The position numbers and the translations under genes are program-made. This document shows positions 1-64,000 of a stretch of DNA of 64,000 nt, in pieces. This DNA is from Bartonella sp. HY038 (GTDB taxonomy: Bacteria; Pseudomonadota; Alphaproteobacteria; Rhizobiales; Rhizobiaceae). Under the pieces are notes generated by a model. It saw nothing but the letters and a program-made list of their open reading frames with translations, searched no databases and was not told the origin of the DNA. The DNA lies in contig NZ_CP059725.1 in assembly GCF_014117425.1 (NCBI RefSeq), forward strand, positions 2,294,001-2,358,000. The letters run 5' to 3'. The stretch's first letter is position 1. Each line of letters starts with the position of its first letter.

Positions 1-230
1 TACGAATACCTTGTTAAAATGTACCAACCCAATAATTTATAATAATTCAAGATTATGCGATTCCTTAGCCTTATTAAATGCTCTCTTTATAATTTATTTT
101 CCATGCCTAATTTATTCGGCGTTTTTTAGTAGAAAATTCGACCATATTTGATAGCGGCTTTGCTAGTCTCTTGACAAAGGCAAATAGAATACCGTCTATG
201 AACATATTCATGTAAGGGGTTAAGGCAGCC
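1..230. other. Upstream region of regB
   Basis: No coding sequence is visible. A TTGACA hexamer at 171-176 lies about 55 bases before the regB start and could be a -35 element, but the hexamer 17-18 bases further on (around 194-200) is a poor -10, so the promoter is only tentative. A purine-rich ribosome site (AAGGGGTTAAGG) directly precedes the regB ATG. Confidence 0.3.
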
Positions 231-1517
231 ATGTATAGTCAAATTTTTGAACGCGCATCCAATCATTCTCGCCTTTTACGCCTTGTTACTCTTGTCCGCA
301 TAAGATGGCTTGCTATCATTTGCCAAACATCTTCAGTGTTGTTTGTTGCCCTTTATTTTGGCTTTCCCCTACCCTTAAGGGCAGCAATGGTGACAATCGC
401 TTTTTCGGCATTGGTCAATATTTTTCTCAATTTTTATTATCCACCCAATCATCGTTTATCTCCAATAGGCACGACCTTATTATTAGGACTTGATATTGCA
501 TTATTATCGATTTTATTATTTTTTACTGGCGGTTTGCAAAATCCATTTTCTGTATTGATGATCGCCCCTGCAGCTCTTGCTGCAACTTCTCTTGAAGTGC
601 GCTTTATCGTCTTACTCAACCTTTTTGTCATAGGCTGCGCAACGCTTTTAGCTGTCAAATACCTACCCTTACCTTGGTACCAAGGAACAGCATTAGAATT
701 ACCACCATTGTTCATTGTGGGCGTTTGGGCAGCTATCATATCATCATTAACTTTTACCACTTTTTACTCCTTCCGCGTTGCCGAAGAAGCGCGCAAACTT
801 GCCGATGCATTGACGGATACAGAGCTAATTTTATTACAAGAAAAGCACCTTTCGGCTTTAGATGGCATTGCGGCGGCGGCGGCCCATGAGCTTGGCACAC
901 CGCTTGCAACCATTCAGCTCGTCGCCAAAGAATTAAGTATTCAATTAAAAAATGATGCAACAGTGCAAGAAGATGTTGCACTACTTATTAGCCAAAGCCA
1001 AAGATGCCGTGAAATATTGCAGCGCCTTACTAGCCTCTCGACTGAAACCCCAGATCATTTTGCTGTATTAAAACTTACCTCAGCAATTGAGGAAGCTGTA
1101 GCACCACTGCGTGACTTTGACATTGATATTATAGTAACCAATATTGGCTCTAACGATAAGGAGCCTGAAATTGCCCGCAACCCTGGTATTTTATATGGTA
1201 TTGGCAACTTAGTTGAAAATGCGGTGGATTTTGCCCGCAGCAGAGTTATCATCAATTATAAATGGACTAATAAAGACGTAGAGATCATTATTACCGATGA
1301 CGGCATGGGCTTTCCACCTCATATTATTGACCGTATTGGCGAGCCATATACCACCAGCCGCGAAACTGATAGCCATGGTGGAGGCCTTGGTCTTGGTTTA
1401 TTTATTGCCAAAACCTTGCTTGAACGCTCAGGCGCTATGCTTGAATTTCGAAATAATCCAGACTCTGCACTTGGTGCCGAAATCAAAATTTTATGGCCAC
1501 GATCAGCATTGAGTTGA
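231..1517 (+). CDS. regB: Redox sensor histidine kinase RegB/ActS
   Basis: Membrane-bound sensor kinase of the RegB/RegA (ActS/ActR, PrrB/PrrA) redox system, which senses quinone and redox state and phosphorylates the neighbouring regulator. About six hydrophobic segments fill residues 25-190, and the family's quinone-sensing heptad GGLQNPF is at 100-106. The H-box (AHELGTPLATI) carries the phosphorylated His at 219. The redox-active Cys of the family is kept at 259 in SQRCREIL. Then come the N-box (NLVENAVDFA) and glycine boxes (DDGMGF, GGGLGLGLF). The 428-residue length is normal. The chosen ATG has a good ribosome site. regA follows on the same strand after 231 bases that hold a strong inverted repeat. 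In relatives the pair controls respiration, nitrogen and carbon genes; which targets apply here cannot be seen. Confidence 0.95.
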   Translation: MYSQIFERASNHSRLLRLVTLVRIRWLAIICQTSSVLFVALYFGFPLPLRAAMVTIAFSALVNIFLNFYYPPNHRLSPIGTTLLLGLDIALLSILLFFTGGLQNPFSVLMIAPAALAATSLEVRFIVLLNLFVIGCATLLAVKYLPLPWYQGTALELPPLFIVGVWAAIISSLTFTTFYSFRVAEEARKLADALTDTELILLQEKHLSALDGIAAAAAHELGTPLATIQLVAKELSIQLKNDATVQEDVALLISQSQRCREILQRLTSLSTETPDHFAVLKLTSAIEEAVAPLRDFDIDIIVTNIGSNDKEPEIARNPGILYGIGNLVENAVDFARSRVIINYKWTNKDVEIIITDDGMGFPPHIIDRIGEPYTTSRETDSHGGGLGLGLFIAKTLLERSGAMLEFRNNPDSALGAEIKILWPRSALS

Positions 1518-1542
1518 TCGGCTATATGATTGAAACATTTAA

Positions 1543-1570
1543 ATCATCAATGATCGATATCATTGATGAT
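1543..1570. repeat. 12-bp inverted repeat between regB and regA
   Basis: Perfect 12-base arms (ATCATCAATGAT / ATCATTGATGAT) separated by CGAT, starting 26 bases after the regB stop. Neither strand has a T-run, so it is not a clear intrinsic terminator. It could be an operator for regA transcription or an mRNA-stabilising stem at the regB 3' end. Confidence 0.6.
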
Positions 1571-1748
1571 AATATTAAAATACACAGACTAAAAAACATT
1601 AATCAACATTTTATAACATTTAAAAGCTTTAACTAAAGCAGTTTTAATTTTAAGGTTTGACACAGAAACAAGTCTTGGCGATAAAGGGGCATAGGCAACA
1701 ACTTTTTTAGCTTGTGCATAAAACGACACAAGTTTTATTGGGTAAGAG

Positions 1749-2321
1749 ATGGATATAAATATGCGGGAAGACCAAGAAGAAGAAAACTTGGTTGTTGGAA
1801 AAACACTCCTCTTAGTAGATGATGATCGTCCTTTTTTACAAAGATTGGCACGAGCCATGGAAGCCCGTGGTTTTATCGTTACCGCAGTTGAAACTGTTCG
1901 TGACGCCATTACCATGCTTCACGCCAATGCGGCACCAGATTTTGCAGTTATCGATCTCAAGTTAACTGACGGTAACGGTATGGACGTTATCGAGGAAATG
2001 CGCAATTACAGCGCCCAAACACGGGTTATTGTTTTAACCGGCTTTGGCAATATTGCTTCTGCAGTTAATGCAGTTAAACTGGGGGCAATTGATTATTTGG
2101 CTAAGCCCGCTGATGCTGATGAAGTTTTTGAAGCCTTGACCCGATTGCCGGGACAAAAGGCAACCATTCCAGAAAATCCAATGTCAGCAGATCGTGTGCG
2201 CTGGGAACATATTCAACGGGTTTATGAAATGTGCGACCGTAATGTGTCTGAAACCGCACGCCGCCTTAATATGCATCGGCGGACATTGCAGCGTATTTTA
2301 GCCAAACATGCACCCAAATAG
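1749..2321 (+). CDS. regA: Redox response regulator RegA/ActR
   Basis: DNA-binding partner of RegB. The N-terminal receiver domain shows the acidic cluster DDD at 24-26, the phospho-acceptor Asp at 69 (VIDLKLTDGNG), the switch Thr in VLTGFG and the conserved Lys in YLAKPAD. A short linker leads to the Fis-type C-terminal helix-turn-helix (NVSETARRLNMHRRTLQRIL), the most conserved part of RegA/PrrA/ActR proteins. At 190 residues it is about the family length, with a few extra N-terminal residues. An alternative start at Met5 would lie just before the receiver domain. Expression with regB, from a separate promoter in the 231-base gap, or both, is possible. Confidence 0.95.
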   Translation: MDINMREDQEEENLVVGKTLLLVDDDRPFLQRLARAMEARGFIVTAVETVRDAITMLHANAAPDFAVIDLKLTDGNGMDVIEEMRNYSAQTRVIVLTGFGNIASAVNAVKLGAIDYLAKPADADEVFEALTRLPGQKATIPENPMSADRVRWEHIQRVYEMCDRNVSETARRLNMHRRTLQRILAKHAPK

Positions 2322-2339
2322 GCAAATAAATTAAAACAT

Positions 2340-2383
2340 AATAAAGCGGATAATACTATTCAAAAACCATTACCCGCTTTATT
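2340..2383. terminator. Bidirectional terminator after regA
   Basis: Fifteen-base arms (AATAAAGCGGATAAT at 2340-2354, ATTACCCGCTTTATT at 2369-2383) pair with a single G-U wobble around a 14-base loop, and A/T-rich flanks lie on both sides. It lies 18 bases past the regA stop and serves regA on the plus strand. On the minus strand it overlaps the 3' end of the porin relic. Confidence 0.75.
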
Positions 2384-3035
2384 TGAAACTAATTGCGTAA
2401 AAAAGCGTTGCATCTTTAACATGCAGTGAAAGGCACTTTTACCTTTCATTAAAACTACATAATTATGCAAGTGGTGATTGTTTTCCCAAGAAATATAATT
2501 AATTACTGGATTGATGAGTAAGTTTGGCACAGTTTTATATATGAGATTGGCCAATGTCGCGAAGCTATTTGCCCCATCATAATTTAAAAGACGTTTTTCA
2601 TCAATCTTATATGCACCGATCCTCTATATCGACCATTTGCCCCCAATCGCTATAAATTCTTTCATTAAGGCAATAAAATGCCAATAAATAATTCTCCATC
2701 AATGATGCATGGTTGATAGGAATTATCAATACGATAATGATAGCTTCAGATTTATAGCCAACTATTAACCAAAGGGATAATTTATCACTGGCATTTAAAT
2801 TGACACGGACACTACCAGCCAAATCCTTATAATATGCTTCACGGCCTGCAACGGCAAATAAGCCGCGCCAACCCTACTGATATTTTTCGCCTACCAGAAT
2901 GAAGGACATATAATCCTTTATCTTGCTATGAAGTGTGTAAGGCTTAAGATTATTTAATGCCAAAGCCAACACCTAAAGAGGATAAAGTTGAAACCGCCAT
3001 AATAAAGGGCAGAAGGTTTTAATATTTTACTTCAT
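2340..3035 (-). pseudogene. Decayed Brucella/Rhizobium-type porin (Omp2-like)
   Basis: The minus strand here translates in broken frames into recognisable pieces of the Rhizobiales porin family (PF02530, Brucella Omp2a/Omp2b type). A ribosome site (GGTAGGAG) and ATG at 3035 are followed by a near-immediate stop and a signal-peptide-like stretch with frameshifts. A strand segment reads RGLFAVAGREAYYKDLAG followed by SVRVNLNASDKLSLWL. After a frameshift comes GGKWSI, a stop where the family has Trp, then GAYKIDEK. Near the end are NSFATLANLIYKTVPNLL and NPVINYISW, then MLKMQRFF, matching the family's closing RFQRxF strand. About 150 codons of the middle are missing compared with a full-length porin, so the gene is dead through deletion, frameshifts and stops. 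Confidence 0.75.
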
Positions 3036-3052
3036 AAAAACTCTCCTACCTT

Positions 3053-4033
3053 TTAGACCAATGCTTGCGCTTTCGGTTTAATCGCCGCCAGTGCTTTTAA
3101 GAAACCCCGATCCTCGTCTTCTTGATTATTAGGTGTTGTCAAAAGTTTCTCGCCATAAAAAAGCGAATTTGCCCCAGCAAGAAAGCATAAGATTTGTGCC
3201 TCTTTATTAAGTAACGAGCGACCTGCCGCTAGACGAATGACAGACTTTGGCATAATGATCCGCGCCGTTGCAATCATGCGAATATGCTCAAGCGAATCCA
3301 CTGTTTTTTGATTTTGCAAAGGCGTGCCGATAATAGGCACTAATGCATTTATCGGCACGCTTTCAGGGTGCGGATAAAGCCGTGCTAATACCTGCAACAT
3401 CGAAGAGCGATCTTTTATAGTTTCGCCAAGACCAATAATCCCGCCGCAGCAAAGTTCAATTTGTTCATCACGCAAATATTGTAAGGTTTGCAAACGGTCG
3501 TCAAATGTTCTGGTGGTAATAATATTGCTATAAAATTGCGGACTTGTATCAATATTATGATTATAAGCAGTAAGGCCGGCCTGTTTCAATTTTTTTGCAT
3601 GATGGGGCTTTAACATACCAAGCGTGACGCAAGCCTCCATGCCCAAATGCCGAATGCCTCGCACCATTTCAAGCACTGCGTCAAATTCAGGACCATCTTT
3701 GACTTGCCGCCAAGCTGCTGCTAAGCAAAATCGCGATGCGCCTGCTTGTTTGGCTAACAGTGCGAGCTCTATTACTTTTTGTGGCTGCATTAACTTATCA
3801 CGAGTAAGTTCGGTTTCCTTATGATGTGCAGATTGCGAACAATAAGCGCAATTTTCAGGACAACCGCCGGTTTTAATCGACAAAAGGCTCGCCATCTGTA
3901 TTTCGGCTTTTGGATGATATTGGCGGTGTACATCATTTGCCTTACTCAAAAGCTCCAGTAAAGGCAGGCAATAAAGTGCTTCAATTTCTGCTATTGTCCA
4001 ATCATAGCGCAAACTTGCAGTATAGTTGCTCAT
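3053..4033 (-). CDS. bioB: Biotin synthase
   Basis: Radical SAM enzyme that inserts sulfur into dethiobiotin, the last step of biotin synthesis, in the cytoplasm. The CxxxCxxC motif for the [4Fe-4S]/SAM cluster is at Cys58, Cys62 and Cys65 ([11 protein letters not shown]). The ligands of the sacrificial [2Fe-2S] cluster are present: Cys103 (RFCLAAAWR), Cys135 (ACVTLGML), Cys195/196 (ELCCGG) and Arg267 (VIRLAAGR). The 326-residue length is normal. Its ATG overlaps the bioY stop in ATGA, so the two are translationally coupled in a bioY-bioB operon. No other biotin gene (bioF, A, D) is nearby, so the cell either makes dethiobiotin from genes elsewhere or takes up precursor or biotin through BioY. 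BioR boxes upstream of bioY should control it. Confidence 0.97.
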
Positions 4034-4584
4034 TTGCTTCGCACCTTAATATTTTTTACACCATACCAAAGTCCAATAGCCAAAGTAAGCTTTAAAAAAT
4101 CACTCAAAACAAAAGGAAATACACCAACATATAGCAATTGGTTAGCTGGCACATAAAGAGAAAGCCATAAGGTGCCCAAAAAATAGATAACCAATAATAG
4201 TGCAATTGCACCTAATATGACTTTGTATAGGGACAAGTTACGCATATAGCCGATAAGCGTACCAGCAATAACAAAACCAATAAGATAACCACCGCTTGGA
4301 CCAAGAATATAGGCAAGACCTAGCCCTCGCTCCGGTGAATTGGCAAAGACTGGAAATCCAGCTGCACCAATAGTTAAAAATGCCATTAATGTCAAAAATG
4401 CATAACGCCCACCCCCTAATAAACCCAATGAAAAGACGACAGCTACCTGCATAGACATTGGAATTGGCCAAAATGGAATTTGAATTTTTGATGAAATAAT
4501 AAGTGCCGCCAAACCAGCAACAAAAGCCACAACATGTTTAAGGCTAATTTGGGTGAGCGATAGTGTAGAAAGCGCTGTTTTCAT
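4030..4584 (-). CDS. bioY: Biotin transporter BioY
   Basis: Substrate-binding membrane component (S unit) of the energy-coupling-factor biotin importer. About six hydrophobic helices span its 184 residues, with the family's glycine-rich motif in [20 protein letters not shown] and [11 protein letters not shown]. No bioM/bioN energising genes are adjacent. In several alphaproteobacteria BioY is described as working with shared or no EcfAT partners, so that remains open here. The start ATG lies 13 bases downstream of a perfect BioR box. The gene is first in the bioY-bioB operon and its last four bases overlap the bioB start. Confidence 0.93.
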
Positions 4585-4597
4585 ATTAATCTCTATT

Positions 4598-4607
4598 TTA
4601 TCTATAA
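4598..4607. promoter_or_regulatory. BioR operator, promoter-proximal copy
   Basis: TTATCTATAA matches exactly the known alphaproteobacterial BioR consensus TTATMKATAA (BioR is a GntR-family biotin repressor). It lies in the leader just before the bioY ATG, so bound repressor would block transcription of bioY-bioB. Confidence 0.85.
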
Positions 4608-4628
4608 TTTTGCATGATTCTCACTTAC

Positions 4629-4658
4629 ATCTTACACTAATCAGACAAATTAAATCAA
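4629..4658 (-). promoter_or_regulatory. Probable bioY-bioB promoter
   Basis: On the minus strand TTGATT (4658-4653) is followed after 18 bases by TAAGAT (4634-4629), a plausible sigma-70 -35/-10 pair. It falls between the two BioR boxes, placing one box upstream of the -35 and the other in the leader. Confidence 0.5.
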
Positions 4659-4679
4659 TATAGTATATTTATTTTAATT

Positions 4680-4689
4680 TTATCTATAA
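4680..4689. promoter_or_regulatory. BioR operator, distal copy
   Basis: A second exact TTATCTATAA lies 82 bases (start to start) from the first and upstream of the probable bioY -35. It is only about 20 bases from the terminator of the carbonic anhydrase gene, so it belongs to bioY control. Two boxes around one promoter allow cooperative or looped repression. Confidence 0.8.
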
Positions 4690-4710
4690 TTTTATTCAAT
4701 ATAAAAAAAT

Positions 4711-4734
4711 GGCGGAATGAATTTTCATTCCGCC
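4711..4734 (-). terminator. Terminator of the carbonic anhydrase gene
   Basis: Ten-base arms GGCGGAATGA / TCATTCCGCC with a 4-base loop, followed on the minus strand by a run of seven T. It isolates the carbonic anhydrase gene from the bioYB promoter. Confidence 0.85.
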
Positions 4735-4767
4735 ACGTCAAGTCATTATTTATAAAGATAAAACTAA

Positions 4768-5517
4768 TTAGTTTTCATCAACCTTACGATCATTCAAAGG
4801 TTGAATAGGACGATTATTATGATGCTTTAAGATTTTTGCTAAAGCTTCAACCTGGTCTTTTCCGATTGTTTTAGTATCTTTAAGCACGATCCAAGTTACA
4901 CCTTCACTGCAAGGAGGTGTCGTTAAAGAACCATCGAAATGATAATAATGTTCCGTATTTGGGATCATATCATCCAAATCAATTTCCTCACCAACATCAA
5001 CAGTTTTGTCGTGTTCTTCAGGAATGCTAGAGAGAATTTGTTTAAATGATTTACTTTCTTCACCTTCATTGAACATTACGGCTAGAACAAGCAATTTACC
5101 TTCTTTCGTAGCATGCACAAAATGTGCTTCCAATGGGAAGGAACGCTTCAAAATTGTATTTTCACTTGGTACGTGGAAATGGAATTGCTTAAGGAAGTAT
5201 TTTTCACCCTTGAAAGTCAAATAATCATCAGCATTTTTTGGGGAAACTTGAATTGTATGACCATTATTTACCAATTCATCAGCAGTAATTTCATAATGGA
5301 TCTTAATTGGGTTTTTTTCGCTACTTTCATGAATTTCTTGAATATCAATCGGCGACTGATTTTTACCAATCTTACATTGTGCGTATTCTGGCGCCAAATC
5401 ACCCCAATATTCAGGTCCCTCGGCTCCTTCATAGCCCCAATGCACGCCAGCAGAAGCTACACAAACCAATGAGAGAGAGAAAACACTAGAAAGAATGAGA
5501 GTTTTAATTTTTTTCAT
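4768..5517 (-). CDS. Periplasmic alpha-type carbonic anhydrase
   Basis: Zinc enzyme interconverting CO2 and bicarbonate. After a signal peptide (about residues 1-23, MKKIKTL...SLVCVASAG) come the alpha-class landmarks: HWGYEGAEGP near the N-terminus, the QSPIDI motif, zinc ligands in QFHFHVPSE and EAHFVHA, and the substrate pocket LTTPPCSEGVTWIV. I start at the second Met (5517) because AAGGGC sits at ribosome-site distance before it and the signal peptide then begins normally; the upstream ATG at 5535 would add six odd residues. The protein is 249 residues, a normal bacterial length. It stands alone, with its own terminator. Export implies CO2/bicarbonate handling or pH balance in the periplasm. 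Confidence 0.95.
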   Translation of the reverse strand: MKKIKTLILSSVFSLSLVCVASAGVHWGYEGAEGPEYWGDLAPEYAQCKIGKNQSPIDIQEIHESSEKNPIKIHYEITADELVNNGHTIQVSPKNADDYLTFKGEKYFLKQFHFHVPSENTILKRSFPLEAHFVHATKEGKLLVLAVMFNEGEESKSFKQILSSIPEEHDKTVDVGEEIDLDDMIPNTEHYYHFDGSLTTPPCSEGVTWIVLKDTKTIGKDQVEALAKILKHHNNRPIQPLNDRKVDEN

Positions 5518-5535
5518 AATAACGCCCTTATGCAT

Positions 5536-6359
5536 ATAAATATGAATTTGAATTTTTACATCACACCAAAATGCTAATTATTTCAGATAAGATGTTTATT
5601 ATTGTTACCTAGCGCAGCACTTACAAAAGACAATTTGCCCGAATTCGCTAGTGATTAAAATGCACATCACTTTTATGTTAAACCAAACCCGTTAGACATT
5701 TTTTCAAGCAATCAGCAGCCCGTATTAATTTAATTTCGCTCAACTACCATCAAGCCCAAACAAAAAACATAACTATATTTGACAAGTTTAATTTAAAATA
5801 CCTATGACAAGTAAAACACTTTAATGAGTACTGGTTAATCTCAAAAAAAATAAATTGCAAATAACAATGTTTAACAAATTGAAAGTAAAAACCTGCAAAA
5901 AATGCTTTACTAATTTTAGCCATATTTTAAGCAAATTTTAGGAATCCAAACAAAAAAAATAACAGTAAACCTTTTTAAAATACTATTCATTAAATAAAAT
6001 CAATAATATGTCTATAACTATCACAAACGAGCCCAATTAAAGTAAGAACACAATTTGAGCATATTGCTTAAAAAGCAAGACAAAGCTCTGCAATTTTAGC
6101 AGGAAATTGGTTCACATTTAATTATTCTAATATGCAAGCAATCACAAATATATTACTGAATATGCAAACAGAGATTTTTATTTTAAGCATTTAAGCGCAA
6201 AGCTATATAGTTTTTAAAAAAACATCGGCGAGATTTAAGAATCTTAAACATATCACGCATTACAAACAAAGCGGTATATTTGAAAAAGTGATGGATAGTT
6301 CCAGGTGATCACCCAAAACGCTTCCCCTGTCTAACGTCAGCAACTTGATCCATTAAAAC
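5536..6359. other. 824-bp AT-rich gap without a recognisable gene
   Basis: Strongly AT-rich. No open frame above about 55 codons has coding character and there is no clear RNA fold. It contains the promoter region of the carbonic anhydrase gene. Next to the ETF-QO stop is one minus-strand frame (6353 to 6183) broken by a single TGA, which may be a relic of a tiny gene. Confidence 0.5.
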
Positions 6360-8012
6360 TTACATATTAGGATAAACTGGCCCTTCACCGCCTTGCGGAC
6401 ATGTCCAGTTAATATTTTGATTTGGATCTTTGATATCACAAGTTTTGCAATGCACACAATTTTGGGCATTAATGACATAGGTTTCCTTACCATCTTTTTC
6501 CACCCATTCATAAACACCGGCAGGACAATAGCGCGTTGATGGGCCTGCATATTTGCTCAATTCAGACGCTTCTTGCACGTCCAATGATGCCAATTTTAAA
6601 TGGCAAGGCTGATCTTCCTCATGATTGGTATTGGACAAAAAGACTGAAGACAAGCGATCAAAAGTCAACACATTATCAGGCTTTGGATAGTCGATTTTTT
6701 GGTGCTTTTCGGCAGGCTCTAAACAAGCATAATCAGCCTTGCCGTGTGACAGCGTGCCAAAAATTGAAAATTTTAATAATTGCTGGCACCACAAATCAAA
6801 ACCACCCAGCGCAACCCCAAGCTTGCTACCAAATTTTGACCAAAGCGGCTTAAAATTGCGCACAGGATAAAGATCCTTACCTATTGCACTTTGCCGCCAT
6901 TCATTTTCAATTTCTACAACTTCGTCCTGTGCCCTACCTTCAGCTATTGCTTGTGCAATATGATTAGCAGCATAAAGCCCCGATAATACAGCATTATGCG
7001 AACCTTTAATGCGCGGCACATTTACAAATCCGGCAGAACAGCCAATAAGTGCGCCGCCCGCAAAAGTCAGCTTTGGCACGGATTGCCAGCCACCTTCGGT
7101 AATAACGCGTGCGCCATAAGCAATACGCTTAGCACCTTCAAAAAGTGGTGCAATGGCTGGGTGGGTTTTAAAACGCTGGAATTCTTCAAAGGGTGACAAA
7201 TAAGGGTTTTTATAATTAAGGTGGACGACAAAGCCAACTGCCACCTGATTATCTTCCAAATGATACAGAAAAGATCCGCCACCGGTTTGATTATCCAATG
7301 GCCACCCAGCACTATGCTGCACGAGCCCTGCCTTATGCTTTTCAGGGGCAACTTCCCAAAGCTCTTTAATGCCAATGCCAAATTTTTGCGGATCACGCCC
7401 CTGCTGAAGATCAAAATGGCTAATCAATCGCTTAGCTAAAGAGCCGCGCGCGCCTTCGCCAATTAATACATATTTGCCGAGCAATGCCATGCCAGGCGTA
7501 TAATTAGGCCCTTGAGTACCATCGCGCTCAATTCCCATATCACCAGTAATTACACCTTTGACGGCGCCATTATCATCAAAAACAACATCAACAGCAGCAA
7601 AGCCGGGATAAATATCAACGCCTAGTGCTTCAGCCTGCTCAGCAAGCCAGCGACAAACATTACCTAGCGATACGATATAATTACCGTGATTAGAAGTAAG
7701 CTTTGGCAACATAAATGCTGGTACTGTCTTTGCCTTAGTTGCGGTTAAATCAAAAAACACATCATCAGTTACCGCAGTTTTAAAAGGGTGGCTCGCATCT
7801 TCACGCCAATTGGGCAGCAGCGCATCGATACCAATAGGATCAACTACCGCGCCAGAAAGAATATGGGCACCAACTTCAGCGCCTTTTTCAAGAACAACAA
7901 TATTAAGATCAGGATTGATTTGTTTTAAACGTATTGATGCCGCAAGACCAGCTGGCCCTGCCCCAACAATGACAACATCAAATTCCATACTTTCCCGCTC
8001 TTGCGCGTCCAT
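6360..8012 (-). CDS. Electron transfer flavoprotein-ubiquinone oxidoreductase
   Basis: Membrane-associated FAD and [4Fe-4S] protein that takes electrons from ETF (fed by acyl-CoA and amine dehydrogenases) and reduces ubiquinone. The N-terminal dinucleotide fold reads VVIVGAGPAGLAASIRLK. The middle has the typical GGYDL-like and GGxxIGCSAGF segments (GGALIGCSAGFVNVPRIKG). The C-terminal ferredoxin-like domain supplies the cluster cysteines in CPAGVYEW, NCVHCKTCDIKDP and WTCPQGGEGP. I use the ATG at 8012 (550 residues, MDAQERESMEFDVV), which fits the family N-terminus and follows a GGTTGGA site; a GTG at 8033 would add seven residues. The genes for ETF itself are not in the window. Confidence 0.96.
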   Translation of the reverse strand: MDAQERESMEFDVVIVGAGPAGLAASIRLKQINPDLNIVVLEKGAEVGAHILSGAVVDPIGIDALLPNWREDASHPFKTAVTDDVFFDLTATKAKTVPAFMLPKLTSNHGNYIVSLGNVCRWLAEQAEALGVDIYPGFAAVDVVFDDNGAVKGVITGDMGIERDGTQGPNYTPGMALLGKYVLIGEGARGSLAKRLISHFDLQQGRDPQKFGIGIKELWEVAPEKHKAGLVQHSAGWPLDNQTGGGSFLYHLEDNQVAVGFVVHLNYKNPYLSPFEEFQRFKTHPAIAPLFEGAKRIAYGARVITEGGWQSVPKLTFAGGALIGCSAGFVNVPRIKGSHNAVLSGLYAANHIAQAIAEGRAQDEVVEIENEWRQSAIGKDLYPVRNFKPLWSKFGSKLGVALGGFDLWCQQLLKFSIFGTLSHGKADYACLEPAEKHQKIDYPKPDNVLTFDRLSSVFLSNTNHEEDQPCHLKLASLDVQEASELSKYAGPSTRYCPAGVYEWVEKDGKETYVINAQNCVHCKTCDIKDPNQNINWTCPQGGEGPVYPNM

Positions 8013-8151
8013 ATTACGTCCAACCCATACCACTGAAATTTAATTTATATTTATTCTAATAACTTCCTGCCTCTCTAATATCAAGCAAAGATTATCACGC
8101 TCTTACTTAAAAAACTCCAAAGCGGTTACAAATATTAAGCCCCGAAAACAG

Positions 8152-8171
8152 TGGCTAAAGAACCCTAGCCA
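8152..8171. terminator. Possible weak terminator after the GumN gene
   Basis: Six-base stem TGGCTA / TAGCCA with an 8-base loop. The T-run (TTTTTT) is on the plus strand, while the minus strand, where the upstream gene lies, has only CTGTTTT after the stem. Termination of the minus-strand GumN-Tam unit is plausible but weak. Confidence 0.35.
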
Positions 8172-8222
8172 TTTTTTACAATATCATATTTCTATTATTT
8201 AAGCTAATAACCTAAGCATTGG

Positions 8223-9218
8223 CTATTTCAAAGCAGTCACTTGATAACCCATTTTTCGAAAAGCTTCCACCAATCCTGTATCTCCAATAAGATGCATAGC
8301 TCCAACAGCAATAAAGCTATTACCACTTTTAAGCAATGGTTCGGCGCGTTGCGCCATCACAGCGTTGCGCTTATCGATCAAAACGGCTTCATATTCGTGC
8401 ATATTGGCAACCGTTAGCCCCTCTTCATCCAAATAGTCTGATAGAGAATTGATCATCGATATTTTCCCCTCAACATAAAGCTCACCCATCGTGGTAAAAA
8501 TATCTTTTAAGAGATCTTTATTTTCAATAGCTTCTATAATTGCTGCAATAGATACGCGCTCCGGCAAGGATGACAAAGCCACCAATTGCTCTTCTATCGT
8601 TTCAAGGCCAAGTAATTCTTTACCAGCATGTTGCGCATTTAGTTCAATTTGCGCATCGAAAGCCACACCACCTGTTTGCGGACAGTCAGGCAAGATAAAA
8701 AGCATGGTAAAAAACCAAGGCCGCATATGATTGACTGTAGAATAGGCAATACCGCGTTGCCTTAAGGCGGCATCAAACTTTTGAAATTGCTCCTCTGTCA
8801 TTTGCGCCTTAACACTATTATCTCCCTCATACATTAGCAACTTACTATTTGCCAGAATAGTATTAAGCAGATTACCGCCGGTTTCATCGCCTATATCAAT
8901 CAACTCCAAAGCTACCCGCGATGATTTATCAAAGGCTGCCTGTTCAGCAGATGTCATCTTGACAATTCTGGCATCACCAGCATGCATTGTGCCCAATAAA
9001 TACGATGGCTCAATGCCGTCTTTTTCAATTTTCCAAAAACGGCTATCGCCATTTTTAATTTTGCTAGCGGCTTCTTCTATCTGTTGCAAGGTTTGCGCAT
9101 CAAACGTATCACGCAAATCTTTGCCGCACATCATATTTTGAGCGAAAGCAAAATTGCTAAATCCAAATAGGGCTAATAAAGTGACCAATGCCAATAATTT
9201 TCTAAACATTTTAGTCAA
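8223..9218 (-). CDS. TraB/GumN family protein
   Basis: Exported protein of the TraB/GumN (Tiki-related) family, thought to be metal-dependent proteases or haem-binding proteins; the function in alphaproteobacteria is not settled. It has a signal peptide (residues 1-26, ending FANFAFAQ) and the two hallmark GxxH motifs: LLGTMHAGD near residue 75 and VGAMHLIGDTGLVEAFRKMG near the C-terminus. The 331-residue length is typical. It follows the tam gene after only 6 bases on the same strand, so the two form an operon. Confidence 0.88.
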   Translation of the reverse strand: MTKMFRKLLALVTLLALFGFSNFAFAQNMMCGKDLRDTFDAQTLQQIEEAASKIKNGDSRFWKIEKDGIEPSYLLGTMHAGDARIVKMTSAEQAAFDKSSRVALELIDIGDETGGNLLNTILANSKLLMYEGDNSVKAQMTEEQFQKFDAALRQRGIAYSTVNHMRPWFFTMLFILPDCPQTGGVAFDAQIELNAQHAGKELLGLETIEEQLVALSSLPERVSIAAIIEAIENKDLLKDIFTTMGELYVEGKISMINSLSDYLDEEGLTVANMHEYEAVLIDKRNAVMAQRAEPLLKSGNSFIAVGAMHLIGDTGLVEAFRKMGYQVTALK

Positions 9219-9224
9219 AACCTT

Positions 9225-9998
9225 TTACTTCTTAAGCACAATAAAAAAGCGAGGAAAGCGCAGTAAGATCTTGCCATCCTTTTGCACAGGATAGGATTTT
9301 TTTATCCGATCAAGATAAAAAATTAAAAATATTTCTTTTTCAGTATCATTCAATGGCGCTAAGAAAGGGCGCAGGGCTGCACCCTTTACCCAATCAACAA
9401 TTGCTTGGTGTCCGTCCATAACATGATTGTAAATACTATGCCAAAGATCAATGTGACATGCTAAAGGCGCCAAAGCATCATAATAAACACCAGTATCTTC
9501 TAATTTGTCGCGTGCAATATTACCAATGCGACTACACCAACGCGGATCTTGTGCGACATCAATCATCGCCTGATGGATTGGTTCATTTAAGTTATCTGGC
9601 ATTTGAACGGCAAGAATGGCACCATTTTTCATTTCACCAGATAGGCGTTGTAATTGCGCTATATGATTAGGCAACCATTGAAACACCGCATTGGAAAAAA
9701 GTAAGTCAGTATCTAGCGGCACATTCCAGCTTTCAATATCGCCTATTTCAAAATGAATTTGAGGCAGCCGACTTTTAGCCTTGGCAATCATATCAGGCGA
9801 ATTATCAAACCCAGATATTCTCGCCTTTGGCCAATAATACTGCAATAGCTCGGTAGAATTGCCCGGCCCGCAACCAATATCAACAATATTTTTTATTGCT
9901 ATTTCATCATGCCTGGAAATCGCACTGATGAGATCGCGCGCTGGCCGGCTTCGCTCATCATTAAACATTAAATATTGATTGGCTGACCAGTCTTTCAT
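9225..9998 (-). CDS. tam: Trans-aconitate 2-methyltransferase
   Basis: SAM-dependent methyltransferase that esterifies trans-aconitate, a spontaneous inhibitor formed from the TCA intermediate cis-aconitate. It shows the family's opening MKDWSANQYLMFNDERSRPA, the SAM-binding motif VDIGCGPGNSTELL (about residues 40-53), motif II GFDNSPDMI, and SNAVFQWLPNH. The 257-residue length equals that of the E. coli enzyme. It is upstream of the GumN-family gene with a 6-base spacer and 44 bases downstream of the glycosyltransferase gene, so all three may be cotranscribed. Confidence 0.93.
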   Translation of the reverse strand: MKDWSANQYLMFNDERSRPARDLISAISRHDEIAIKNIVDIGCGPGNSTELLQYYWPKARISGFDNSPDMIAKAKSRLPQIHFEIGDIESWNVPLDTDLLFSNAVFQWLPNHIAQLQRLSGEMKNGAILAVQMPDNLNEPIHQAMIDVAQDPRWCSRIGNIARDKLEDTGVYYDALAPLACHIDLWHSIYNHVMDGHQAIVDWVKGAALRPFLAPLNDTEKEIFLIFYLDRIKKSYPVQKDGKILLRFPRFFIVLKK

Positions 9999-10042
9999 TT
10001 TCTACCCTTTAAAAAAACACTGCCACCGCTAAATCAAAAAAC

Positions 10043-11590
10043 TTATGGAATATAAAAGTACCTAAATATTTTGAACTGATCGGGATGTCCTTTATAGGCG
10101 ATTTTAATCGTCTTAGCTTTAAGACCTGCTTTATAGGTTAAATGATAAATATATTCCCCCAAAGAACCTTTAAACGCTTCTCCATATGCTACTGGATCTT
10201 TCAGTTTATCGGCATCTTTATCATCAAGTATTAATAGCGGAAATTGTAAGCGCTGCTCAGCATTCACCGTCTCATTATGAACGACTTTCATGTCGGGATT
10301 ATAAAGTCGTAAATTGCCTGCATATTTCGTATTAGGCGACACAATCGTTGCAATTGGGCCTTCCTTTTCAATTGTCTCATATAATTGATTATAGTCAAGC
10401 AAACCTAGTGGCAAATGTCGACCGCTTCCCATATGAAGAGCAAAAAACAAAACAATTGGCACAACAAGTGCTACAATGATACCACAAACCCCATATGATA
10501 TTAAGGCACGATTTTTCCGAGTATAATAAAAAAGCACAAGAGCGAAATAAGCAGGGCAAAGAATGAGAACTGGCTGCATCCATCGATCTTTAACCTGTGT
10601 AGCGCCACTTAAAATTATTGAAATGAAGACAATCAATAAGCCAAAAGCCAAAACCCTGCCGATAAACTTTACCGCAAATTTTTCTGTTTCCGTATAATCA
10701 CGCCCTTTTTGTGTGGGTGTATTAAAAAGATAAACAACCAGCGCAACGATAAAAGCCAACCCACCAAAGGCAAGAACGGCATGGATGAGCTCCTCTGCAC
10801 CTAAAAAGCGTTTCACAATAAAACTATGTTGACTAACTACGCCAAATTTATTTGAACGCTCTAACGTTGCATGAAAATGGTTTAAAATCCAGCTTAATGG
10901 CTTAAATAATAATATTGCTGCGGTCATAAAAATCAAAACCGTTTTTAGCTGAAAAAGCCATTTCCTACCCTGTGCGAAGCTTAAAAAAGCCATCAAAATT
11001 GCAACAATAAAGATAATATCATTAAATTTACCAAGGACTGATATAGCAATACAACAACCAACTAAAATTGCATTAATAATGCTTTGGCGTTGAAAATATC
11101 GCGTCATCGCCCAAAACACCCAACCACAACTTGCGGTGCCAAGCACTGAATGAGACAAAGCACGCTGTGATTCCCAAGCAATTTGCGGCAATAAAAATAT
11201 ACCAAGCATTGCACTTGCAGCAACTAATGGCTGCACTTTTAAATTGCGCAACCCAAAATAGACGGATAAAAAAAGGCTAGCAAGAATAGTAAATTTAACG
11301 AATTGCAGAACAATAAAATGCGTGCCGAAAACTGATGTGAGACCAATTAAAAGCCATGTATAAAGCGGCGGCTGTGAACCACCATAACCCCAATCAAAAA
11401 AACTGATATTGGCTAATTGCTCTGCATCATCAAGGCCTGCACCATTTGAAATAAAGCTTACAAATAGCGCTTCAAATAAGAAATACCCAATAATGAAAAT
11501 CAGCGCCAAAAATGCGAACCTATTTCCACAAAATTCAGCCTCTCGTGGCCTTTGGTGATCATCCACAATGATGCTATCCTTACTCATCAC
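10043..11590 (-). CDS. GT39-like membrane glycosyltransferase
   Basis: Multi-spanning (about ten hydrophobic helices) inner-membrane protein of the ArnT/PMT superfamily (PMT_2-like), which transfers sugars from polyprenyl-phosphate donors to lipid A, O-antigen or proteins. After a short cytoplasmic tail and the first helix comes the signature first periplasmic loop with an acidic pair and GYGGSQPPLYTW (GLDDAEQLANISFF just before it), followed by ALSHSVLGTASCGW. A soluble C-terminal part (about residues 400-515) follows the last helix. At 515 residues it is normal. The sugar and acceptor cannot be told from sequence. The neighbours Tam and GumN give no specific clue. Confidence 0.85.
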   Translation of the reverse strand: MMSKDSIIVDDHQRPREAEFCGNRFAFLALIFIIGYFLFEALFVSFISNGAGLDDAEQLANISFFDWGYGGSQPPLYTWLLIGLTSVFGTHFIVLQFVKFTILASLFLSVYFGLRNLKVQPLVAASAMLGIFLLPQIAWESQRALSHSVLGTASCGWVFWAMTRYFQRQSIINAILVGCCIAISVLGKFNDIIFIVAILMAFLSFAQGRKWLFQLKTVLIFMTAAILLFKPLSWILNHFHATLERSNKFGVVSQHSFIVKRFLGAEELIHAVLAFGGLAFIVALVVYLFNTPTQKGRDYTETEKFAVKFIGRVLAFGLLIVFISIILSGATQVKDRWMQPVLILCPAYFALVLFYYTRKNRALISYGVCGIIVALVVPIVLFFALHMGSGRHLPLGLLDYNQLYETIEKEGPIATIVSPNTKYAGNLRLYNPDMKVVHNETVNAEQRLQFPLLILDDKDADKLKDPVAYGEAFKGSLGEYIYHLTYKAGLKAKTIKIAYKGHPDQFKIFRYFYIP

Positions 11591-11997
11591 ATACGCCTTT
11601 TTTCATTTTCAAAAAAATTATCCTTGCCAATACGCGATATCATATTCAACAAAAATGACACTTATAACAAACCACTTAATCAATAAATTTTAAACTATCA
11701 AATAAGTTAAGATAGTTACCAAAGAGTTGGCGATGCTAAAAAACAATATTTAAATCACTTAATATACTAAATCATTGAAAATACGATTTATTTTTTCACC
11801 TCCCTTACAATTAAATCTGCCTCCACCTATGTCTATTATAAGGTTTTTCAGTTTTGCTGTTCAATTGTATGAATAATGCAATGAATGACCGAATAATATG
11901 GTGTTTTCATGGGGAGTAAAGAACTTTAAAATTTTGCACCATAAGCGTCACTTAAAAATTAGATCTATTCATTTCAACAACAGTAAAGGGAAATAAC
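11591..11997. other. Divergent intergenic region, 407 bp
   Basis: This lies between the minus-strand glycosyltransferase and the plus-strand acetoin reductase gene, and so must hold promoters for both. No operator palindrome or ORF could be supported. An AAAGGGAAA ribosome site sits just before 11998. Confidence 0.4.
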
Positions 11998-12777
11998 ATG
12001 ACAGATAAATCGAAAGTTGCATTTGTTACTGGTGCAGGTCAAGGAATTGGCCGAGCGATTGCTTTACGCTTAGCAAAAGATGGCTTTAATCTTGCCCTTG
12101 TTGATCTAAAGGCCGACAAAATTGCTGAAGTCGCTAAGGAAGTTGAAGCATTAGGTAAAAAGGCCATTGCGATAACGGCTGATGTTTCTAATCGTGATAA
12201 CATTTATGCAGCAATCGACAAAGCAGAAAGCGAACTTGGTGGCTTTGATGTTATTGTCAATAATGCCGGCATCGCGCAAGTAACCCCAATTGCTGATATC
12301 ACTGAACAAGAAGTTGAGCGCATCCTACGCATTAATGTCGAAGGTGTATTATGGGGCATTCAAGCGGCTGCAAAAAAATTCATTTCCCGTAAACAAAAGG
12401 GTAAAATCATTAATGCCTCCTCTATTGCTGGCCATGATGGATTTGAAATGCTTGGGGCATATTCTGCAACCAAATTTGCTGTTCGCGCGCTCACCCAATC
12501 TGCCGCCAAAGAATATGCGCGATCTGGCATTACCGTAAACTCCTATTGCCCTGGCATTGTAGGCACCGATATGTGGGCAGAGATAGACCAACGCTTTGCC
12601 GACCTTACTGGCGCACCGGTTGGCGCCACTTATAAAAAATATGTCGAAGGCATTGCCTTGGGGCGGGCTCAAACTCCTGATGATGTGGCGAATCTCGTAT
12701 CATTTTTAGCAAGTAGCGATTCAGATTATATCACCGGCCAATCCATACTAACCGATGGTGGCATTGTTTATCGCTAA
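11998..12777 (+). CDS. budC: Diacetyl reductase / acetoin dehydrogenase (SDR family)
   Basis: Short-chain dehydrogenase interconverting diacetyl, acetoin and 2,3-butanediol with NAD(H). The Rossmann motif is [12 protein letters not shown] (residues 11-22), with Asp in LVDLKADK favouring [15 protein letters not shown], catalytic Ser in NASSIAGH and YxxxK ([12 protein letters not shown]). The C-terminal half ([31 protein letters not shown]) closely follows the BudC/ButA subfamily. The 259-residue length is typical. It stands alone with a hairpin terminator downstream. No acetolactate synthase or decarboxylase is adjacent, so the substrate may come from outside; other SDR substrates are possible but less likely. 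Confidence 0.88.
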
Positions 12778-12812
12778 AGCTTAGCCAATAGTATATAATT
12801 TTTTAAAAAAAC

Positions 12813-12852
12813 AATAAAGCATCTATATGTATATTTTTATAGGTGCTTTATT
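12813..12852 (+). terminator. Hairpin terminator after budC
   Basis: Fourteen-base arms (AATAAAGCATCTAT / ATAGGTGCTTTATT, one wobble pair) with a 12-base loop, 36 bases after the budC stop. The T-rich tail is short (TTTATTT spans the stem end), so efficiency is uncertain. Confidence 0.6.
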
Positions 12853-13001
12853 TGGGAGCTAGGAACATAAATTTAATTATTTTTACATTTTAAGCTTTTA
12901 CTAATAAATACAAAAACAAAATTAAAAATATAGTAATATTTTTAAAATTATTTTTATAGATTATATAATATATTTAATTTGATATTAAATAAATATCTTG
13001 T

Positions 13002-13030
13002 TTGACAATGATTTGAATTTCAATTATTGT
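13002..13030 (+). promoter_or_regulatory. Probable cold-shock gene promoter
   Basis: TTGACA (13002-13007), a 17-base spacer and TATTGT (13025-13030). The start of transcription would be near 13037, leaving a leader of about 125 bases before the ATG. Long structured leaders are a known feature of cspA-type genes, where they permit cold-dependent translation. Confidence 0.5.
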
Positions 13031-13161
13031 GCAACACAACGAACTTTTTATATGAGCTATAATTTCTGCGCCTAAAACTATGCCTTTAATTCTCCCTCTC
13101 AAAAACTTCGCCAAAACATGCGGTTTCCGCAATATCTTCTATTGCTATGAAAGGGTTTATT

Positions 13162-13371
13162 ATGACCACAGGCACAGTTAAATGGTTTAATTCAACCAAG
13201 GGTTTCGGCTTCATTCAACCAGATGATGGTGGCGCAGATGTATTTGTTCACATTTCAGCTGTTGAACAATCAGGTCTTCGTAAGCTTGATGAAGGCCAGA
13301 AAATTGGCTTCGAATTACAGCGCGACAAGCGTTCAGGCAAAATGTCAGCTTGTAACCTTACAGCTGCTTAA
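13162..13371 (+). CDS. Cold-shock protein, CspA family
   Basis: Single OB-fold nucleic-acid-binding protein that acts as an RNA chaperone. It has the RNP1 motif (KGFGFI) and RNP2 motif (DVFVHIS) after the opening GTVKWFN. The start is placed at 13162 (MTTGTVKWF, 69 residues) because AAAGGG sits just before it; the ATG at 13147 would add five residues and has no better site. A strong terminator follows. The long leader suggests post-transcriptional control, though the name CspA versus other paralogues cannot be decided. Confidence 0.95.
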
Positions 13372-13400
13372 TCTTTTAAAAGATTAATTGCTTTTTTAGA

Positions 13401-13422
13401 AAGGTCGGATTTATCCGGCCTT
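13401..13422 (+). terminator. Terminator of the cold-shock gene
   Basis: Nine-base stem AAGGTCGGA / TCCGGCCTT (one G-U pair), a 4-base loop and a following T6 run: a textbook intrinsic terminator. Confidence 0.9.
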
Positions 13423-13429
13423 TTTTATT

Positions 13430-13797
13430 TGTCTGTCGCGCAATGCAATGGTTCTAAGCTTGATTGCAAACACCATTTACCCACTAAACAATTACTTCTC
13501 CTCAAGCAAAAGCAGCTTTCACTATACAAAGAAGCAATATCAAATCTGCAACCTTCCGCGCTGCTTTTAACATAAGATACGTCCAACATACTCTTTATAT
13601 CTTCCCCCGTTTTACCAAAAGAGCTACCCCAAGTTCATTTCAGTCATTTTGAACTTAGATATAAGAACAAAATCATAGAAAAAAATGGTTTGCCTACCAC
13701 ATGACCTATAAAAATTTTTCGTAAAATAAATAATAATTATTGTTTATCGATAAAAATATGATATTCTACTAGATGAGGGCATCCATAGGAGAATATC
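13430..13797. other. Gene-free gap before the DUF2975 gene
   Basis: About 370 bases with no supported ORF or repeat. The last 60 bases are very AT-rich and probably contain the promoter of the DUF2975-HTH pair; a GGAG ribosome site precedes 13798. Confidence 0.4.
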
Positions 13798-14376
13798 ATG
13801 TCTTTCCAGACCCAACCAAACAAGAATGCGATTAATACCAAACCAAGCCGAATTACGCTCGACATCATGTTAGTCTTATTTATTTTGTTCATGGTGTATT
13901 ATTGGGTTTTTACGCCCCTTTCTCAAATTGCTCAAGATTGGCTTTCTACCACGAATAGCATCAATACGGGATTACCAAATTCTAGTGAAATCATCATTAA
14001 CGGCCCTGAATTTACGGTAAGATTAATGGCGCTCGTCGTAAACCTTTTATTTTCCGCCCCAATCTTTTATGGTTTTTGGTTGTTACGCAAACTTTTAAAG
14101 CTTTATGCACAAGGGTTATTATTTACCAAAGCACATGTTCAAATATTTAAACATGTTGCCTTCGCATTTATTGCCTATGGCATTTGCTTATTTTTAAGCG
14201 AGCCTATCATGGCCCTAGCTTTGACTGCTTTCAACAATAATGGCGATAGACTAATTGTAGTCGGCTTTGGCTCAAGCAATCTTTTTCCAATTCTAACAGG
14301 CATTGTTATGTTGCCACTGGTTCACGTCATGCAGCTCGCTGAAAAAATGGCCGATGAACAACAGCATACAGTTTAA
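13798..14376 (+). CDS. DUF2975 membrane protein
   Basis: Integral inner-membrane protein of 192 residues with four hydrophobic segments (about 22-42, 78-100, 118-140 and 155-178). The C-terminal motifs (LLRKLLKLYAQGLLFTKAHV, then a last helix followed by QLAEKMADEQQHTV) match DUF2975. This family is almost always encoded next to a small Cro/CI-type HTH protein, as here, with a 2-base gap. The pair is presumed to act as a membrane-anchored or membrane-sensing transcriptional switch; the signal is unknown. Confidence 0.85.
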   Translation: MSFQTQPNKNAINTKPSRITLDIMLVLFILFMVYYWVFTPLSQIAQDWLSTTNSINTGLPNSSEIIINGPEFTVRLMALVVNLLFSAPIFYGFWLLRKLLKLYAQGLLFTKAHVQIFKHVAFAFIAYGICLFLSEPIMALALTAFNNNGDRLIVVGFGSSNLFPILTGIVMLPLVHVMQLAEKMADEQQHTV

Positions 14377-14378
14377 CC

Positions 14379-14591
14379 ATGGCGATTATTGTTAGACTAG
14401 ATGTCATGCTTGCTAAACGCAAAATGCGCTCCAATGAACTCGCGCAAGCAATAGGCATTACGGAAGCCAACTTGTCCTTGCTGAAATCTGGCAAGGTGAA
14501 AGCCATTCGTTTCTCCACGCTTGAAGCAATTTGCATGGTCTTGCAATGTCAGCCGGCAGATTTGCTTGAATATGCGAGCGAAGAACTATAA
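14379..14591 (+). CDS. Small Cro/CI-type HTH regulator (YozG-like)
   Basis: Seventy-residue protein that is essentially one helix-turn-helix: MRSNELAQAIGITEANLSLLKSGKVKAIRF, then STLEAICMVLQCQPADLLEY. This is the Xre/YozG subgroup found with DUF2975 proteins. It starts 2 bases after the DUF2975 stop, so it is translationally coupled. It probably represses its own operon with input from the membrane partner. It is followed by a terminator. Confidence 0.9.
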   Translation: MAIIVRLDVMLAKRKMRSNELAQAIGITEANLSLLKSGKVKAIRFSTLEAICMVLQCQPADLLEYASEEL

Positions 14592-14598
14592 ATTTATA

Positions 14599-14625
14599 AA
14601 AGGCGTGATTTAAACTCGCCTTTTT
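14599..14625 (+). terminator. Terminator of the DUF2975-HTH operon
   Basis: Eight-base stem AAAAGGCG / CGCCTTTT with an 11-base loop and a T6 tail, 8 bases after the HTH gene stop. Confidence 0.85.
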
Positions 14626-14710
14626 TATACGCTATTTTATGTAGATATTAGTTTTGATTTCACCTATTACCTAACTGATAATAGCGCAATTTACCAAAAA
14701 TGAGCCAATC

Positions 14711-16030
14711 ATGTTAAAGACAACACCAACGCCCAATGATGATAATAGCTGCGGATGGTTTCACTTGAGCGACCCCCGCACTGCAAAACCTAGCCATCAA
14801 GGTACATCGCTAACCCGCTTTGCTATTATTGGTGCAGGTGTTGCTGGACTTGCCATAGCCCGCCAACTTGCCATGCATTTTCCAAATGATGAAATTTTAC
14901 TCCTTGACGCGCAAAGCGTTAGTTTCGGCTCATCTGGCCGCAATTCTGGCTTTATGATTGATTTACCCCATGACGTTACAGCACCTGACTATATTGGTGA
15001 TTTGACCGTTGCCAAGATCAATCAAAAAATTAATCTTCTTGCCATTAATGTGTTAGAAAACATTATTAAAGACAATGGCATTGCCTGCGACTTGCGCCAT
15101 GCCGGCAAGTATCAAGCAGCGGTGGAGCCAAAAGGCGTTAATATTCTAGAATCTTATAGCCGTGGCCTTGAAAAAATGGGCGAAGAATTTGAAATTATTG
15201 AAGGACCGCAGCTTCAAGATCATATTGGCACGGGTTTTTATAAAAAGGCAATTTACACCAAGGGCACACGCTTGGTGCAGCCTGCTGCCCTTGTAAAAGG
15301 CTTAGCCAACTCCTTACCAAATAATATCAAGCTTTTTGAAAATACGCCAATTACTGGTTTTGAAAAAGGTGCCCAAATAACCCTTCATCATGCCAATGGC
15401 AAAATCATTACTGATAATCTTATTTTAGCCAATAATTGTTTTGTTCCACAATTTGGTTTTTTAAAAAACCGCATTTTACCGATGTTTACCTATGCCGGCC
15501 TAACGCGCCCATTAACCACACATGAGCAAGAATTGCTTGGCGGCAAGGATTATTGGGGAATTATTCCAGCTGACCCTAGCGGTACAACGTTGCGGCGCAC
15601 TGTCGATAATCGTTTATTGCTGCGCAATACAGTTACATTCAACCCAAAGGCCTTGCCACGTAAAAACATGCTTGAAAAAGCAAAGAAAAATATTCAACAA
15701 TCCTTTAAAAATCGCTTTGCAATGCTTGGGAATGTGGAATTTGAATATTTTTGGGGTGGCGGCATTGCCATAACGCGCAATCAAAAAAGCTTTTTTGGCA
15801 ATTTGGATAAGAATATTTTTGCAATTTCTGGCTGTAATGGCTTAGGACTTACCAAATCCACGGGGCTTGGTACTTTGCTCGCTGACCATATTAAAGGTGA
15901 AAAAAACAAGCTCATTGATTTCTTGTTAAATTCTGATGGCCCATCAAGCAATCCACCGGAGCCATTTTTAAGCCTTGGCGCTGATCTTACTTTATGGTGG
16001 GCGCGAAAATCAGCCGGGCTTGAATGTTAG
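14711..16030 (+). CDS. FAD-dependent amine/amino-acid oxidoreductase (DAO family)
   Basis: Flavoprotein of the D-amino-acid oxidase/glycine oxidase superfamily (PF01266). A 35-residue leader precedes the FAD-binding motif (IIGAGVAGLAIARQLA, about 39-54) and the family's SFGSSGRNSGFM flavin-contact motif. Near the C-terminus WGGGIAITRN and NIFAISGCNGLGLTKSTGLG form the second flavin-contact region. The 439-residue length and leader resemble PuuB/OrdL-type oxidases of putrescine or amino acid breakdown, but the substrate cannot be identified. It stands alone, convergent with the gene cluster that follows on the other strand. Confidence 0.85.
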   Translation: MLKTTPTPNDDNSCGWFHLSDPRTAKPSHQGTSLTRFAIIGAGVAGLAIARQLAMHFPNDEILLLDAQSVSFGSSGRNSGFMIDLPHDVTAPDYIGDLTVAKINQKINLLAINVLENIIKDNGIACDLRHAGKYQAAVEPKGVNILESYSRGLEKMGEEFEIIEGPQLQDHIGTGFYKKAIYTKGTRLVQPAALVKGLANSLPNNIKLFENTPITGFEKGAQITLHHANGKIITDNLILANNCFVPQFGFLKNRILPMFTYAGLTRPLTTHEQELLGGKDYWGIIPADPSGTTLRRTVDNRLLLRNTVTFNPKALPRKNMLEKAKKNIQQSFKNRFAMLGNVEFEYFWGGGIAITRNQKSFFGNLDKNIFAISGCNGLGLTKSTGLGTLLADHIKGEKNKLIDFLLNSDGPSSNPPEPFLSLGADLTLWWARKSAGLEC

Positions 16031-16053
16031 CTTTGCCTCCTACTTTAACTTAT

Positions 16054-16425
16054 TTACTCTAGATCTATGCGGGAAACAGTAAATTCAACCATTTCACCGT
16101 GGCAGATATCCTTGGGAATATCTGCGTCAGATAGATCAAATATAATATCTCCCACTTTTACCATGATAGTTTTTTGGCTTATTAAAATAATTCCAACAAT
16201 ATCATAGTAATAGGAATGGGGATTTTGCTCATGCTGCTTTATACAAAAGTTTTTATCACACGCACGCATTAAGCCTATCACATCAAGCGGTAGGAGTGGC
16301 GTTGATATGATGTCGCCTAAATTCTGGTTGAAAGGATGAGCAAAGGCACAGCAAGAAAAATTCCCATCACTGATTATTACGTCTGCTTCATCTTCACCCA
16401 AATACTCTATCGCCACAATTTTCAT
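16054..16425 (-). CDS. Hypothetical protein at the end of the ABC importer operon
   Basis: Not recognised. A soluble, acidic 123-residue protein with no signal peptide or membrane helix and four Cys (CC at about 25, then CDKNFC). I start at the ATG at 16425, ten bases after the first base of the ATPase stop (TAA); a TTG at 16431 is an alternative. The tight spacing says it is cotranscribed with the importer ATPase gene. The alternating hydrophobic pattern suggests mainly beta structure. Any role in metal or oxyanion handling would be pure guesswork from position. Confidence 0.6.
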   Translation of the reverse strand: MKIVAIEYLGEDEADVIISDGNFSCCAFAHPFNQNLGDIISTPLLPLDVIGLMRACDKNFCIKQHEQNPHSYYYDIVGIILISQKTIMVKVGDIIFDLSDADIPKDICHGEMVEFTVSRIDLE

Positions 16426-16431
16426 CTTCAA

Positions 16432-17208
16432 TTATCGCGCTTCATTGCCAACAATGAATAAATGTCGGTTTTTATAATCAAAGCTTTCAATATCTATTTG
16501 ATAAGCATTTGAAAGATTTTCGTTGGTCATAACCTCTTGTGCAGTACCATAAAAATGGTGATCATTTGGTTGCAATAATAGCACTTTATCAGCAACACAA
16601 TAGGCATGGTCTGGTATATGGGTTGAAAAAATAAGCGCAATACCATTTTTTGACAAATGCGATACAAGGGTTAAAAATCGCGCTTGATTGGCAAAATCAA
16701 GATGGGCTGTTGGCTCATCCATGATGATAAATTGCGTTTTTTGCAACAAAGCGCGCGCTATATAGACAAGTTGCTGCTCACCGCCACTAATCTCGTTAAT
16801 TGGCTTATCAAGCAGGTGGCTAATTTTTAACAGCCGTGCGGCATTTTCAACCTCTTCACCGGTACTTGTATCAGGTGTTTGAAAAGTCGATAAATGGGGC
16901 GAAATGCCCATTTCAATAATCGTGCGCACCAAAAACGCGAAAGAAACACTGCTTTGTTGGGGTATATAAGCAATTTTTTGCGCTATATCCTTATAGCTTA
17001 AACGCGCTAAGGCATTGCCGCCAAGATAAGAGCCACCAGCGGCGGCCTTTTCATAGCCTATGAGCGTGCGTAGAAAGGTTGATTTTCCAACACCATTAGG
17101 GCCAAGAACTGCTAAAACTTCTGCTGGCTTAACGGTAATAGAAATATCGGAAAAAATATTGTGTTTTTGCCCTTGATAGCAAAATGAAAGATGACGCGTT
17201 TCCAACAT
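16432..17208 (-). CDS. ABC importer ATPase (BtuD/FecE type), probable MolC
   Basis: ATP-hydrolysing subunit of a type II ABC importer. It shows Walker A (GPNGVGKST, about residue 37), Q-loop, signature (ISGGEQQLVYIARAL), Walker B (FIIMDEPTAHLDF) and H-loop (FSTHIPDH). At 258 residues it fits the FecE/BtuD/FhuC group. It directly abuts the permease gene (no gap) and precedes the small hypothetical gene. The substrate is inferred from the divergent ModA-like gene and the ModE-box-like palindrome: molybdate or tungstate, as in Haemophilus influenzae MolABC. An iron-siderophore or cobalamin substrate is the alternative. Confidence 0.85.
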   Translation of the reverse strand: MLETRHLSFCYQGQKHNIFSDISITVKPAEVLAVLGPNGVGKSTFLRTLIGYEKAAAGGSYLGGNALARLSYKDIAQKIAYIPQQSSVSFAFLVRTIIEMGISPHLSTFQTPDTSTGEEVENAARLLKISHLLDKPINEISGGEQQLVYIARALLQKTQFIIMDEPTAHLDFANQARFLTLVSHLSKNGIALIFSTHIPDHAYCVADKVLLLQPNDHHFYGTAQEVMTNENLSNAYQIDIESFDYKNRHLFIVGNEAR

Positions 17209-18216
17209 TTAAGAATTCCACCCCAAGCTATTACGTCGCAATAAAATAAGAAAAATTGGCGCACCAACCAGTGCTGTTAAAATGCCTAATGGAATTTCAA
17301 TCGAAGTGAGCGAGCGTGATAGGCTATCAATAATTAACAAAAAGCATGCGCCAATTGCAATTGATGCGGGGATAAGCTTTCTAAAATCTGGGCCAATAAT
17401 AATACGGGTAATATGAGGAATAACCAAACCAACCCAGCCAATAATACCGCTTACAGAAACAGCCGCAGCGGCAATAAGAGTCGCAGCAGCGATATAGATA
17501 AAACGATAAAGTGCCGGATTAATGCCCAATTGGCGTGCTGTTTCATCACCCATAGCTAAAATATTTAATCGCCAACGCAACAATATTAAAATAAATGCGG
17601 CTGGGATCATCATTGTTGCAATAATGATTACATCGCTATTGCCAATGGAAGCAAGCGAACCAAGCAACCAATATTCAATCACTGGTAATTTTGAAAATGG
17701 GTCGGCGGTGTATTTTACTAAAGCTAATAAAGCCGTAAACACTGAACCAACAATAATGCCGCTTAAAATCAAAATCAAAATATTATATGAACGGTAAAGG
17801 CGACTTATACCAAAGCAACAAAGAACCGCAAGCGAGGCAAAGGCAAAGGCACTAAGCGGCACCATCCAATTATTGGCAAAAAGTAAAATGGCAAGAGCTG
17901 CACCAAAGCCAGCACCAGCAGATACGCCCAATGTGAAAGAAGATACCAAGGGATTGCGAAACACGCCCTGATAGCAACTACCTGAAAGAGCAAGGGCTGC
18001 ACCAACTAGCATTGCGCCAAATATGCGCGGCAAGCGCGTATCAATAATAATCGATTGCACGCGGGCGGGAACATCAACCTCAACCCCAAAAATATGGGCA
18101 GCTAAGGTCTTTACAATAGCTTCAGGGGCGATAAAAAATCGCCCCATCATCAATGCTATGATAAATAATGATAGAGGTAGAATGGCGTAAATAAGCCAAT
18201 TTATAAAAATTTTCAC
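17209..18216 (-). CDS. ABC importer permease (BtuC/FecCD type), probable MolB
   Basis: Membrane subunit of the same importer: 335 residues, about ten hydrophobic helices. It carries the family motifs RLPRIFGAMLVGAALALSG, FRNPLVSSFTLGVSAGAGFG, and IGWVGLVIPHITRII near the C-terminus, which includes the loop contacting the ATPase. Its stop touches the ATPase start, and its start is 53 bases below the binding-protein gene. Only one permease gene is present, so it works as a homodimer. The substrate question is as for its ATPase. Confidence 0.88.
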   Translation of the reverse strand: MKIFINWLIYAILPLSLFIIALMMGRFFIAPEAIVKTLAAHIFGVEVDVPARVQSIIIDTRLPRIFGAMLVGAALALSGSCYQGVFRNPLVSSFTLGVSAGAGFGAALAILLFANNWMVPLSAFAFASLAVLCCFGISRLYRSYNILILILSGIIVGSVFTALLALVKYTADPFSKLPVIEYWLLGSLASIGNSDVIIIATMMIPAAFILILLRWRLNILAMGDETARQLGINPALYRFIYIAAATLIAAAAVSVSGIIGWVGLVIPHITRIIIGPDFRKLIPASIAIGACFLLIIDSLSRSLTSIEIPLGILTALVGAPIFLILLRRNSLGWNS

Positions 18217-18269
18217 GACAATTTAAACCTTACCATTTTAACATTTTTGCATTTCTTGTAATTTAAATT

Positions 18270-19349
18270 CTAGTTTTCACCATCATAGGAATGGCGATAG
18301 AATTTTTGATAATATTCCTGCACAACCTCATTCATATCAATATCTGCGAATTTTTCAGGATAAAGCTTTTTTGCCATCCAAAGTTCGCCAAGCGCCAAAG
18401 CTTCTGGTAAAGGATAACCCCAAGGCTTTACATATTCCGGCGTGATGTAGATTTTATTGTTTTTCACCGCTGAAATTTCTTTCCATTGCGGATTATTGCG
18501 AATATCATCGGCGACACTTGCATAACGATCTTGAACAAAGATCACTTGCGGATCCCACAAAACCACTTGCTCAATTGATACTTGTGCCGCACCTTTGACG
18601 CCTTCAGCAACATTAGTGCCGCCCGAACGCTTCATGATAACGCCAGTATATTTTCCGCTGCCATAGGTATGAAGATCCGGATTAGCCATATAAAGGCGCA
18701 CGCGGTCTTTATCCGCAATATTTGCAACGCGATCTTCAACAATTTTACGCTTATCAAATGCATATTGAATAAGCTCATCAGCCTGTTTATCGCGATCGAC
18801 AATAGCACCAATTAACTTAATACCTTCACGTAGCCCTTCTGAATAAGCCGCATCATCATCAGCAAAGGTCGGGTTTAATTTGGGCGCTTCAATCCCCTCG
18901 CCTTTTGACAGGGAAATAGCAACAACTGGAATACCGACCTTGGTGATTTGATCAATCATTGCTTGTGGTGCATAATTGGTAACAAAAACCACATCAGGGT
19001 TAAGGCCAACAACTTCCTCAATATTAACACTGGTTAAATCACCCACTTTTGGCAGTTTATCCAATTCTGGGGCATATATATTAAGACCCGGGATAAGCTT
19101 TGGCCAACGATCTAAAACACCAACAATTTTCTTATCGGCATCAAGCTCAACTAAAATATCTAGAGTTTGGTGCTGCAAAACCACCACACGCTCAACCTTG
19201 TCTGGTAGCGTTACACTACGATTAAGCTGATCTGTAAATTGTCGCTCTGCAAGAGCTGGGGTTAAAGAAAATGAAACAAGTGCAAAAGCACTTAAAGTAA
19301 GCGACTTTAAGCGCGTGCTAAAATGGGAAGTTTTGTAAATTTTATTCAT
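18270..19349 (-). CDS. ABC importer periplasmic binding protein (BtuF/FecB fold), probable MolA
   Basis: Secreted binding protein with a signal peptide (about residues 1-34, ending TPALAE). It begins with the class motif RQFTDQLNRSVTLPDKVERVVVL and has the two-lobe helical-backbone organisation of PF01497. The end reads EYVKPWGYPLPEALALGELWMAKKLYPEKF. The 359-residue length is normal. It is first in the operon, and its promoter region is shared with the ModA-like gene and contains a ModE-box-like palindrome 18 bases upstream of its ATG. Homologues of this fold carry iron chelates, haem, cobalamin or, in MolA, naked molybdate/tungstate; the context favours the last. Confidence 0.82.
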   Translation of the reverse strand: MNKIYKTSHFSTRLKSLTLSAFALVSFSLTPALAERQFTDQLNRSVTLPDKVERVVVLQHQTLDILVELDADKKIVGVLDRWPKLIPGLNIYAPELDKLPKVGDLTSVNIEEVVGLNPDVVFVTNYAPQAMIDQITKVGIPVVAISLSKGEGIEAPKLNPTFADDDAAYSEGLREGIKLIGAIVDRDKQADELIQYAFDKRKIVEDRVANIADKDRVRLYMANPDLHTYGSGKYTGVIMKRSGGTNVAEGVKGAAQVSIEQVVLWDPQVIFVQDRYASVADDIRNNPQWKEISAVKNNKIYITPEYVKPWGYPLPEALALGELWMAKKLYPEKFADIDMNEVVQEYYQKFYRHSYDGEN

Positions 19350-19366
19350 AAATAGACATTCCTATC

Positions 19367-19389
19367 GTTATATAGTAAGACTATATAAC
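19367..19389. promoter_or_regulatory. ModE/Mop-box-like operator
   Basis: Perfect palindrome GTTATATAGT-AAG-ACTATATAAC, preceded by C, giving CGTTATATA-N7-TATATAAC. This matches the known molybdate operator pattern bound by ModE and by MopA/MopB in alphaproteobacteria. It sits midway between the divergent starts of the binding-protein gene (19349) and the ModA-like gene (19418) and could repress both when molybdate is plentiful. Confidence 0.7.
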
Positions 19390-19417
19390 AATTTTATTTA
19401 TATACAAGGGTGCAATC

Positions 19418-20161
19418 ATGCAAAAGCAACAACTTGAAATTTATGCAGCTGGCAGCCTCAATAGCTGCTTTAATGCAATAAAAGATAAATGGCAGCAACA
19501 GCTTGATAATGCCCAGCTTGCATTTCGCTTTGGCCCTGCCGGCCTTCTTTACCAAGAAATTGTAAATGGCGATCGACCCCATATTTTTTGTTCTGCCAAC
19601 AAGGGCTGGCCGCAAAGCCTATTTGAAGCAGGATTAACCACTGAGCCATCGCACTTTATAAATAATCGCCTATGCTGCACTGTGCTTAAGGACAGCACTA
19701 TTGATAAAAATAATCTTATTGAAAGTTTTATGCAGCCAGATTTGAAAATTGGCATATCAACACCAAAGGCTGATCCGGGTGGTGATTATGCCTTAGAAGT
19801 TTTTAAAAATTTTGAAAAGCTATATAAAGGCGCATTTGAGCGGCTATTGCAGCAAGCTCAAATGTTAGTTGGCGGCGCACTGATCAATGATGCCAATATT
19901 GGTTTAAAAAAGACCTTATTTGATAGCCTCATTCATCATCAAAGCGATATTATTATTGGCTATTATAGCAATGCAAAACAACAATGTGAGCTTAACAGTG
20001 CATTTAGATTAATTGAACTGCCCGATGCGCTTGCCGTTAATTCCCACTATTATATGGCGATAATGAACCCAACTACAAAAGCTGCACAACAATTTGGAAA
20101 TTATTTGCTATCACCAGAAACACGTAAGATTTTTGAAGATTTTGGCTTTTCTATTGTATAA
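19418..20161 (+). CDS. ModA-like substrate-binding protein without export signal
   Basis: 247 residues resembling ModA/extracellular solute-binding family 11: opening LEIYAAGSLNSCFNAI (ModA: the AAxSL oxyanion loop), FGPAGLLYQEI (family SGxL helix), HIFCSANKGWPQSL, GISTPKADPGGDYALE and a C-terminal SPETRKIFEDFGFSIV typical of ModA. Unusually there is no signal peptide: the protein begins MQKQQLEIYAAGSL and an in-frame TAA lies 14 codons upstream with no ATG, GTG or TTG between. The ATG has an AAGGG ribosome site. A cytoplasmic ModA-like protein beside a full importer suggests sensing, storage or delivery of molybdate rather than uptake; a degenerate ModA is also possible. Confidence 0.8.
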   Translation: MQKQQLEIYAAGSLNSCFNAIKDKWQQQLDNAQLAFRFGPAGLLYQEIVNGDRPHIFCSANKGWPQSLFEAGLTTEPSHFINNRLCCTVLKDSTIDKNNLIESFMQPDLKIGISTPKADPGGDYALEVFKNFEKLYKGAFERLLQQAQMLVGGALINDANIGLKKTLFDSLIHHQSDIIIGYYSNAKQQCELNSAFRLIELPDALAVNSHYYMAIMNPTTKAAQQFGNYLLSPETRKIFEDFGFSIV

Positions 20162-20257
20162 AATAGTTTTTACCGCAACAAAATAATTTGGACTTTATTT
20201 TAATTAATATTAGACTTACTACTTTAGCAAAACAATAAGTCATTTGACGAGGATATT

Positions 20258-20812
20258 ATGGCGCGTAGTTTAAGCTTTATACTAGCATTGATATTCATAT
20301 TTTTAACTGGAAATACTGCTTTTAGTGGCGCACTCTTTTATCGTTATTGGGATCGCGAAAAATTTTGTACAAGTTTAAACACAGAAAGCCAACTCATTGG
20401 TCTTTTAGGGAAACCTTCAAAAACAGAAACTATAAAAGACAGGCTCGATAAAGTTGACCCAACAACGAATAAGGCCAATAAAATAAAACCTACTGCCCAA
20501 AAAATTACATGGTATCAACCGCAAATATTGGTTTTGCAACCACCAAAAACTAAAAACAGTATTTCTGATTACTTATGGAATGGCCCAAAAGAAAAACAAT
20601 ATTATTGCCTTTTGTCACTGACCGTTCGAGAAGACAATTTTTCAATAAATTCTCAACAAATCCGCGGCCTAACTGGACGACTTAAAAAAAATGCAGAAGA
20701 ACATTTGAACTATTATTGTCCCCAGTTTAAAGCGCTTGATGAATTCATGCGTAACAGTCAAAATGGGCAACAACAAATGATAGGCTATGATTGCAAAAAT
20801 AGGCATCAATGA
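20258..20812 (+). CDS. Hypothetical secreted protein
   Basis: Not recognised. 184 residues with a signal peptide (about 1-24, LSFILALIFIFLTGNTAFSG), rich in Lys, Asn and Tyr, with four Cys in the mature part (KFCTSL, YYCLLS, YYCPQF, YDCKN), which would allow two disulfides in the periplasm. GAGGA precedes the ATG. It lies 96 bases after the ModA-like gene on the same strand, so cotranscription is possible but no functional link is visible. Confidence 0.65.
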   Translation: MARSLSFILALIFIFLTGNTAFSGALFYRYWDREKFCTSLNTESQLIGLLGKPSKTETIKDRLDKVDPTTNKANKIKPTAQKITWYQPQILVLQPPKTKNSISDYLWNGPKEKQYYCLLSLTVREDNFSINSQQIRGLTGRLKKNAEEHLNYYCPQFKALDEFMRNSQNGQQQMIGYDCKNRHQ

Positions 20813-20984
20813 AAGCTTGCAACCCTATTACCTATTAAGGCATATAAATTCTGAGAATGAAGAAAACTTAAGACAATAACCAGACATGGAGTTGATTTGC
20901 GCAATATTCCAATGGGAGTAATGGCTTTAAAACCTTGAAACAGTTTAGCTGCAAAGAATTTTAATAAAAAAGCGCAGACAATAA

Positions 20985-21010
20985 AAAAAGGCGGGTAAAT
21001 CCGCCTTTTT
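20985..21010. terminator. Bidirectional terminator between a hypothetical gene and rpoD
   Basis: Ten-base arms AAAAAGGCGG / CCGCCTTTTT with a 6-base loop. A- and T-rich flanks make it usable from both sides; it lies 42 bases past the rpoD stop on the minus strand. Confidence 0.88.
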
Positions 21011-21051
21011 ATTTAAACAAAACTATTAGCAAGCTGTAAAGCTTTGATAAT

Positions 21052-23064
21052 TTATGAATCCAAGAAAGAACGCAATTTGCGCGAACGGCTAGGATGCTTC
21101 AACTTACGTAATGCCTTAGCTTCAATCTGGCGGATACGTTCGCGCGTAACCGAGAATTGTTGTCCAACCTCTTCCAAGGTATGATCGGTATTCATGCCAA
21201 TACCAAAACGCATGCGCAATACACGTTCTTCACGTGGGGTTAAGGACGCCAAAACGCGCGTGGTTGTATCGCGCAAATTAGCTTGGATAGCCGCATCAAT
21301 TGGCAAGAGCGCATTTTTATCTTCAATGAAATCGCCAAGATGTGAATCATCTTCATCACCAACGGGTGTTTCAAGGGAGATCGGTTCCTTGGCAATTTTG
21401 AGCACTTTGCGCACTTTTTCAAGCGGCATTGCCAATTTTTCTGACAATTCTTCCGGTGTTGGCTCGCGGCCAATTTCATGCAGCATTTGCCGTGATGTGC
21501 GTACAATTTTATTAATTGTTTCAATCATATGCACTGGAATACGGATAGTACGGGCTTGATCGGCAATCGAGCGGGTAATTGCCTGTCTAATCCACCAAGT
21601 CGCATAGGTCGAGAATTTGTAACCACGGCGATATTCAAACTTATCAACCGCCTTCATCAAGCCGATATTACCTTCTTGAATAAGGTCTAGGAATTGCAAA
21701 CCACGATTGGTGTATTTTTTAGCAATTGAAATCACAAGGCGCAAATTGGCTTCGACCATTTCCTTTTTAGCAATGGTTGCTTCGCGCTCGCCTTTTTGCA
21801 CCTGATTGACAATGCGGCGGAATTCGCCAATTGAAATACCGGTTTCTTGAGCAAGTTCTTGAATTTCACCACGAATTTCAAGAATATGACGCTCTTCACG
21901 GCTAGCAAATTCTACCCAACCACGCGCTTTCAAAGTAAGCACATAATTTAGCCAATCTGGATCAAGCTCACGGCCCTGATAGGCTTTCAAAAATTCTTCA
22001 TGCCGAACACCATGAGAATCGGCAAGACGCTTTAAACGACCTTCATTTTGCACAAGACGCTTATTGATGTCATAAAGTTGCTCGACCAGTGCCTCAATAC
22101 GGTTTTGGTTAAGCGACAAGGATTTAACTGCTTTGATAAGCTGATCTTTAAGCTCTTTTAAGCGACGCTTTTGAGTTGGCGACAAGGCTTCATTTTCAGA
22201 AGTTAAGCTGTTTTCAACCTGTTGATCTTGCAATTTACGCAATTTCAAATAGGTGTCATAGATAAGATCAAGAGTTTCCATCACTTGCGGGCGCAATTCT
22301 GCTTCCATTGCAGCAAGCGACAAGTTTACTTCATCCTCGTCCTCATCTTCATCATCAATACCCAATTCGCCGCCAACATTGGTGATATCATCTTCATCGT
22401 CACGCGATGGGCGGCGCGGTGCTGGCTCGGCTTTTTCTTCCAGATCAAAACGCTGTACGATTGGCGCTTGGCGCGCTTCTGGACCGGCATAAGTCGTTTC
22501 AAGATCAATAATTTCACGCAATAAAATACGAGAGTCGTTTAATTCATCACGCCAAATAATCAAAGCTTGGAAAGTAAGCGGGCTTTCACAAAGCCCAGCA
22601 ATCATTGTTTCGCGACCAGCTTCAATACGCTTAGCGATGGCAATCTCACCTTCACGTGATAAAAGCTCAACTGCGCCCATTTCGCGCAAATACATGCGTA
22701 CCGGATCATCTGTGCGGTCGGTTGGTTCTTTTTTAGTAGCGACAGCAAGCGCGGTCGATCCAGCTTCTACAAGTTCACCGCCGCCTTCAACTTCCGCAAC
22801 CTCAGGGTCACCTTCTTGCTCGTCATCCTCAACAACATTGATGCCCATATCAGAAAGCATCGCCATGGTGTCTTCAATTTGTTCAGACGTTACTTCTTCA
22901 GAAGGCAACACTGCATTGAGTTCATCCATAGTGACATAACCGCGCTTCTTGGCGATTTTAATCATCTTTTTGACAGCGTCATCGGAAAGGTCGAGAAGTG
23001 GGCCATCCGCATTAACTTCGCGTTCAGCTTCATTTTCCTCGTTGTGCTTAACCTTGCTTGCCAT
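21052..23064 (-). CDS. rpoD: Primary sigma factor RpoD (sigma-70)
   Basis: Housekeeping sigma factor. Region 1.1 occupies the first 100 residues, region 1.2 reads [21 protein letters not shown], followed by a long acidic non-conserved region with runs of Asp/Glu. Region 2 ([17 protein letters not shown] to [17 protein letters not shown], roughly 430-500) includes the -10 recognising WWIRQAITR. Region 3 and region 4.2 ([20 protein letters not shown]) end the protein. I start at 23064 ([14 protein letters not shown], 670 residues), the first ATG, with GGAG 12 bases before it; the in-frame GTG at 23088 would add eight residues. It lies downstream of dnaG on the same strand after 456 bases, so it probably has its own promoter. 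Confidence 0.98.
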
Positions 23065-23520
23065 ACCGTCGTCACTCCAGACATTCACTTGCCTAAGGCC
23101 ATTATCAATCGACCCATAGACTATAAACCTTATAAATACCTTTGCTGGCGCAAAAGTTCCAATAAAAGCTAAATTCTCTATAAAGCGTGTCTACACTATA
23201 TAATTTACCAATATATAAATGTTACTTCCTTTGAACATCTTGCATTATAAATACTTATTGTGGCTTTTATAGTATTTCCTATAAAATAACCAAACATTAA
23301 CATTCAAGCAAGACATTGTAAAAATTACAAAATTTTAGCTTTTTTAAAAATAATCTCATTTTAGATTGGTATAGCTCAATCATAAAGCCATACGAATAGA
23401 CAACCAAAAGCAACGCCAACACCCAAGAGATCTGCGGTGGCGCTCATGACAATCCTAATCTAACGAGATTAATTGTCTGATTCGCAAGAAAAAAGCGAAT
23501 CATTTTACAAAAAAGTGATT
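23065..23520. other. Gap between dnaG and rpoD
   Basis: 456 bases with no ORF. A 7-base stem (GATTCGC 23479-23485 / GCGAATC 23495-23501) lies just after the dnaG stop but lacks a T-run. The remainder is AT-rich and should contain the rpoD promoter. No tRNA-like cloverleaf is seen. Confidence 0.4.
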
Positions 23521-25443
23521 CTAACCTTTTTCTTTTTCCCATGCACCAAAGCCTTCAATCAGCGCTTCAGTGGCATTACTACGTTCTAACTCTGCCCTCA
23601 CATCCATTAGCAAAGCCAGTTTTTCTTCAGTAGGATTTGCTAAAAGATCAACTTCTATTTCTCTTAATCGTTTATGTAGGTTGCGTGCACTAGAATACAA
23701 GTACAATGCTTGCTTTAATGCCTCACGCGCATCTTCAATCGGCGCTTCTAACGTACAAGAGCGGGTATTTAAATTGCGCATCATCATACTGATGCGATCT
23801 AATATTGCTTTTTGGCCGCGTTTTATTAACAATTCATGCATAGCAGAACCATCATCGGGGCACCACTCAGCCAAAATATTAAGCATAGCCCGGTGAAAAT
23901 CTTGTAAACCATCGTGAGCAAATTCTAAAGCCGCAAGCGCTTCAAAATTTTCATGCCAAAGGGCGGGATGATTGGCAAGGGTTAGCAAAATAGCCGCATC
24001 ACGCGATGCCATTGGCGTCCTTGATGACCAAGCAAGATCGGAATTATTGAGATTTTGTGATGGCCCTGCTGCAATCGTCTCGAGTGTCTTTTTACCAAAA
24101 TTACCTTGCTGGCTCTTTTGCCCTTTTTGAAAAGGTTGAAATTTAGGGCGGAAAAAATCGCGAAGTCGATTACGAATATCCTGCAAATAATAATGGCGCA
24201 GGCTTTCATCCTTAATCAAAAAAGCAGCTGTCGTTAATCGCTTTTCAAGAGCGGCGCGCTGTTCAGGCGTTTCAGTTAAGCCATCATTTACTTCACGTTG
24301 CCAAAGCATTTCAATCAACGGCTGCGCTTCACTCACTAAACCCAAAAATGCTTGGCCACCATTATCGCGAATAATATCATCGGGGTCTTTACCATTAGGT
24401 AATGTCACAAAACGCAAAGACACACCGGCTTTTAACAAAGGTAAAGCGCGATCAATGGCACGGTAAGCTGCATTAATGCCAGCGCCATCGCCATCAAAAC
24501 ACAAAACTGGCTCATTTGACATGCGCCATAAAAGTTGTAATTGCTCGTCGGTTAGTGCAGTACCAAGCGGTGCCACAGCATTATCAATGCCGGCTTTAGC
24601 AAGGGCAATGACATCCATATAACCTTCAACAACCAATATAGGCTTTGCTGCTTCACCGCCTTTAGCTTGTGCTGCTCGTCGTGCTTCGCCGCCATTATAA
24701 AGCAAATTGCCCTTATGGAATAATTCCGTTTCTGGCGAATTTAAATATTTCGCCCGCACTTCAGTTGATAAAGCACGACCACCAAAAGCAACAATTCGCC
24801 CCTTTAAGTCCGCAATTGGAAATATAACACGATGACGGAAACGATCATATGGACTTGGAATATCTGCTCCTGTCACGATAAGACCAGCGGCGCCCATTTG
24901 TTTGACGCTAACACCTTTGGCTAGGAGGTGATCTTTTAGTGCAGTTTTACTATTCGGCGCAAAACCAAGGCGGAAACGTTTTTGTATTGCTTGCGGCAAT
25001 TGACGATTTTGTAAATATTGTCGCGCTTCATTGCCTTGGCTATTTTGCAATTGCGCTTCAAAAAATTGAGTAGCCATTTCCATAACATCATAAAGCGTGG
25101 CTTTACGCGCTTCGCGCTGCTCCATCTGCGGATCAGCTTTTGGCATTGGCACACCAGCCATATCCGCTACCCGTTCCACTGCTTCCGTAAAACCTAAGCC
25201 ATCAAGTGTCATTAAAAAACGAAAATGATCACCGCTTTCACCGCAGCCAAAACAATGATAGCGCCCACGGCCATCATCACAATGAAAGCTTGGCGTCTTT
25301 TCACCATGAAATGGACAACACCCCCAATAATCTCCGCGGGATGCATTGCTTTTTTTACTGTCAAATGTAACGCGCGTTGCAACCACCGTTGAAATAGGGA
25401 CACGGCCTCGAATATCGTCCAGAAAATCCGGTGAAAAACGCAT
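23521..25443 (-). CDS. dnaG: DNA primase
   Basis: Makes RNA primers for replication. The N-terminal CHC2 zinc module has ligands Cys43, His46, Cys64 and Cys67 (CPFHGEKTPSF, YHCFGCG). The catalytic core follows, with its TOPRIM fold showing VVEGYMDVIALAKAG, APLGTALT and FDGDGAGINAA (about 265-350). The C-terminal third carries the DnaB-binding region. At 640 residues it is typical for alphaproteobacteria. In many bacteria the order is rpsU-dnaG-rpoD; here no rpsU precedes it, as is common in this class. Confidence 0.98.
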   Translation of the reverse strand: MRFSPDFLDDIRGRVPISTVVATRVTFDSKKSNASRGDYWGCCPFHGEKTPSFHCDDGRGRYHCFGCGESGDHFRFLMTLDGLGFTEAVERVADMAGVPMPKADPQMEQREARKATLYDVMEMATQFFEAQLQNSQGNEARQYLQNRQLPQAIQKRFRLGFAPNSKTALKDHLLAKGVSVKQMGAAGLIVTGADIPSPYDRFRHRVIFPIADLKGRIVAFGGRALSTEVRAKYLNSPETELFHKGNLLYNGGEARRAAQAKGGEAAKPILVVEGYMDVIALAKAGIDNAVAPLGTALTDEQLQLLWRMSNEPVLCFDGDGAGINAAYRAIDRALPLLKAGVSLRFVTLPNGKDPDDIIRDNGGQAFLGLVSEAQPLIEMLWQREVNDGLTETPEQRAALEKRLTTAAFLIKDESLRHYYLQDIRNRLRDFFRPKFQPFQKGQKSQQGNFGKKTLETIAAGPSQNLNNSDLAWSSRTPMASRDAAILLTLANHPALWHENFEALAALEFAHDGLQDFHRAMLNILAEWCPDDGSAMHELLIKRGQKAILDRISMMMRNLNTRSCTLEAPIEDAREALKQALYLYSSARNLHKRLREIEVDLLANPTEEKLALLMDVRAELERSNATEALIEGFGAWEKEKG

Positions 25444-25721
25444 TAATAAAACCTGATATTGATCATAAAACGAGCAAAGGAACTCTAATGTTAAAAGCCC
25501 AACAGCACAACCATATTGCCATAACCCAAGCCATAGTTTTCAGCAAGCTTTTAAGCAATGGATAATTTTATAGACATTAAATCGCATAGACATTCAATAG
25601 CTATGTGACTTAACGCCTATATAATTATTATTTTTATGGAGTAAAAGCCCAAGCACAGATTTTTATTCTGGCAAATGCTTTTAAACACTGCTACCCATGG
25701 CAAAAGATTAAAATAACTTTG

Positions 25722-26420
25722 CTATTCAGCATTACCAATTTCAATAACCAACGGTGAAAGTCGATCAATACCACCAGTTATGATATCGCCAGACTTTACC
25801 GCACCAACACCTGCTGGTGTGCCTGTATAGATAAGATCACCGGCAGTTAAGTGATAATAATGCGACAAATGGCTAATAATTTCCTCAACACTCCAAATTT
25901 GGGCATTTAAATGAGAACTTTGCTTGGTTTCATTATTAAGCTTGAGCCATATATGCTGATCATTAACCGCACCAAATTCTTCAACTGGCGTTATTGGCGT
26001 TATAATCGCTGAATTTTCAAACGCCTTAGCAATATCCCACGGATAGCGTCTATCCTTAGCATATTGTTGCAAATCACGCCGTGTCATATCAAGACCGCAG
26101 GCGTAACCAAACACGCTATTAAGCGCCTCATCAACACCAACTCTAAAAGCTGGCTTATCAATTGCAACAACCAATTCCATTTCATAATGAAAATTTGTCG
26201 TACCAGGAGGATAAGGAATAGTGCCGCCAGACAAAACAACCGCCGAGGCGGGTTTGGTAAAATAAACAGGCGCTTCACGATCAACTGCTGCGCCCATTTC
26301 CTTGGCGTGATCTTCATAGTTACGACCTACACAAAAAATACGATTTACCGGAAAAAGATCCTCGCTACCTGCAACTGGAACTAAAGGTGTTGCTGGAAGG
26401 TCAAACAAAATTTTACCCAT
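25722..26420 (-). CDS. Fumarylacetoacetate hydrolase family protein
   Basis: 232 residues spanning the FAH catalytic domain (PF01557). It begins at the metal site: FCVGRNYEDHAKEMG, YFTKPASAV, then the acidic metal ligands in YEMELVVAI and DMTRRDLQ; GDLIYTGTPAGVG is the family's C-terminal motif. Family members hydrolyse C-C bonds (fumarylpyruvate, acylpyruvates) or decarboxylate oxaloacetate. The length and the RNYxxHAxE motif fit the acylpyruvase/oxaloacetate decarboxylase subgroup, but the substrate is undecided. It stands alone with a divergent channel gene upstream. Confidence 0.88.
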   Translation of the reverse strand: MGKILFDLPATPLVPVAGSEDLFPVNRIFCVGRNYEDHAKEMGAAVDREAPVYFTKPASAVVLSGGTIPYPPGTTNFHYEMELVVAIDKPAFRVGVDEALNSVFGYACGLDMTRRDLQQYAKDRRYPWDIAKAFENSAIITPITPVEEFGAVNDQHIWLKLNNETKQSSHLNAQIWSVEEIISHLSHYYHLTAGDLIYTGTPAGVGAVKSGDIITGGIDRLSPLVIEIGNAE

Positions 26421-26732
26421 AACGATCTCCTAATCATCAATTAACAATACTATAATCAATCACATCGCAAAGTGTAAGCATAAACTTAAAAAACATCTTC
26501 ACGGTGCTTTTACGAACCAGAGAGAGCTTATAGCAATCTTATAAAATGATCTTTGAATGTGAAATTAGCAACGATCTTATAATAATTGTCTCGACTTAAT
26601 ATGATATAACGCTTTATAAAATAATTATGAACTTATTGCCCTATTTTTTCGAAAATATACCGCTAAACCTAACCAAATGAAAAGCTGTTTTTATGAACAG
26701 TAAAAAGCAATAGGTACCATTTAAAGGAGAGT
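26421..26732. other. Divergent intergenic region, 312 bp
   Basis: Between the FAH-family gene (minus) and the mechanosensitive channel gene (plus). It is AT-rich with no ORF or clear operator; AAAGGAGA precedes the channel ATG. Confidence 0.4.
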
Positions 26733-28049
26733 ATGGTGGGCTCGAACCTAGAACAAGGAGTGCAACAAGTGGATGAAACAATGCAGCAATTATTAGGCCA
26801 GCACGCTTGGCTCCAAACTTTAATTTGGCTAGCTATTCTGATTGTCGCTTCTTTTGTTGTCAATTTTTTGGTCCGCGCTTTGCTATTGCGTGGCTCTTAT
26901 CGGCTGCTTAATATGGTAAAAGGTGGCGACAATGATTTCATTCGCTCTGCCATTTCGCGCCTTGCCAATATTGCGCCGGCATTGGTATTTTCGGTTGGAG
27001 TTGGCGTTGTACCTGGACTACCAGCGGCTGCCACCAAAATTATTGAAAATGTCACCAATGCTTTTATCATTCTTACTATCGCCCTAGCCATTTCTTCCAT
27101 GCTCAGCGCATTTGAAGATATTTATCACCGCCGCCAACATTTAAAAATGCGCTCCATCAAAGGACTAATTCAGATTGTAAAGGTTGCACTTTTTGCCGTT
27201 GCCACCATTTTAATCCTTGCTACCTTAATTGATCGCTCGCCGCTTATTCTTCTGTCAGGCCTTGGTGCCATGGCTGCGGTTTTAATGCTGGTCTTTCAAG
27301 ATACATTGCTATCACTGGTTGCCAGTGTGCAAATTGCTTCTACCGATATGGTGCGGGTTGGCGACTGGATTACCGTATCTAATCTAGGTGCTGATGGTAC
27401 GGTTATCGAGCTTGCCCTTTATACTGTAAAGGTGCAAAATTTTGATAATACTATTACCACCGTTCCTATCCGAAAATTGGTGAGCGATCCATTTATTAAT
27501 TGGCGCGGCATGCAAGAATCTGGTGGTCGCCGAATTAAACGCGCGCTTTTTATCGACCAAAGCAGTATTCGCTTTTTAACTGAAGAAGATAAGCAACATT
27601 TATCGCAATATGTATTGCTGCGCGATTATCTTGACAGCAAAACCAAAGAGATAACCGAGTGGAATGGCAAGCTTGGAGATAAGGCGGCTATTGCAGCCAA
27701 CACAAGACGCATGACCAATATCGGCACATTTAGAGCTTATATTACCGCCTATTTGAAAAGCCATCCCGGTATTCATCAAAAAATGACTTTGATGGTGCGC
27801 CAATTAGCACCCGATGCTAATGGGCTACCGCTAGAGATTTATTGCTTTACCAATACTGTCGTCTGGGCAGAATATGAAAATACTATGTCGAATATTTTTG
27901 ACCATTTATATTCAATCATACCAGAATTTGGCTTGCAAATTTTCCAATCACCAAGCGGTAAGGATTGGATGCATATTGTCATGGAACGCAATACTAGAAA
28001 CATCGATCATGTAAACACTGCTAAAGATAATAGCTATACTGCACAATAG
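26733..28049 (+). CDS. Mechanosensitive channel, YbdG (MscM) type
   Basis: MscS-superfamily inner-membrane channel protecting against osmotic downshock. The first half has about five hydrophobic segments; the pore helix and beta domain include LGAMAAVLMLVFQDTLLSLVAS, VGDWITVSNLGADGTVIELAL and VKVQNFDNTITTVPIRKLVS. The segment FINWRGMQESGGRRIKRAL is diagnostic for the YbdG subgroup, as is the extra C-terminal domain. The 438-residue length is close to E. coli YbdG. The ATG at 26733 has a near-perfect ribosome site. A shared terminator separates it from the convergent groEL. Confidence 0.92.
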   Translation: MVGSNLEQGVQQVDETMQQLLGQHAWLQTLIWLAILIVASFVVNFLVRALLLRGSYRLLNMVKGGDNDFIRSAISRLANIAPALVFSVGVGVVPGLPAAATKIIENVTNAFIILTIALAISSMLSAFEDIYHRRQHLKMRSIKGLIQIVKVALFAVATILILATLIDRSPLILLSGLGAMAAVLMLVFQDTLLSLVASVQIASTDMVRVGDWITVSNLGADGTVIELALYTVKVQNFDNTITTVPIRKLVSDPFINWRGMQESGGRRIKRALFIDQSSIRFLTEEDKQHLSQYVLLRDYLDSKTKEITEWNGKLGDKAAIAANTRRMTNIGTFRAYITAYLKSHPGIHQKMTLMVRQLAPDANGLPLEIYCFTNTVVWAEYENTMSNIFDHLYSIIPEFGLQIFQSPSGKDWMHIVMERNTRNIDHVNTAKDNSYTAQ

Positions 28050-28145
28050 TCACCGGCCGCCCGTTATTTAAGCCTATTTAGTCGCCCAAATCTTTTCAGG
28101 GTTTGGGCAATTTTATAAGCAGCAACTTCGATATACTATTATAAA

Positions 28146-28170
28146 AAAAGCGGCTCAATGAGCCGCTTTT
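28146..28170. terminator. Bidirectional terminator between the channel gene and groEL
   Basis: Twelve-base arms AAAAGCGGCTCA / TGAGCCGCTTTT around one base, with A-run and T-rich flanks, 27 bases past the groEL stop and about 100 bases past the channel gene stop. Confidence 0.9.
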
Positions 28171-28196
28171 CTCTATTTTTAAAGGGGTTTGAACTA

Positions 28197-29840
<1,644 letters not shown>

Positions 29841-29915
29841 TTATTTAACTCCTTTTAGGGAAATTTCCCGAATTTTTAAAAATAGACGGATAGGTACAGG
29901 CTCAAAAGCTAATGA

Positions 29916-30212
29916 TTAGCCGAGAATACCCATAATGTCGGATTCTTTCATGATCAAAAGATCTTCGCCGCCAAGCTTGACTTCAGTGCCAGACCATTTG
30001 CCGAAAAGAACGCGATCGCCAGCCTTAACATCAAGAGCTGCAACCTTGCCGTTTTCATCACGTACGCCTGCGCCAACAGCAACAACTTCGCCTTCTTGTG
30101 GCTTTTCTTTGGCGCTATCAGGAATAATGATGCCACCAGCAGTCTTTTCTTCTGATTCAACGCGGCGAACCACAACACGGTCGTGGAGCGGGCGGAAATT
30201 TGGTGTAGCCAT
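29916..30212 (-). CDS. groES: Co-chaperonin GroES
   Basis: 98-residue lid of the GroEL chamber: [21 protein letters not shown] with the mobile loop ([17 protein letters not shown]), GEVVAVGAG and the C-terminal [13 protein letters not shown]. It is first in the operon. A probable promoter and a perfect CIRCE element lie 60-125 bases upstream. Confidence 0.99.
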
Positions 30213-30273
30213 GGTTTTTACCCTTAGTAAAAATGTTAACCTAATAATTGAATAAGGCTTTATGCCTTTATTG

Positions 30274-30300
30274 TTAGCACTCGATAGTTGAGAGTGCTAA
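30274..30300. promoter_or_regulatory. CIRCE element (HrcA operator)
   Basis: Perfect TTAGCACTC-N9-GAGTGCTAA, the known heat-shock operator bound by the HrcA repressor. It lies at or just after the expected transcription start of groES-groEL, so HrcA release on heating would induce the operon. hrcA itself is not in the window, although grpE (52.4 kb), often next to hrcA, is. Confidence 0.97.
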
Positions 30301-30310
30301 CGATGCATTA

Positions 30311-30339
30311 GAGATAAAAATTGAAAAGGCATTTGTCAA
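30311..30339 (-). promoter_or_regulatory. groES-groEL promoter
   Basis: On the minus strand a consensus TTGACA (30339-30334), a 17-base spacer and TATCTC (30316-30311). Transcription would start inside or at the edge of the CIRCE element, as usual for HrcA-controlled promoters. Confidence 0.7.
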
Positions 30340-30504
30340 GGAATGAGCAAAAATATTTTTTATTTTTTTATGTACCAAACACATATTATGGTCATTTAGA
30401 TAGATTCACATCTAAGCATCATGCCTATGAATAAAATATAGGCATGTAATATGTCAGTGATGTGACTAAAGAAACTTTTTTAAATGAGCTATATCACAAT
30501 AAGT

Positions 30505-30819
30505 TTAGATAAGCTGTTGTTCTTCATCATCTTCTAAATAGCGGCTTGAACGCCATATCGTCAAAGTTTCATTGATACTATCGCGCACAAAATGCAATGC
30601 ACTATCACGATCATAACCATCATCACGCAATTGGTCATAATCTGTATAATTATGGCGGATATAGGCAATGGCAGCCAACCAAATAGCGATTGAAGGTGGA
30701 AATTTGCGCAAATACTTAGCCGTTACGGCCTCTTTTATCGCCTCTGCATCAATAAAGGGAATCGCGGGGAAAAGCTCAGTTAAAATTTTGCTATGCGTTT
30801 CGTTTCTTTTTGTTGTCAT
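30505..30819 (-). CDS. DUF2293 protein
   Basis: 104-residue protein of unknown function matching DUF2293, common in Rhizobiales: the C-terminal signature is YIRHNYTDYDQLRDDGYDRDSA followed by VRDSINETLTIWR. I start at 30819 (MTTKRNETH), which has AGGTGG at ribosome-site distance; the in-frame GTG at 30849 overlaps that site. It lies 54 bases after the HlyU-family gene on the same strand, so the two are probably cotranscribed. Confidence 0.85.
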   Translation of the reverse strand: MTTKRNETHSKILTELFPAIPFIDAEAIKEAVTAKYLRKFPPSIAIWLAAIAYIRHNYTDYDQLRDDGYDRDSALHFVRDSINETLTIWRSSRYLEDDEEQQLI

Positions 30820-30873
30820 TTGTTGATATCCACCTATCAAAATCGACACAAAGATATTGATACAATAATCTAT

Positions 30874-31155
30874 TTATTTAAACAAATTATCGCCTTGCTC
30901 ATCAATAATTTGACGGGCTTTAATTGTAATCATATCAAATGCCACATCGGTACTTGCAAATTTATCAGCGCGGATAAAACGATGCTCACACACTTCACCA
31001 TTAATAGTTTTGCTAATAACACCGCAAGATTGGTACTGACCATCGGCAGCAAAAGGCGTGGCTTTGATTGTAAAACCATTATAGTCAATTGAATCAGAGG
31101 AGATTTCCTTAGGAGTTTTATCGCCGCCGCCAAAAAGTTTTTTAAAAAATGACAT
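30874..31155 (-). CDS. HlyU family protein
   Basis: 93 residues matching the HlyU family (PF10115), named after the Vibrio haemolysin activator. The alphaproteobacterial members begin, as here, with MSFFKKLFGGG, followed by YNGFTIKATPFAADGQYQSCGVI and FIRADKFASTDVAFDMIT. A winged-helix-like fold is known for Vibrio HlyU, but whether the alphaproteobacterial proteins bind DNA is not established. It is upstream of the DUF2293 gene. Confidence 0.85.
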   Translation of the reverse strand: MSFFKKLFGGGDKTPKEISSDSIDYNGFTIKATPFAADGQYQSCGVISKTINGEVCEHRFIRADKFASTDVAFDMITIKARQIIDEQGDNLFK

Positions 31156-31574
31156 AGTCTGCTCCGTCTTCGCCTTGATAACCTGCTTTAGATGTTTTCA
31201 CACATAATTATAAATTAGCATATTATTGGGGCATTTTCGATAGTTCACAAAGCCCTCTTTCATCCAATATCCCAATTTACAACTTAGGCATAACCATTAT
31301 TGTGACAATTATAAAGCGATTTTTCACCCACTATTTAAAACCACGTATGTTATTCGCCATCATTATTAATCATGTAAAATTATCAAAATGGCTTAATCGG
31401 CAAAATCAGCACATTAATATGCTGCATCATAAAAACATCTCGCAACATCGGTAAGAAAACACTCAACACTCAATACAATAAACGAATTGCGAACGATTTG
31501 GACTAGAACTCATTGTAAAATCCAGTATAGCTAATAATAAACATATCATGCGATTTTAAGTGGAGGATTAATCG
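31156..31574. other. Divergent intergenic region, 419 bp
   Basis: Between the HlyU-family gene (minus) and the LacI-family gene (plus). No ORF is supported. No good LacI-type palindrome could be identified. A GGAGG site lies just before the GTG start at 31575. Confidence 0.4.
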
Positions 31575-32594
31575 GTGGCGCAAAAAATCAAACTATCTAC
31601 CATTGCAGAAGCTCTTGACGTTTCAACGGCGACCGTATCACTTGCCCTACGCGATAGCCCTTTGGTTGCCGAGGAAACGCGCAATCGCATCAAAACCTTT
31701 GCTCGAGATATTGGCTATATTTACAACCGCCGGGCTGCAAGTTTGCGCACCTCCCGCTCTGGAATTATCGGCGTTGTTGTGCATGACATTATGAATCCGT
31801 TTTTCGCTGAAATCTTACGCTCCATCGAAACCGAGCTTGACCGCTCGGGGCAAACCTTTATTCTTTCCAACCATTATGACCAAGTAGAAAAGCAACGCAA
31901 CTTTATTGAAACATTGTTACAATTAGGTGCTGATGGCGTTATAATGTCTCCGGCAATTGGTACTCCTTTAAAAGACATCCTCATTGCCCAAGAGAACGGA
32001 TTGCCAATGGTTTTTGTTGCGCGCCGTATTGATGGCATTGAAGCACCGGTTTTTACAGGTGATGACACATTTGGCATTGCCCTTGCAACCAACCATTTAA
32101 TTTCTTTAGGGCACGAAAAAATTGCTATGATTGGTGGCACAGATTTCACCTCTACTGGGCGTGATCGCTATCAAGGTTATCTCAATGCCATGCAAAAAGC
32201 AGGGCTTGAAGCAAAGCCCGAATGGCGTATTTCTGGACCACGCACCAAACAAGCAGGTTTTGAAGCAGCCCCACAATTCTTAGCTCTAAAGGATAAACCA
32301 ACTGCTGCTGTTTGTTGGAATGACCTTGTTGCCATTGGACTAATGAATGGCATTGCCCGTGCTGGATTGCAAGTTGGTGAAGATATTTCTGTTACCGGCT
32401 ATGATGACTTGGAAGAAGCTGCCATTGCAACCCCTGCCCTTACCACTGTTTGGAACGGTCAACGCGAAGTTGGCAGACGTGCGGCTCTTGCGCTGCTTGA
32501 CCTTCTAAATGGCAAGGAAGTACTTGACGGACATGAGCTGATAAAGCCTGAACTCCATATACGCCAATCAACGGGTAAGGTTAAGCCGCGTTAA
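31575..32594 (+). CDS. LacI-family transcriptional regulator
   Basis: 339 residues. The N-terminal helix-turn-helix is IKLSTIAEALDVSTATVSLALRD followed by the hinge NRRAASLRTSRSG, then a periplasmic-binding-protein-like sensor domain (IIGVVVHDIMNPFFAEIL, HEKIAMIGGTDFTSTGRDRYQGYL, AAVCWNDLVAIGLMNG, ISVTGYDDLEEA). The start is a GTG with GGAGG 8-9 bases upstream; no ATG is available in a suitable place. Usually such proteins repress sugar uptake and breakdown genes, but no such genes adjoin, so the regulon is elsewhere. Two hypothetical genes follow on the same strand. Confidence 0.92.
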   Translation: MAQKIKLSTIAEALDVSTATVSLALRDSPLVAEETRNRIKTFARDIGYIYNRRAASLRTSRSGIIGVVVHDIMNPFFAEILRSIETELDRSGQTFILSNHYDQVEKQRNFIETLLQLGADGVIMSPAIGTPLKDILIAQENGLPMVFVARRIDGIEAPVFTGDDTFGIALATNHLISLGHEKIAMIGGTDFTSTGRDRYQGYLNAMQKAGLEAKPEWRISGPRTKQAGFEAAPQFLALKDKPTAAVCWNDLVAIGLMNGIARAGLQVGEDISVTGYDDLEEAAIATPALTTVWNGQREVGRRAALALLDLLNGKEVLDGHELIKPELHIRQSTGKVKPR

Positions 32595-32643
32595 TTATCG
32601 ATATAGCTCATCCCGATGTGGGACATTTCAAAAAGGCAATTTA

Positions 32644-33084
32644 ATGGAAGAATTTTTATTAAAATTTGATCTTTGGAATGCTGATATAGCGGTGAAAAAT
32701 AAGGAATTTTTACTGAACCATTGTGCTCATTTTAAAGATGCAGTCTATTCGCAAGCTGAATTTGATAGTGATATTTTCTTTATTGATTTAAGTTTTACAA
32801 ATGGGTCGCGTGAACTATCAATGTGTATAGCGCCGATGTTTGATGATGTTAGCATTGCTATTGCAACAACCAGTAAAATCCGAACTTCCATTTGGATGAA
32901 TTATATCAAATATATTGAGATTTATAAAAACAAGGCACTATTTTTTGAAGGAATTCATCGCACTAACAATAAAGTTAAAGATGAGCAAATAAGCGTTATA
33001 GAATGCGATTTGATTAATCTTACAATCAAGTCGCGACTGGATCTTGCAAGCTATAACACCAAAAGGACTGGATTAAGTACATGA
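32644..33084 (+). CDS. Hypothetical protein, first of a coupled pair
   Basis: Not recognised. 146 residues, soluble, acidic and aromatic-rich, no signal peptide. Its stop overlaps the start of the next gene in ATGA, so the two are translationally coupled. Residues 50-115 (IDLSFTNGSRELSMCIAP, then FDDVSIAI, and KYIEIYKNKALFFEG) show the same order of patterns as the middle of the following protein, suggesting an old tandem duplication. Size and pairing are reminiscent of small immunity-type proteins, but no toxin gene adjoins. Confidence 0.6.
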   Translation: MEEFLLKFDLWNADIAVKNKEFLLNHCAHFKDAVYSQAEFDSDIFFIDLSFTNGSRELSMCIAPMFDDVSIAIATTSKIRTSIWMNYIKYIEIYKNKALFFEGIHRTNNKVKDEQISVIECDLINLTIKSRLDLASYNTKRTGLST

Positions 33085-33509
33085 TGAGCAATGATTTTGA
33101 CATCTTATTTGATCTCAATCTTCCCATTGATCCGCAACTTGCCAAGCATGATATTTTCAATAGAAACGTTAGCAATCTTTTAGCTTTTGACGAATGCTTT
33201 ACACCAAATGGCACGGCACTGTTCATTCATTTTTCTAACAATGACGCAGATATTTCTATAACGATTAATCTCCATGACGATTTTTTCGCTAAAGCAATTG
33301 TTAAAGACCAGACAGGAATTGTACTTGACGCTGAATTCATCGGCTTTACGCTGATCCGATTTTATCAAAATAAAGTCTATTTTTATATTAACAAGGATGA
33401 CCTTGCCATGAATGCAGATTCAGGTTGGATTGACCATAATTCCATGGAATATCACCTTAGTTACTTCTTCTTAAAGCCTAAATTATATGCTGACTCTTTG
33501 CGGCAATAG
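33081..33509 (+). CDS. Hypothetical protein, second of a coupled pair
   Basis: Not recognised. 142 residues, soluble, no signal peptide. The central part (LFIHFSNNDADISITINLHDDF, then FIGFTLIRFYQNKVYFYINKDD) parallels the upstream protein in length and hydrophobic pattern. It starts inside the stop of that gene; a second ATG at 33084 is equally possible. A terminator hairpin lies 46 bases downstream. Confidence 0.6.
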   Translation: MMSNDFDILFDLNLPIDPQLAKHDIFNRNVSNLLAFDECFTPNGTALFIHFSNNDADISITINLHDDFFAKAIVKDQTGIVLDAEFIGFTLIRFYQNKVYFYINKDDLAMNADSGWIDHNSMEYHLSYFFLKPKLYADSLRQ

Positions 33510-33554
33510 GATTTTTTTTAATTATCCAAGATTTTAAATAGTCAAAAATAAAAA

Positions 33555-33582
33555 GGCATTTTTACAATTGCTTAAAAATGCC
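33555..33582. terminator. Bidirectional hairpin after the hypothetical pair
   Basis: Nine-base arms GGCATTTTT / AAAAATGCC with a 10-base loop, followed by GTTTTAG on the plus strand and preceded by an A-run that gives T's on the minus strand. It separates the hypothetical pair from the convergent dehydrogenase pseudogene. Confidence 0.7.
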
Positions 33583-33597
33583 GTTTTAGCCAAACTA

Positions 33598-34605
33598 TTA
33601 TTGCCAGTTTTCAATGGCTAATTTTCCCGTCACATTACTAGCCTCAAGCTGAGAATGCGCTTCTTTCAAATTGTGCACATTGATTGGTGATAATAACTGA
33701 GTGATCGTTGTTTTAATTTCACCCTTATCAATCCAGCAATTTTATTTAACAATAAATGCTGCTGCACCCTGTCATGTTTTTTTTAATAATGAGCGCGAAA
33801 ACATAAGCTTCCAATGAACTGCGATAAATTTTGCTTTAAAACTGCGCACATCAAAGGATTGAGGATCATCGATTAGCACAAGATGGCTTTGCGGCGCCAT
33901 TATCAATGGCAACCACGACAAATATTGTTCTGTTGCATTGGTGGATAATACATAACCAACTTCATCTGTGGCCAATCTTTTAAGCTGAGACACCAAATCT
34001 TCATGATGATTAATAATGTAATCTGCCCCCATTTGGTGTGTCCAAGCGCGGCTTTCATCTCTTGAAGCGGTTGCAATCACCGTTAAATTGCTTAAAGCAT
34101 GCGTCCATTCTATTGCCATAGAACCAACATCACCGGCACCGCCAATAATAAGAATATTTTTATTACCCGAAATATTGCCTTTTGAATTTGCAATCAATCA
34201 AAGAGCGCTTTTCATGCAGTGATAGCAGTCAAAGGTAATGCCGCGGCTTCGGTTAAGCTTAAACTTATTGGCTTATGGCCTACGATACGTTCATCGACCA
34301 AATGAAATTGCGCGTTAATACCATTACGATCAATCGCGCTAGCATAAAAAACCTCATTACCTTCCTTAAATAAAGTTAAACCATCTCGGACCGCTTTGCC
34401 CCTACCCGCCGCAGCAAAGCCAAGTACGCGATAGTCTTCTTTGGGAATAGTATTTGCACGAAGCTTAAGATCAACGGGATTAACTGAAACCGCCTTCATT
34501 TCCACCCAAATATCGCGCCCTTTGCCTGCGGGGTAATACTTTCTAAACTAAGAGACTATCATCGGCCTGAATGTCTTTTGGTTTCCTATAAGCACTCATG
34601 CTCAT
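33598..34605 (-). pseudogene. Zinc-type alcohol dehydrogenase / quinone oxidoreductase, inactivated
   Basis: The minus strand encodes pieces covering a whole 336-residue zinc-type NAD(P)H dehydrogenase. In order: MSAYRKPKDIQADDSLL; a frameshift; GRDIWVEMKAVSVNPVDLKL; LSLTEAAALPLTAITA with a stop where Trp is expected; another stop and frameshift; the NAD(P)-binding ILIIGGAGDVGSMAIEW; a frameshift in an A8/T8 run near 33777-33784; NKIAGLI; an apparent 4-base deletion; and the intact end SQLEASNVTGKLAIENWQ. At least six lesions make it clearly non-functional, although its full length and ribosome site (AGGGTAAG) survive, so decay is recent. Confidence 0.88.
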
Positions 34606-35021
34606 TTTTCTTACCCTTTGATTATTCTGATTGATTTTCCTTTCAAGATAATGAAAATTAGAAAATAAGCACAAGTACCGCCAACGGTTGAATATAACCT
34701 ATCATCACGTGAATTAACCTTGACCCTGTTTATTTATAGCTTGAAAAATTGGCGCATAGATTAGTTTTTCTCATAAGGATAATAACACCACAACTGCCCT
34801 CTTATCAGTTTAAACATGCCGTAAAAATTTCATAAGAATGAATTTCTTCATATCAGTGGGTTATCATTCAATGCAAAAATAAAAATAGTAAATTATTATA
34901 ATATAATAATAAAGATACTATTAATAATTCAATAATATTGAATATAGATAATAAATCTACTTGTAATGTATTTAAATAACAATTATTGTTCGATATTAAT
35001 TATAGATAACGGGGATTTATA
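34606..35021. other. AT-rich gap, 416 bp
   Basis: Divergent space between the dehydrogenase pseudogene and the 124-residue hypothetical gene. The last 150 bases are nearly pure A/T. No ORF, operator or stable fold is supported. Confidence 0.4.
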
Positions 35022-35396
35022 ATGGATATGCACATGCTTAATTCAGAACTATCGACAAAAATAAGGCTTTTAGACGAAAAAATTGAAGTACTTCGTCAAA
35101 ACTCTATTTATCAACAATGCCAAATTAATGTACACTCAGCCATCAGTAAAACACTTTTTATTATGCTTCTAGCACAGGATGCATCACCCACAGCACGCGA
35201 AACAACCGTAAAAAATATATTTGAAGCAATTCGTGCAACGGTTGGTTATATAACCTATTCAGGAATACCGCAGGATTTAGCTGATTATATTAGTGAGCAA
35301 TCAAAAATAGTTTTAGAAAATGAACTATCATCGGTGTTAAGTGAATATGATGCTCTTTGCGCCGCTAAAAATGAAAGCACTGCATTAAAAAGCTGA
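35022..35396 (+). CDS. Hypothetical helical protein
   Basis: Not recognised. 124 residues, apparently all helical, with no signal peptide or membrane segment. Residues 8-30 (STKIRLLDEKIEVLRQN) have coiled-coil spacing. GGGGA precedes the ATG at ribosome-site distance. It stands isolated between two AT-rich gaps, so context gives no functional clue. Confidence 0.6.
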   Translation: MDMHMLNSELSTKIRLLDEKIEVLRQNSIYQQCQINVHSAISKTLFIMLLAQDASPTARETTVKNIFEAIRATVGYITYSGIPQDLADYISEQSKIVLENELSSVLSEYDALCAAKNESTALKS

Positions 35397-35551
35397 GATT
35401 TGATTACTTCCAATGGTGCAAGGAATATTACCTCTATTTAATCGATGGAATTTGTAAACCACTTTAAAGCTGCAAAGAAAATTGCGCAACATGCTAAAAC
35501 ACGGCACACATAGAACTTGATAAATAACCGGTTGATATTGTACATGAACCA

Positions 35552-35595
35552 ACAGGATATCTAGCTGTTCGGGGTAACAATGCCAAATATCCTGT
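35552..35595. repeat. 9-bp inverted repeat with a 26-base loop
   Basis: ACAGGATAT (35552-35560) pairs perfectly with ATATCCTGT (35587-35595). It lies in the GC-richer block upstream of the candidate structured RNA and could be part of the same transcript. Confidence 0.5.
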
Positions 35596-35682
35596 GCTGT
35601 TCCTGTGCTTAAGAACTAGTAGCCATTTTACCACCAAATCTAATCCACCTATTTTGAATTAAATTGGTTAAGTAAAACGAGG

Positions 35683-35754
35683 AGCAAGGTATCCAGCTTC
35701 AAGCGGGGGGCGATAAGCCAGACACCTTGCTATTGCAGATTTTTATCTCTGCAA
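35683..35754. ncRNA. Candidate structured RNA (two adjacent hairpins)
   Basis: First hairpin: AGCAAGGT / ACCTTGCT (35683-35690, 35724-35731) with an inner stem AGCTT/AAGC-like pair and a loop containing six G (six C on the other strand). Second hairpin: TTGCAGA / TCTGCAA (35733-35739, 35748-35754). The base composition contrasts with the very AT-rich surroundings. On the minus strand the C-rich loop could act as an anti-Shine-Dalgarno seed, as in several alphaproteobacterial small RNAs. The strand and family are not recognised. Confidence 0.35.
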
Positions 35755-35936
35755 CACCTGAATACTTATATAAATTTTTGATATGCTGCACATCAAAATT
35801 AAATTATAAAAATATACAACTTCCACCTAATAATAGATATATATAAAATTTGCATATTAATATATACTTAATATGACATTTACACTAATTTTGTTTATTT
35901 AATGGCATAATTAAAGCAAAGGAGGGTTAGAATATC

Positions 35937-35989
35937 TTCAGATTCTATCTGAAATTTTAATATATTATGATATTAAAATATCATAATAT
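35937..35989. repeat. Twin palindromes
   Basis: TTCAGAT-TCT-ATCTGAA (35937-35953) followed after 8 bases by 12-base arms ATATTATGATAT / ATATCATAATAT with a TAAA loop (35962-35989). A purine-rich ribosome-like GGAGGG lies 15 bases upstream, and a partly complementary CATCCTCTC follows. No gene begins here. It may be a decayed leader, a double operator or a small RNA. Confidence 0.5.
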
Positions 35990-36198
35990 CCATCCTCTCT
36001 ATAAAATCAATTTTCTATATTTTATATATAACAAGTATTTCTTACAAAAAATTCAATATTTAGTTACAAAAAATTAAAATTTCTCTCAAAAAGTCATTTA
36101 TAAGTTGCGTTTTAAAATAATATTTAAATATTAAAGCATAAAAAATCATGTTAAAATTTTTTCAGGTAAGAACACCCGCACTTTAATTTTATAAAGCG

Positions 36199-36714
36199 CT
36201 ATGGAACCAAATAATGCTTATCCCAATCCTTACGCGGCACAAGATCTCCTATCTTATACTCAAAAGTATTAATGGTTACAAAATCATCTTGGGTCTTGCA
36301 AATATAAGATAAACGATACCAATTACCGTTTGATCTGAAGGCCGCACCTTTAGCTTTCACTGTATGTGCACTCATAACAGGATCTGAAAATGCATAAGCC
36401 AAAACCTTGTCAGGTCGCCAACGCTTTTCCTTACCAAGGCGGCTCATAGCTTCGATATCGCAACGTTGTTCAATACGTGTTTGCGGGTCAAGTTTATTAA
36501 GTTGCATTATCTCTGAAGCGGTTAATGCATGAGCATTATTTATCAAAGTAAGCATTACTATAGCCACTAATGATAGAGCTATTTTTCGATAAAAATAATA
36601 GTATTTTAAAAAATGTACCGACAAACCAGATGCAGAAAATATTTGCTGCATTATTGATTTTTTATTTATTGGAAAACTATCCTCTATGATAGCATTTTTC
36701 CTATTGGCTCGCAT
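36199..36714 (-). CDS. DUF930 protein
   Basis: Exported or membrane-anchored protein of unknown function. The region after residue 65 matches DUF930 of Rhizobiales: MQLNKLDPQTRIEQRCDIEAM, KVLAYAFSDPV, GAAFRSNGNWYRLSYICKT, IGDLVPRKDW. One hydrophobic segment (IALSLVAIVMLTLINNAHA, about 44-62) is a signal peptide or anchor with an unusually long N-terminal extension. I use the ATG at 36714 (AGGG upstream). A later Met just before the hydrophobic part (36651) would give a more normal signal peptide, and a TTG at 36753 is also in frame. Confidence 0.78.
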   Translation of the reverse strand: MRANRKNAIIEDSFPINKKSIMQQIFSASGLSVHFLKYYYFYRKIALSLVAIVMLTLINNAHALTASEIMQLNKLDPQTRIEQRCDIEAMSRLGKEKRWRPDKVLAYAFSDPVMSAHTVKAKGAAFRSNGNWYRLSYICKTQDDFVTINTFEYKIGDLVPRKDWDKHYLVP

Positions 36715-36988
36715 TCTTATAAACCCTATTAAATTTTTGACTTTGAAAACCAAAGGCGATGAATCGATGCATATTTCAACACCGCATCCTTTTTAACCTT
36801 CAAATCTTAACGAAATTCTTGATGAAACTTTATATCTTAAAAACCTAAAATAAGATCACAACATGTTGCCCATCACCATAATCATAAGACAATTTCATTA
36901 TTTTAGAAATTTTCGCAATTACGAGTTAACAAAAGCTTAATACCACTTTAATAAGATAGGGAATAAACCCAATAGTTGAGGATAAATT

Positions 36989-37225
36989 ATGAAGCCGATT
37001 TTCATGCAACTGCAATGTGTACCTGGCAAAACCTACGAGGTTGCCGATATGCTCTATACAAGAGAAATTGTTTCTGAACTTTATTCTACCAGTGGTGAAT
37101 TTGATCTTCTTCTCAAAATTTATGTAGCAGAAGACAAGGATATTGGTAAATTCCTTAGTGAGAATGTTTTAGATATCCCAGGTATTGTACGTTCATTGAC
37201 CACCATGACTTTTACAGCTTTTTAA
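36989..37225 (+). CDS. Stand-alone Lrp/AsnC ligand-binding (RAM) domain protein
   Basis: 78 residues forming only the effector-binding alpha/beta sandwich of Lrp/AsnC regulators (PGKTYEVADMLYT, EFDLLLKIYVAEDKDIGKFL, PGIVRSLTTMTF), with no DNA-binding helix-turn-helix. Such stand-alone RAM proteins form oligomers and may sense amino acids or modulate full-length Lrp proteins. It is located 219 bases upstream of maeB on the same strand; a link is possible but unproven. The ATG follows GAGGAT. Confidence 0.88.
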   Translation: MKPIFMQLQCVPGKTYEVADMLYTREIVSELYSTSGEFDLLLKIYVAEDKDIGKFLSENVLDIPGIVRSLTTMTFTAF

Positions 37226-37444
37226 AATTCATTTTCATTGGTAAGTTAATCAATGAATATTATCGCATATGAGACTTTGCATCGCTTCAAACATAAAGTG
37301 TGCGAAGTTTATTGCACATCATCACAAACAGTTTTAAACATTTCTTGTCTTTTTATCTAAAAGCTTTAAAAGGGCTGATTGAAAAAAATTAAAGCTATTA
37401 CGGCATTGTGCCAGATAATATGCTAATTGTGTGTGAAATTTTAA

Positions 37445-39754
37445 ATGAAAGATATATCCATGGCACCCAATAGTGGCCTTACCAAAGAACAAAAATCATC
37501 AAAAGCCGTAAGCGATCAAGAAGCCCTCAATTATCACTTTGAAGGCCGCCCTGGTAAGTTAGAAATTATTCCAACCAAGCCAATGGCAACTCAACGTGAT
37601 TTGTCATTAGCCTATTCTCCAGGCGTTGCGGTTCCAGTTGAGGTTATTGCCAAAAATCCTGCTGCCGCCTATGACTATACGGCAAAGGGCAATCTTGTTG
37701 CAGTTATTTCTAATGGTACCGCTATTTTGGGGCTTGGTAATCTTGGTGCATTAGCTTCAAAGCCAGTTATGGAAGGTAAGGCGGTATTATTTAAGCGTTT
37801 TGCTGATGTCGACTCTATTGATTTGGAAGTTGATACAACTGATATTGAGGCATTTATTAATTCTGTACGCTATTTGGGCCCAAGCTTTGGCGGCATTAAT
37901 CTTGAAGATATTAAAGCGCCAGATTGCTTTATTATTGAAAGCCGTTTGCGTGAAATGATGGACATTCCTGTTTTTCATGACGACCAACATGGCACGGCGA
38001 TTATTGCCGTTGCCGGTCTTATAAACGCGCTTTATTTAACCAAACGTGATATGAAAACCACCAAGCTTGTTTGTAATGGCGCCGGTTCTGCTGGCATTGC
38101 CTGTATTGAACTTGCTAAGGCTGTTGGCTTTGCTTCTGAAAACATTACTCTTTGTGATACCAAAGGCGTTGTCTATGAGGGCCGCCAAGAAAATATGAAC
38201 CAGTGGAAATCGGCTCATGCTGTGAAAACTGATGCTCGTAGCCTTGCTGATGCGGTAAAAGATGCCGATGTGTTCTTTGGTGTTTCCGCCAAGGGCGCCC
38301 TTACTGCCGATATGGTCAAATCAATGGCAGCCAATCCAATTATTTTTGCTATGGCCAATCCTGATCCAGAAATTACTCCAGAAGAAGTGGCGGCAATTCG
38401 CTCCGATGCTATTGTTGCAACGGGTCGATCTGACTATCCAAATCAGGTTAACAATGTTCTTTGTTTCCCTTATATGTTCCGTGGTGCTCTTGACGTGCGT
38501 GCGTCAACTATTAACGATAAAATGAAAGAAGCAGCAGCTTACGCTTTAGCAAATCTTGCTCGTGAAGAAGTGCCAGATGATGTTGCCGCTGCCTATCAGG
38601 GCAATCGTCCACGTTTTGGCCCCAACTATATTATTCCTGTGCCTTTTGATCCACGTCTTCTTGCCGCAATTCCTGTGGCTGTTGCAAAAGCGGCGATGGA
38701 AAGCGGCGTTGCGCGTAAACCAATTGAAGATTTGGACGCTTATGCAAATGAATTAGCAGCTCGCCGTGATCCAATTGCATCCACCATGGGTGATATTTAT
38801 AAGCGTGTGCGCAATGAACCTCAGCGCATGGTCTTTGCCGAGGGTGAAGAAGAACAAGTCATGCGGGCGGCGCTTTCCTACGTTAATCAAAAGCTAGGTA
38901 GTGCAGTATTGGTTGGGCGTGAAGAAAAAATTCATGAAACAGCAAAGCAGGCTGGTATTGATCTTGATCGTGAAGGCGTTACCATTGCCAATGCATCATC
39001 TAATGCCCGACGCGACGACTATGCCGATTTTATCTATCAGCGTTTACAGCGTCAAGGTTGGTTAAGACGCGATTGCCATCGCTTTATCAATAATGACCGT
39101 AATTTCTTTGCTGCAACCATGGTCGCCATGGGCGATGCCGATGCCATGGTAACTGGCGTAACCCGCAATTATGAAACTGCTTTTTCTGATGTGCGCCGGG
39201 TTATTTCGGTTAAAGAAAATGCAAGATTAATGGGCGTTTCCATTGCGCTTTGCCGTGGTCGCACCGTATTTATTAGCGATACAGCCGTACATGAACATCC
39301 AGACGCGACCGCCCTTGCCGATATTGCAGAACAGTCAGCGCATTTGGCTAGCCGCATGGGCTATACTCCACGCGTTGCATTCCTTGCTTTTTCAACCTTT
39401 GGTCACATGAAAGGCGAAGGCGCCCAGCGCATTCAAGAAGCAGTGGCGATTTTAAAAGAACGCAAGGTTGACTTTGAATTTGATGGCGAGATGAGTGCCG
39501 ATGTCGCATTAAATCCCAAGCTTATGGAACAATATCCATTTATGGGTTTTAAGGCACCAGCTAACGTCCTTATTATGCCTGGCTATCACTCGGCATCAAT
39601 TGCTAGCAAAATGCTGCAAGAATTAGGAGGAGCCACCATTATTGGCCCTATTCTAGTAGGTCTTGAAAAATCAGTGCAAATTGTGCCTTTAGGTGCAAAA
39701 GACAGCGAAATTTTAAATATGGCCGCACTTGCAGCCTATGGTGCAGTTCGTTAA
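37445..39754 (+). CDS. maeB: NADP-dependent malic enzyme with phosphotransacetylase-like domain
   Basis: Oxidative decarboxylation of malate to pyruvate with NADP, supplying pyruvate and NADPH. The malic domain covers about residues 25-420: AYSPGVAVPVEVIA, the substrate/metal site (GGINLEDIKAPDCF, FHDDQHGTAII) and the NADP fold (VCNGAGSAGIACIELAKAVG). A C-terminal phosphate-acetyl/butyryltransferase-like domain (about 440-765; VFAEGEEEQVMRAAL, GHMKGEGAQRIQEA, IIGPILVGLEKSVQIV) is typical of the large 750-770-residue MaeB enzymes and is regulatory, not catalytic. The total of 769 residues is normal. The start at 37445 lacks a strong ribosome site; Met6 is an alternative. Confidence 0.96.
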   Translation: MKDISMAPNSGLTKEQKSSKAVSDQEALNYHFEGRPGKLEIIPTKPMATQRDLSLAYSPGVAVPVEVIAKNPAAAYDYTAKGNLVAVISNGTAILGLGNLGALASKPVMEGKAVLFKRFADVDSIDLEVDTTDIEAFINSVRYLGPSFGGINLEDIKAPDCFIIESRLREMMDIPVFHDDQHGTAIIAVAGLINALYLTKRDMKTTKLVCNGAGSAGIACIELAKAVGFASENITLCDTKGVVYEGRQENMNQWKSAHAVKTDARSLADAVKDADVFFGVSAKGALTADMVKSMAANPIIFAMANPDPEITPEEVAAIRSDAIVATGRSDYPNQVNNVLCFPYMFRGALDVRASTINDKMKEAAAYALANLAREEVPDDVAAAYQGNRPRFGPNYIIPVPFDPRLLAAIPVAVAKAAMESGVARKPIEDLDAYANELAARRDPIASTMGDIYKRVRNEPQRMVFAEGEEEQVMRAALSYVNQKLGSAVLVGREEKIHETAKQAGIDLDREGVTIANASSNARRDDYADFIYQRLQRQGWLRRDCHRFINNDRNFFAATMVAMGDADAMVTGVTRNYETAFSDVRRVISVKENARLMGVSIALCRGRTVFISDTAVHEHPDATALADIAEQSAHLASRMGYTPRVAFLAFSTFGHMKGEGAQRIQEAVAILKERKVDFEFDGEMSADVALNPKLMEQYPFMGFKAPANVLIMPGYHSASIASKMLQELGGATIIGPILVGLEKSVQIVPLGAKDSEILNMAALAAYGAVR

Positions 39755-39803
39755 AAATGGATATGCTGATAAATTAGCACTCAAAATTAAAACTATAAAA
39801 AAA

Positions 39804-39823
39804 GCCTCGTTGAAAAACGGGGC
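39804..39823 (+). terminator. Terminator of maeB
   Basis: Eight-base stem GCCTCGTT / AACGGGGC (one wobble) closed by a GAAA tetraloop, A-run before and T6 run shortly after (39825-39830). Confidence 0.88.
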
Positions 39824-39954
39824 ATTTTTTATGCGCCGCAAAGACCAAATATTTCACCATAGTGGATTGCAATTCAATGTTTGACACAACGCTTTTTATC
39901 AAGCAATAATTGCCCCAATCATCTTCAACACAACAATAAATTAAGGGGCAAAAA

Positions 39955-41202
39955 ATGCTTGTTGGCGATAATCATCGGGTAAATGGTGAAAGACTTTGGG
40001 ACAGTTTAATGGAAATGGCCTTAATTGGCCCCGGTATAAAGGGCGGTAATAATCGCCAAACTCTTACCGATGAAGACCGCGCGGGGCGGTTATTATTTAC
40101 CAAATGGTGTAAGGATGCTGGCCTTACCATGAAAATTGATACTATGGGCAATATGTTTGCCCGCCTTGATGGCACTGAAAATCATCTCCCACCGGTTGTC
40201 ATGGGTAGCCATCTTGATACACAACCAACCGGCGGCAAATATGATGGTGTTTTAGGGGTATTAGCAGGTTTGGAAGTTATCCGTACAATTCGTGATCTTG
40301 GTATAAAAACGCGCCACCCTATCGAAATTGCCAATTGGACCAATGAGGAAGGTGCACGTTTTGCACCTGCTATGGTTGCTTCAGGTGTTTTTGCCGGTGT
40401 AATTGAGGAAAGTTGGGCAAAACAACAAACCGATAGCGAAGGAAAAAAATTCGGCCTTGAGTTAGAGCGCATTGGTTTTGTTGGTGATGAGCCCTGCGGA
40501 AAACATCCAATTAAAGCCTATTATGAACTTCACATCGAGCAAGGTCCGATTTTAGAAGATGAAGCAATTGATATTGGCGTTGTTACTCACGGCCAAGGCT
40601 TAAAATGGATTGAAATTACCCTTTTAGGCAAAGAAGCTCATACAGGATCAACACCAATGGTCAAGCGCATTGATGCAGGCCTTGGCATGGCGCGCATTTT
40701 AGACCGTGTCAATGATATTGCTTGGCGCTACCCTCCCCATGCAGTGGGAGCAGTGGGCATGGCCAATATCTATCCTAATTCACGCAATATTATTCCTGGT
40801 AAAGCCGTTTTTACCATAGATTTTCGCCATCCTGATAAAACAATAATTCAAGCTATGGTTGATGCTCTCATTCTTGAGGGTAAAAAAATTGCCACGGATT
40901 TGGGATTGGAGTTTAGTTGGCAAGAAGTAGGCGGTTTTGACCCCGTAACCTTTGATAAAACCTGCGTTGACAAAGTGCGCTCCGCTGCAAAACAACTAGG
41001 CTATTCCTATTGTGATATCGTATCTGGCGCAGGCCATGATGCATGCTGGATTAGCCATGTTGCTCCAAGCGCAATGATTATGTGTCCTTGTGTTGATGGA
41101 TTAAGCCATAATGAAGATGAAACGATTACGCCGCAATGGGCAAAATCCGGTAGCGATGTATTGCTAAACGCCGTATTGGCAACGGCAGAAATTATTGATT
41201 AA
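39955..41202 (+). CDS. N-carbamoyl-amino-acid hydrolase / beta-ureidopropionase (M20 family)
   Basis: Zinc-dependent amidohydrolase of the M20/AmaB/HyuC group: removes the carbamoyl group from N-carbamoyl-beta-alanine or N-carbamoyl-L-amino acids. Metal ligands are in MGSHLDTQPTGG, KYDGVLGVLAG and NWTNEEGARFAPAM; the dimerisation domain follows (KEAHTGSTPM), and the closing ligand is in MCPCVDGLSHNEDE. The 415-residue length is typical. It is followed after 172 bases by the dihydropyrimidinase gene, so it is probably the last enzyme (PydC-like) of reductive pyrimidine breakdown. The first enzyme, dihydropyrimidine dehydrogenase, is not in the window. AAGGGG precedes the ATG. Confidence 0.92.
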   Translation: MLVGDNHRVNGERLWDSLMEMALIGPGIKGGNNRQTLTDEDRAGRLLFTKWCKDAGLTMKIDTMGNMFARLDGTENHLPPVVMGSHLDTQPTGGKYDGVLGVLAGLEVIRTIRDLGIKTRHPIEIANWTNEEGARFAPAMVASGVFAGVIEESWAKQQTDSEGKKFGLELERIGFVGDEPCGKHPIKAYYELHIEQGPILEDEAIDIGVVTHGQGLKWIEITLLGKEAHTGSTPMVKRIDAGLGMARILDRVNDIAWRYPPHAVGAVGMANIYPNSRNIIPGKAVFTIDFRHPDKTIIQAMVDALILEGKKIATDLGLEFSWQEVGGFDPVTFDKTCVDKVRSAAKQLGYSYCDIVSGAGHDACWISHVAPSAMIMCPCVDGLSHNEDETITPQWAKSGSDVLLNAVLATAEIID

Positions 41203-41271
41203 TATAAAAAAAGCATTTCTAGCAAGATTTATTGCAAGTTTTGTATTGAGAAAATGCGATAGTATAAAGGG

Positions 41272-41308
41272 TTTTGAGCACGTTAAGTATAAATAAACGT
41301 GCTCAAAA
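41272..41308. repeat. 13-bp inverted repeat upstream of the dihydropyrimidinase gene
   Basis: Perfect arms TTTTGAGCACGTT / AACGTGCTCAAAA with an 11-base loop, 70 bases after the hydrolase stop and 66 bases before the next ATG. No T-run follows on the plus strand. It may be an operator for the second gene or an RNA stem that sets relative expression. Confidence 0.6.
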
Positions 41309-41374
41309 GCGTAACCATTTTAAAATTAAGGGCTTTTGGGTAATGATTTAAAACCTGCAAAATGGGAGGGGAAT

Positions 41375-42832
41375 ATGCCAACAAAACTTATAAAAAACGG
41401 TATTATCGTTACAGCAGATCGTAGCTATAAGGCTGATATTTTAATCAAAGACCAAAAAATCGCGGCAATCGGTGATAATTTACAAGGCGATCGTATTATA
41501 GATGCCAAAGGTTGTTATATCATTCCCGGCGGCATTGATCCCCATACACATTTAGAATTTCCCTTCATGGGAACTCATTCTGCCGATGACTTTGACACTG
41601 GTACTAAGGCGGCAATAGCAGGTGGCACCACTATGGTGGTTGACTTTGCCCTACCCGATGAAAATGGTAGTCTACTTGGCGGCTTACAATCTTGGTTTCA
41701 AAAGGCGGGCAAAGCACGTTGTGATTATTCATTTCATATGGCAATTACCGGTTGGAATGAGCAAATATTTAATGAAATGCATGAAGTGGTTAAGCGCGGC
41801 GTTAACACATTCAAGCATTTCATGGCCTATAAGGGCTCAATCATGGTCAATGATGATGAGATGTTTGCTTCATTTTCACGCTGCGCAGAATTGGGAGCCT
41901 TGACCTTAGTTCATGCTGAAAATGGCGACATCATAGCGCAACTACAACAAAAGTTGACCAAAGAAGGTAAAGTTGGCCCTGAAGCCCATGCATGGTCAAG
42001 ACCCCCTGAAGTTGAGGGAGAAGCAACTAATCGGGCGATTATGATAGCTGACCAAGTTGGCGTTCCACTTTACGTGGTACATGTATCATGCGAAGAAAGT
42101 CATGAAGCAATCCGGCGGGCAAGGCAAAAGGGCATGCGAGTTTACGGCGAACCGTTAATCCAACACCTTACCTTAGATGAAAGTGAATATATGGATAAGG
42201 ACTGGGATCATGCAGCAAGGCGCGTGATGTCTCCACCCTTTCGCAACAAGGAACATCAAAACAGTCTTTGGGCGGGTTTAACTGCAGGTTCGCTACAAGT
42301 GGTTGCAACAGATCATTGCGCATTTACAACGGCGCAAAAACGCCGTGGGTTAAATGACTTTACTGCCATTCCCAATGGTACTGGCGGATTGGAGGAGCGG
42401 CTTGCCTTGCTTTGGACCCATGGGGTGCGCACTGGGCGCTTAACGATGAATGAATTTGTTGCAGTTACCTCTACCAATATTGCAAAAATTTTAAATATTT
42501 ATCCGCAAAAGGGTGCAATTATCGAAGGTGCTGATGCTGATCTTGTCATATGGGACCCAGAAGCCAAAAAGACCTATTCAGCTAAGCAACAAAACTCAGC
42601 CATTGATTATAGCGTATTTGAAGGAATGGAAGTTGTAGGTTTGCCAAAAACTGTGCTAACGCGCGGCAAAATTGCTTATGACAAAGGCGAAGTTATAGCG
42701 CAAGCTGGGGATGGCAAGTTTATTGAACGCCAACCATGGAATGTGGCGAATAAAGCACTTTCCAAGTGGAAAGAATTGGCAACGCCTCAGCCCATAAAAC
42801 GCAACGCGCTACCAATAACGACTGGGATATAA
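41375..42832 (+). CDS. Dihydropyrimidinase (D-hydantoinase)
   Basis: Binuclear zinc amidohydrolase opening dihydrouracil/dihydrothymine (and hydantoins) to N-carbamoyl-beta-amino acids, the substrate of the enzyme encoded just upstream. Visible are the first metal pair in DPHTHLEFPFMG, the carboxylated Lys in FKHFMAYKGSIMV, later His ligands (LVHAENGD, YVVHVSCEES) and the Asp ligand in VATDHCAF. I start at 41375 (MPTKLIKNG, 485 residues, normal length), which has GGGAGGGG; a TTG at 41336 lies in frame upstream but is not needed. The DUF4139 array follows on the opposite strand. Confidence 0.95.
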   Translation: MPTKLIKNGIIVTADRSYKADILIKDQKIAAIGDNLQGDRIIDAKGCYIIPGGIDPHTHLEFPFMGTHSADDFDTGTKAAIAGGTTMVVDFALPDENGSLLGGLQSWFQKAGKARCDYSFHMAITGWNEQIFNEMHEVVKRGVNTFKHFMAYKGSIMVNDDEMFASFSRCAELGALTLVHAENGDIIAQLQQKLTKEGKVGPEAHAWSRPPEVEGEATNRAIMIADQVGVPLYVVHVSCEESHEAIRRARQKGMRVYGEPLIQHLTLDESEYMDKDWDHAARRVMSPPFRNKEHQNSLWAGLTAGSLQVVATDHCAFTTAQKRRGLNDFTAIPNGTGGLEERLALLWTHGVRTGRLTMNEFVAVTSTNIAKILNIYPQKGAIIEGADADLVIWDPEAKKTYSAKQQNSAIDYSVFEGMEVVGLPKTVLTRGKIAYDKGEVIAQAGDGKFIERQPWNVANKALSKWKELATPQPIKRNALPITTGI

Positions 42833-42916
42833 ATACAGCCTTAACTGCAGGATGCAAGAGTATTTTGTTCAAATAAAACCAATAAATACTCCTGCATTGT
42901 AGATTGGAGAAAATCA

Positions 42917-44344
42917 TTAATCTTTAGTGCGCACCTTATAGGTAAATAAAGTTTGTCCTTTAGCCTCTACATTGACTTTCCAACGTGCATAATTTGCATT
43001 TAGTTTTTCATGGACAATATCTTCTTCCAAAATTTGCCACTCTTTTGGAAAGAAAATACGAACATCCACTACTATGGCTTCATCCTTGGCATTTTTAACT
43101 GTTATTAAGCTAGTCTTTTCATAGGATGGGTTATCACCCAAACCTACCTTTTTGGCATCTGTGACCTTACCATATACATTAACGTCAAAAGGGTTACCTG
43201 GTGTAAAGGATACCCACTCATTTTCTGCTGTATGCTTAATAGAATCTTCGCCAATAAGCTGTGGATCTCCCTGCTTGTCCGGCTTATAAGCGCGTAAAAT
43301 ACCTTTAGGCAAAGGCACACCTAAATTAGACTGCTTATCATTGAAAAATGAAAAATAGACATTAACATTAAAAGGCTCACCTTCATTATTGGAATTCGTC
43401 TTACTCGTTAAATACGAGCCAAATAGGTGTGGCTCGGCTATATAGAATTTTTGAACTGGAATATCATAAGCGGCCATTAAGGCAATCTGCTTTACCTGTT
43501 TATTTTTAAGTGTCGTTGAATAAGGTAACGTGTAAAGATGATAGTCAAATAAATTTTCGTGTCCGGAGAATGCCTTACCCGTTCCCGCGCCGTCGTGAAG
43601 TACACCAGATTGTGTTACCATCCAGTCTAATTTTACAATATTGATTTTCCCGGCAACAAGTTTAACCGTCGCGTCATGATAATCTGTGCCGCTATTATTG
43701 GTAAGCGTAACCCAACCTTTAAGGGAAATGCAATTTTCTTGTTGATTAAGCTCAGCAACATAATCGGCAATCCAACTAAAGCCGCTTGAAAGATAAGAAA
43801 TTTCCACTTGCCGCGTACCAGCTTTGCTACACATAATATCGGTTGCTAAGGTTGGGCGATCGCGTAAATTTTGTGGCAATGCGTCAAATTTTATTCGCGC
43901 ATATTTGGGTAAACCAATTTCAATACGGTCACAATATTGTAAAACAAGACCAGAATTATTGGAAAGAATAGTTGCCTTTTCTTCATACTCATCGCCAGCA
44001 CTATTGCGCATGACGATTGTCACTTCTTTGCCAACATATTTTTCGGTTAGGGCATCCGGTGTTAAGAGATCAAAATTAAAATTTTGCTCAATCACGTTCA
44101 ACTCAGTACCGTCTGTAGCAGTCATAATTGCGGTTTCTGGTCGTATTTTTCCAGAAACATCACGCAAGGCAATGCGGTTCATACCACTATTCAAATTTAG
44201 GTCGCGCACTTCACGCACAAGAGCTAAATGTTCATTATAAATTGTAACCGCAATTTCTTTACGCGCATTGCTAAAACTCACCTGTTCATCAATAGGGCGC
44301 ATTTCTATTTGGTGGTTTACGTTTTTATTTTCATCTCTTTCCAT
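42917..44344 (-). CDS. DUF4139 protein, copy 6 of tandem array (no signal peptide)
   Basis: Last-transcribed of six tandem DUF4139 paralogues, 475 residues. It shares the array's N-terminal block (ARKEIAVTIYNEHLALVREVRDL, ALRDVSGKIRPETAIM, EQNFNFDLLTPDALTEKYVGKEV, LPQNLRDRPTL) and the C-terminal DUF4139 block. Alone among the six it has no signal peptide: it opens MERDENKNVNHQIEMRPIDEQ, a charged leader. The ATG has GAGGG upstream, so this start looks real and the protein may be cytoplasmic. The central patch (VKLDWMVTQSGVLHDGAG) is unlike every other copy. Function unknown; DUF4139 occurs in MuiA-like mucoidy-inhibitor proteins, but the DUF4140 half of those is absent. Confidence 0.9.
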   Translation of the reverse strand: MERDENKNVNHQIEMRPIDEQVSFSNARKEIAVTIYNEHLALVREVRDLNLNSGMNRIALRDVSGKIRPETAIMTATDGTELNVIEQNFNFDLLTPDALTEKYVGKEVTIVMRNSAGDEYEEKATILSNNSGLVLQYCDRIEIGLPKYARIKFDALPQNLRDRPTLATDIMCSKAGTRQVEISYLSSGFSWIADYVAELNQQENCISLKGWVTLTNNSGTDYHDATVKLVAGKINIVKLDWMVTQSGVLHDGAGTGKAFSGHENLFDYHLYTLPYSTTLKNKQVKQIALMAAYDIPVQKFYIAEPHLFGSYLTSKTNSNNEGEPFNVNVYFSFFNDKQSNLGVPLPKGILRAYKPDKQGDPQLIGEDSIKHTAENEWVSFTPGNPFDVNVYGKVTDAKKVGLGDNPSYEKTSLITVKNAKDEAIVVDVRIFFPKEWQILEEDIVHEKLNANYARWKVNVEAKGQTLFTYKVRTKD

Positions 44345-44410
44345 AAATTACCCTCACGCTAAAAACCTTATACCAACCGTATCAAAATACCTCACCATGG
44401 TTATGTGCAA

Positions 44411-45916
44411 CTAAAATTTGGTGCTTACTCCAAAAACAAAATTTTGCACCCTCTTTTTGATATGTAATCGTAGCTTATAATTGAAAACTTTTTGCTCGTT
44501 TGGTTCTAGCTTTACTTTCCAAAGCACGTTATTTGCGTCAACATTGATGTGGGACAAATCTTCATCCAAAATCACCCACTCATCTTCAAAATGAAACCGT
44601 ACCCAAACTTCGACAGCCTGATTTTTTGTATTTTCTATTGTAATTTTATGATTTGCTTCCGAAATGGTGCCATTTTCAATTTCGGTTTTAGATAACCCTG
44701 TTATATCGTCATAAGCCTTTATATCATCGGTAGTAACCGATTTTAAAGCTACGCGTTCGCCCTCCATCGTGTGATTTATAAATTTTTCATTTAAAAGCAG
44801 CATGTCACCTTTATTATCTGCTTTATAGCTACGCAAAGTTCCCTTTGGCATTGGTATTCCCAAATTGGAGTGCTTATCATTTAAAAAATAATAATTGGCG
44901 CTAGCACTAAGTTTTTCACGACGATCCCAATCTTTAGATTGCGTATCATATCGCCGTTGGGTTAAGTCTGAGTACGACAGCTCATAATATTTATAAACTG
45001 GTATGTTCTCAATGTTCATCAACGCGACTTGCTTTACCTGTTTATCCTTAAGGGCCGTTGGTTGTGGTAGCGTATAAAGATGATAATCAAGTATGGGGGC
45101 TTCTAATTTTACAGAAACACCAAAATTAAAATTTTGTACCCGATCTTCCTTTTCTGCTAAGTTTTTTCGTTCTTCAGGAACCAAGTTAAGCTCACCTGCG
45201 ACAAGCTGAATTTTGGCGTTTTCAAAACTCGTACCACTATTATTTTTTAATGTTACCCAGCCCTTTAAAGACATTTTGTTATTGTCTTTGTTTAATTGTG
45301 CAACATAATCTGCCTTCCAATGTAAACCACTGGAAAGATAGGCTATATCGACGTGGCGTGTGCCCGCAGTATCGCTTATTATGTCGGTCACGAGCGTTGG
45401 CCGATCACGTAAATTTTGCGGCAGGCTATCAAATTTAATCCGTGCATCTTTTGGCAAACCTATTTCAATGCGGTCAGCATATTTGAAAATAAGACCATTA
45501 TTGGCTGAAAGAAGAAATGCCTTTTCTTCAGTAATGCTGCCATCTTGGTTACGGCGAATAATAGTTAATTCCTTGCCAACATTTTTTTCATTCAAAGAAT
45601 TAGGGGTTAAAAGATCAAAATTAAAATTTTGTTCAAGAACATGAATTATTGCATTGTCTTTAAACTTCATAATTGCTGTTTCTGGTCTGATTTTGCCTGA
45701 AACATCACGCAGTGCTATGTGATTTAACCCCTTTTTAAAATCAAGTTCGCGTACCTCACGCACCAAGGCCAGATCATCATTATAGATTGTCAGCGCAATT
45801 TCTTTGCGGGCATCGCCAAAACTTGTTACTTCCATCACGTCTTCTGCTAAGACCTGTAGTGTACTGCCAAGTAAAAGACTTGCGCAGCACGCAACTAATT
45901 GAGTGGTCTTTTTCAT
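44411..45916 (-). CDS. DUF4139 secreted protein, copy 5 of tandem array
   Basis: 501 residues, the longest copy. Signal peptide about 1-25 (ending TLQVLAED), then the shared N-terminal block (ARKEIALTIYNDDLALVREV, DVSGKIRPETAIM, FDLLTPNSLNEKNVGKEL). The first central patch reads ERKNLAEKEDRVQNFNFGVS and the second YYELSYSDLTQRRYDTQSKD. The C-terminus is odd: after the normal ending (KVFNYKLRLH) it runs on with IKKRVQNFVFGVSTKF, a near copy of the patch-1 motif RVQNFNFGVSVKLEAP of the same protein, also visible at the DNA level. The usual ending of the other copies (YKVRTSN-stop) is thus replaced. Confidence 0.92.
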   Translation of the reverse strand: MKKTTQLVACCASLLLGSTLQVLAEDVMEVTSFGDARKEIALTIYNDDLALVREVRELDFKKGLNHIALRDVSGKIRPETAIMKFKDNAIIHVLEQNFNFDLLTPNSLNEKNVGKELTIIRRNQDGSITEEKAFLLSANNGLIFKYADRIEIGLPKDARIKFDSLPQNLRDRPTLVTDIISDTAGTRHVDIAYLSSGLHWKADYVAQLNKDNNKMSLKGWVTLKNNSGTSFENAKIQLVAGELNLVPEERKNLAEKEDRVQNFNFGVSVKLEAPILDYHLYTLPQPTALKDKQVKQVALMNIENIPVYKYYELSYSDLTQRRYDTQSKDWDRREKLSASANYYFLNDKHSNLGIPMPKGTLRSYKADNKGDMLLLNEKFINHTMEGERVALKSVTTDDIKAYDDITGLSKTEIENGTISEANHKITIENTKNQAVEVWVRFHFEDEWVILDEDLSHINVDANNVLWKVKLEPNEQKVFNYKLRLHIKKRVQNFVFGVSTKF

Positions 45917-46031
45917 TATTACCCCTTATGGAAAAATTGGCCTATTCAATGTTTTTATGGGCTTAAAGCGCTTGATGCGAAAATCCAAAAATAATTTTTC
46001 TTTTAAAAAACGCAATGCAATTAGCAACTTA

Positions 46032-46070
46032 AAGCATGTATTAGCTTCCCAATAAAGCGGACATGCTTTT
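46032..46070 (-). repeat. Hairpin after DUF4139 copy 4
   Basis: Nine-base arms AAAGCATGT / ACATGCTTT with an inner GCTT/AAGC stem, beginning 15 bases after the copy-4 stop on the transcribed strand. The minus strand has no T-run after it, so it is more likely an mRNA 3'-end or processing stem than a terminator. It lies in the largest gap (169 bp) of the array. Confidence 0.5.
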
Positions 46071-46085
46071 TGGTTAAACGCTATT

Positions 46086-47552
46086 TTATTCGCTTACACG
46101 AACTGTATAGGTGAGCGTGGCTTCGCTTTTTGGATCAACTTTAACCTTCCAAACAACATGTTTATCATCGCGCTTTTCATGGGCAATGTTTTCTTCCAAA
46201 ACTTCCCATTCGCCATAAAAACGCCTCGGTACTTCGACAATAACCGCCTCATCTTTGGTATTTTTAAAGGTAATTTCATTGGTGGTTTCAGAAGTAGAGC
46301 CAGATTTTATGCTTAAGCCAAATTTTTTGCTTTCTGTACTTTTCATTTGTGCAGAAATATCAAGTGCATTGCCAAACTTTAATCGCACCTTGGCATTGGG
46401 ATCAACATGGTCAATAATATTTTGACTTAAAAATACTGGACTGCCATTTTTATCCAAAGCAAAGCTTCTAATATTGCCACTTGGCAAAGGCATACCAAGA
46501 TTGGATTGTTTATCATTGGCAAAATCAAAATAAACGCCAATAGTGGCTTTTTGCTCGCCAAAAGAGCTCGACTTGCTATAGCTATAATCATTAGAATTGC
46601 TGCCTTCGCCGTCAAGAATATAATGCTTGACGACCGGTACTTCCACGCCATTTACCAAAGCTGCTTGCGTGTCAACTTCATGATTAAGGGTGACCGGCTG
46701 CGATATGGTATAGGAATTGTAATTGAAGGCAGCGCGATCTTCAAAAGATTGGTCGGCTAGCGTAATGCCGGGCTCTTCAATATCTATCCTTGTTTTACCC
46801 TTTTTTTCATAAGAACCAAAAACATCAGCTTTGCCCGCAATTATGGTTAATTTTGCATTTTGATAACTGATATCCGTATTATTTTTAATTGTTACCCAAC
46901 CCGTAAAAAGCATTTTGTCTTCGCTAGCATTAAGCTTTACCGCATATTCTGCACCCCAATCAAATCCTTTAGAAAGATAGGAAAGGTCAACGGTCTTTTT
47001 GCCCTCTTCACTGCTCATCACCTTGGCTAGCAAAGTTGGCTGGTCATATAGGTTTTGCGGTAAGCTGCCAAAATCAACGCGCACATCGGCAGGAAGACCG
47101 GCAGTAATTCTATCGGCATATTGCAAAATAAGGCCTGAATCATTTGATAGAATGGTTGCCTTTTCAGAGCGTTCTTCGCCATTTTTGTCGCGGCTAACAA
47201 TGGTGACTTGTTGGCCAACATATTTTGCCGTTAAATTGGCTGGAGTTAACTGATCAAAATGAAAGCTTTGTTGCAACATCTGGAGTTGTGTTTGCGCAGA
47301 ACTCAAAAAGGCTGTTTCCGGTCGTATCATGCGCGAAACATTACGAAAAGCAATGCTGTTGATACCTTCGCTAAGGTTAACATCGCGCTGCTCATGCACT
47401 AATGCGAGACTATCTTTATAAAGGGTAATTGCTATCTCTTTACTTGACTGAGCAGAAATTATTTGTTGATCCACCGTTTGTGCTGATGATTGGGTGATTG
47501 ATGCCACCAATAATGATGCACAACTGGCAAGAAGTATTTTTGACTGTTTCAT
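46086..47552 (-). CDS. DUF4139 secreted protein, copy 4 of tandem array (most divergent)
   Basis: 488 residues, signal peptide about 1-24 (MKQSKILLASCASLLVASI...SSAQ). The same architecture is present, but this copy differs most in the N-terminal block: KEIAITLYKDSLALVHEQRDVNL, AFRNVSRMIRPETAFL, QQSFHFDQLTPANLTAKYVGQQV. The central patches (DVFGSYEKKGKTRIDIEEPG and LDGEGSNSNDYSYSKSSS) are again unique. The conserved DUF4139 elements SNLGMPLPSGNIRSF, VPRRFYGEWEVLEENIAHEK and VWKVKVDPKSEATLTYTVR are intact. It appears not to have taken part in the recent sequence homogenisation seen among copies 1-3. Confidence 0.92.
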   Translation of the reverse strand: MKQSKILLASCASLLVASITQSSAQTVDQQIISAQSSKEIAITLYKDSLALVHEQRDVNLSEGINSIAFRNVSRMIRPETAFLSSAQTQLQMLQQSFHFDQLTPANLTAKYVGQQVTIVSRDKNGEERSEKATILSNDSGLILQYADRITAGLPADVRVDFGSLPQNLYDQPTLLAKVMSSEEGKKTVDLSYLSKGFDWGAEYAVKLNASEDKMLFTGWVTIKNNTDISYQNAKLTIIAGKADVFGSYEKKGKTRIDIEEPGITLADQSFEDRAAFNYNSYTISQPVTLNHEVDTQAALVNGVEVPVVKHYILDGEGSNSNDYSYSKSSSFGEQKATIGVYFDFANDKQSNLGMPLPSGNIRSFALDKNGSPVFLSQNIIDHVDPNAKVRLKFGNALDISAQMKSTESKKFGLSIKSGSTSETTNEITFKNTKDEAVIVEVPRRFYGEWEVLEENIAHEKRDDKHVVWKVKVDPKSEATLTYTVRVSE

Positions 47553-47588
47553 GAAATAATCCTCAACGTAAAAATGCTTAAATTATGA

Positions 47589-49046
47589 TTAATTACTCGT
47601 GCGTACCTTATAGGTGAGTACAGCTTCACTTTTGGGATCTACTTTTACGCGCCATATAACAGTATTGGCGCTGCGTTTTTGATGAGGAATATTTTCATTT
47701 AATATTTCCCAGTTTTTATAAAAATTAGTTGGAATTTCAACTACAACGGGCTCATCCTTAACGTTTTTAACCGTAAGTTGATTTGTTGTTTCATAACCTT
47801 TTCTTGAATCTAAACTCAAGCTAACCTTTTCGTGCTCTAAGGTTTTTGCATAGACTTTAACATCAAATGCATCGCCAAATTTCACCCGCACATTTTCTTT
47901 GTCAGCAGTGTGATCAATGCTATCTTCGCCGATAAAAAGTACATTGCCTTTGCTATCAGGCTTATAGGCTCTCAATACGCCTTTGGGTAAAGGCAAACCC
48001 AAATTGGATTCCTTATCATTTACAAAGTTAAAATAGACCCCAACTTTAAGTGGCACTCCTTCTTCATCCATATTATAGTGAGAATATATGCGCCTAGTCT
48101 CCTCAAGGCTATAATGTTTTTCGACTGGCACATTATCTGCGCTCATTAAAGCCACTTGTTTAATTTGATTATTATTTAATGTGGTTGGATGTGGCAAGGT
48201 ATAAAGATGATAGTCAAGCAGCGCTTCCTGCTGCATAGGTGTGAACATTACCATTACCTTATCCTGACTGCTTCCTCCAGCCCACTTATCTTTGTGAGCG
48301 TTAAGATCAACTTGATTAATATCACCAGCCACCAACTGTAATTTCGCGTCCTTATAAGATGTGCCACTATTATTTTGGAGTGTTACCCAACCTTTTAGGG
48401 AAATTCTATTTTCGTCATTGTTAAGCTCAGCAACATAGTCGGCTTTCCAGTTAAAGCCACCTGAAAGATAGGCAATCTTAACTTCTTTATTGCCTGTTTC
48501 TTCACTCATAATATCGGTGATGAGTGTTGGGCGATCGCGAAGATTGTGCGGCAAGGTATCAAATTTTATCCGCGCATCTTTTGGTAAACCAATTTCAATT
48601 CGGTCATTATATTTTAAAACAAGGCCGGAATTATTGGAAAGAAGGACCGCTTTTTCTGAATTTTCACTGCCGTCTTGGTTGAGCCTAACAATGGTAACTT
48701 CCTTACCTACATATTTTGCAGTTAAAGCGTCTGGCGTTAAAAGATCAAAATTGAAATTTTGCTCAATCACATAAAGTTTGGCATTGTCCTTAGTGGTCAT
48801 AATCGCCGTTTCAGGCTTAATCTTGCCGGAGACATCACGCAAAGCAAAATGATTAACGCCCTTTTGCAAATCAAGATCTCGAACTTCACGCACCAATGCC
48901 AAATTTTCATTATAAATGGTTACGGCAACTTCTTTTCGCGCATCGCCCGAGCTAACCTTTTCAGCGCTGGTTTGAGCTGAAGATTGAGCAATACTTGCAA
49001 TAAATAAGGTTGCACAGCTTGCAAGACATGTCGTAAAAATTTTCAT
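47589..49046 (-). CDS. DUF4139 secreted protein, copy 3 of tandem array
   Basis: 485 residues with a signal peptide (about 1-25, ending SSAQT). The N-terminal block is nearly identical to copy 2 at both protein and DNA level: for example the DNA over 48600-48780 differs from the matching stretch of copy 2 by only a handful of bases. It diverges sharply in the first central patch (QVDLNAHKDKWAGGSSQDKV) and second (SLEETRRIYSHYNMDEEG). C-terminal elements: NFVNDKESNLGLPLPKGVLRAY, VEIPTNFYKNWEILNENIPH and WRVKVDPKSEAVLTYKVR. A 36-base gap leads to copy 4, so readthrough is very likely. Confidence 0.93.
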   Translation of the reverse strand: MKIFTTCLASCATLFIASIAQSSAQTSAEKVSSGDARKEVAVTIYNENLALVREVRDLDLQKGVNHFALRDVSGKIKPETAIMTTKDNAKLYVIEQNFNFDLLTPDALTAKYVGKEVTIVRLNQDGSENSEKAVLLSNNSGLVLKYNDRIEIGLPKDARIKFDTLPHNLRDRPTLITDIMSEETGNKEVKIAYLSGGFNWKADYVAELNNDENRISLKGWVTLQNNSGTSYKDAKLQLVAGDINQVDLNAHKDKWAGGSSQDKVMVMFTPMQQEALLDYHLYTLPHPTTLNNNQIKQVALMSADNVPVEKHYSLEETRRIYSHYNMDEEGVPLKVGVYFNFVNDKESNLGLPLPKGVLRAYKPDSKGNVLFIGEDSIDHTADKENVRVKFGDAFDVKVYAKTLEHEKVSLSLDSRKGYETTNQLTVKNVKDEPVVVEIPTNFYKNWEILNENIPHQKRSANTVIWRVKVDPKSEAVLTYKVRTSN

Positions 49047-49095
49047 ATTATAATCCTTGCAGTTAAAGTTCGCACCAGTGCTAAATTACACTTCA

Positions 49096-50550
49096 TTAGC
49101 GAATACGGACTTTATAAATAAGTTTTTCGTTGCTTTCTGGCTGAACCTTTATTTTCCATAAGCCAATTTCTGAATTCTGCTTTTCATGAGAAAAATTTTC
49201 TTCTAATATCTTCCACTTACCATAGAAAAAGACTGGTATTTCAACCTCTACAGCTTCTCTTTTTGCATTCTTTATAATAACTTGATTGGTATATTCATAA
49301 ATTGAATCATCATTTGAGTTCGTACCTATTTTTTTAACCTCCAGTGATTTAGCATAAAGATTAACATCGAATGCATTACCAAATTTCATAGATATTTTTT
49401 CATTATTTGCGGTATGTTTGATGCTATCCTCACCGATGAATAACGCATTTCCTTGACTATCGGCCTTAAAGGCACGTACATTACCTTTAGGTATAGGTAT
49501 GCCTAAATTTGACTCTTTGTTATTAATTAAATTGAAATAAACACCAACTTCATATGGTTTTCCGTCACCATTAATAAAGTTTTGCTTTCTATCATCAAAA
49601 ACCTTGAGAATATCAGAAATGTAGCGTTTTTTAACTGGCACTTCATCAGCGCTCATCAAGGCTACTTGTTTGATTTGGTTATTATTTAATGTCGTGGCAT
49701 GAGGCAAAATATAAAGATGGTAATCCAGCAGTGACTCCTCTTCAATTTTTGATGGACCGGCTATCGTCATCAGAACCTCCATTTGTCCATCAACGCTTTG
49801 GTTTAAAGGTACAACTTTATTAACATCACCTGCAACCAGCTGTAATTTCGCGTCCTTATAAGATGTGCCACTATTATTTTGGAGTGTTACCCAACCTTTT
49901 AAGGAAATTCTATTTTCATCTTTGTTAAGTTCAGCAACATAGTCGGCTTTCCAGCTAAAGCCACCTGAAAGATAGGCAATGTTAACTTCTTTATTGCCTG
50001 TTTCTTCACTCATAATATCAGTGACCAGTGTTGGGCGGTCGCGAAGATTTTGCGGCAAAGCATCAAATTTTATTCGTGCATCTTTTGACAAACCAATTTC
50101 AATTCGGTCATTATATTTTAAAACAAGGCCGGAATTATTGGAAAGAAGGACTGCTTTTTCTGAATTTTCACTGCCGTCTTGGTTGAGCCTAACAATGGTA
50201 ACTTCCTTACCTACATATTTTGCAGTTAAAGCGTCTGGCGTTAAAAGGTCAAAATTAAAATTTTGTTCAATTACATAAAGCTTAGCATTGTCCTTAGTGG
50301 TCATAATCGCCGTTTCAGGCTTAATCATGCCGGAGACATCACGCAATGCAAAATGATTAACGCCCTTTTGCAAATCAAGATCGCGAACCTCACGCACCAG
50401 TGCCAAATCTTCATTGTAAATAGTAATGGCAATATCTTTGCCAGCATCACTGGTACTTACTTGCGCGTTTTGGTCTTGCGCAAAAGATTGAGTAATTGAG
50501 GTAAAGCAAAAGATTAAACTGTTCAAAAACAGCCAAGCTGCTTTTTTCAT
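49096..50550 (-). CDS. DUF4139 secreted protein, copy 2 of tandem array
   Basis: 484 residues with a differing signal peptide (about 1-24, LFLNSLIFCFTSITQSFAQ). Residues 35-240 are almost the same as in copy 3, whereas the central patches (NKVVPLNQSVDGQMEVLM and ISDILKVFDDRKQNFINGDG) and the C-terminal 150 residues (EVKKIGTNSNDDSIYEYTNQ, VEIPVFFYGKWKILEENFSH) differ. This block pattern points to gene conversion limited to the N-terminal half. It is preceded by a GC-rich RNA fold at the end of copy 1, and followed by copy 3 after 49 bases. Confidence 0.93.
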   Translation of the reverse strand: MKKAAWLFLNSLIFCFTSITQSFAQDQNAQVSTSDAGKDIAITIYNEDLALVREVRDLDLQKGVNHFALRDVSGMIKPETAIMTTKDNAKLYVIEQNFNFDLLTPDALTAKYVGKEVTIVRLNQDGSENSEKAVLLSNNSGLVLKYNDRIEIGLSKDARIKFDALPQNLRDRPTLVTDIMSEETGNKEVNIAYLSGGFSWKADYVAELNKDENRISLKGWVTLQNNSGTSYKDAKLQLVAGDVNKVVPLNQSVDGQMEVLMTIAGPSKIEEESLLDYHLYILPHATTLNNNQIKQVALMSADEVPVKKRYISDILKVFDDRKQNFINGDGKPYEVGVYFNLINNKESNLGIPIPKGNVRAFKADSQGNALFIGEDSIKHTANNEKISMKFGNAFDVNLYAKSLEVKKIGTNSNDDSIYEYTNQVIIKNAKREAVEVEIPVFFYGKWKILEENFSHEKQNSEIGLWKIKVQPESNEKLIYKVRIR

Positions 50551-50621
50551 AAGCCCCCCTTTAAAATGTCTTTATCGCAGGTTTCAAACGGTTTTATAAC
50601 TGTGAGTTGCTATTTCGTTTT

Positions 50622-50660
50622 GTTGCCCCGCAATTAGCGGGGCAACGAAAAGCTAATTGC
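50622..50660 (-). repeat. GC-rich hairpin overlapping a second inverted repeat at the copy-1 stop
   Basis: GTTGCCCCGC (50622-50631) pairs perfectly with GCGGGGCAAC (50637-50646), an unusually GC-rich stem here. A second pair, GCAATTAGC (50630-50638) with GCTAATTGC (50652-50660), overlaps its loop and the copy-1 stop codon. On the mRNA the four segments interleave (1:3 and 2:4), so the two stems are mutually exclusive or form a pseudoknot. No T-run follows. A ribosome ending copy 1 would cover segment 1 and so influence which stem forms. Confidence 0.6.
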
Positions 50661-52110
50661 TGGTGCGTACCTTATAGGTAAGTACACTCGAGCTCTTAGG
50701 GTCAACCTTTACTCTCCATACGGCAGAATAGGCACTGCGCTTTTCATGCGGAATATTCTCTTGCAGCACTTCCCAATTACTATAAAAATTTGCTGGAATT
50801 TCAACCACAACCGGCTCATCCTTAGCATTTTTAACCGTGAGTTCATTTGTAATTTCATAAATTGGGTTTGAATTTAAACTCAAGCCAACCTTTTTATGCT
50901 CCAAGGTTTTGCCGTAAACCTTAACATCGAAGGCATTGCCAAATTTCACCCGCACGGTTTCTTTATCAGCAGTGTGAGCAATGCTATCTTCACCGATAAA
51001 AAGCACATTGCCCTTACTATCAGGCTTATAGGCACGCAATACGCCTTCGGGTAAAGGCACGCCTAAATTGGATTCCTTATCATTTACAAAATTAAAATAG
51101 ACACCAACGGTAAGTGCTTGCCCTTCTTCATCGCTGTTATAGGTAGAAAAGGAACTGCTTGTAGCCGCAGCAATATAGCGCTTTTCGACCGGCACATTGT
51201 CTGCGCCCATCAAGGCCACTTGTTTGATTTGATTATTATTGAGCGTAGTTGGTTGCGGTAAACTATAAAGATGATAATCAAGGAAAGATTCTTCAGCCAT
51301 TTCCTCCTTAAATGGAGAGCTACGGGCTTGAACGTCATCTCCCCCACGAATTTCCGCACGTACATAGCCACGTGCTCTATTAATTTCACCTGCAACCAGT
51401 TGTAATTTGGCATCCTTAAAAGATGTGCCACTATTATTTTGTAAGGTAACCCAACCTTTTAACGAAATTCTATTTTCATCTTTGTTAAGTTCAGCAACAT
51501 AGTCGGCTTTCCAGCTAAAGCCACCTGAAAGATAGGCGATATTAACTTCCTTAGCTCCTTCCTCATCACTCATAATATCAGTGACCAGTGTTGGACGATC
51601 GCGAAGATTTTGCGGCAAGGCATCAAATTTTATTCGCGCATCCTTTGGCAAACCAATTTCAATACGGTCACTATATTTTAAAACAAGGCCAGAATTATTG
51701 GAAAGAATGGTGGCTTTTTCTGAATTTTCGCTACCATCTTGGTTGCGACTAACAATGGTAACTTCCTTACCGACATATTTTTCAGTCAAAGCTTCTGGTG
51801 TTAAAAGGTCAAAATTGAAATTTTGCTCAATCACATAAAGCTTAGCATTATCCTTGGTGGTCATAATGGCAGTTTCTGGCTTAATCATGCCAGAAACATC
51901 ACGCAACGCAAAATGATTAACGCCTTTTTGTAAATCAAGGTCGCGCACTTCACGCACCAATGCCAAATTTTCATTATAAATGGTAACTGCAACTTCTTTA
52001 CGCGCATCGCCCGAACTTACTTTTTCAGCGCTTGTTTGAGCCGAAGATTGGGCAATGCCTGCAATGAGCAAAGTTGCACAGCTTGCAAGTAGCATATTAG
52101 CCTTTTTCAT
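50653..52110 (-). CDS. DUF4139 secreted protein, copy 1 (first-transcribed) of tandem array
   Basis: 485 residues with a signal peptide (about 1-25, MKKANMLLASCATLL...SSAQT) and a strong ribosome site (AAGGAG). The conserved N-terminal block is residues 35-240 (VAVTIYNENLALVREVRDLD, VNHFALRDVSGMIKPETAIM, IEIGLPKDARIKFDALP). The first variable patch is 244-276 (NRARGYVRAEIRGGDDVQAR), the second 313-334 (IAAATSSSFSTYNSDEEG). The DUF4139 part continues to the end with SNLGVPLPEGVLRAYKPDSKG, VEIPANFYSNWEVLQENIPH and WRVKVDPKSSSVLTYKVR. Secreted, probably periplasmic or surface-bound beta-rich protein of unknown function. Its promoter should lie in 52111-52306. Confidence 0.93.
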   Translation of the reverse strand: MKKANMLLASCATLLIAGIAQSSAQTSAEKVSSGDARKEVAVTIYNENLALVREVRDLDLQKGVNHFALRDVSGMIKPETAIMTTKDNAKLYVIEQNFNFDLLTPEALTEKYVGKEVTIVSRNQDGSENSEKATILSNNSGLVLKYSDRIEIGLPKDARIKFDALPQNLRDRPTLVTDIMSDEEGAKEVNIAYLSGGFSWKADYVAELNKDENRISLKGWVTLQNNSGTSFKDAKLQLVAGEINRARGYVRAEIRGGDDVQARSSPFKEEMAEESFLDYHLYSLPQPTTLNNNQIKQVALMGADNVPVEKRYIAAATSSSFSTYNSDEEGQALTVGVYFNFVNDKESNLGVPLPEGVLRAYKPDSKGNVLFIGEDSIAHTADKETVRVKFGNAFDVKVYGKTLEHKKVGLSLNSNPIYEITNELTVKNAKDEPVVVEIPANFYSNWEVLQENIPHEKRSAYSAVWRVKVDPKSSSVLTYKVRTSN

Positions 52111-52306
52111 GAAGTCTCCTTAATAAAACAAAAATATCAATGTTTGATTTTTGTCATTAAAGGGAATGAATAAGACTTTTTTTCTGCATTTTTGCAGCAA
52201 AAATAAATTATTTTTAATAATTCAATAGATTTTTTTGCCATATTTTCTTAAAAATTAGCTGATATGTGCAGAATACTTCAATATCTGACATAGTCTTCTA
52301 AAATAA

Positions 52307-52337
52307 AAGGTGAGATAACATTTTGCCATCTCACCTT
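52307..52337 (-). terminator. Terminator of grpE
   Basis: Perfect ten-base arms AAGGTGAGAT / ATCTCACCTT with an 11-base loop; on the minus strand TTTATTTT follows. It separates grpE from the DUF4139 array, which must therefore have its own promoter. Confidence 0.9.
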
Positions 52338-52389
52338 AATAAAATAGTAATTTATCACTAACTATTTTTCATTGCCTATTTATCAGTGG

Positions 52390-53046
52390 CTATTTTTCAC
52401 TGACTGGCACATCTTTCGGCCCACCGGTTGTTACGCCAACTAATGCCGGGCGCAATACACGTTCACCAATCACATAACCATCTTGAATGATTTGAGCAAT
52501 GGTATTTGCTGGCTGTGATGGATCTGGCACTTCAAACATTGCTTGATGGAAGTTTGGATCAAATCGATCACCAATTTCACCAGCTTTGGTAATACCATAA
52601 CGCTCCATAGTGGTCTGCATCAAGCGTTCCGTCATTTCAACGCCTTCTGCAAGATTGCTCAAATTAGCATCGCCTTCGCGGGCATCAGCTGGAATCGCAG
52701 TTAATGCACGACCAAGATTATCGGACACGGCAAGCATGTCACGTGCAAAATTTGCAACCGCATAGGTTTTTGCATCATTTACATCGCGCGCAGTGCGGCG
52801 GCGCAAATTTTCCATTTCAGCAGCAACACGCAATAATTGGTCTTTTAAAGATGCGTTCTCATCTTGCAGCAAATCAATATTGCGTGCAGTGATAACACCT
52901 TCTTCATCTTCAATTTCCATGCGTTCTTCAGCCTTGCGTGTCTTTAAAAAGTCATCGGCAGCTTGCCTAAGCTCATCGCGATCCTTTGGATTTCTTAAAT
53001 CACGAGCGTTTTCAATGTTCTCGTCAACGTATTTTTCGTCAGACAT
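52390..53046 (-). CDS. grpE: Nucleotide exchange factor GrpE
   Basis: Co-chaperone releasing ADP from DnaK. 218 residues: a charged N-terminal tail, a long coiled coil (about 55-110; [30 protein letters not shown]), then the four-helix and beta-wing domain with [48 protein letters not shown] and [14 protein letters not shown]. The C-terminus is slightly extended, as in Rhizobiales. In relatives it often follows hrcA; here no hrcA precedes it within the window. Confidence 0.97.
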
Positions 53047-53380
53047 GTCAATTCCATTGTTTACAAATTTCTCTTACCCTCGATATCGATTTTTATAGCG
53101 CGAAAATCAAGGGCAAAACTATAAATTATATGCCGTTATAACAAATTTTACAGAAAATCCTATAAATTTGGTGATAATAACGTTTTTTTATGAAAAATAT
53201 TGCACCTCTTGGCTAAAAAGCTTATCCATATTACCATATTATTTTGACCAATTAAAATCTATCACGCATATATTAGACGTTAATCCACGATATAACCCTA
53301 ACAAAATTTTAATAAAAAATCCGCTATATTTAAGCCAAAAACAATGCCTAATATATAGCGAAATTAATTATAGGTTAGAT
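53047..53380. other. Divergent intergenic region, 334 bp
   Basis: Between grpE (minus) and the small gene at 53381. An open frame extends upstream to 53168, but its first 71 codons are AT-driven and unlike coding sequence. No CIRCE element is present here, so grpE is not obviously under HrcA. Confidence 0.4.
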
Positions 53381-53626
53381 ATGAAAAAAATCCGTATTGT
53401 TAAGACAGTTGACGGCATTGAAAAGGAAAATTACACAATACCTTTGTTTTTTGTTAATTTGTTAAGCAAAATTTTGCCCTCTAGTGGTATCGAAGGTATG
53501 CAAGAAAAAGGATTGGATATTTCAGCTTTAATAGAAGCTGCAAAAAACCAACAAGATTATAAAACAAAGCTTACTGTGATTGAAGGCAAAGACAAAACAA
53601 TTATTGATCTAAGTTTAGAACCTTAG
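53381..53626 (+). CDS. Small hypothetical protein
   Basis: Not recognised. 81 residues, beginning MKKIRIVKTVDGIEKENYTIP, with an amphipathic middle (LFFVNLLSKILPSSGIEGMQ, LDISALIEAAKN) and a beta-type end (KTKLTVIEGKDKTIIDLSLE). The start at 53381 is chosen because coding character begins there and TAGGTTAG precedes it. It lies 119 bases upstream of the LysR gene on the same strand. It has a beta-helix-helix-beta pattern and no signal peptide. Confidence 0.55.
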   Translation: MKKIRIVKTVDGIEKENYTIPLFFVNLLSKILPSSGIEGMQEKGLDISALIEAAKNQQDYKTKLTVIEGKDKTIIDLSLEP

Positions 53627-53745
53627 AAAATAAAGCAAAGACATTAAAACAAATTTTATTATAAAATTTCTTATGCGCTTTATTAAATATTTATGAGTGA
53701 TGCAAGTGCATGATGCCTTGCGCAAATTGCCTAAAAGGAAAACCT

Positions 53746-54669
53746 ATGGGCCTATTGACCAGAATGCGTTCTTTCATTGCCGTTGTTGAAGCTGAAGGGT
53801 TTTCAGCCGCAGGACGCAAAAGCGGTCGCTCCAAGGCGTTATTGTCAAAACAAGTACGCGAGCTTGAAGATATGCTTGGCGTTTTATTGCTTAACCGTAC
53901 CACAAGGCAATTATCCTTAACCGAAGCTGGACAATTATATTACCTTCGCGCCCATGATATTGTCCGCGAGATTGAAGATCTTGGCAATAGCGTTGCGGAG
54001 GCCACGGCAATCGTCCAAGGTAAGATAAAATTATCGGCGCCACATCCTTTTGCCGCATCACCGATAGGGCGATCATTAATTGATTTTTGCGAAGCAAATC
54101 CTAAAATAAATCTTGATATTCACGTTGAAGATCGTTTCATTGATTTGATTGATGAAGGTTTTGATGTTGCCATCCGCATCACACGTCTTGATGATTCCTC
54201 GTTAGTTGCGCGTAAATTAATGGATGTTTCGTCGATTGTATGTGCTTCACCTGCCTTACTAGAACGTCATGGCATACCAGAAACGCCAGAAGAGCTCACC
54301 AATTTGCCCTGTCTTGTTGATAGAAATAATCGTGGATTTAACAATTGGTTCTTTACCGACCTTAATGGCCATGAATATTCAATCCCCATTCATGGGCCAA
54401 TAGAAGTTAATAGCCCCTTTTTAACCCGAACAGCAGCGGTTACTGGACTTGGTCTTGCTCGCATGCCAGATTTTGTTGCCGAGGAAGAGATTAAGCGTGG
54501 TAATTTGCAAGAGGTGCTTGCTGATTATCGTTTGGGCGGTATCGGCATTTATGTCGTTTATCCCGATAGGCGTTATTTACCCACCCGCGTTCGATTGTTT
54601 TTGGATTTTATGGCAAAATGGTTTCGCGATTATAAAAACGCTAAGGATGTCGAAATTATAGACAGCTAG
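53746..54669 (+). CDS. LysR-family transcriptional regulator
   Basis: 307 residues. N-terminal winged helix-turn-helix: LTRMRSFIAVVEAEGFSAAGRK, KALLSKQVRELEDMLGVLLLNRTTRQLSLTEAG. The effector domain begins about residue 90 (GKIKLSAPHPFAASPIGRSL, DEGFDVAIRITRLDDSSLVARKL). The effector-domain motifs resemble the CrgA/DsdC-like group often controlling neighbouring oxidoreductase or efflux genes. Start at 53746 (AAAAGGAAA before it); an ATG at 53710 would add 12 unlikely residues. The next gene follows 22 bases downstream and could be cotranscribed. Confidence 0.92.
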   Translation: MGLLTRMRSFIAVVEAEGFSAAGRKSGRSKALLSKQVRELEDMLGVLLLNRTTRQLSLTEAGQLYYLRAHDIVREIEDLGNSVAEATAIVQGKIKLSAPHPFAASPIGRSLIDFCEANPKINLDIHVEDRFIDLIDEGFDVAIRITRLDDSSLVARKLMDVSSIVCASPALLERHGIPETPEELTNLPCLVDRNNRGFNNWFFTDLNGHEYSIPIHGPIEVNSPFLTRTAAVTGLGLARMPDFVAEEEIKRGNLQEVLADYRLGGIGIYVVYPDRRYLPTRVRLFLDFMAKWFRDYKNAKDVEIIDS

Positions 54670-54691
54670 ATAAGGTATAAAGGGGGCGGTT

Positions 54692-56449
54692 ATGTCAAAA
54701 ATTATTTATGGCTTATTGGCTGTACTGTTTGGCTTAACCATGTTTTCTAGTTCTAAAAGTGCCCATGCTGATGCGCTTTATGACAAATGCCTAGATGATA
54801 AGGCAGATGGAACCAATTTTGATTGGTCGACTTGTGGGGCAGTTTATCTCAAGCGTATAGATAATGATCTAAATATTACATGGCGTAAAATAATCGATAG
54901 CTATCAAAGCCACCCCAATGGCGAAACAATCAAAAAGCAGCTCATAGATCAACAACGCTTGTGGATTACGTTTAAAGAGCAGTCCTGCCAGCCTTTTTTT
55001 GACGGCTTTCGTGGCCGTGAAGGACAGGTAATGCATTTTTTTGGTTGCCGCGGCGCGATTGTTGAGGATCGCATAGCTCAATTGAAGCAGTTTTATTGTA
55101 ATGACGGTGCTACTTGTCATTTTTCCGACTATGAAATTGATGACCTTCTATCCGACATTGAAATATCCGATCGCGAGCTTAATAAGGCCTATCAATTTAT
55201 TAGAAAACGGCTAGAAGACATTTTTTCAGACACAGAAAATGATGAGTATTACAAGCAATTTAATCCGCCTGCCATATCATTGCGCAATGAGCAGCGCGCT
55301 TGGGTAGAATTTAAAGACAAAGCTTGCCTTTTTATGAATGATCTTAACCCTGATGTAGCAAGCCCAAAGCCAATTTTTCGTATTAACCGTTGTAAAGATT
55401 TAATAACCCGTCATCGGCAAGAGGAACTGAGTTTTTATTGTGATATGGCCGATTGTTTTTTACCCAATAAGCCAGCCATTAAAGATAACCAATGGGAAAT
55501 TGGCTGCGATCAAAGCTATAGTTGCACTGCAGTTGGACATGGTGGTGAAAGCTTTTCAAGCCTACCCAACTACATTGTTATAAAATGGCAATATCATAGT
55601 ACAAAGCCGGCTGAAATACGCTTTATGCTTTACTTAAGTGAGGCTCAACACAATGATGAGCCTAAAAAAGATAAAATTGAAATGCAATATCAAGCCTATG
55701 CTTATTTTGATGATAAGAAAAAGGGCGATATTTCAGCTTTTTTACAAAACCAACCCACGGCGGAGGATAATCAAGGATCATTCAATATTAATGTAAAAAA
55801 TGACCATATCGAAAATATAATGCATCATCTACTGCATGACAAAGTGCTTAATTTTGGCCTAATCAACGCAAAAGACAGTAAAGTTGCATTAAACTTGAAA
55901 AGCTTTCAAAACTTTTATCAAGATACTAAGGATTACGTCGATTTTTTCTATCCCAATCAAGTGGTAAGCCTGCCAAAGGTAAAGGCCTATCGTCTCTTTA
56001 TTGATGATATTAATGTTAAAACGCCTGAATCCTTATTGCCACCTCCTGACGAAGACGCCTGCAACCGCAATATATGGTCAGATGTTATTTTTCATGCGAG
56101 CAATGGCGATCACTTTTATGCAATGTGCGACAATACGGGTGCATATAATGGCTCTTACACAATTTTGCAGCCTAAAGATAATTATAAACCCTATCCTACG
56201 GAAAAAATAGATAATCAAGATAGGCGGAATGAATTTTATAATTCTTTTGGGTTAGAAAAACCAACCATGACCTTTACCGACTTTCCAAAAGGCAGAGCAC
56301 TTGGAGATTGTGGTATAATCACTGACTATAGCTATACGCCCGATGGATTTCGCCGAACAAAAGTAACGCGTATGGACACTTGCGCAGGTATTGATTGGCA
56401 AGATTGGCCGGTTGTTTATAATCTTGATGTCGAGGAAATAAGGCAATAG
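54692..56449 (+). CDS. Secreted protein with two LprI-like repeats and a DUF1176-like domain
   Basis: 585 residues. Signal peptide about 1-26 (ending SAHADA). Two consecutive LprI/DUF1311-type repeats follow: residues 27-140 (LYDKCLDDK, LIDQQRLWITFKEQSCQPFF, GCRGAIVEDRIAQLKQFYC) and 150-252 (LNKAYQFIRKRLE, RNEQRAWVEFKDKACLFM, INRCKDLITRHRQEEL). From about 268 to the end lies a DUF1176-like region beginning WEIGCDQSYSCTAVG and ending GDCGIITDYSYTPDG with CAGIDWQDWPVVYNLD. LprI is a lysozyme inhibitor in mycobacteria; DUF1176 is unknown. The combination suggests a periplasmic envelope-protection role, an inference only. GGGGG precedes the ATG. Confidence 0.78.
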   Translation: MSKIIYGLLAVLFGLTMFSSSKSAHADALYDKCLDDKADGTNFDWSTCGAVYLKRIDNDLNITWRKIIDSYQSHPNGETIKKQLIDQQRLWITFKEQSCQPFFDGFRGREGQVMHFFGCRGAIVEDRIAQLKQFYCNDGATCHFSDYEIDDLLSDIEISDRELNKAYQFIRKRLEDIFSDTENDEYYKQFNPPAISLRNEQRAWVEFKDKACLFMNDLNPDVASPKPIFRINRCKDLITRHRQEELSFYCDMADCFLPNKPAIKDNQWEIGCDQSYSCTAVGHGGESFSSLPNYIVIKWQYHSTKPAEIRFMLYLSEAQHNDEPKKDKIEMQYQAYAYFDDKKKGDISAFLQNQPTAEDNQGSFNINVKNDHIENIMHHLLHDKVLNFGLINAKDSKVALNLKSFQNFYQDTKDYVDFFYPNQVVSLPKVKAYRLFIDDINVKTPESLLPPPDEDACNRNIWSDVIFHASNGDHFYAMCDNTGAYNGSYTILQPKDNYKPYPTEKIDNQDRRNEFYNSFGLEKPTMTFTDFPKGRALGDCGIITDYSYTPDGFRRTKVTRMDTCAGIDWQDWPVVYNLDVEEIRQ

Positions 56450-56706
56450 GCTTTTAAACGTTAGCACCGATAGCTTAAAGATTTCATCCTTAGTTAGTTA
56501 ATTGATCTTACTATCAACCAAAATGATATTTAATATAGTGGTGTTTTCATAAATTTTTACCCATAGATTTTATATGAGGAGTTAAGCAAAAAATTTGCAA
56601 ACTCAAATTGCTGACCATAGAGAAATTTCAACTAATTTGGGGGAACAAAAAGCCATAGACTTTCCCTAATGATAAAAGCCTATGTTTTTTAATGTTTGCC
56701 AACTAT

Positions 56707-57942
56707 TTAACTAAAACGGTTTTCAATATATTCAGACACCATTTTTTCAAAGTCTGCTGCAATGTTTTCACCGCGCAAGGTCGCAACTTTTTTGCCATCT
56801 ACGAAAACCGGTGCTGCCGGTGTTTCACCGGTACCAGGCAGTGAAATGCCAATATCGGCGTGCTTTGATTCACCTGGTCCATTAACGATACAGCCCATAA
56901 CCGCAACATTTAAAGATTCAACCCCTGGATATTGCTCGCGCCAAATTGGCATATTGCGGCGAATATCGGCTTGGATTTTTTCCGCCAATTCTTGAAAGAC
57001 GGTTGAGGTTGTGCGCCCACAGCCAGGGCAAGCGGCAACAATTGGAATGAATTGACGAAAGCCCATAACTTGCAAAAGTTCTTGGCTCACTTGCACTTCA
57101 CGGGTGCGATCACCGCCCGGTTTTGGCGTTAATGAAATACGAATAGTATCACCAATGCCTTGTTGCAACAAAATTCCCATTGACGCAGATGAGGCAACTA
57201 TGCCCTTCGTGTCCATACCTGCTTCAGTCAAACCAAGGTGCAAAGCATAATCACAACGTGCTGCAAGCATCGTATAAACGGCAATCAAATCTTGCACTTG
57301 GCTTACTTTTGCCGATAAAATAATCTTGTCGCGGCTAAGTCCTACTTCTTCGGCGAGTGCCCCATTTAACAGTGCCGATTGCACCACAGTTTCGCGCATC
57401 ACTTGCTGGGTTGTGAGTTTTCCACCTTGAGCTGCATTTTCATCCATAAGGCGGGTTAATAATTCTTGATCTAATGAACCCCAATTAACGCCAATGCGCA
57501 CGGGCTTGTTGTGTTTAATAGCAATTTCAACAATATCAGCAAATTGCTTATCTTTTTTATCTTTAAAACCGACATTGCCGGGGTTAATACGATATTTTGC
57601 CAAGGCTTGCGCACAAGCAGGATGATCGGTTAAAAGCTTGTGGCCGATATAATGGAAATCGCCAATTAAAGGTACAAAAATATTAAGCCGCTCTAACCGT
57701 TCGCGAATATAAGGAACTGCGGCGGCTGATTCATCACGGTCAACGGTGAGGCGCACCATTTCAGAACCGGCAAGAGCAAGCGCGGCGACCTGCGCAACGG
57801 TCTGATCAATATCAGCAGTATCAGTATTGGTCATTGATTGCACAACAACCGGCGCATCACCGCCAACTGTTACACCACCAACCCTTACAGCAACCGATTT
57901 ACGGCGAGGAAAAGGCGCAGAAAAATAGCTTTGTGAGGTCAT
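56707..57942 (-). CDS. ispG: 4-hydroxy-3-methylbut-2-enyl diphosphate synthase
   Basis: Iron-sulfur enzyme of the MEP isoprenoid pathway converting MEcPP to HMBPP. The TIM-barrel part has [48 protein letters not shown] and [12 protein letters not shown]. The C-terminal cluster domain has [17 protein letters not shown] and [21 protein letters not shown], holding the cluster cysteines. I start at the first ATG, 57942 ([17 protein letters not shown], 411 residues); a TTG at 57969 adds nine residues. No other MEP pathway gene is nearby. Confidence 0.97.
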
Positions 57943-58142
57943 ATTCCAACTATACTCTGTTAACGTCAAAACCCAAATCTATGAGTTTTATAATATCTAT
58001 CAAAATCGTCTTTTCCATTTGAATTTTGTACAACCAAATGTGTTAGCCGTTTATCACTTATAATCATTCAAGACTGCTTTGTCTTGCTTTTTTATAAGCC
58101 ATAATTGTGACATATGGTTGCCATTTCGTCATCAATCAAGCA

Positions 58143-59540
58143 TTATTTTTCACTTCTAATGAGTTTTGCTTTCTTTTCCGCCAAAGCATGTCCTGCGTCC
58201 TTAGGTAATGTGCGGAAGATAAAGAAAGAAATTGCGCTAATTGCTGCGACAATAAAGAACGCGATATGAAAATCCGTTAATCCTAAACCACCATCATGCA
58301 TGGAAAGCCTCACCTCAAGAACGGTACCTGCAATAGCAACACCAAGAGCCACCGATGATTGCTGCGCAACAGATGCAATAGGTGCGGCTTGGCTAACCTT
58401 ATCTTGGGCAATATCGGCATAGGACAATGAATTGACCCCTGAAAAAATTAATGATCTCAAAAAGCCACCGACAAGCAAAATTCCAAGCATCAACAAATAT
58501 GGTGTTTGTGGTGTAAAAAGCCCATTAATTGCTATTGTTGCGGCTGAAAATAGAGAGCCAAACATTAAGACCTTGCGAAAGCCAAAGCGCCGATAGGTAC
58601 TTGTTGCACCAAGTTTCATACCGAGCGCACCAATTGCGCCAACAAAGGTAATAAGCCCCGATTGCAAAGGCGAAAGACCAAAGGCAATTTGTAGCATCAT
58701 CGGCAATAAAAATGGCGAAGCACCAAGCCCAATGCGGAAAAAACTGCCCCCCTTGATCGATTTGCGAAAAATGGGATCTTTAAAAAGGCTCAAATCCAGC
58801 AAAGGATGCTTGGCAGTTTTTGCATGGCGCAAATAAAAATAGGACGTAATAAGCCCAATCAAAATTGTCACAAAAGCCAACCACATTGGCAATGCCGGCA
58901 AACTGACCATAGAAAGACCAAAAATTATACCAGCAAGACCAATACCTGAAAGGAAAAAGCCTGGCCAATCAAGTGGACGCAATATCGGCACTTCATCGCG
59001 TGGCAAATAAAGCGTTGCAAAAAACATGCCTAAAAATCCAATGGGCACATTGATTAGAAAGATCCAATGCCATGAAAAATAGGTGGTAATGAAACCGCCA
59101 AGCGGCGGGCCAACTAAGGGTCCAATAAGCGCTGGCATGGTAAGCCAAGCAAGCGCATTGATAAGATCAGCTTTGGGCGTAGAGCGAATAAGGAGGACGC
59201 GGCCAACAGGTGACATCATGGCACCGCCAATGCCTTGCAAAAAACGCGCACAAACAAAACCGGTGAGGGAATTGGATATTGCACACAAGATTGAGCCAAA
59301 AATAAAAACCGCCATAGCAATACGAAAAATATGGCGTGCGGTAAAGCGATCTGCCATCCAGCCACTTACCGGAATAAAAATAGCAAGCGACACAAGATAA
59401 GAGGTAAGCGCCAATTTTAATGCAATTGGGCTGGTATCTAAATCACGAGCAATCGCTGGCAAGGAGGTAGATATGACATTGGCGTCCATATTTTCCATGA
59501 ATAAAGCGACTGCTAGTACAAGTGGCAAAATACGGATCAC
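58143..59540 (-). CDS. MFS multidrug exporter, DHA2/MdtD-like
   Basis: Proton-driven drug exporter with about 14 hydrophobic helices in 465 residues. The DHA2 motifs are present: MENMDANVISTSLPAIARDL in the first helix pair, motif A GWMADRFTARHIF, motif B FLQGIGGAMMSPVGRVLL and motif C ALIGPLVGPPLGGFI, followed by WHWIFLINVPIG. I prefer the GTG start at 59540 (VIRILPLVLAVALFMEN), as AAGGAA lies right before it; a longer frame from 59624 would add 28 residues out of family. Substrates unknown. The divergent gene is another exporter (MATE). Confidence 0.9.
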   Translation of the reverse strand: MIRILPLVLAVALFMENMDANVISTSLPAIARDLDTSPIALKLALTSYLVSLAIFIPVSGWMADRFTARHIFRIAMAVFIFGSILCAISNSLTGFVCARFLQGIGGAMMSPVGRVLLIRSTPKADLINALAWLTMPALIGPLVGPPLGGFITTYFSWHWIFLINVPIGFLGMFFATLYLPRDEVPILRPLDWPGFFLSGIGLAGIIFGLSMVSLPALPMWLAFVTILIGLITSYFYLRHAKTAKHPLLDLSLFKDPIFRKSIKGGSFFRIGLGASPFLLPMMLQIAFGLSPLQSGLITFVGAIGALGMKLGATSTYRRFGFRKVLMFGSLFSAATIAINGLFTPQTPYLLMLGILLVGGFLRSLIFSGVNSLSYADIAQDKVSQAAPIASVAQQSSVALGVAIAGTVLEVRLSMHDGGLGLTDFHIAFFIVAAISAISFFIFRTLPKDAGHALAEKKAKLIRSEK

Positions 59541-59839
59541 AATAATTTCCTTACCGAAAATAATGATGTTTTTCTGTCGATAGCTTAAATTTGTATTTTT
59601 TTTAAATAAACTTGTTATGAACAATCATTGTTACACAGCCACAAACAATTCGCAGATTTTGGTCGCGCCTATTTTAACCAGCTTTAGCAATTTAATCATC
59701 AATTCCCAAGAGCTAAAAAGTAACGTATATTTCATATCACTTTTGAAGTTGATGTGATATCAAGCGTGCAACGAAATTTTGTTTTTAAATTTTAAATACG
59801 CCTTTTATTTAATTTTGCTTCATTGTAGGAAGTTATCTT

Positions 59840-61246
59840 ATGCCAACAGCCAATGCCACCAAGTCAAGAGATTTAACCCAAGGTCCGATTTTTAAAACCT
59901 TGGCTATTTTTGCCTTGCCAACATTGCTTTCTAATATATTGCAATCACTTAATACATCTATCAATACTGTATGGGTTGGTAAATTTTTAGGTGAAACGGC
60001 CTTGGCAGCAACGGCAAATGCCAGCATCATCATGTTTTTAGTGTTTTCGGCTGTGTTTGGTTTTGGCATGGCAGCAACGGTCATGGTAGGCCAATATTTT
60101 GGTCGCCATGACATTGATGCGGCGCGGCGTATTTTTGGCTCGGCAATTGGGTTTTGTTTAATATTATCAATCTTAGTTGGCGTTTTAGGTTGGACATTTT
60201 CCGACTGGATATTAACCCATCTTAACACCCCACAAGATGCTTTTACTCAGGCGCATGCCTATTTACGGGTCATTTTCATAGCCCTGCCATCAACCATGAT
60301 GTCAGTGATTGTTATGATGGGCATGCGTGGTTCGGGCGATTCGATGACTCCTATGTGGTTTATGGGTCTTAATGTCGTACTTGATATTATACTTAATCCC
60401 TTATTGATTTTAGGCGTTGGACCTTTTCCCCAATTAGGCATTGTTGGGTCTGCGGTGGCGACTATTATTGCTGGCTATGGTTCATTAATTGCCATGATAA
60501 TTACAATGTATTGGCGTAAATTACCGCTACGCTTGGTTGGACGAGAACTCAATTATCTTATCCCGCGCATAAAATTATTAAAAATAATCATTGGCAAAGG
60601 CGTGCCTATGGGGTTGCAAATGGTGGTGATGGCAACCGCTGCTCTTGTCATGATTAGCCTCGTCAACCGTGAAGGCTTAATGACGACTGCCGCCTATAGC
60701 GCCATGCAACAACTATGGACCTATGTGCAAATGCCCTCCATGGCGGTAGGTGCCGCAGTAAGCGCAATGGTTGCACAAAATATCGGTGCTGGAAAGTGGG
60801 AGCGCGTTAACAAGGTTAATACAGCAGGACTTCTATCAACGCTTTTATTAACGGGCTCAATCATTGCCATTTTATTGATTTTTGATCGCCCCGTCCTTGG
60901 GCTTTTCTTAGGAAAAGAAAGTGGCGCAATGGCTATTGCCGACCACATGCAATATCGTGCAACATGGAGCTATATGCTGTTTGGTATGGCCATGGTGATA
61001 TTTGCAACCATGCGTGCAAATGGTGTTGTTATCATACCATTGTTAATTATTTTTGTTTCTCTTTATCCTGTACGCCTTGGGTTTTATTATCTTACCTATA
61101 ATATTCTTGGTGCTGATGCTATTTGGATCAGCTTCCCAGTTGGTGCCTTCACCTGCCTCATCCTCGCCTTTATCTATTATAAAACTGGCTTATGGCGTAA
61201 AAATTCCATGACTCAACCATCGGAAAAAACGCAACCAAATGCGTAA
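59840..61246 (+). CDS. MATE-family efflux transporter
   Basis: Ion-driven multidrug/toxin exporter, 468 residues with 12 predicted helices. It begins TQGPIFKTLAIFALPTLLSN (the typical MATE first helix), followed by NTVWVGKFLGETALAATANA and GFGMAATVMVGQYFGRHDIDAAR. The second half repeats the fold (GVPMGLQMVVMATAALVMIS, AYSAMQQLWTYVQMPSMAVGAAVSAMVAQNIGAG). AGGAAG precedes the ATG. It is divergent from the MFS exporter gene across 299 bases; whether they share a regulator cannot be seen. Confidence 0.92.
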   Translation: MPTANATKSRDLTQGPIFKTLAIFALPTLLSNILQSLNTSINTVWVGKFLGETALAATANASIIMFLVFSAVFGFGMAATVMVGQYFGRHDIDAARRIFGSAIGFCLILSILVGVLGWTFSDWILTHLNTPQDAFTQAHAYLRVIFIALPSTMMSVIVMMGMRGSGDSMTPMWFMGLNVVLDIILNPLLILGVGPFPQLGIVGSAVATIIAGYGSLIAMIITMYWRKLPLRLVGRELNYLIPRIKLLKIIIGKGVPMGLQMVVMATAALVMISLVNREGLMTTAAYSAMQQLWTYVQMPSMAVGAAVSAMVAQNIGAGKWERVNKVNTAGLLSTLLLTGSIIAILLIFDRPVLGLFLGKESGAMAIADHMQYRATWSYMLFGMAMVIFATMRANGVVIIPLLIIFVSLYPVRLGFYYLTYNILGADAIWISFPVGAFTCLILAFIYYKTGLWRKNSMTQPSEKTQPNA

Positions 61247-61635
61247 ATCCAACGCGAAAGATACTTGGCATTATTCATCAAAAATTATTTTTGGTAATAA
61301 TGTTGCGCAAAATGCATATTTTTCTTTCCAAAAATAACAACAATGTGATAAAGCGGATTTTCATTTTGCTGGAGATAAGAATCTTGTCAATAATAAATGA
61401 TTAATTCATTGATTTTTAAAAGATTTTTTTTAAGACTTAAACTATGCCTTTGTTTAGGCTGCTTTTGAGTGGTCTTTTATGACCGACTTTTCTTACTGGA
61501 TTGACGTATATTGAGTAAATAAGGCTTGCGAAAATCTTTAGTCTGCGGCAAAACCATTATGAATTTAAGAATAGTTTTAAAGTAGCAATAGTGCTATAAA
61601 TTGCTGCTTAATCGATAAATCAAAAAGAGGTTACA
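61247..61635 (+). other. ilvD leader region, 389 bp
   Basis: No gene of normal size. Contains a leucine-rich 12-codon frame at 61444-61482 (MPLFRLLLSGLL-stop; six of 12 are Leu) about 150 bases before ilvD, with a second mini-frame overlapping its stop. An imperfect stem (GTAGCAAT / ATTGCTGC) lies about 30 bases before ilvD but has no T-run. It could be a translational attenuation leader, or chance. Confidence 0.3.
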
Positions 61636-63474
61636 ATGCCTGCCTATCGTTCGCGTACTTCCACCCATGGCCGTAATATGGCCGGCGCTCGCGGTCTGTG
61701 GCGTGCCACAGGTATGAAAGACAATGATTTTGGCAAACCAATTATTGCGGTTGTCAATTCTTTCACGCAATTTGTGCCAGGTCACGTGCATTTGAAAGAT
61801 CTTGGGCAGCTTGTGGCGCGCGAAATTGAAAAAGCTGGCGGTGTTGCTAAGGAATTCAATACCATTGCGATTGATGATGGTATTGCAATGGGGCATGACG
61901 GCATGCTCTATTCACTGCCATCACGCGAAATCATTGCCGACTCTGTTGAATATATGGTCAATGGCCATTGCGCTGATGCAATGGTTTGCATTTCCAATTG
62001 TGACAAAATTACACCGGGCATGTTAATGGCTTCACTTCGCCTTAATATACCAACAATCTTTGTGTCTGGCGGTCCAATGGAAGCTGGCAAGGTTGTTTTA
62101 AACGGCAAAGAAATTGCCCTTGACCTTGTTGATGCCATGGTTGCAGCAGCAGATGACAGCCATAGCGATGAAGAAGTAAACGCCATTGAGCGTGCTGCCT
62201 GCCCAACTTGTGGCTCATGCTCTGGTATGTTTACCGCCAATTCAATGAATTGCTTGACTGAAGCGCTTGGTCTATCTTTGCCCGGCAACGGGTCAACCCT
62301 TGCTACCCACTTAGATCGCAAACGCTTATTTGAAGAAGCAGGTCACCGCATTGTCGAACTTGCCAAGCGCTATTATGAGGGCGACGATGAAACGGTTTTG
62401 CCACGCTCTATCGCGACATTGCCAGCCTTTGAAAACGCCATGACCCTTGATATTGCCATGGGCGGCTCAACCAATACGGTTCTTCACCTTTTAGCTGCGG
62501 CGCAAGAGGGCGAAGTTGATTTTACTATGGCTGATATTGATCGCTTATCACGCAAAGTTCCAGTTTTATGTAAGGTAGCACCTGCGGTTGCCCATGTTCA
62601 CATGGAAGATGTTCATCGCGCTGGCGGTATTATGGGCATTTTGGGTGAGCTTGACCGTGCTGGCCTTATCAATAACACAACTTATACTGTCCATTCGCCT
62701 ACCATGCGCGATGCATTGCGCAATTATGACGTAAAGCAAACCAATGATCCGGCTGTGCATGATTTTTTCCGTGCAGCACCGGGCGGCGTTCCAACCCAAA
62801 CTGCTTTTAGCCAGTCGCGCCGTTATGAAAGCGTTGATCTTGACCGTGAAAAGGGCGTTATCCGTACCAAAGAACATGCCTATTCACAAGATGGCGGCCT
62901 TGCCGTACTTTATGGTAATTTGGCGGAAGATGGTTGTATTGTTAAAACCGCTGGTGTTGATGATTCAATCTTGGTATTTAAAGGCCCTGCGCGTATTTTT
63001 GAAAGTCAAGATACAGCTGTTCTTGGCATTTTGAACAATAAGGTCAAGGCTGGCGACATTGTACTTATCCGCTATGAAGGCCCACGCGGTGGCCCCGGTA
63101 TGCAGGAAATGCTTTATCCAACCAGTTACTTAAAGTCCAAGGGGCTTGGCAAAGCTTGTGCCTTGATTACTGATGGTCGTTTTTCTGGTGGTTCATCAGG
63201 TCTTTCTATTGGCCATGTTTCGCCAGAAGCAGCGGAAGGTGGTACAATTGGTTTGGTGGAAGAAGGTGATATCATTGAAATTGATATTCCAAACCGCAAA
63301 ATCCATTTAGCCGTTGATGATGCTGTTCTTGCCCACCGCCGTGAAAAAATGCAAGAAAAAGGCACGGACGCTTGGAAGCCATTGGAAATACGCAAGCGGA
63401 AAATCACCAAGGCTTTAAAAGCCTATGCCGCAATGACCACATCAGCTGCCAAGGGTGCTGTGCGCGAAATTTAA
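61636..63474 (+). CDS. ilvD: Dihydroxy-acid dehydratase
   Basis: Iron-sulfur enzyme making the 2-oxo acids for isoleucine and valine. 612 residues with the cluster cysteine motifs FPISNCDK-like [12 protein letters not shown] and [20 protein letters not shown], plus [39 protein letters not shown] and [25 protein letters not shown]. Full length and typical of the 610-620-residue group. AAAGAGG precedes the ATG. A strong terminator follows, and purA is encoded downstream on the same strand. Confidence 0.98.
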
Positions 63475-63505
63475 ATAGTTTTTGGGCATTAGGAAATCAA
63501 ATATC

Positions 63506-63537
63506 AAAGCCTACGCTTTTTATGAAGCGTGGGCTTT
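63506..63537 (+). terminator. Terminator of ilvD
   Basis: Thirteen-base stem AAAGCCTACGCTT / AAGCGTGGGCTTT (one wobble pair) with a 6-base loop; the T-run is part of the stem end and continues two bases. Confidence 0.88.
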
Positions 63538-63540
63538 TTG

Positions 63541-63896
63541 CTGAAATTAAACCACAATTTGTTTTGGTTTAATTATGTTAATCACTAAATCAAGAGTCGC
63601 AACTTTTGTAAAGTTTGGTTATAAAAGCTAGGTTGATTGACATATGGCGATTCTTATAAGCCTTGCAGTTTTAACTGATAATATTTGTGCGCGTGTTACC
63701 GCTTTTAAACGCTGCACCTTGGATAAAATATGTTTAAAAGCATGAGACCAAGTCATATTATTCAGATAAATTTCTGTGCTTTAAAGCTTTTAGAACAGGC
63801 AAAATTTAAAAATTATCATCATGGATTTTCTTAAAATTTAAGAATGGCATGATACATCAGAATATATAACGCATAGAACCAAAGCGGAGTTTATAA
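63541..63896. other. purA upstream region
   Basis: 356 bases with no ORF. TTGACA occurs at 63637-63642, but a TATAAG follows after only 12 bases, too close for a standard promoter. AAAGCGGAG before 63897 is the purA ribosome site. Confidence 0.35.
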
Positions 63897-64000
63897 ATGG
63901 CCAATGTAGTCGTTGTCGGTGCCCAATGGGGTGATGAAGGCAAGGGTAAAATTGTTGACTGGTTATCAGAGCGTGCTGATATTGTTGTGCGCTATCAAGG
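63897..64000 (+). CDS. purA: Adenylosuccinate synthetase, N-terminal fragment (cut by window end)
   Basis: Only the first 34 codons are inside the window. They read [20 protein letters not shown] then [15 protein letters not shown], which includes the GTP-binding loop GDEGKGK and the substrate-contacting start of PurA, the enzyme joining IMP and aspartate on the way to AMP. GGAG lies at ribosome-site distance before the ATG. The gene is not broken; it simply runs past the end of the sequence. Confidence 0.95.

Follow-up and report, generated by a model that had tools for sequence, protein, structure and literature searches.

A six-gene tandem array of DUF4139-type proteins in a bat-associated Bartonella, with signs of recombination between its copies

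DUF4139 proteins are widespread and hardly studied; a literature search by name returned no paper about DUF4139 by title, and a separate search gave none combining tandem paralogs, gene conversion, hypervariability and the Bartonella outer membrane. In Bartonella sp. HY038, a window of 64,000 nucleotides (the whole stretch of DNA analysed here) contains six such genes side by side, and the question raised by this locus is how the array arose, how its conserved and variable parts came to be combined and what a set of related proteins with different loops might be for. The host is close to Bartonella sp. HY406 and HY761, both isolated from bat faeces, and an 18.7 kb contig of its own genome matches a plasmid of Bartonella sp. 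HY406 over its full extent at 97.8% identity. The bat-faeces isolates HY038 and HY328 have been reported as related to B. tamiae (PMC9769573).

The array, its surroundings and its relatives

A preliminary description of this DNA had listed six same-strand reading frames of 475-501 codons at 42917-52110, separated by short gaps; all six were found, on the minus strand, with gaps of 102, 49, 36, 169 and 66 bp. They are called w6 to w1 here, w6 being copy 1, which adjoins grpE, and the homologues in the sister genome (G026, locus L035) are called g1-g6 and numbered as w1-w6.

52307..52337, minus strand: terminator-like hairpin in the interval between grpE and the array, a consensus match only
50653..52110, minus strand: w6, copy 1, DUF4139-type protein of 485 aa with a leader-like N-terminus, PF13598 at 35.0 bits
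49096..50550, minus strand: w5, copy 2, 484 aa with a leader-like N-terminus, PF13598 at 29.0 bits (below the cut-off)
47589..49046, minus strand: w4, copy 3, 485 aa with a leader-like N-terminus, PF13598 at 36.0 bits
46086..47552, minus strand: w3, copy 4, 488 aa with a leader-like N-terminus, PF13598 at 48.7 bits
44411..45916, minus strand: w2, copy 5, 501 aa with a leader-like N-terminus, PF13598 at 33.1 bits
42917..44344, minus strand: w1, copy 6, 475 aa without a leader and with three cysteines, PF13598 at 22.6 bits (below the cut-off)

A protein search of the host's own genome returned these six genes and no further homologue, and a Pfam profile search of the same genome recovered five of the six. 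Identity to copy 1 over the whole protein is 67% for w5, 60% for w1, 51% for w2 and 48% for w3. The near-identical N-terminal halves ascribed to all six copies were seen in w6, w5 and w4 but not in w3, w2 and w1; copies 2 and 3 are indeed almost the same in DNA (92-96% over residues 81-242), and the divergent C-half of copy 2 was also recovered.

On the side away from grpE, the array is followed by a gene that we take to encode a malic enzyme. In the sister genome this gene directly adjoins the array; in the window the two are separated by genes for an M20 peptidase and an amidohydrolase (39955-42832), which are absent from that place in the sister genome. A single reading frame at 54692-56449 combines LprI-type (two stretches) and DUF1176 domains. 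Scans for promoter patterns gave no clear excess (18 matches versus 14.6 by chance, and 35 versus 31.0), and gene neighbourhood was set aside as a guide to function: apart from the homologues themselves, no cluster of adjacent reading frames extended over more than eight of 78 loci.

The sister genome, the one other genome of the genus covered by the analysis, likewise has six homologues next to grpE, with order and orientation unchanged. That one or two of the genes had been inflated by the misassembly of repeats is a thought invited by the long tract shared by copies 2 and 3, but it is contradicted by this separate genome of the genus, in which six copies follow one another in that very order, and most intergenic stretches are also alike by position between the genomes (compared by eye, unaligned); we consider such an artefact extremely improbable. 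In a FastTree phylogeny with 78 homologues (from 78 of 79 loci, L090 with its broken frame being left out), the 12 array genes of the two species group together as a single clade (support 1.0). The local duplication that had been suggested is supported.

Tandem multiplication on this scale was not met with elsewhere, and six is the largest copy number observed in any genome or locus. A scan of GTDB found 366 stretches encoding a relative, the best 80 of which were used and gave 79 loci; within the stretch examined, 66 of these 79 best-scoring loci are single-copy, 11 have two copies, and one locus each has three and four, versus six in tandem here. PF13598 is matched by 29 of 297 genomes of the host's bacterial family, and each of the 27 outside the genus has a single match. 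Across the class, 84 of 385 genomes gave a match; since no more than four candidates per genome were scored, the copy numbers there are lower bounds, the array itself having registered four of its six. The longest array outside the genus among the loci examined consists of four tandem DUF4139-type genes in a metagenome bin of UBP7 (L118, 4418-10179).

Family, fold and export

The cut-off for DUF4139 (PF13598; 31.8 bits) is passed by four of the six proteins (w2, w3, w4 and w6), and the array proteins match the profile over most of the DUF4139 domain. The cut-off for MuiA (TIGR02231; 112.6 bits) is not reached, w6 scoring 32.1 bits and the best E-value of the six being 7.5e-9. In P. aeruginosa, muiA is reported to belong to the SbrI regulon, which is tied to cell-envelope stress (PMC10418997). 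What function may be proposed for the array is read from the family only, through the related but distinct MuiA. An origin in defence systems or phages was considered and rejected, PHROGs and PADLOC giving weak scattered matches (best E-values 0.0034 and 0.0047, one member each).

No homologue was found in the PDB by sequence (best E-value 0.71), and the proteins were modelled with AlphaFold2. The models of w6 (mean pLDDT 88.3, from 84 sequences) and w3 (mean pLDDT 87.4, given 66 of the 79 homologous loci) are both all-beta with a confident core. Outside this core lie two patches, previously described as hypervariable exposed segments.

51280..51384, minus strand: patch 1 of copy 1, residues 243-277, a low-confidence loop
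51112..51174, minus strand: patch 2 of copy 1, residues 313-333, a lower-confidence loop

Patch 1 has a pLDDT below 50 in both models, and patch 2 is a lower-confidence loop in that of w6 and falls partly below 50 in that of w3, so that both patches are predicted to be loops and, in agreement with the preliminary description, are probably exposed. The best PDB fold match of both models is to the luminal domains of Ost1/ribophorin I (E-values 3.6e-5 and 5.4e-4), but with a TM-score of 0.13 and 10% identity this is at most a lead on beta-domain topology and not a relationship. When the w6 model was compared with a viral structure library, seven of nine matches at E-values up to 0.001 were giant-virus proteins, one of them named DUF4139 and most of them unnamed, from Tupanvirus, Pandoravirus, pithoviruses and Orpheovirus; these matches show the spread of the fold and nothing on mechanism.

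Export of five copies, as proposed earlier, is predicted from the leader-like hydrophobic N-terminus that a hydropathy script finds in w2-w6 and not in copy 6. The leader is also absent from the sister copy 6 (g1), and in-frame stop codons lie just upstream of w1. Beyond the leader, the five copies that carry one are free of cysteine; w1 and g1 each contain three, and 57 of the 78 homologues lack cysteine past residue 45. Copy 6 is therefore probably, as far as its sequence tells, a cytoplasmic paralogue of an exported family.

Recombination between copies

Between the two genomes, the malic-enzyme gene and grpE give a baseline dS of 0.32 and 0.27. Two array pairs behave like ordinary orthologues (w3/g3, dS 0.19; w2/g2, 0.31), copy 4 being 94% identical to its sister orthologue g3 with the patches included, and two others lie above the baseline (w6/g6, 0.79; w4/g4, 0.54). 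Synonymous divergence along the genes, which had been proposed as a check, was examined with a breakpoint test on synonymous differences in ten pairs, with the patches left out and 1000 permutations. It proved uneven in half of the pairs at the 0.05 level, namely w5/w4, w1/g1 and w5/g5 (0/1000 permutations each), w6/g4 (1/1000) and w2/g2 (12/1000); in the other half uniformity was not rejected (w3/g3 54, w6/w4 55, w4/g4 78, w4/g6 230 and w6/g6 658 of 1000). With this reservation for half of the pairs, none of the three outcomes named beforehand as refuting the preliminary interpretation (uniform synonymous divergence, buried patches, an assembly artefact) told against it.

The clearest history is that of copy 2. 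Compared with copy 3, it has a breakpoint at residue 238, with pS 0.28 to the left (leader included) and 0.80 to the right, and a run of 54 identical polymorphic sites reached in 0/300 shuffles; compared with g5, it has a breakpoint at residue 54, with pS 0.17 before and 0.67 after. These two breakpoints describe w5 as a mosaic, whose leader goes with g5, whose N-half goes with w4 and whose C-half is close to no copy. The suggested gene conversion of the N-half thus finds support in the breakpoint at 238 and the long identical run, and the donor is, on the sequence comparisons, a copy-3-like gene. Since g5 lacks the tract, the conversion probably took place after the species split, although in residues 81-190 w5 is about equally close to g4 and w4. 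Run-length tests of the 15 pairs in the window's genome were clear for w5/w4 and w6/w5 (0/300 each), and among the 15 pairs in the sister genome the strongest were g2/g1 (1/300) and g3/g1 (5/300), with short runs and weak signals.

A comparable break separates the two versions of copy 6, w1/g1 having a breakpoint at residue 234 with pS 0.10 before and 0.61 after. Both this breakpoint and that at 238 fall just before patch 1, at the end of the strongly conserved coding sequence, which is what one would expect of tracts that run only as far as the homology does.

49831..50388, minus strand: converted tract of copy 2, like copy 3, about residues 55-240
42917..43672, minus strand: C-half of copy 6, whose rate of divergence from the sister copy is not that of an orthologue, replaced in one of the two species
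51211..51390, minus strand: segment of copy 1 whose nearest relative is sister copy 3, about residues 241-300
48147..48326, minus strand: segment of copy 3 whose nearest relative is sister copy 1, about residues 241-300

The last two features come from a quartet test, in which the three possible trees for w4, w6, g4 and g6 were compared over six segments and then over 12 finer pieces. Residues 411-485 favour orthology by position (exchanged tree p-AU 0.004, raw, one of six segments) and residues 241-334 the exchanged pairs w6-g4 and w4-g6 (p-AU of the positional tree 0.0007, raw, one of six segments), the remaining four segments being undecided or, for the patches alone, again favouring the exchanged pairing. 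In the finer split, all values being raw over the 12 pieces, patch 1 is the part that carries the exchange (p-AU 2e-5 for the positional tree), with residues 278-312 tending toward it (0.126), and the final 40 residues support orthology by position (p-AU 0.014 for the exchanged tree). Shuffle tests of patch 1, made without multiple-alignment scoring, point the same way, with z 8.6 for w6-g4, 6.9 for w4-g6 and 2.6 for w6-g6. The segment around patch 1 thus has a history that is, as read from these trees, exchanged between copies 1 and 3, with a positional C-terminus. That both patches move together, as the block 241-334 hinted, was not retained, patch 2 alone being undecided in the quartet test. 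A weak resemblance links the patches of g1 and g6, with z 3.5 for patch 1 and 5.7 for patch 2.

The nearest known parallel in mode of working is offered by the trwL and trwJ-trwH arrays of Bartonella (Trw type IV secretion), where tandem paralogues are reported to recombine and diversify (PMC2883598, PMC3483213). These arrays, too, are described as tandem, exported, recombining paralogues in the same broad lineage, and tandem paralogues recombining between copies are likewise found here. However, their protein family is unrelated to DUF4139, diversifying selection is reported there, and they belong to a secretion system, whereas no secretion machine stands beside the DUF4139 array.

The variable patches and what they may do

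The patches had been described as completely different in each copy. For patch 1 this stands, with 3-24% identity in all 15 window pairs, but the patch 2 versions of copies 1 and 3 are related (43% identity, z 6.4, 0/300 shuffles). The diversifying pressure proposed for the patches was not borne out by a counting method applied to the two genomes, pN being lower than pS in all alignable patch pairs (w3/g3 0.03/0.24, w2/g2 0.25/0.30, w6/g4 0.28/0.52 and w4/g6 0.39/0.56); pN exceeds pS in patch 2 of w5/w4 (0.64 versus 0.53, at 10% identity) and w5/g5 (0.64 versus 0.49, at 17% identity), where the measure means little. Random codon pairs give a pS of 0.74 (range 0.55-0.91), and the unalike patch pairs lie near that level and are therefore saturated or not homologous.

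Ordinary relatives provide a background for this variability, patch 1 being a linker that varies across the family and has a high content of Ala, Met and Pro. Among 25 homologue pairs with a core identity of 0.75-0.90, patch 1 has a mean of 0.58 (minimum 0.35) and patch 2 a mean of 0.71 (minimum 0.32). For patch 1, w3/g3, w2/g2 and w6/g4 lie within this background, and w4/g6 (0.43) lies under all 13 pairs of like core identity and over the overall minimum; w6/g6 (0/12), w1/g1 (0/13), w4/g4, w6/w4, g6/g4 and the listed w5 pairs lie under every homologue pair of like core. The excess is smaller for patch 2, for which homologue pairs as low were found for w4/g4 (1/11), w6/w4 (1/13) and g6/g4 (2/14), and none for w6/g6, w2/g2 and w1/g1.

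These figures bear on a possibility that we take seriously without preferring it, in which the patches are largely unconstrained linkers subject to drift. Recombination would then only make the frames more alike, at times taking a loop with it; the array would owe its existence to dosage or chance, and diversity would not be selected. The low model confidence of patch 1 and its variability across the family would agree with such drift, as would the near-neutral patches of w2/g2 and the synonymous saturation of unalike patches; it is at odds with the constraint on the patches of copy 4 (94 and 92% conserved between species, with the low pN given above), with the mismatched array pairs that fall under every like-core homologue pair for patch 1 and with the loss of the linker's usual make-up, Ala, Met and Pro accounting for 0.17 of patch 1 in the array versus 0.36 in the ordinary linker. 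On the patch data as a whole, the simplest account is that the loops are old or were imported, and that the frames on either side of them have been homogenised or are under constraint.

We are inclined instead toward a genus-specific tandem expansion of an exported DUF4139-type envelope protein, in which the frame has undergone conversion and loops and C-halves have recombined. In copy 2 the N-half has been overwritten from a copy-3-like gene, and exchange or replacement has affected the segment around patch 1 and the C-half of copy 6. The leader-bearing products may then be periplasmic or surface all-beta proteins, whose flexible loops could serve as variable contact sites, recombination keeping up a collection of variants that share a scaffold and differ in their loops; copy 6, with cysteines and no leader, would stay in the cytoplasm. 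On this expansion reading the array proteins may be surface antigens or binders, and selection for diversity is possible. Against it stand the lack of any alignable patch pair with pN above pS, the variability of patch 1 in ordinary relatives too, the failure of patch 2 to follow patch 1, the five of ten pairs compatible with uniform divergence and the weak conversion signals inside the sister genome.

Antigenic variation of a surface protein, driven by host immunity and working through the recombinational replacement of loops while the host is colonised, would suit tandem, recombining genes that are predicted to be exported, whose loops are their most variable part and whose lineage comes from bat faeces, but appears improbable to us: the protein search of the genome gives six full frames and no archive-type silent partial copies, a DNA search with one segment of copy 3, the only segment so searched, matched solely inside the array, and the patches carry no dN/dS signal.

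The fold is kept and the loops are changed in the array, which makes the loops likely contacts and the array a natural experiment on what the DUF4139 family binds. Should the exchange prove to be under selection, the recombining tandem arrays known from the Bartonella lineage would gain a protein family that has no relation to the Trw pili. More speculatively, one may picture a DUF4139 display family in a bat-associated Bartonella relative, in which the patch-1 segment is a movable module, reassorted between copies by recombination beside a conserved block; the bacterium would thereby command an assortment of proteins with different faces, as well as one leaderless cytoplasmic member.

Two further observations concern copy 5. 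Its C-terminal tail (RVQNFVFGVSTKF, 44414-44452) repeats its own patch-1 stretch (RVQNFNFGVSVKL), with similar DNA, and the tail occurs in both species. In the sister genome (L035, 6122-7708), patch 2 of copy 5 also carries 23 additional residues, inserted in frame and including a repeated YYF-NDKQ motif.
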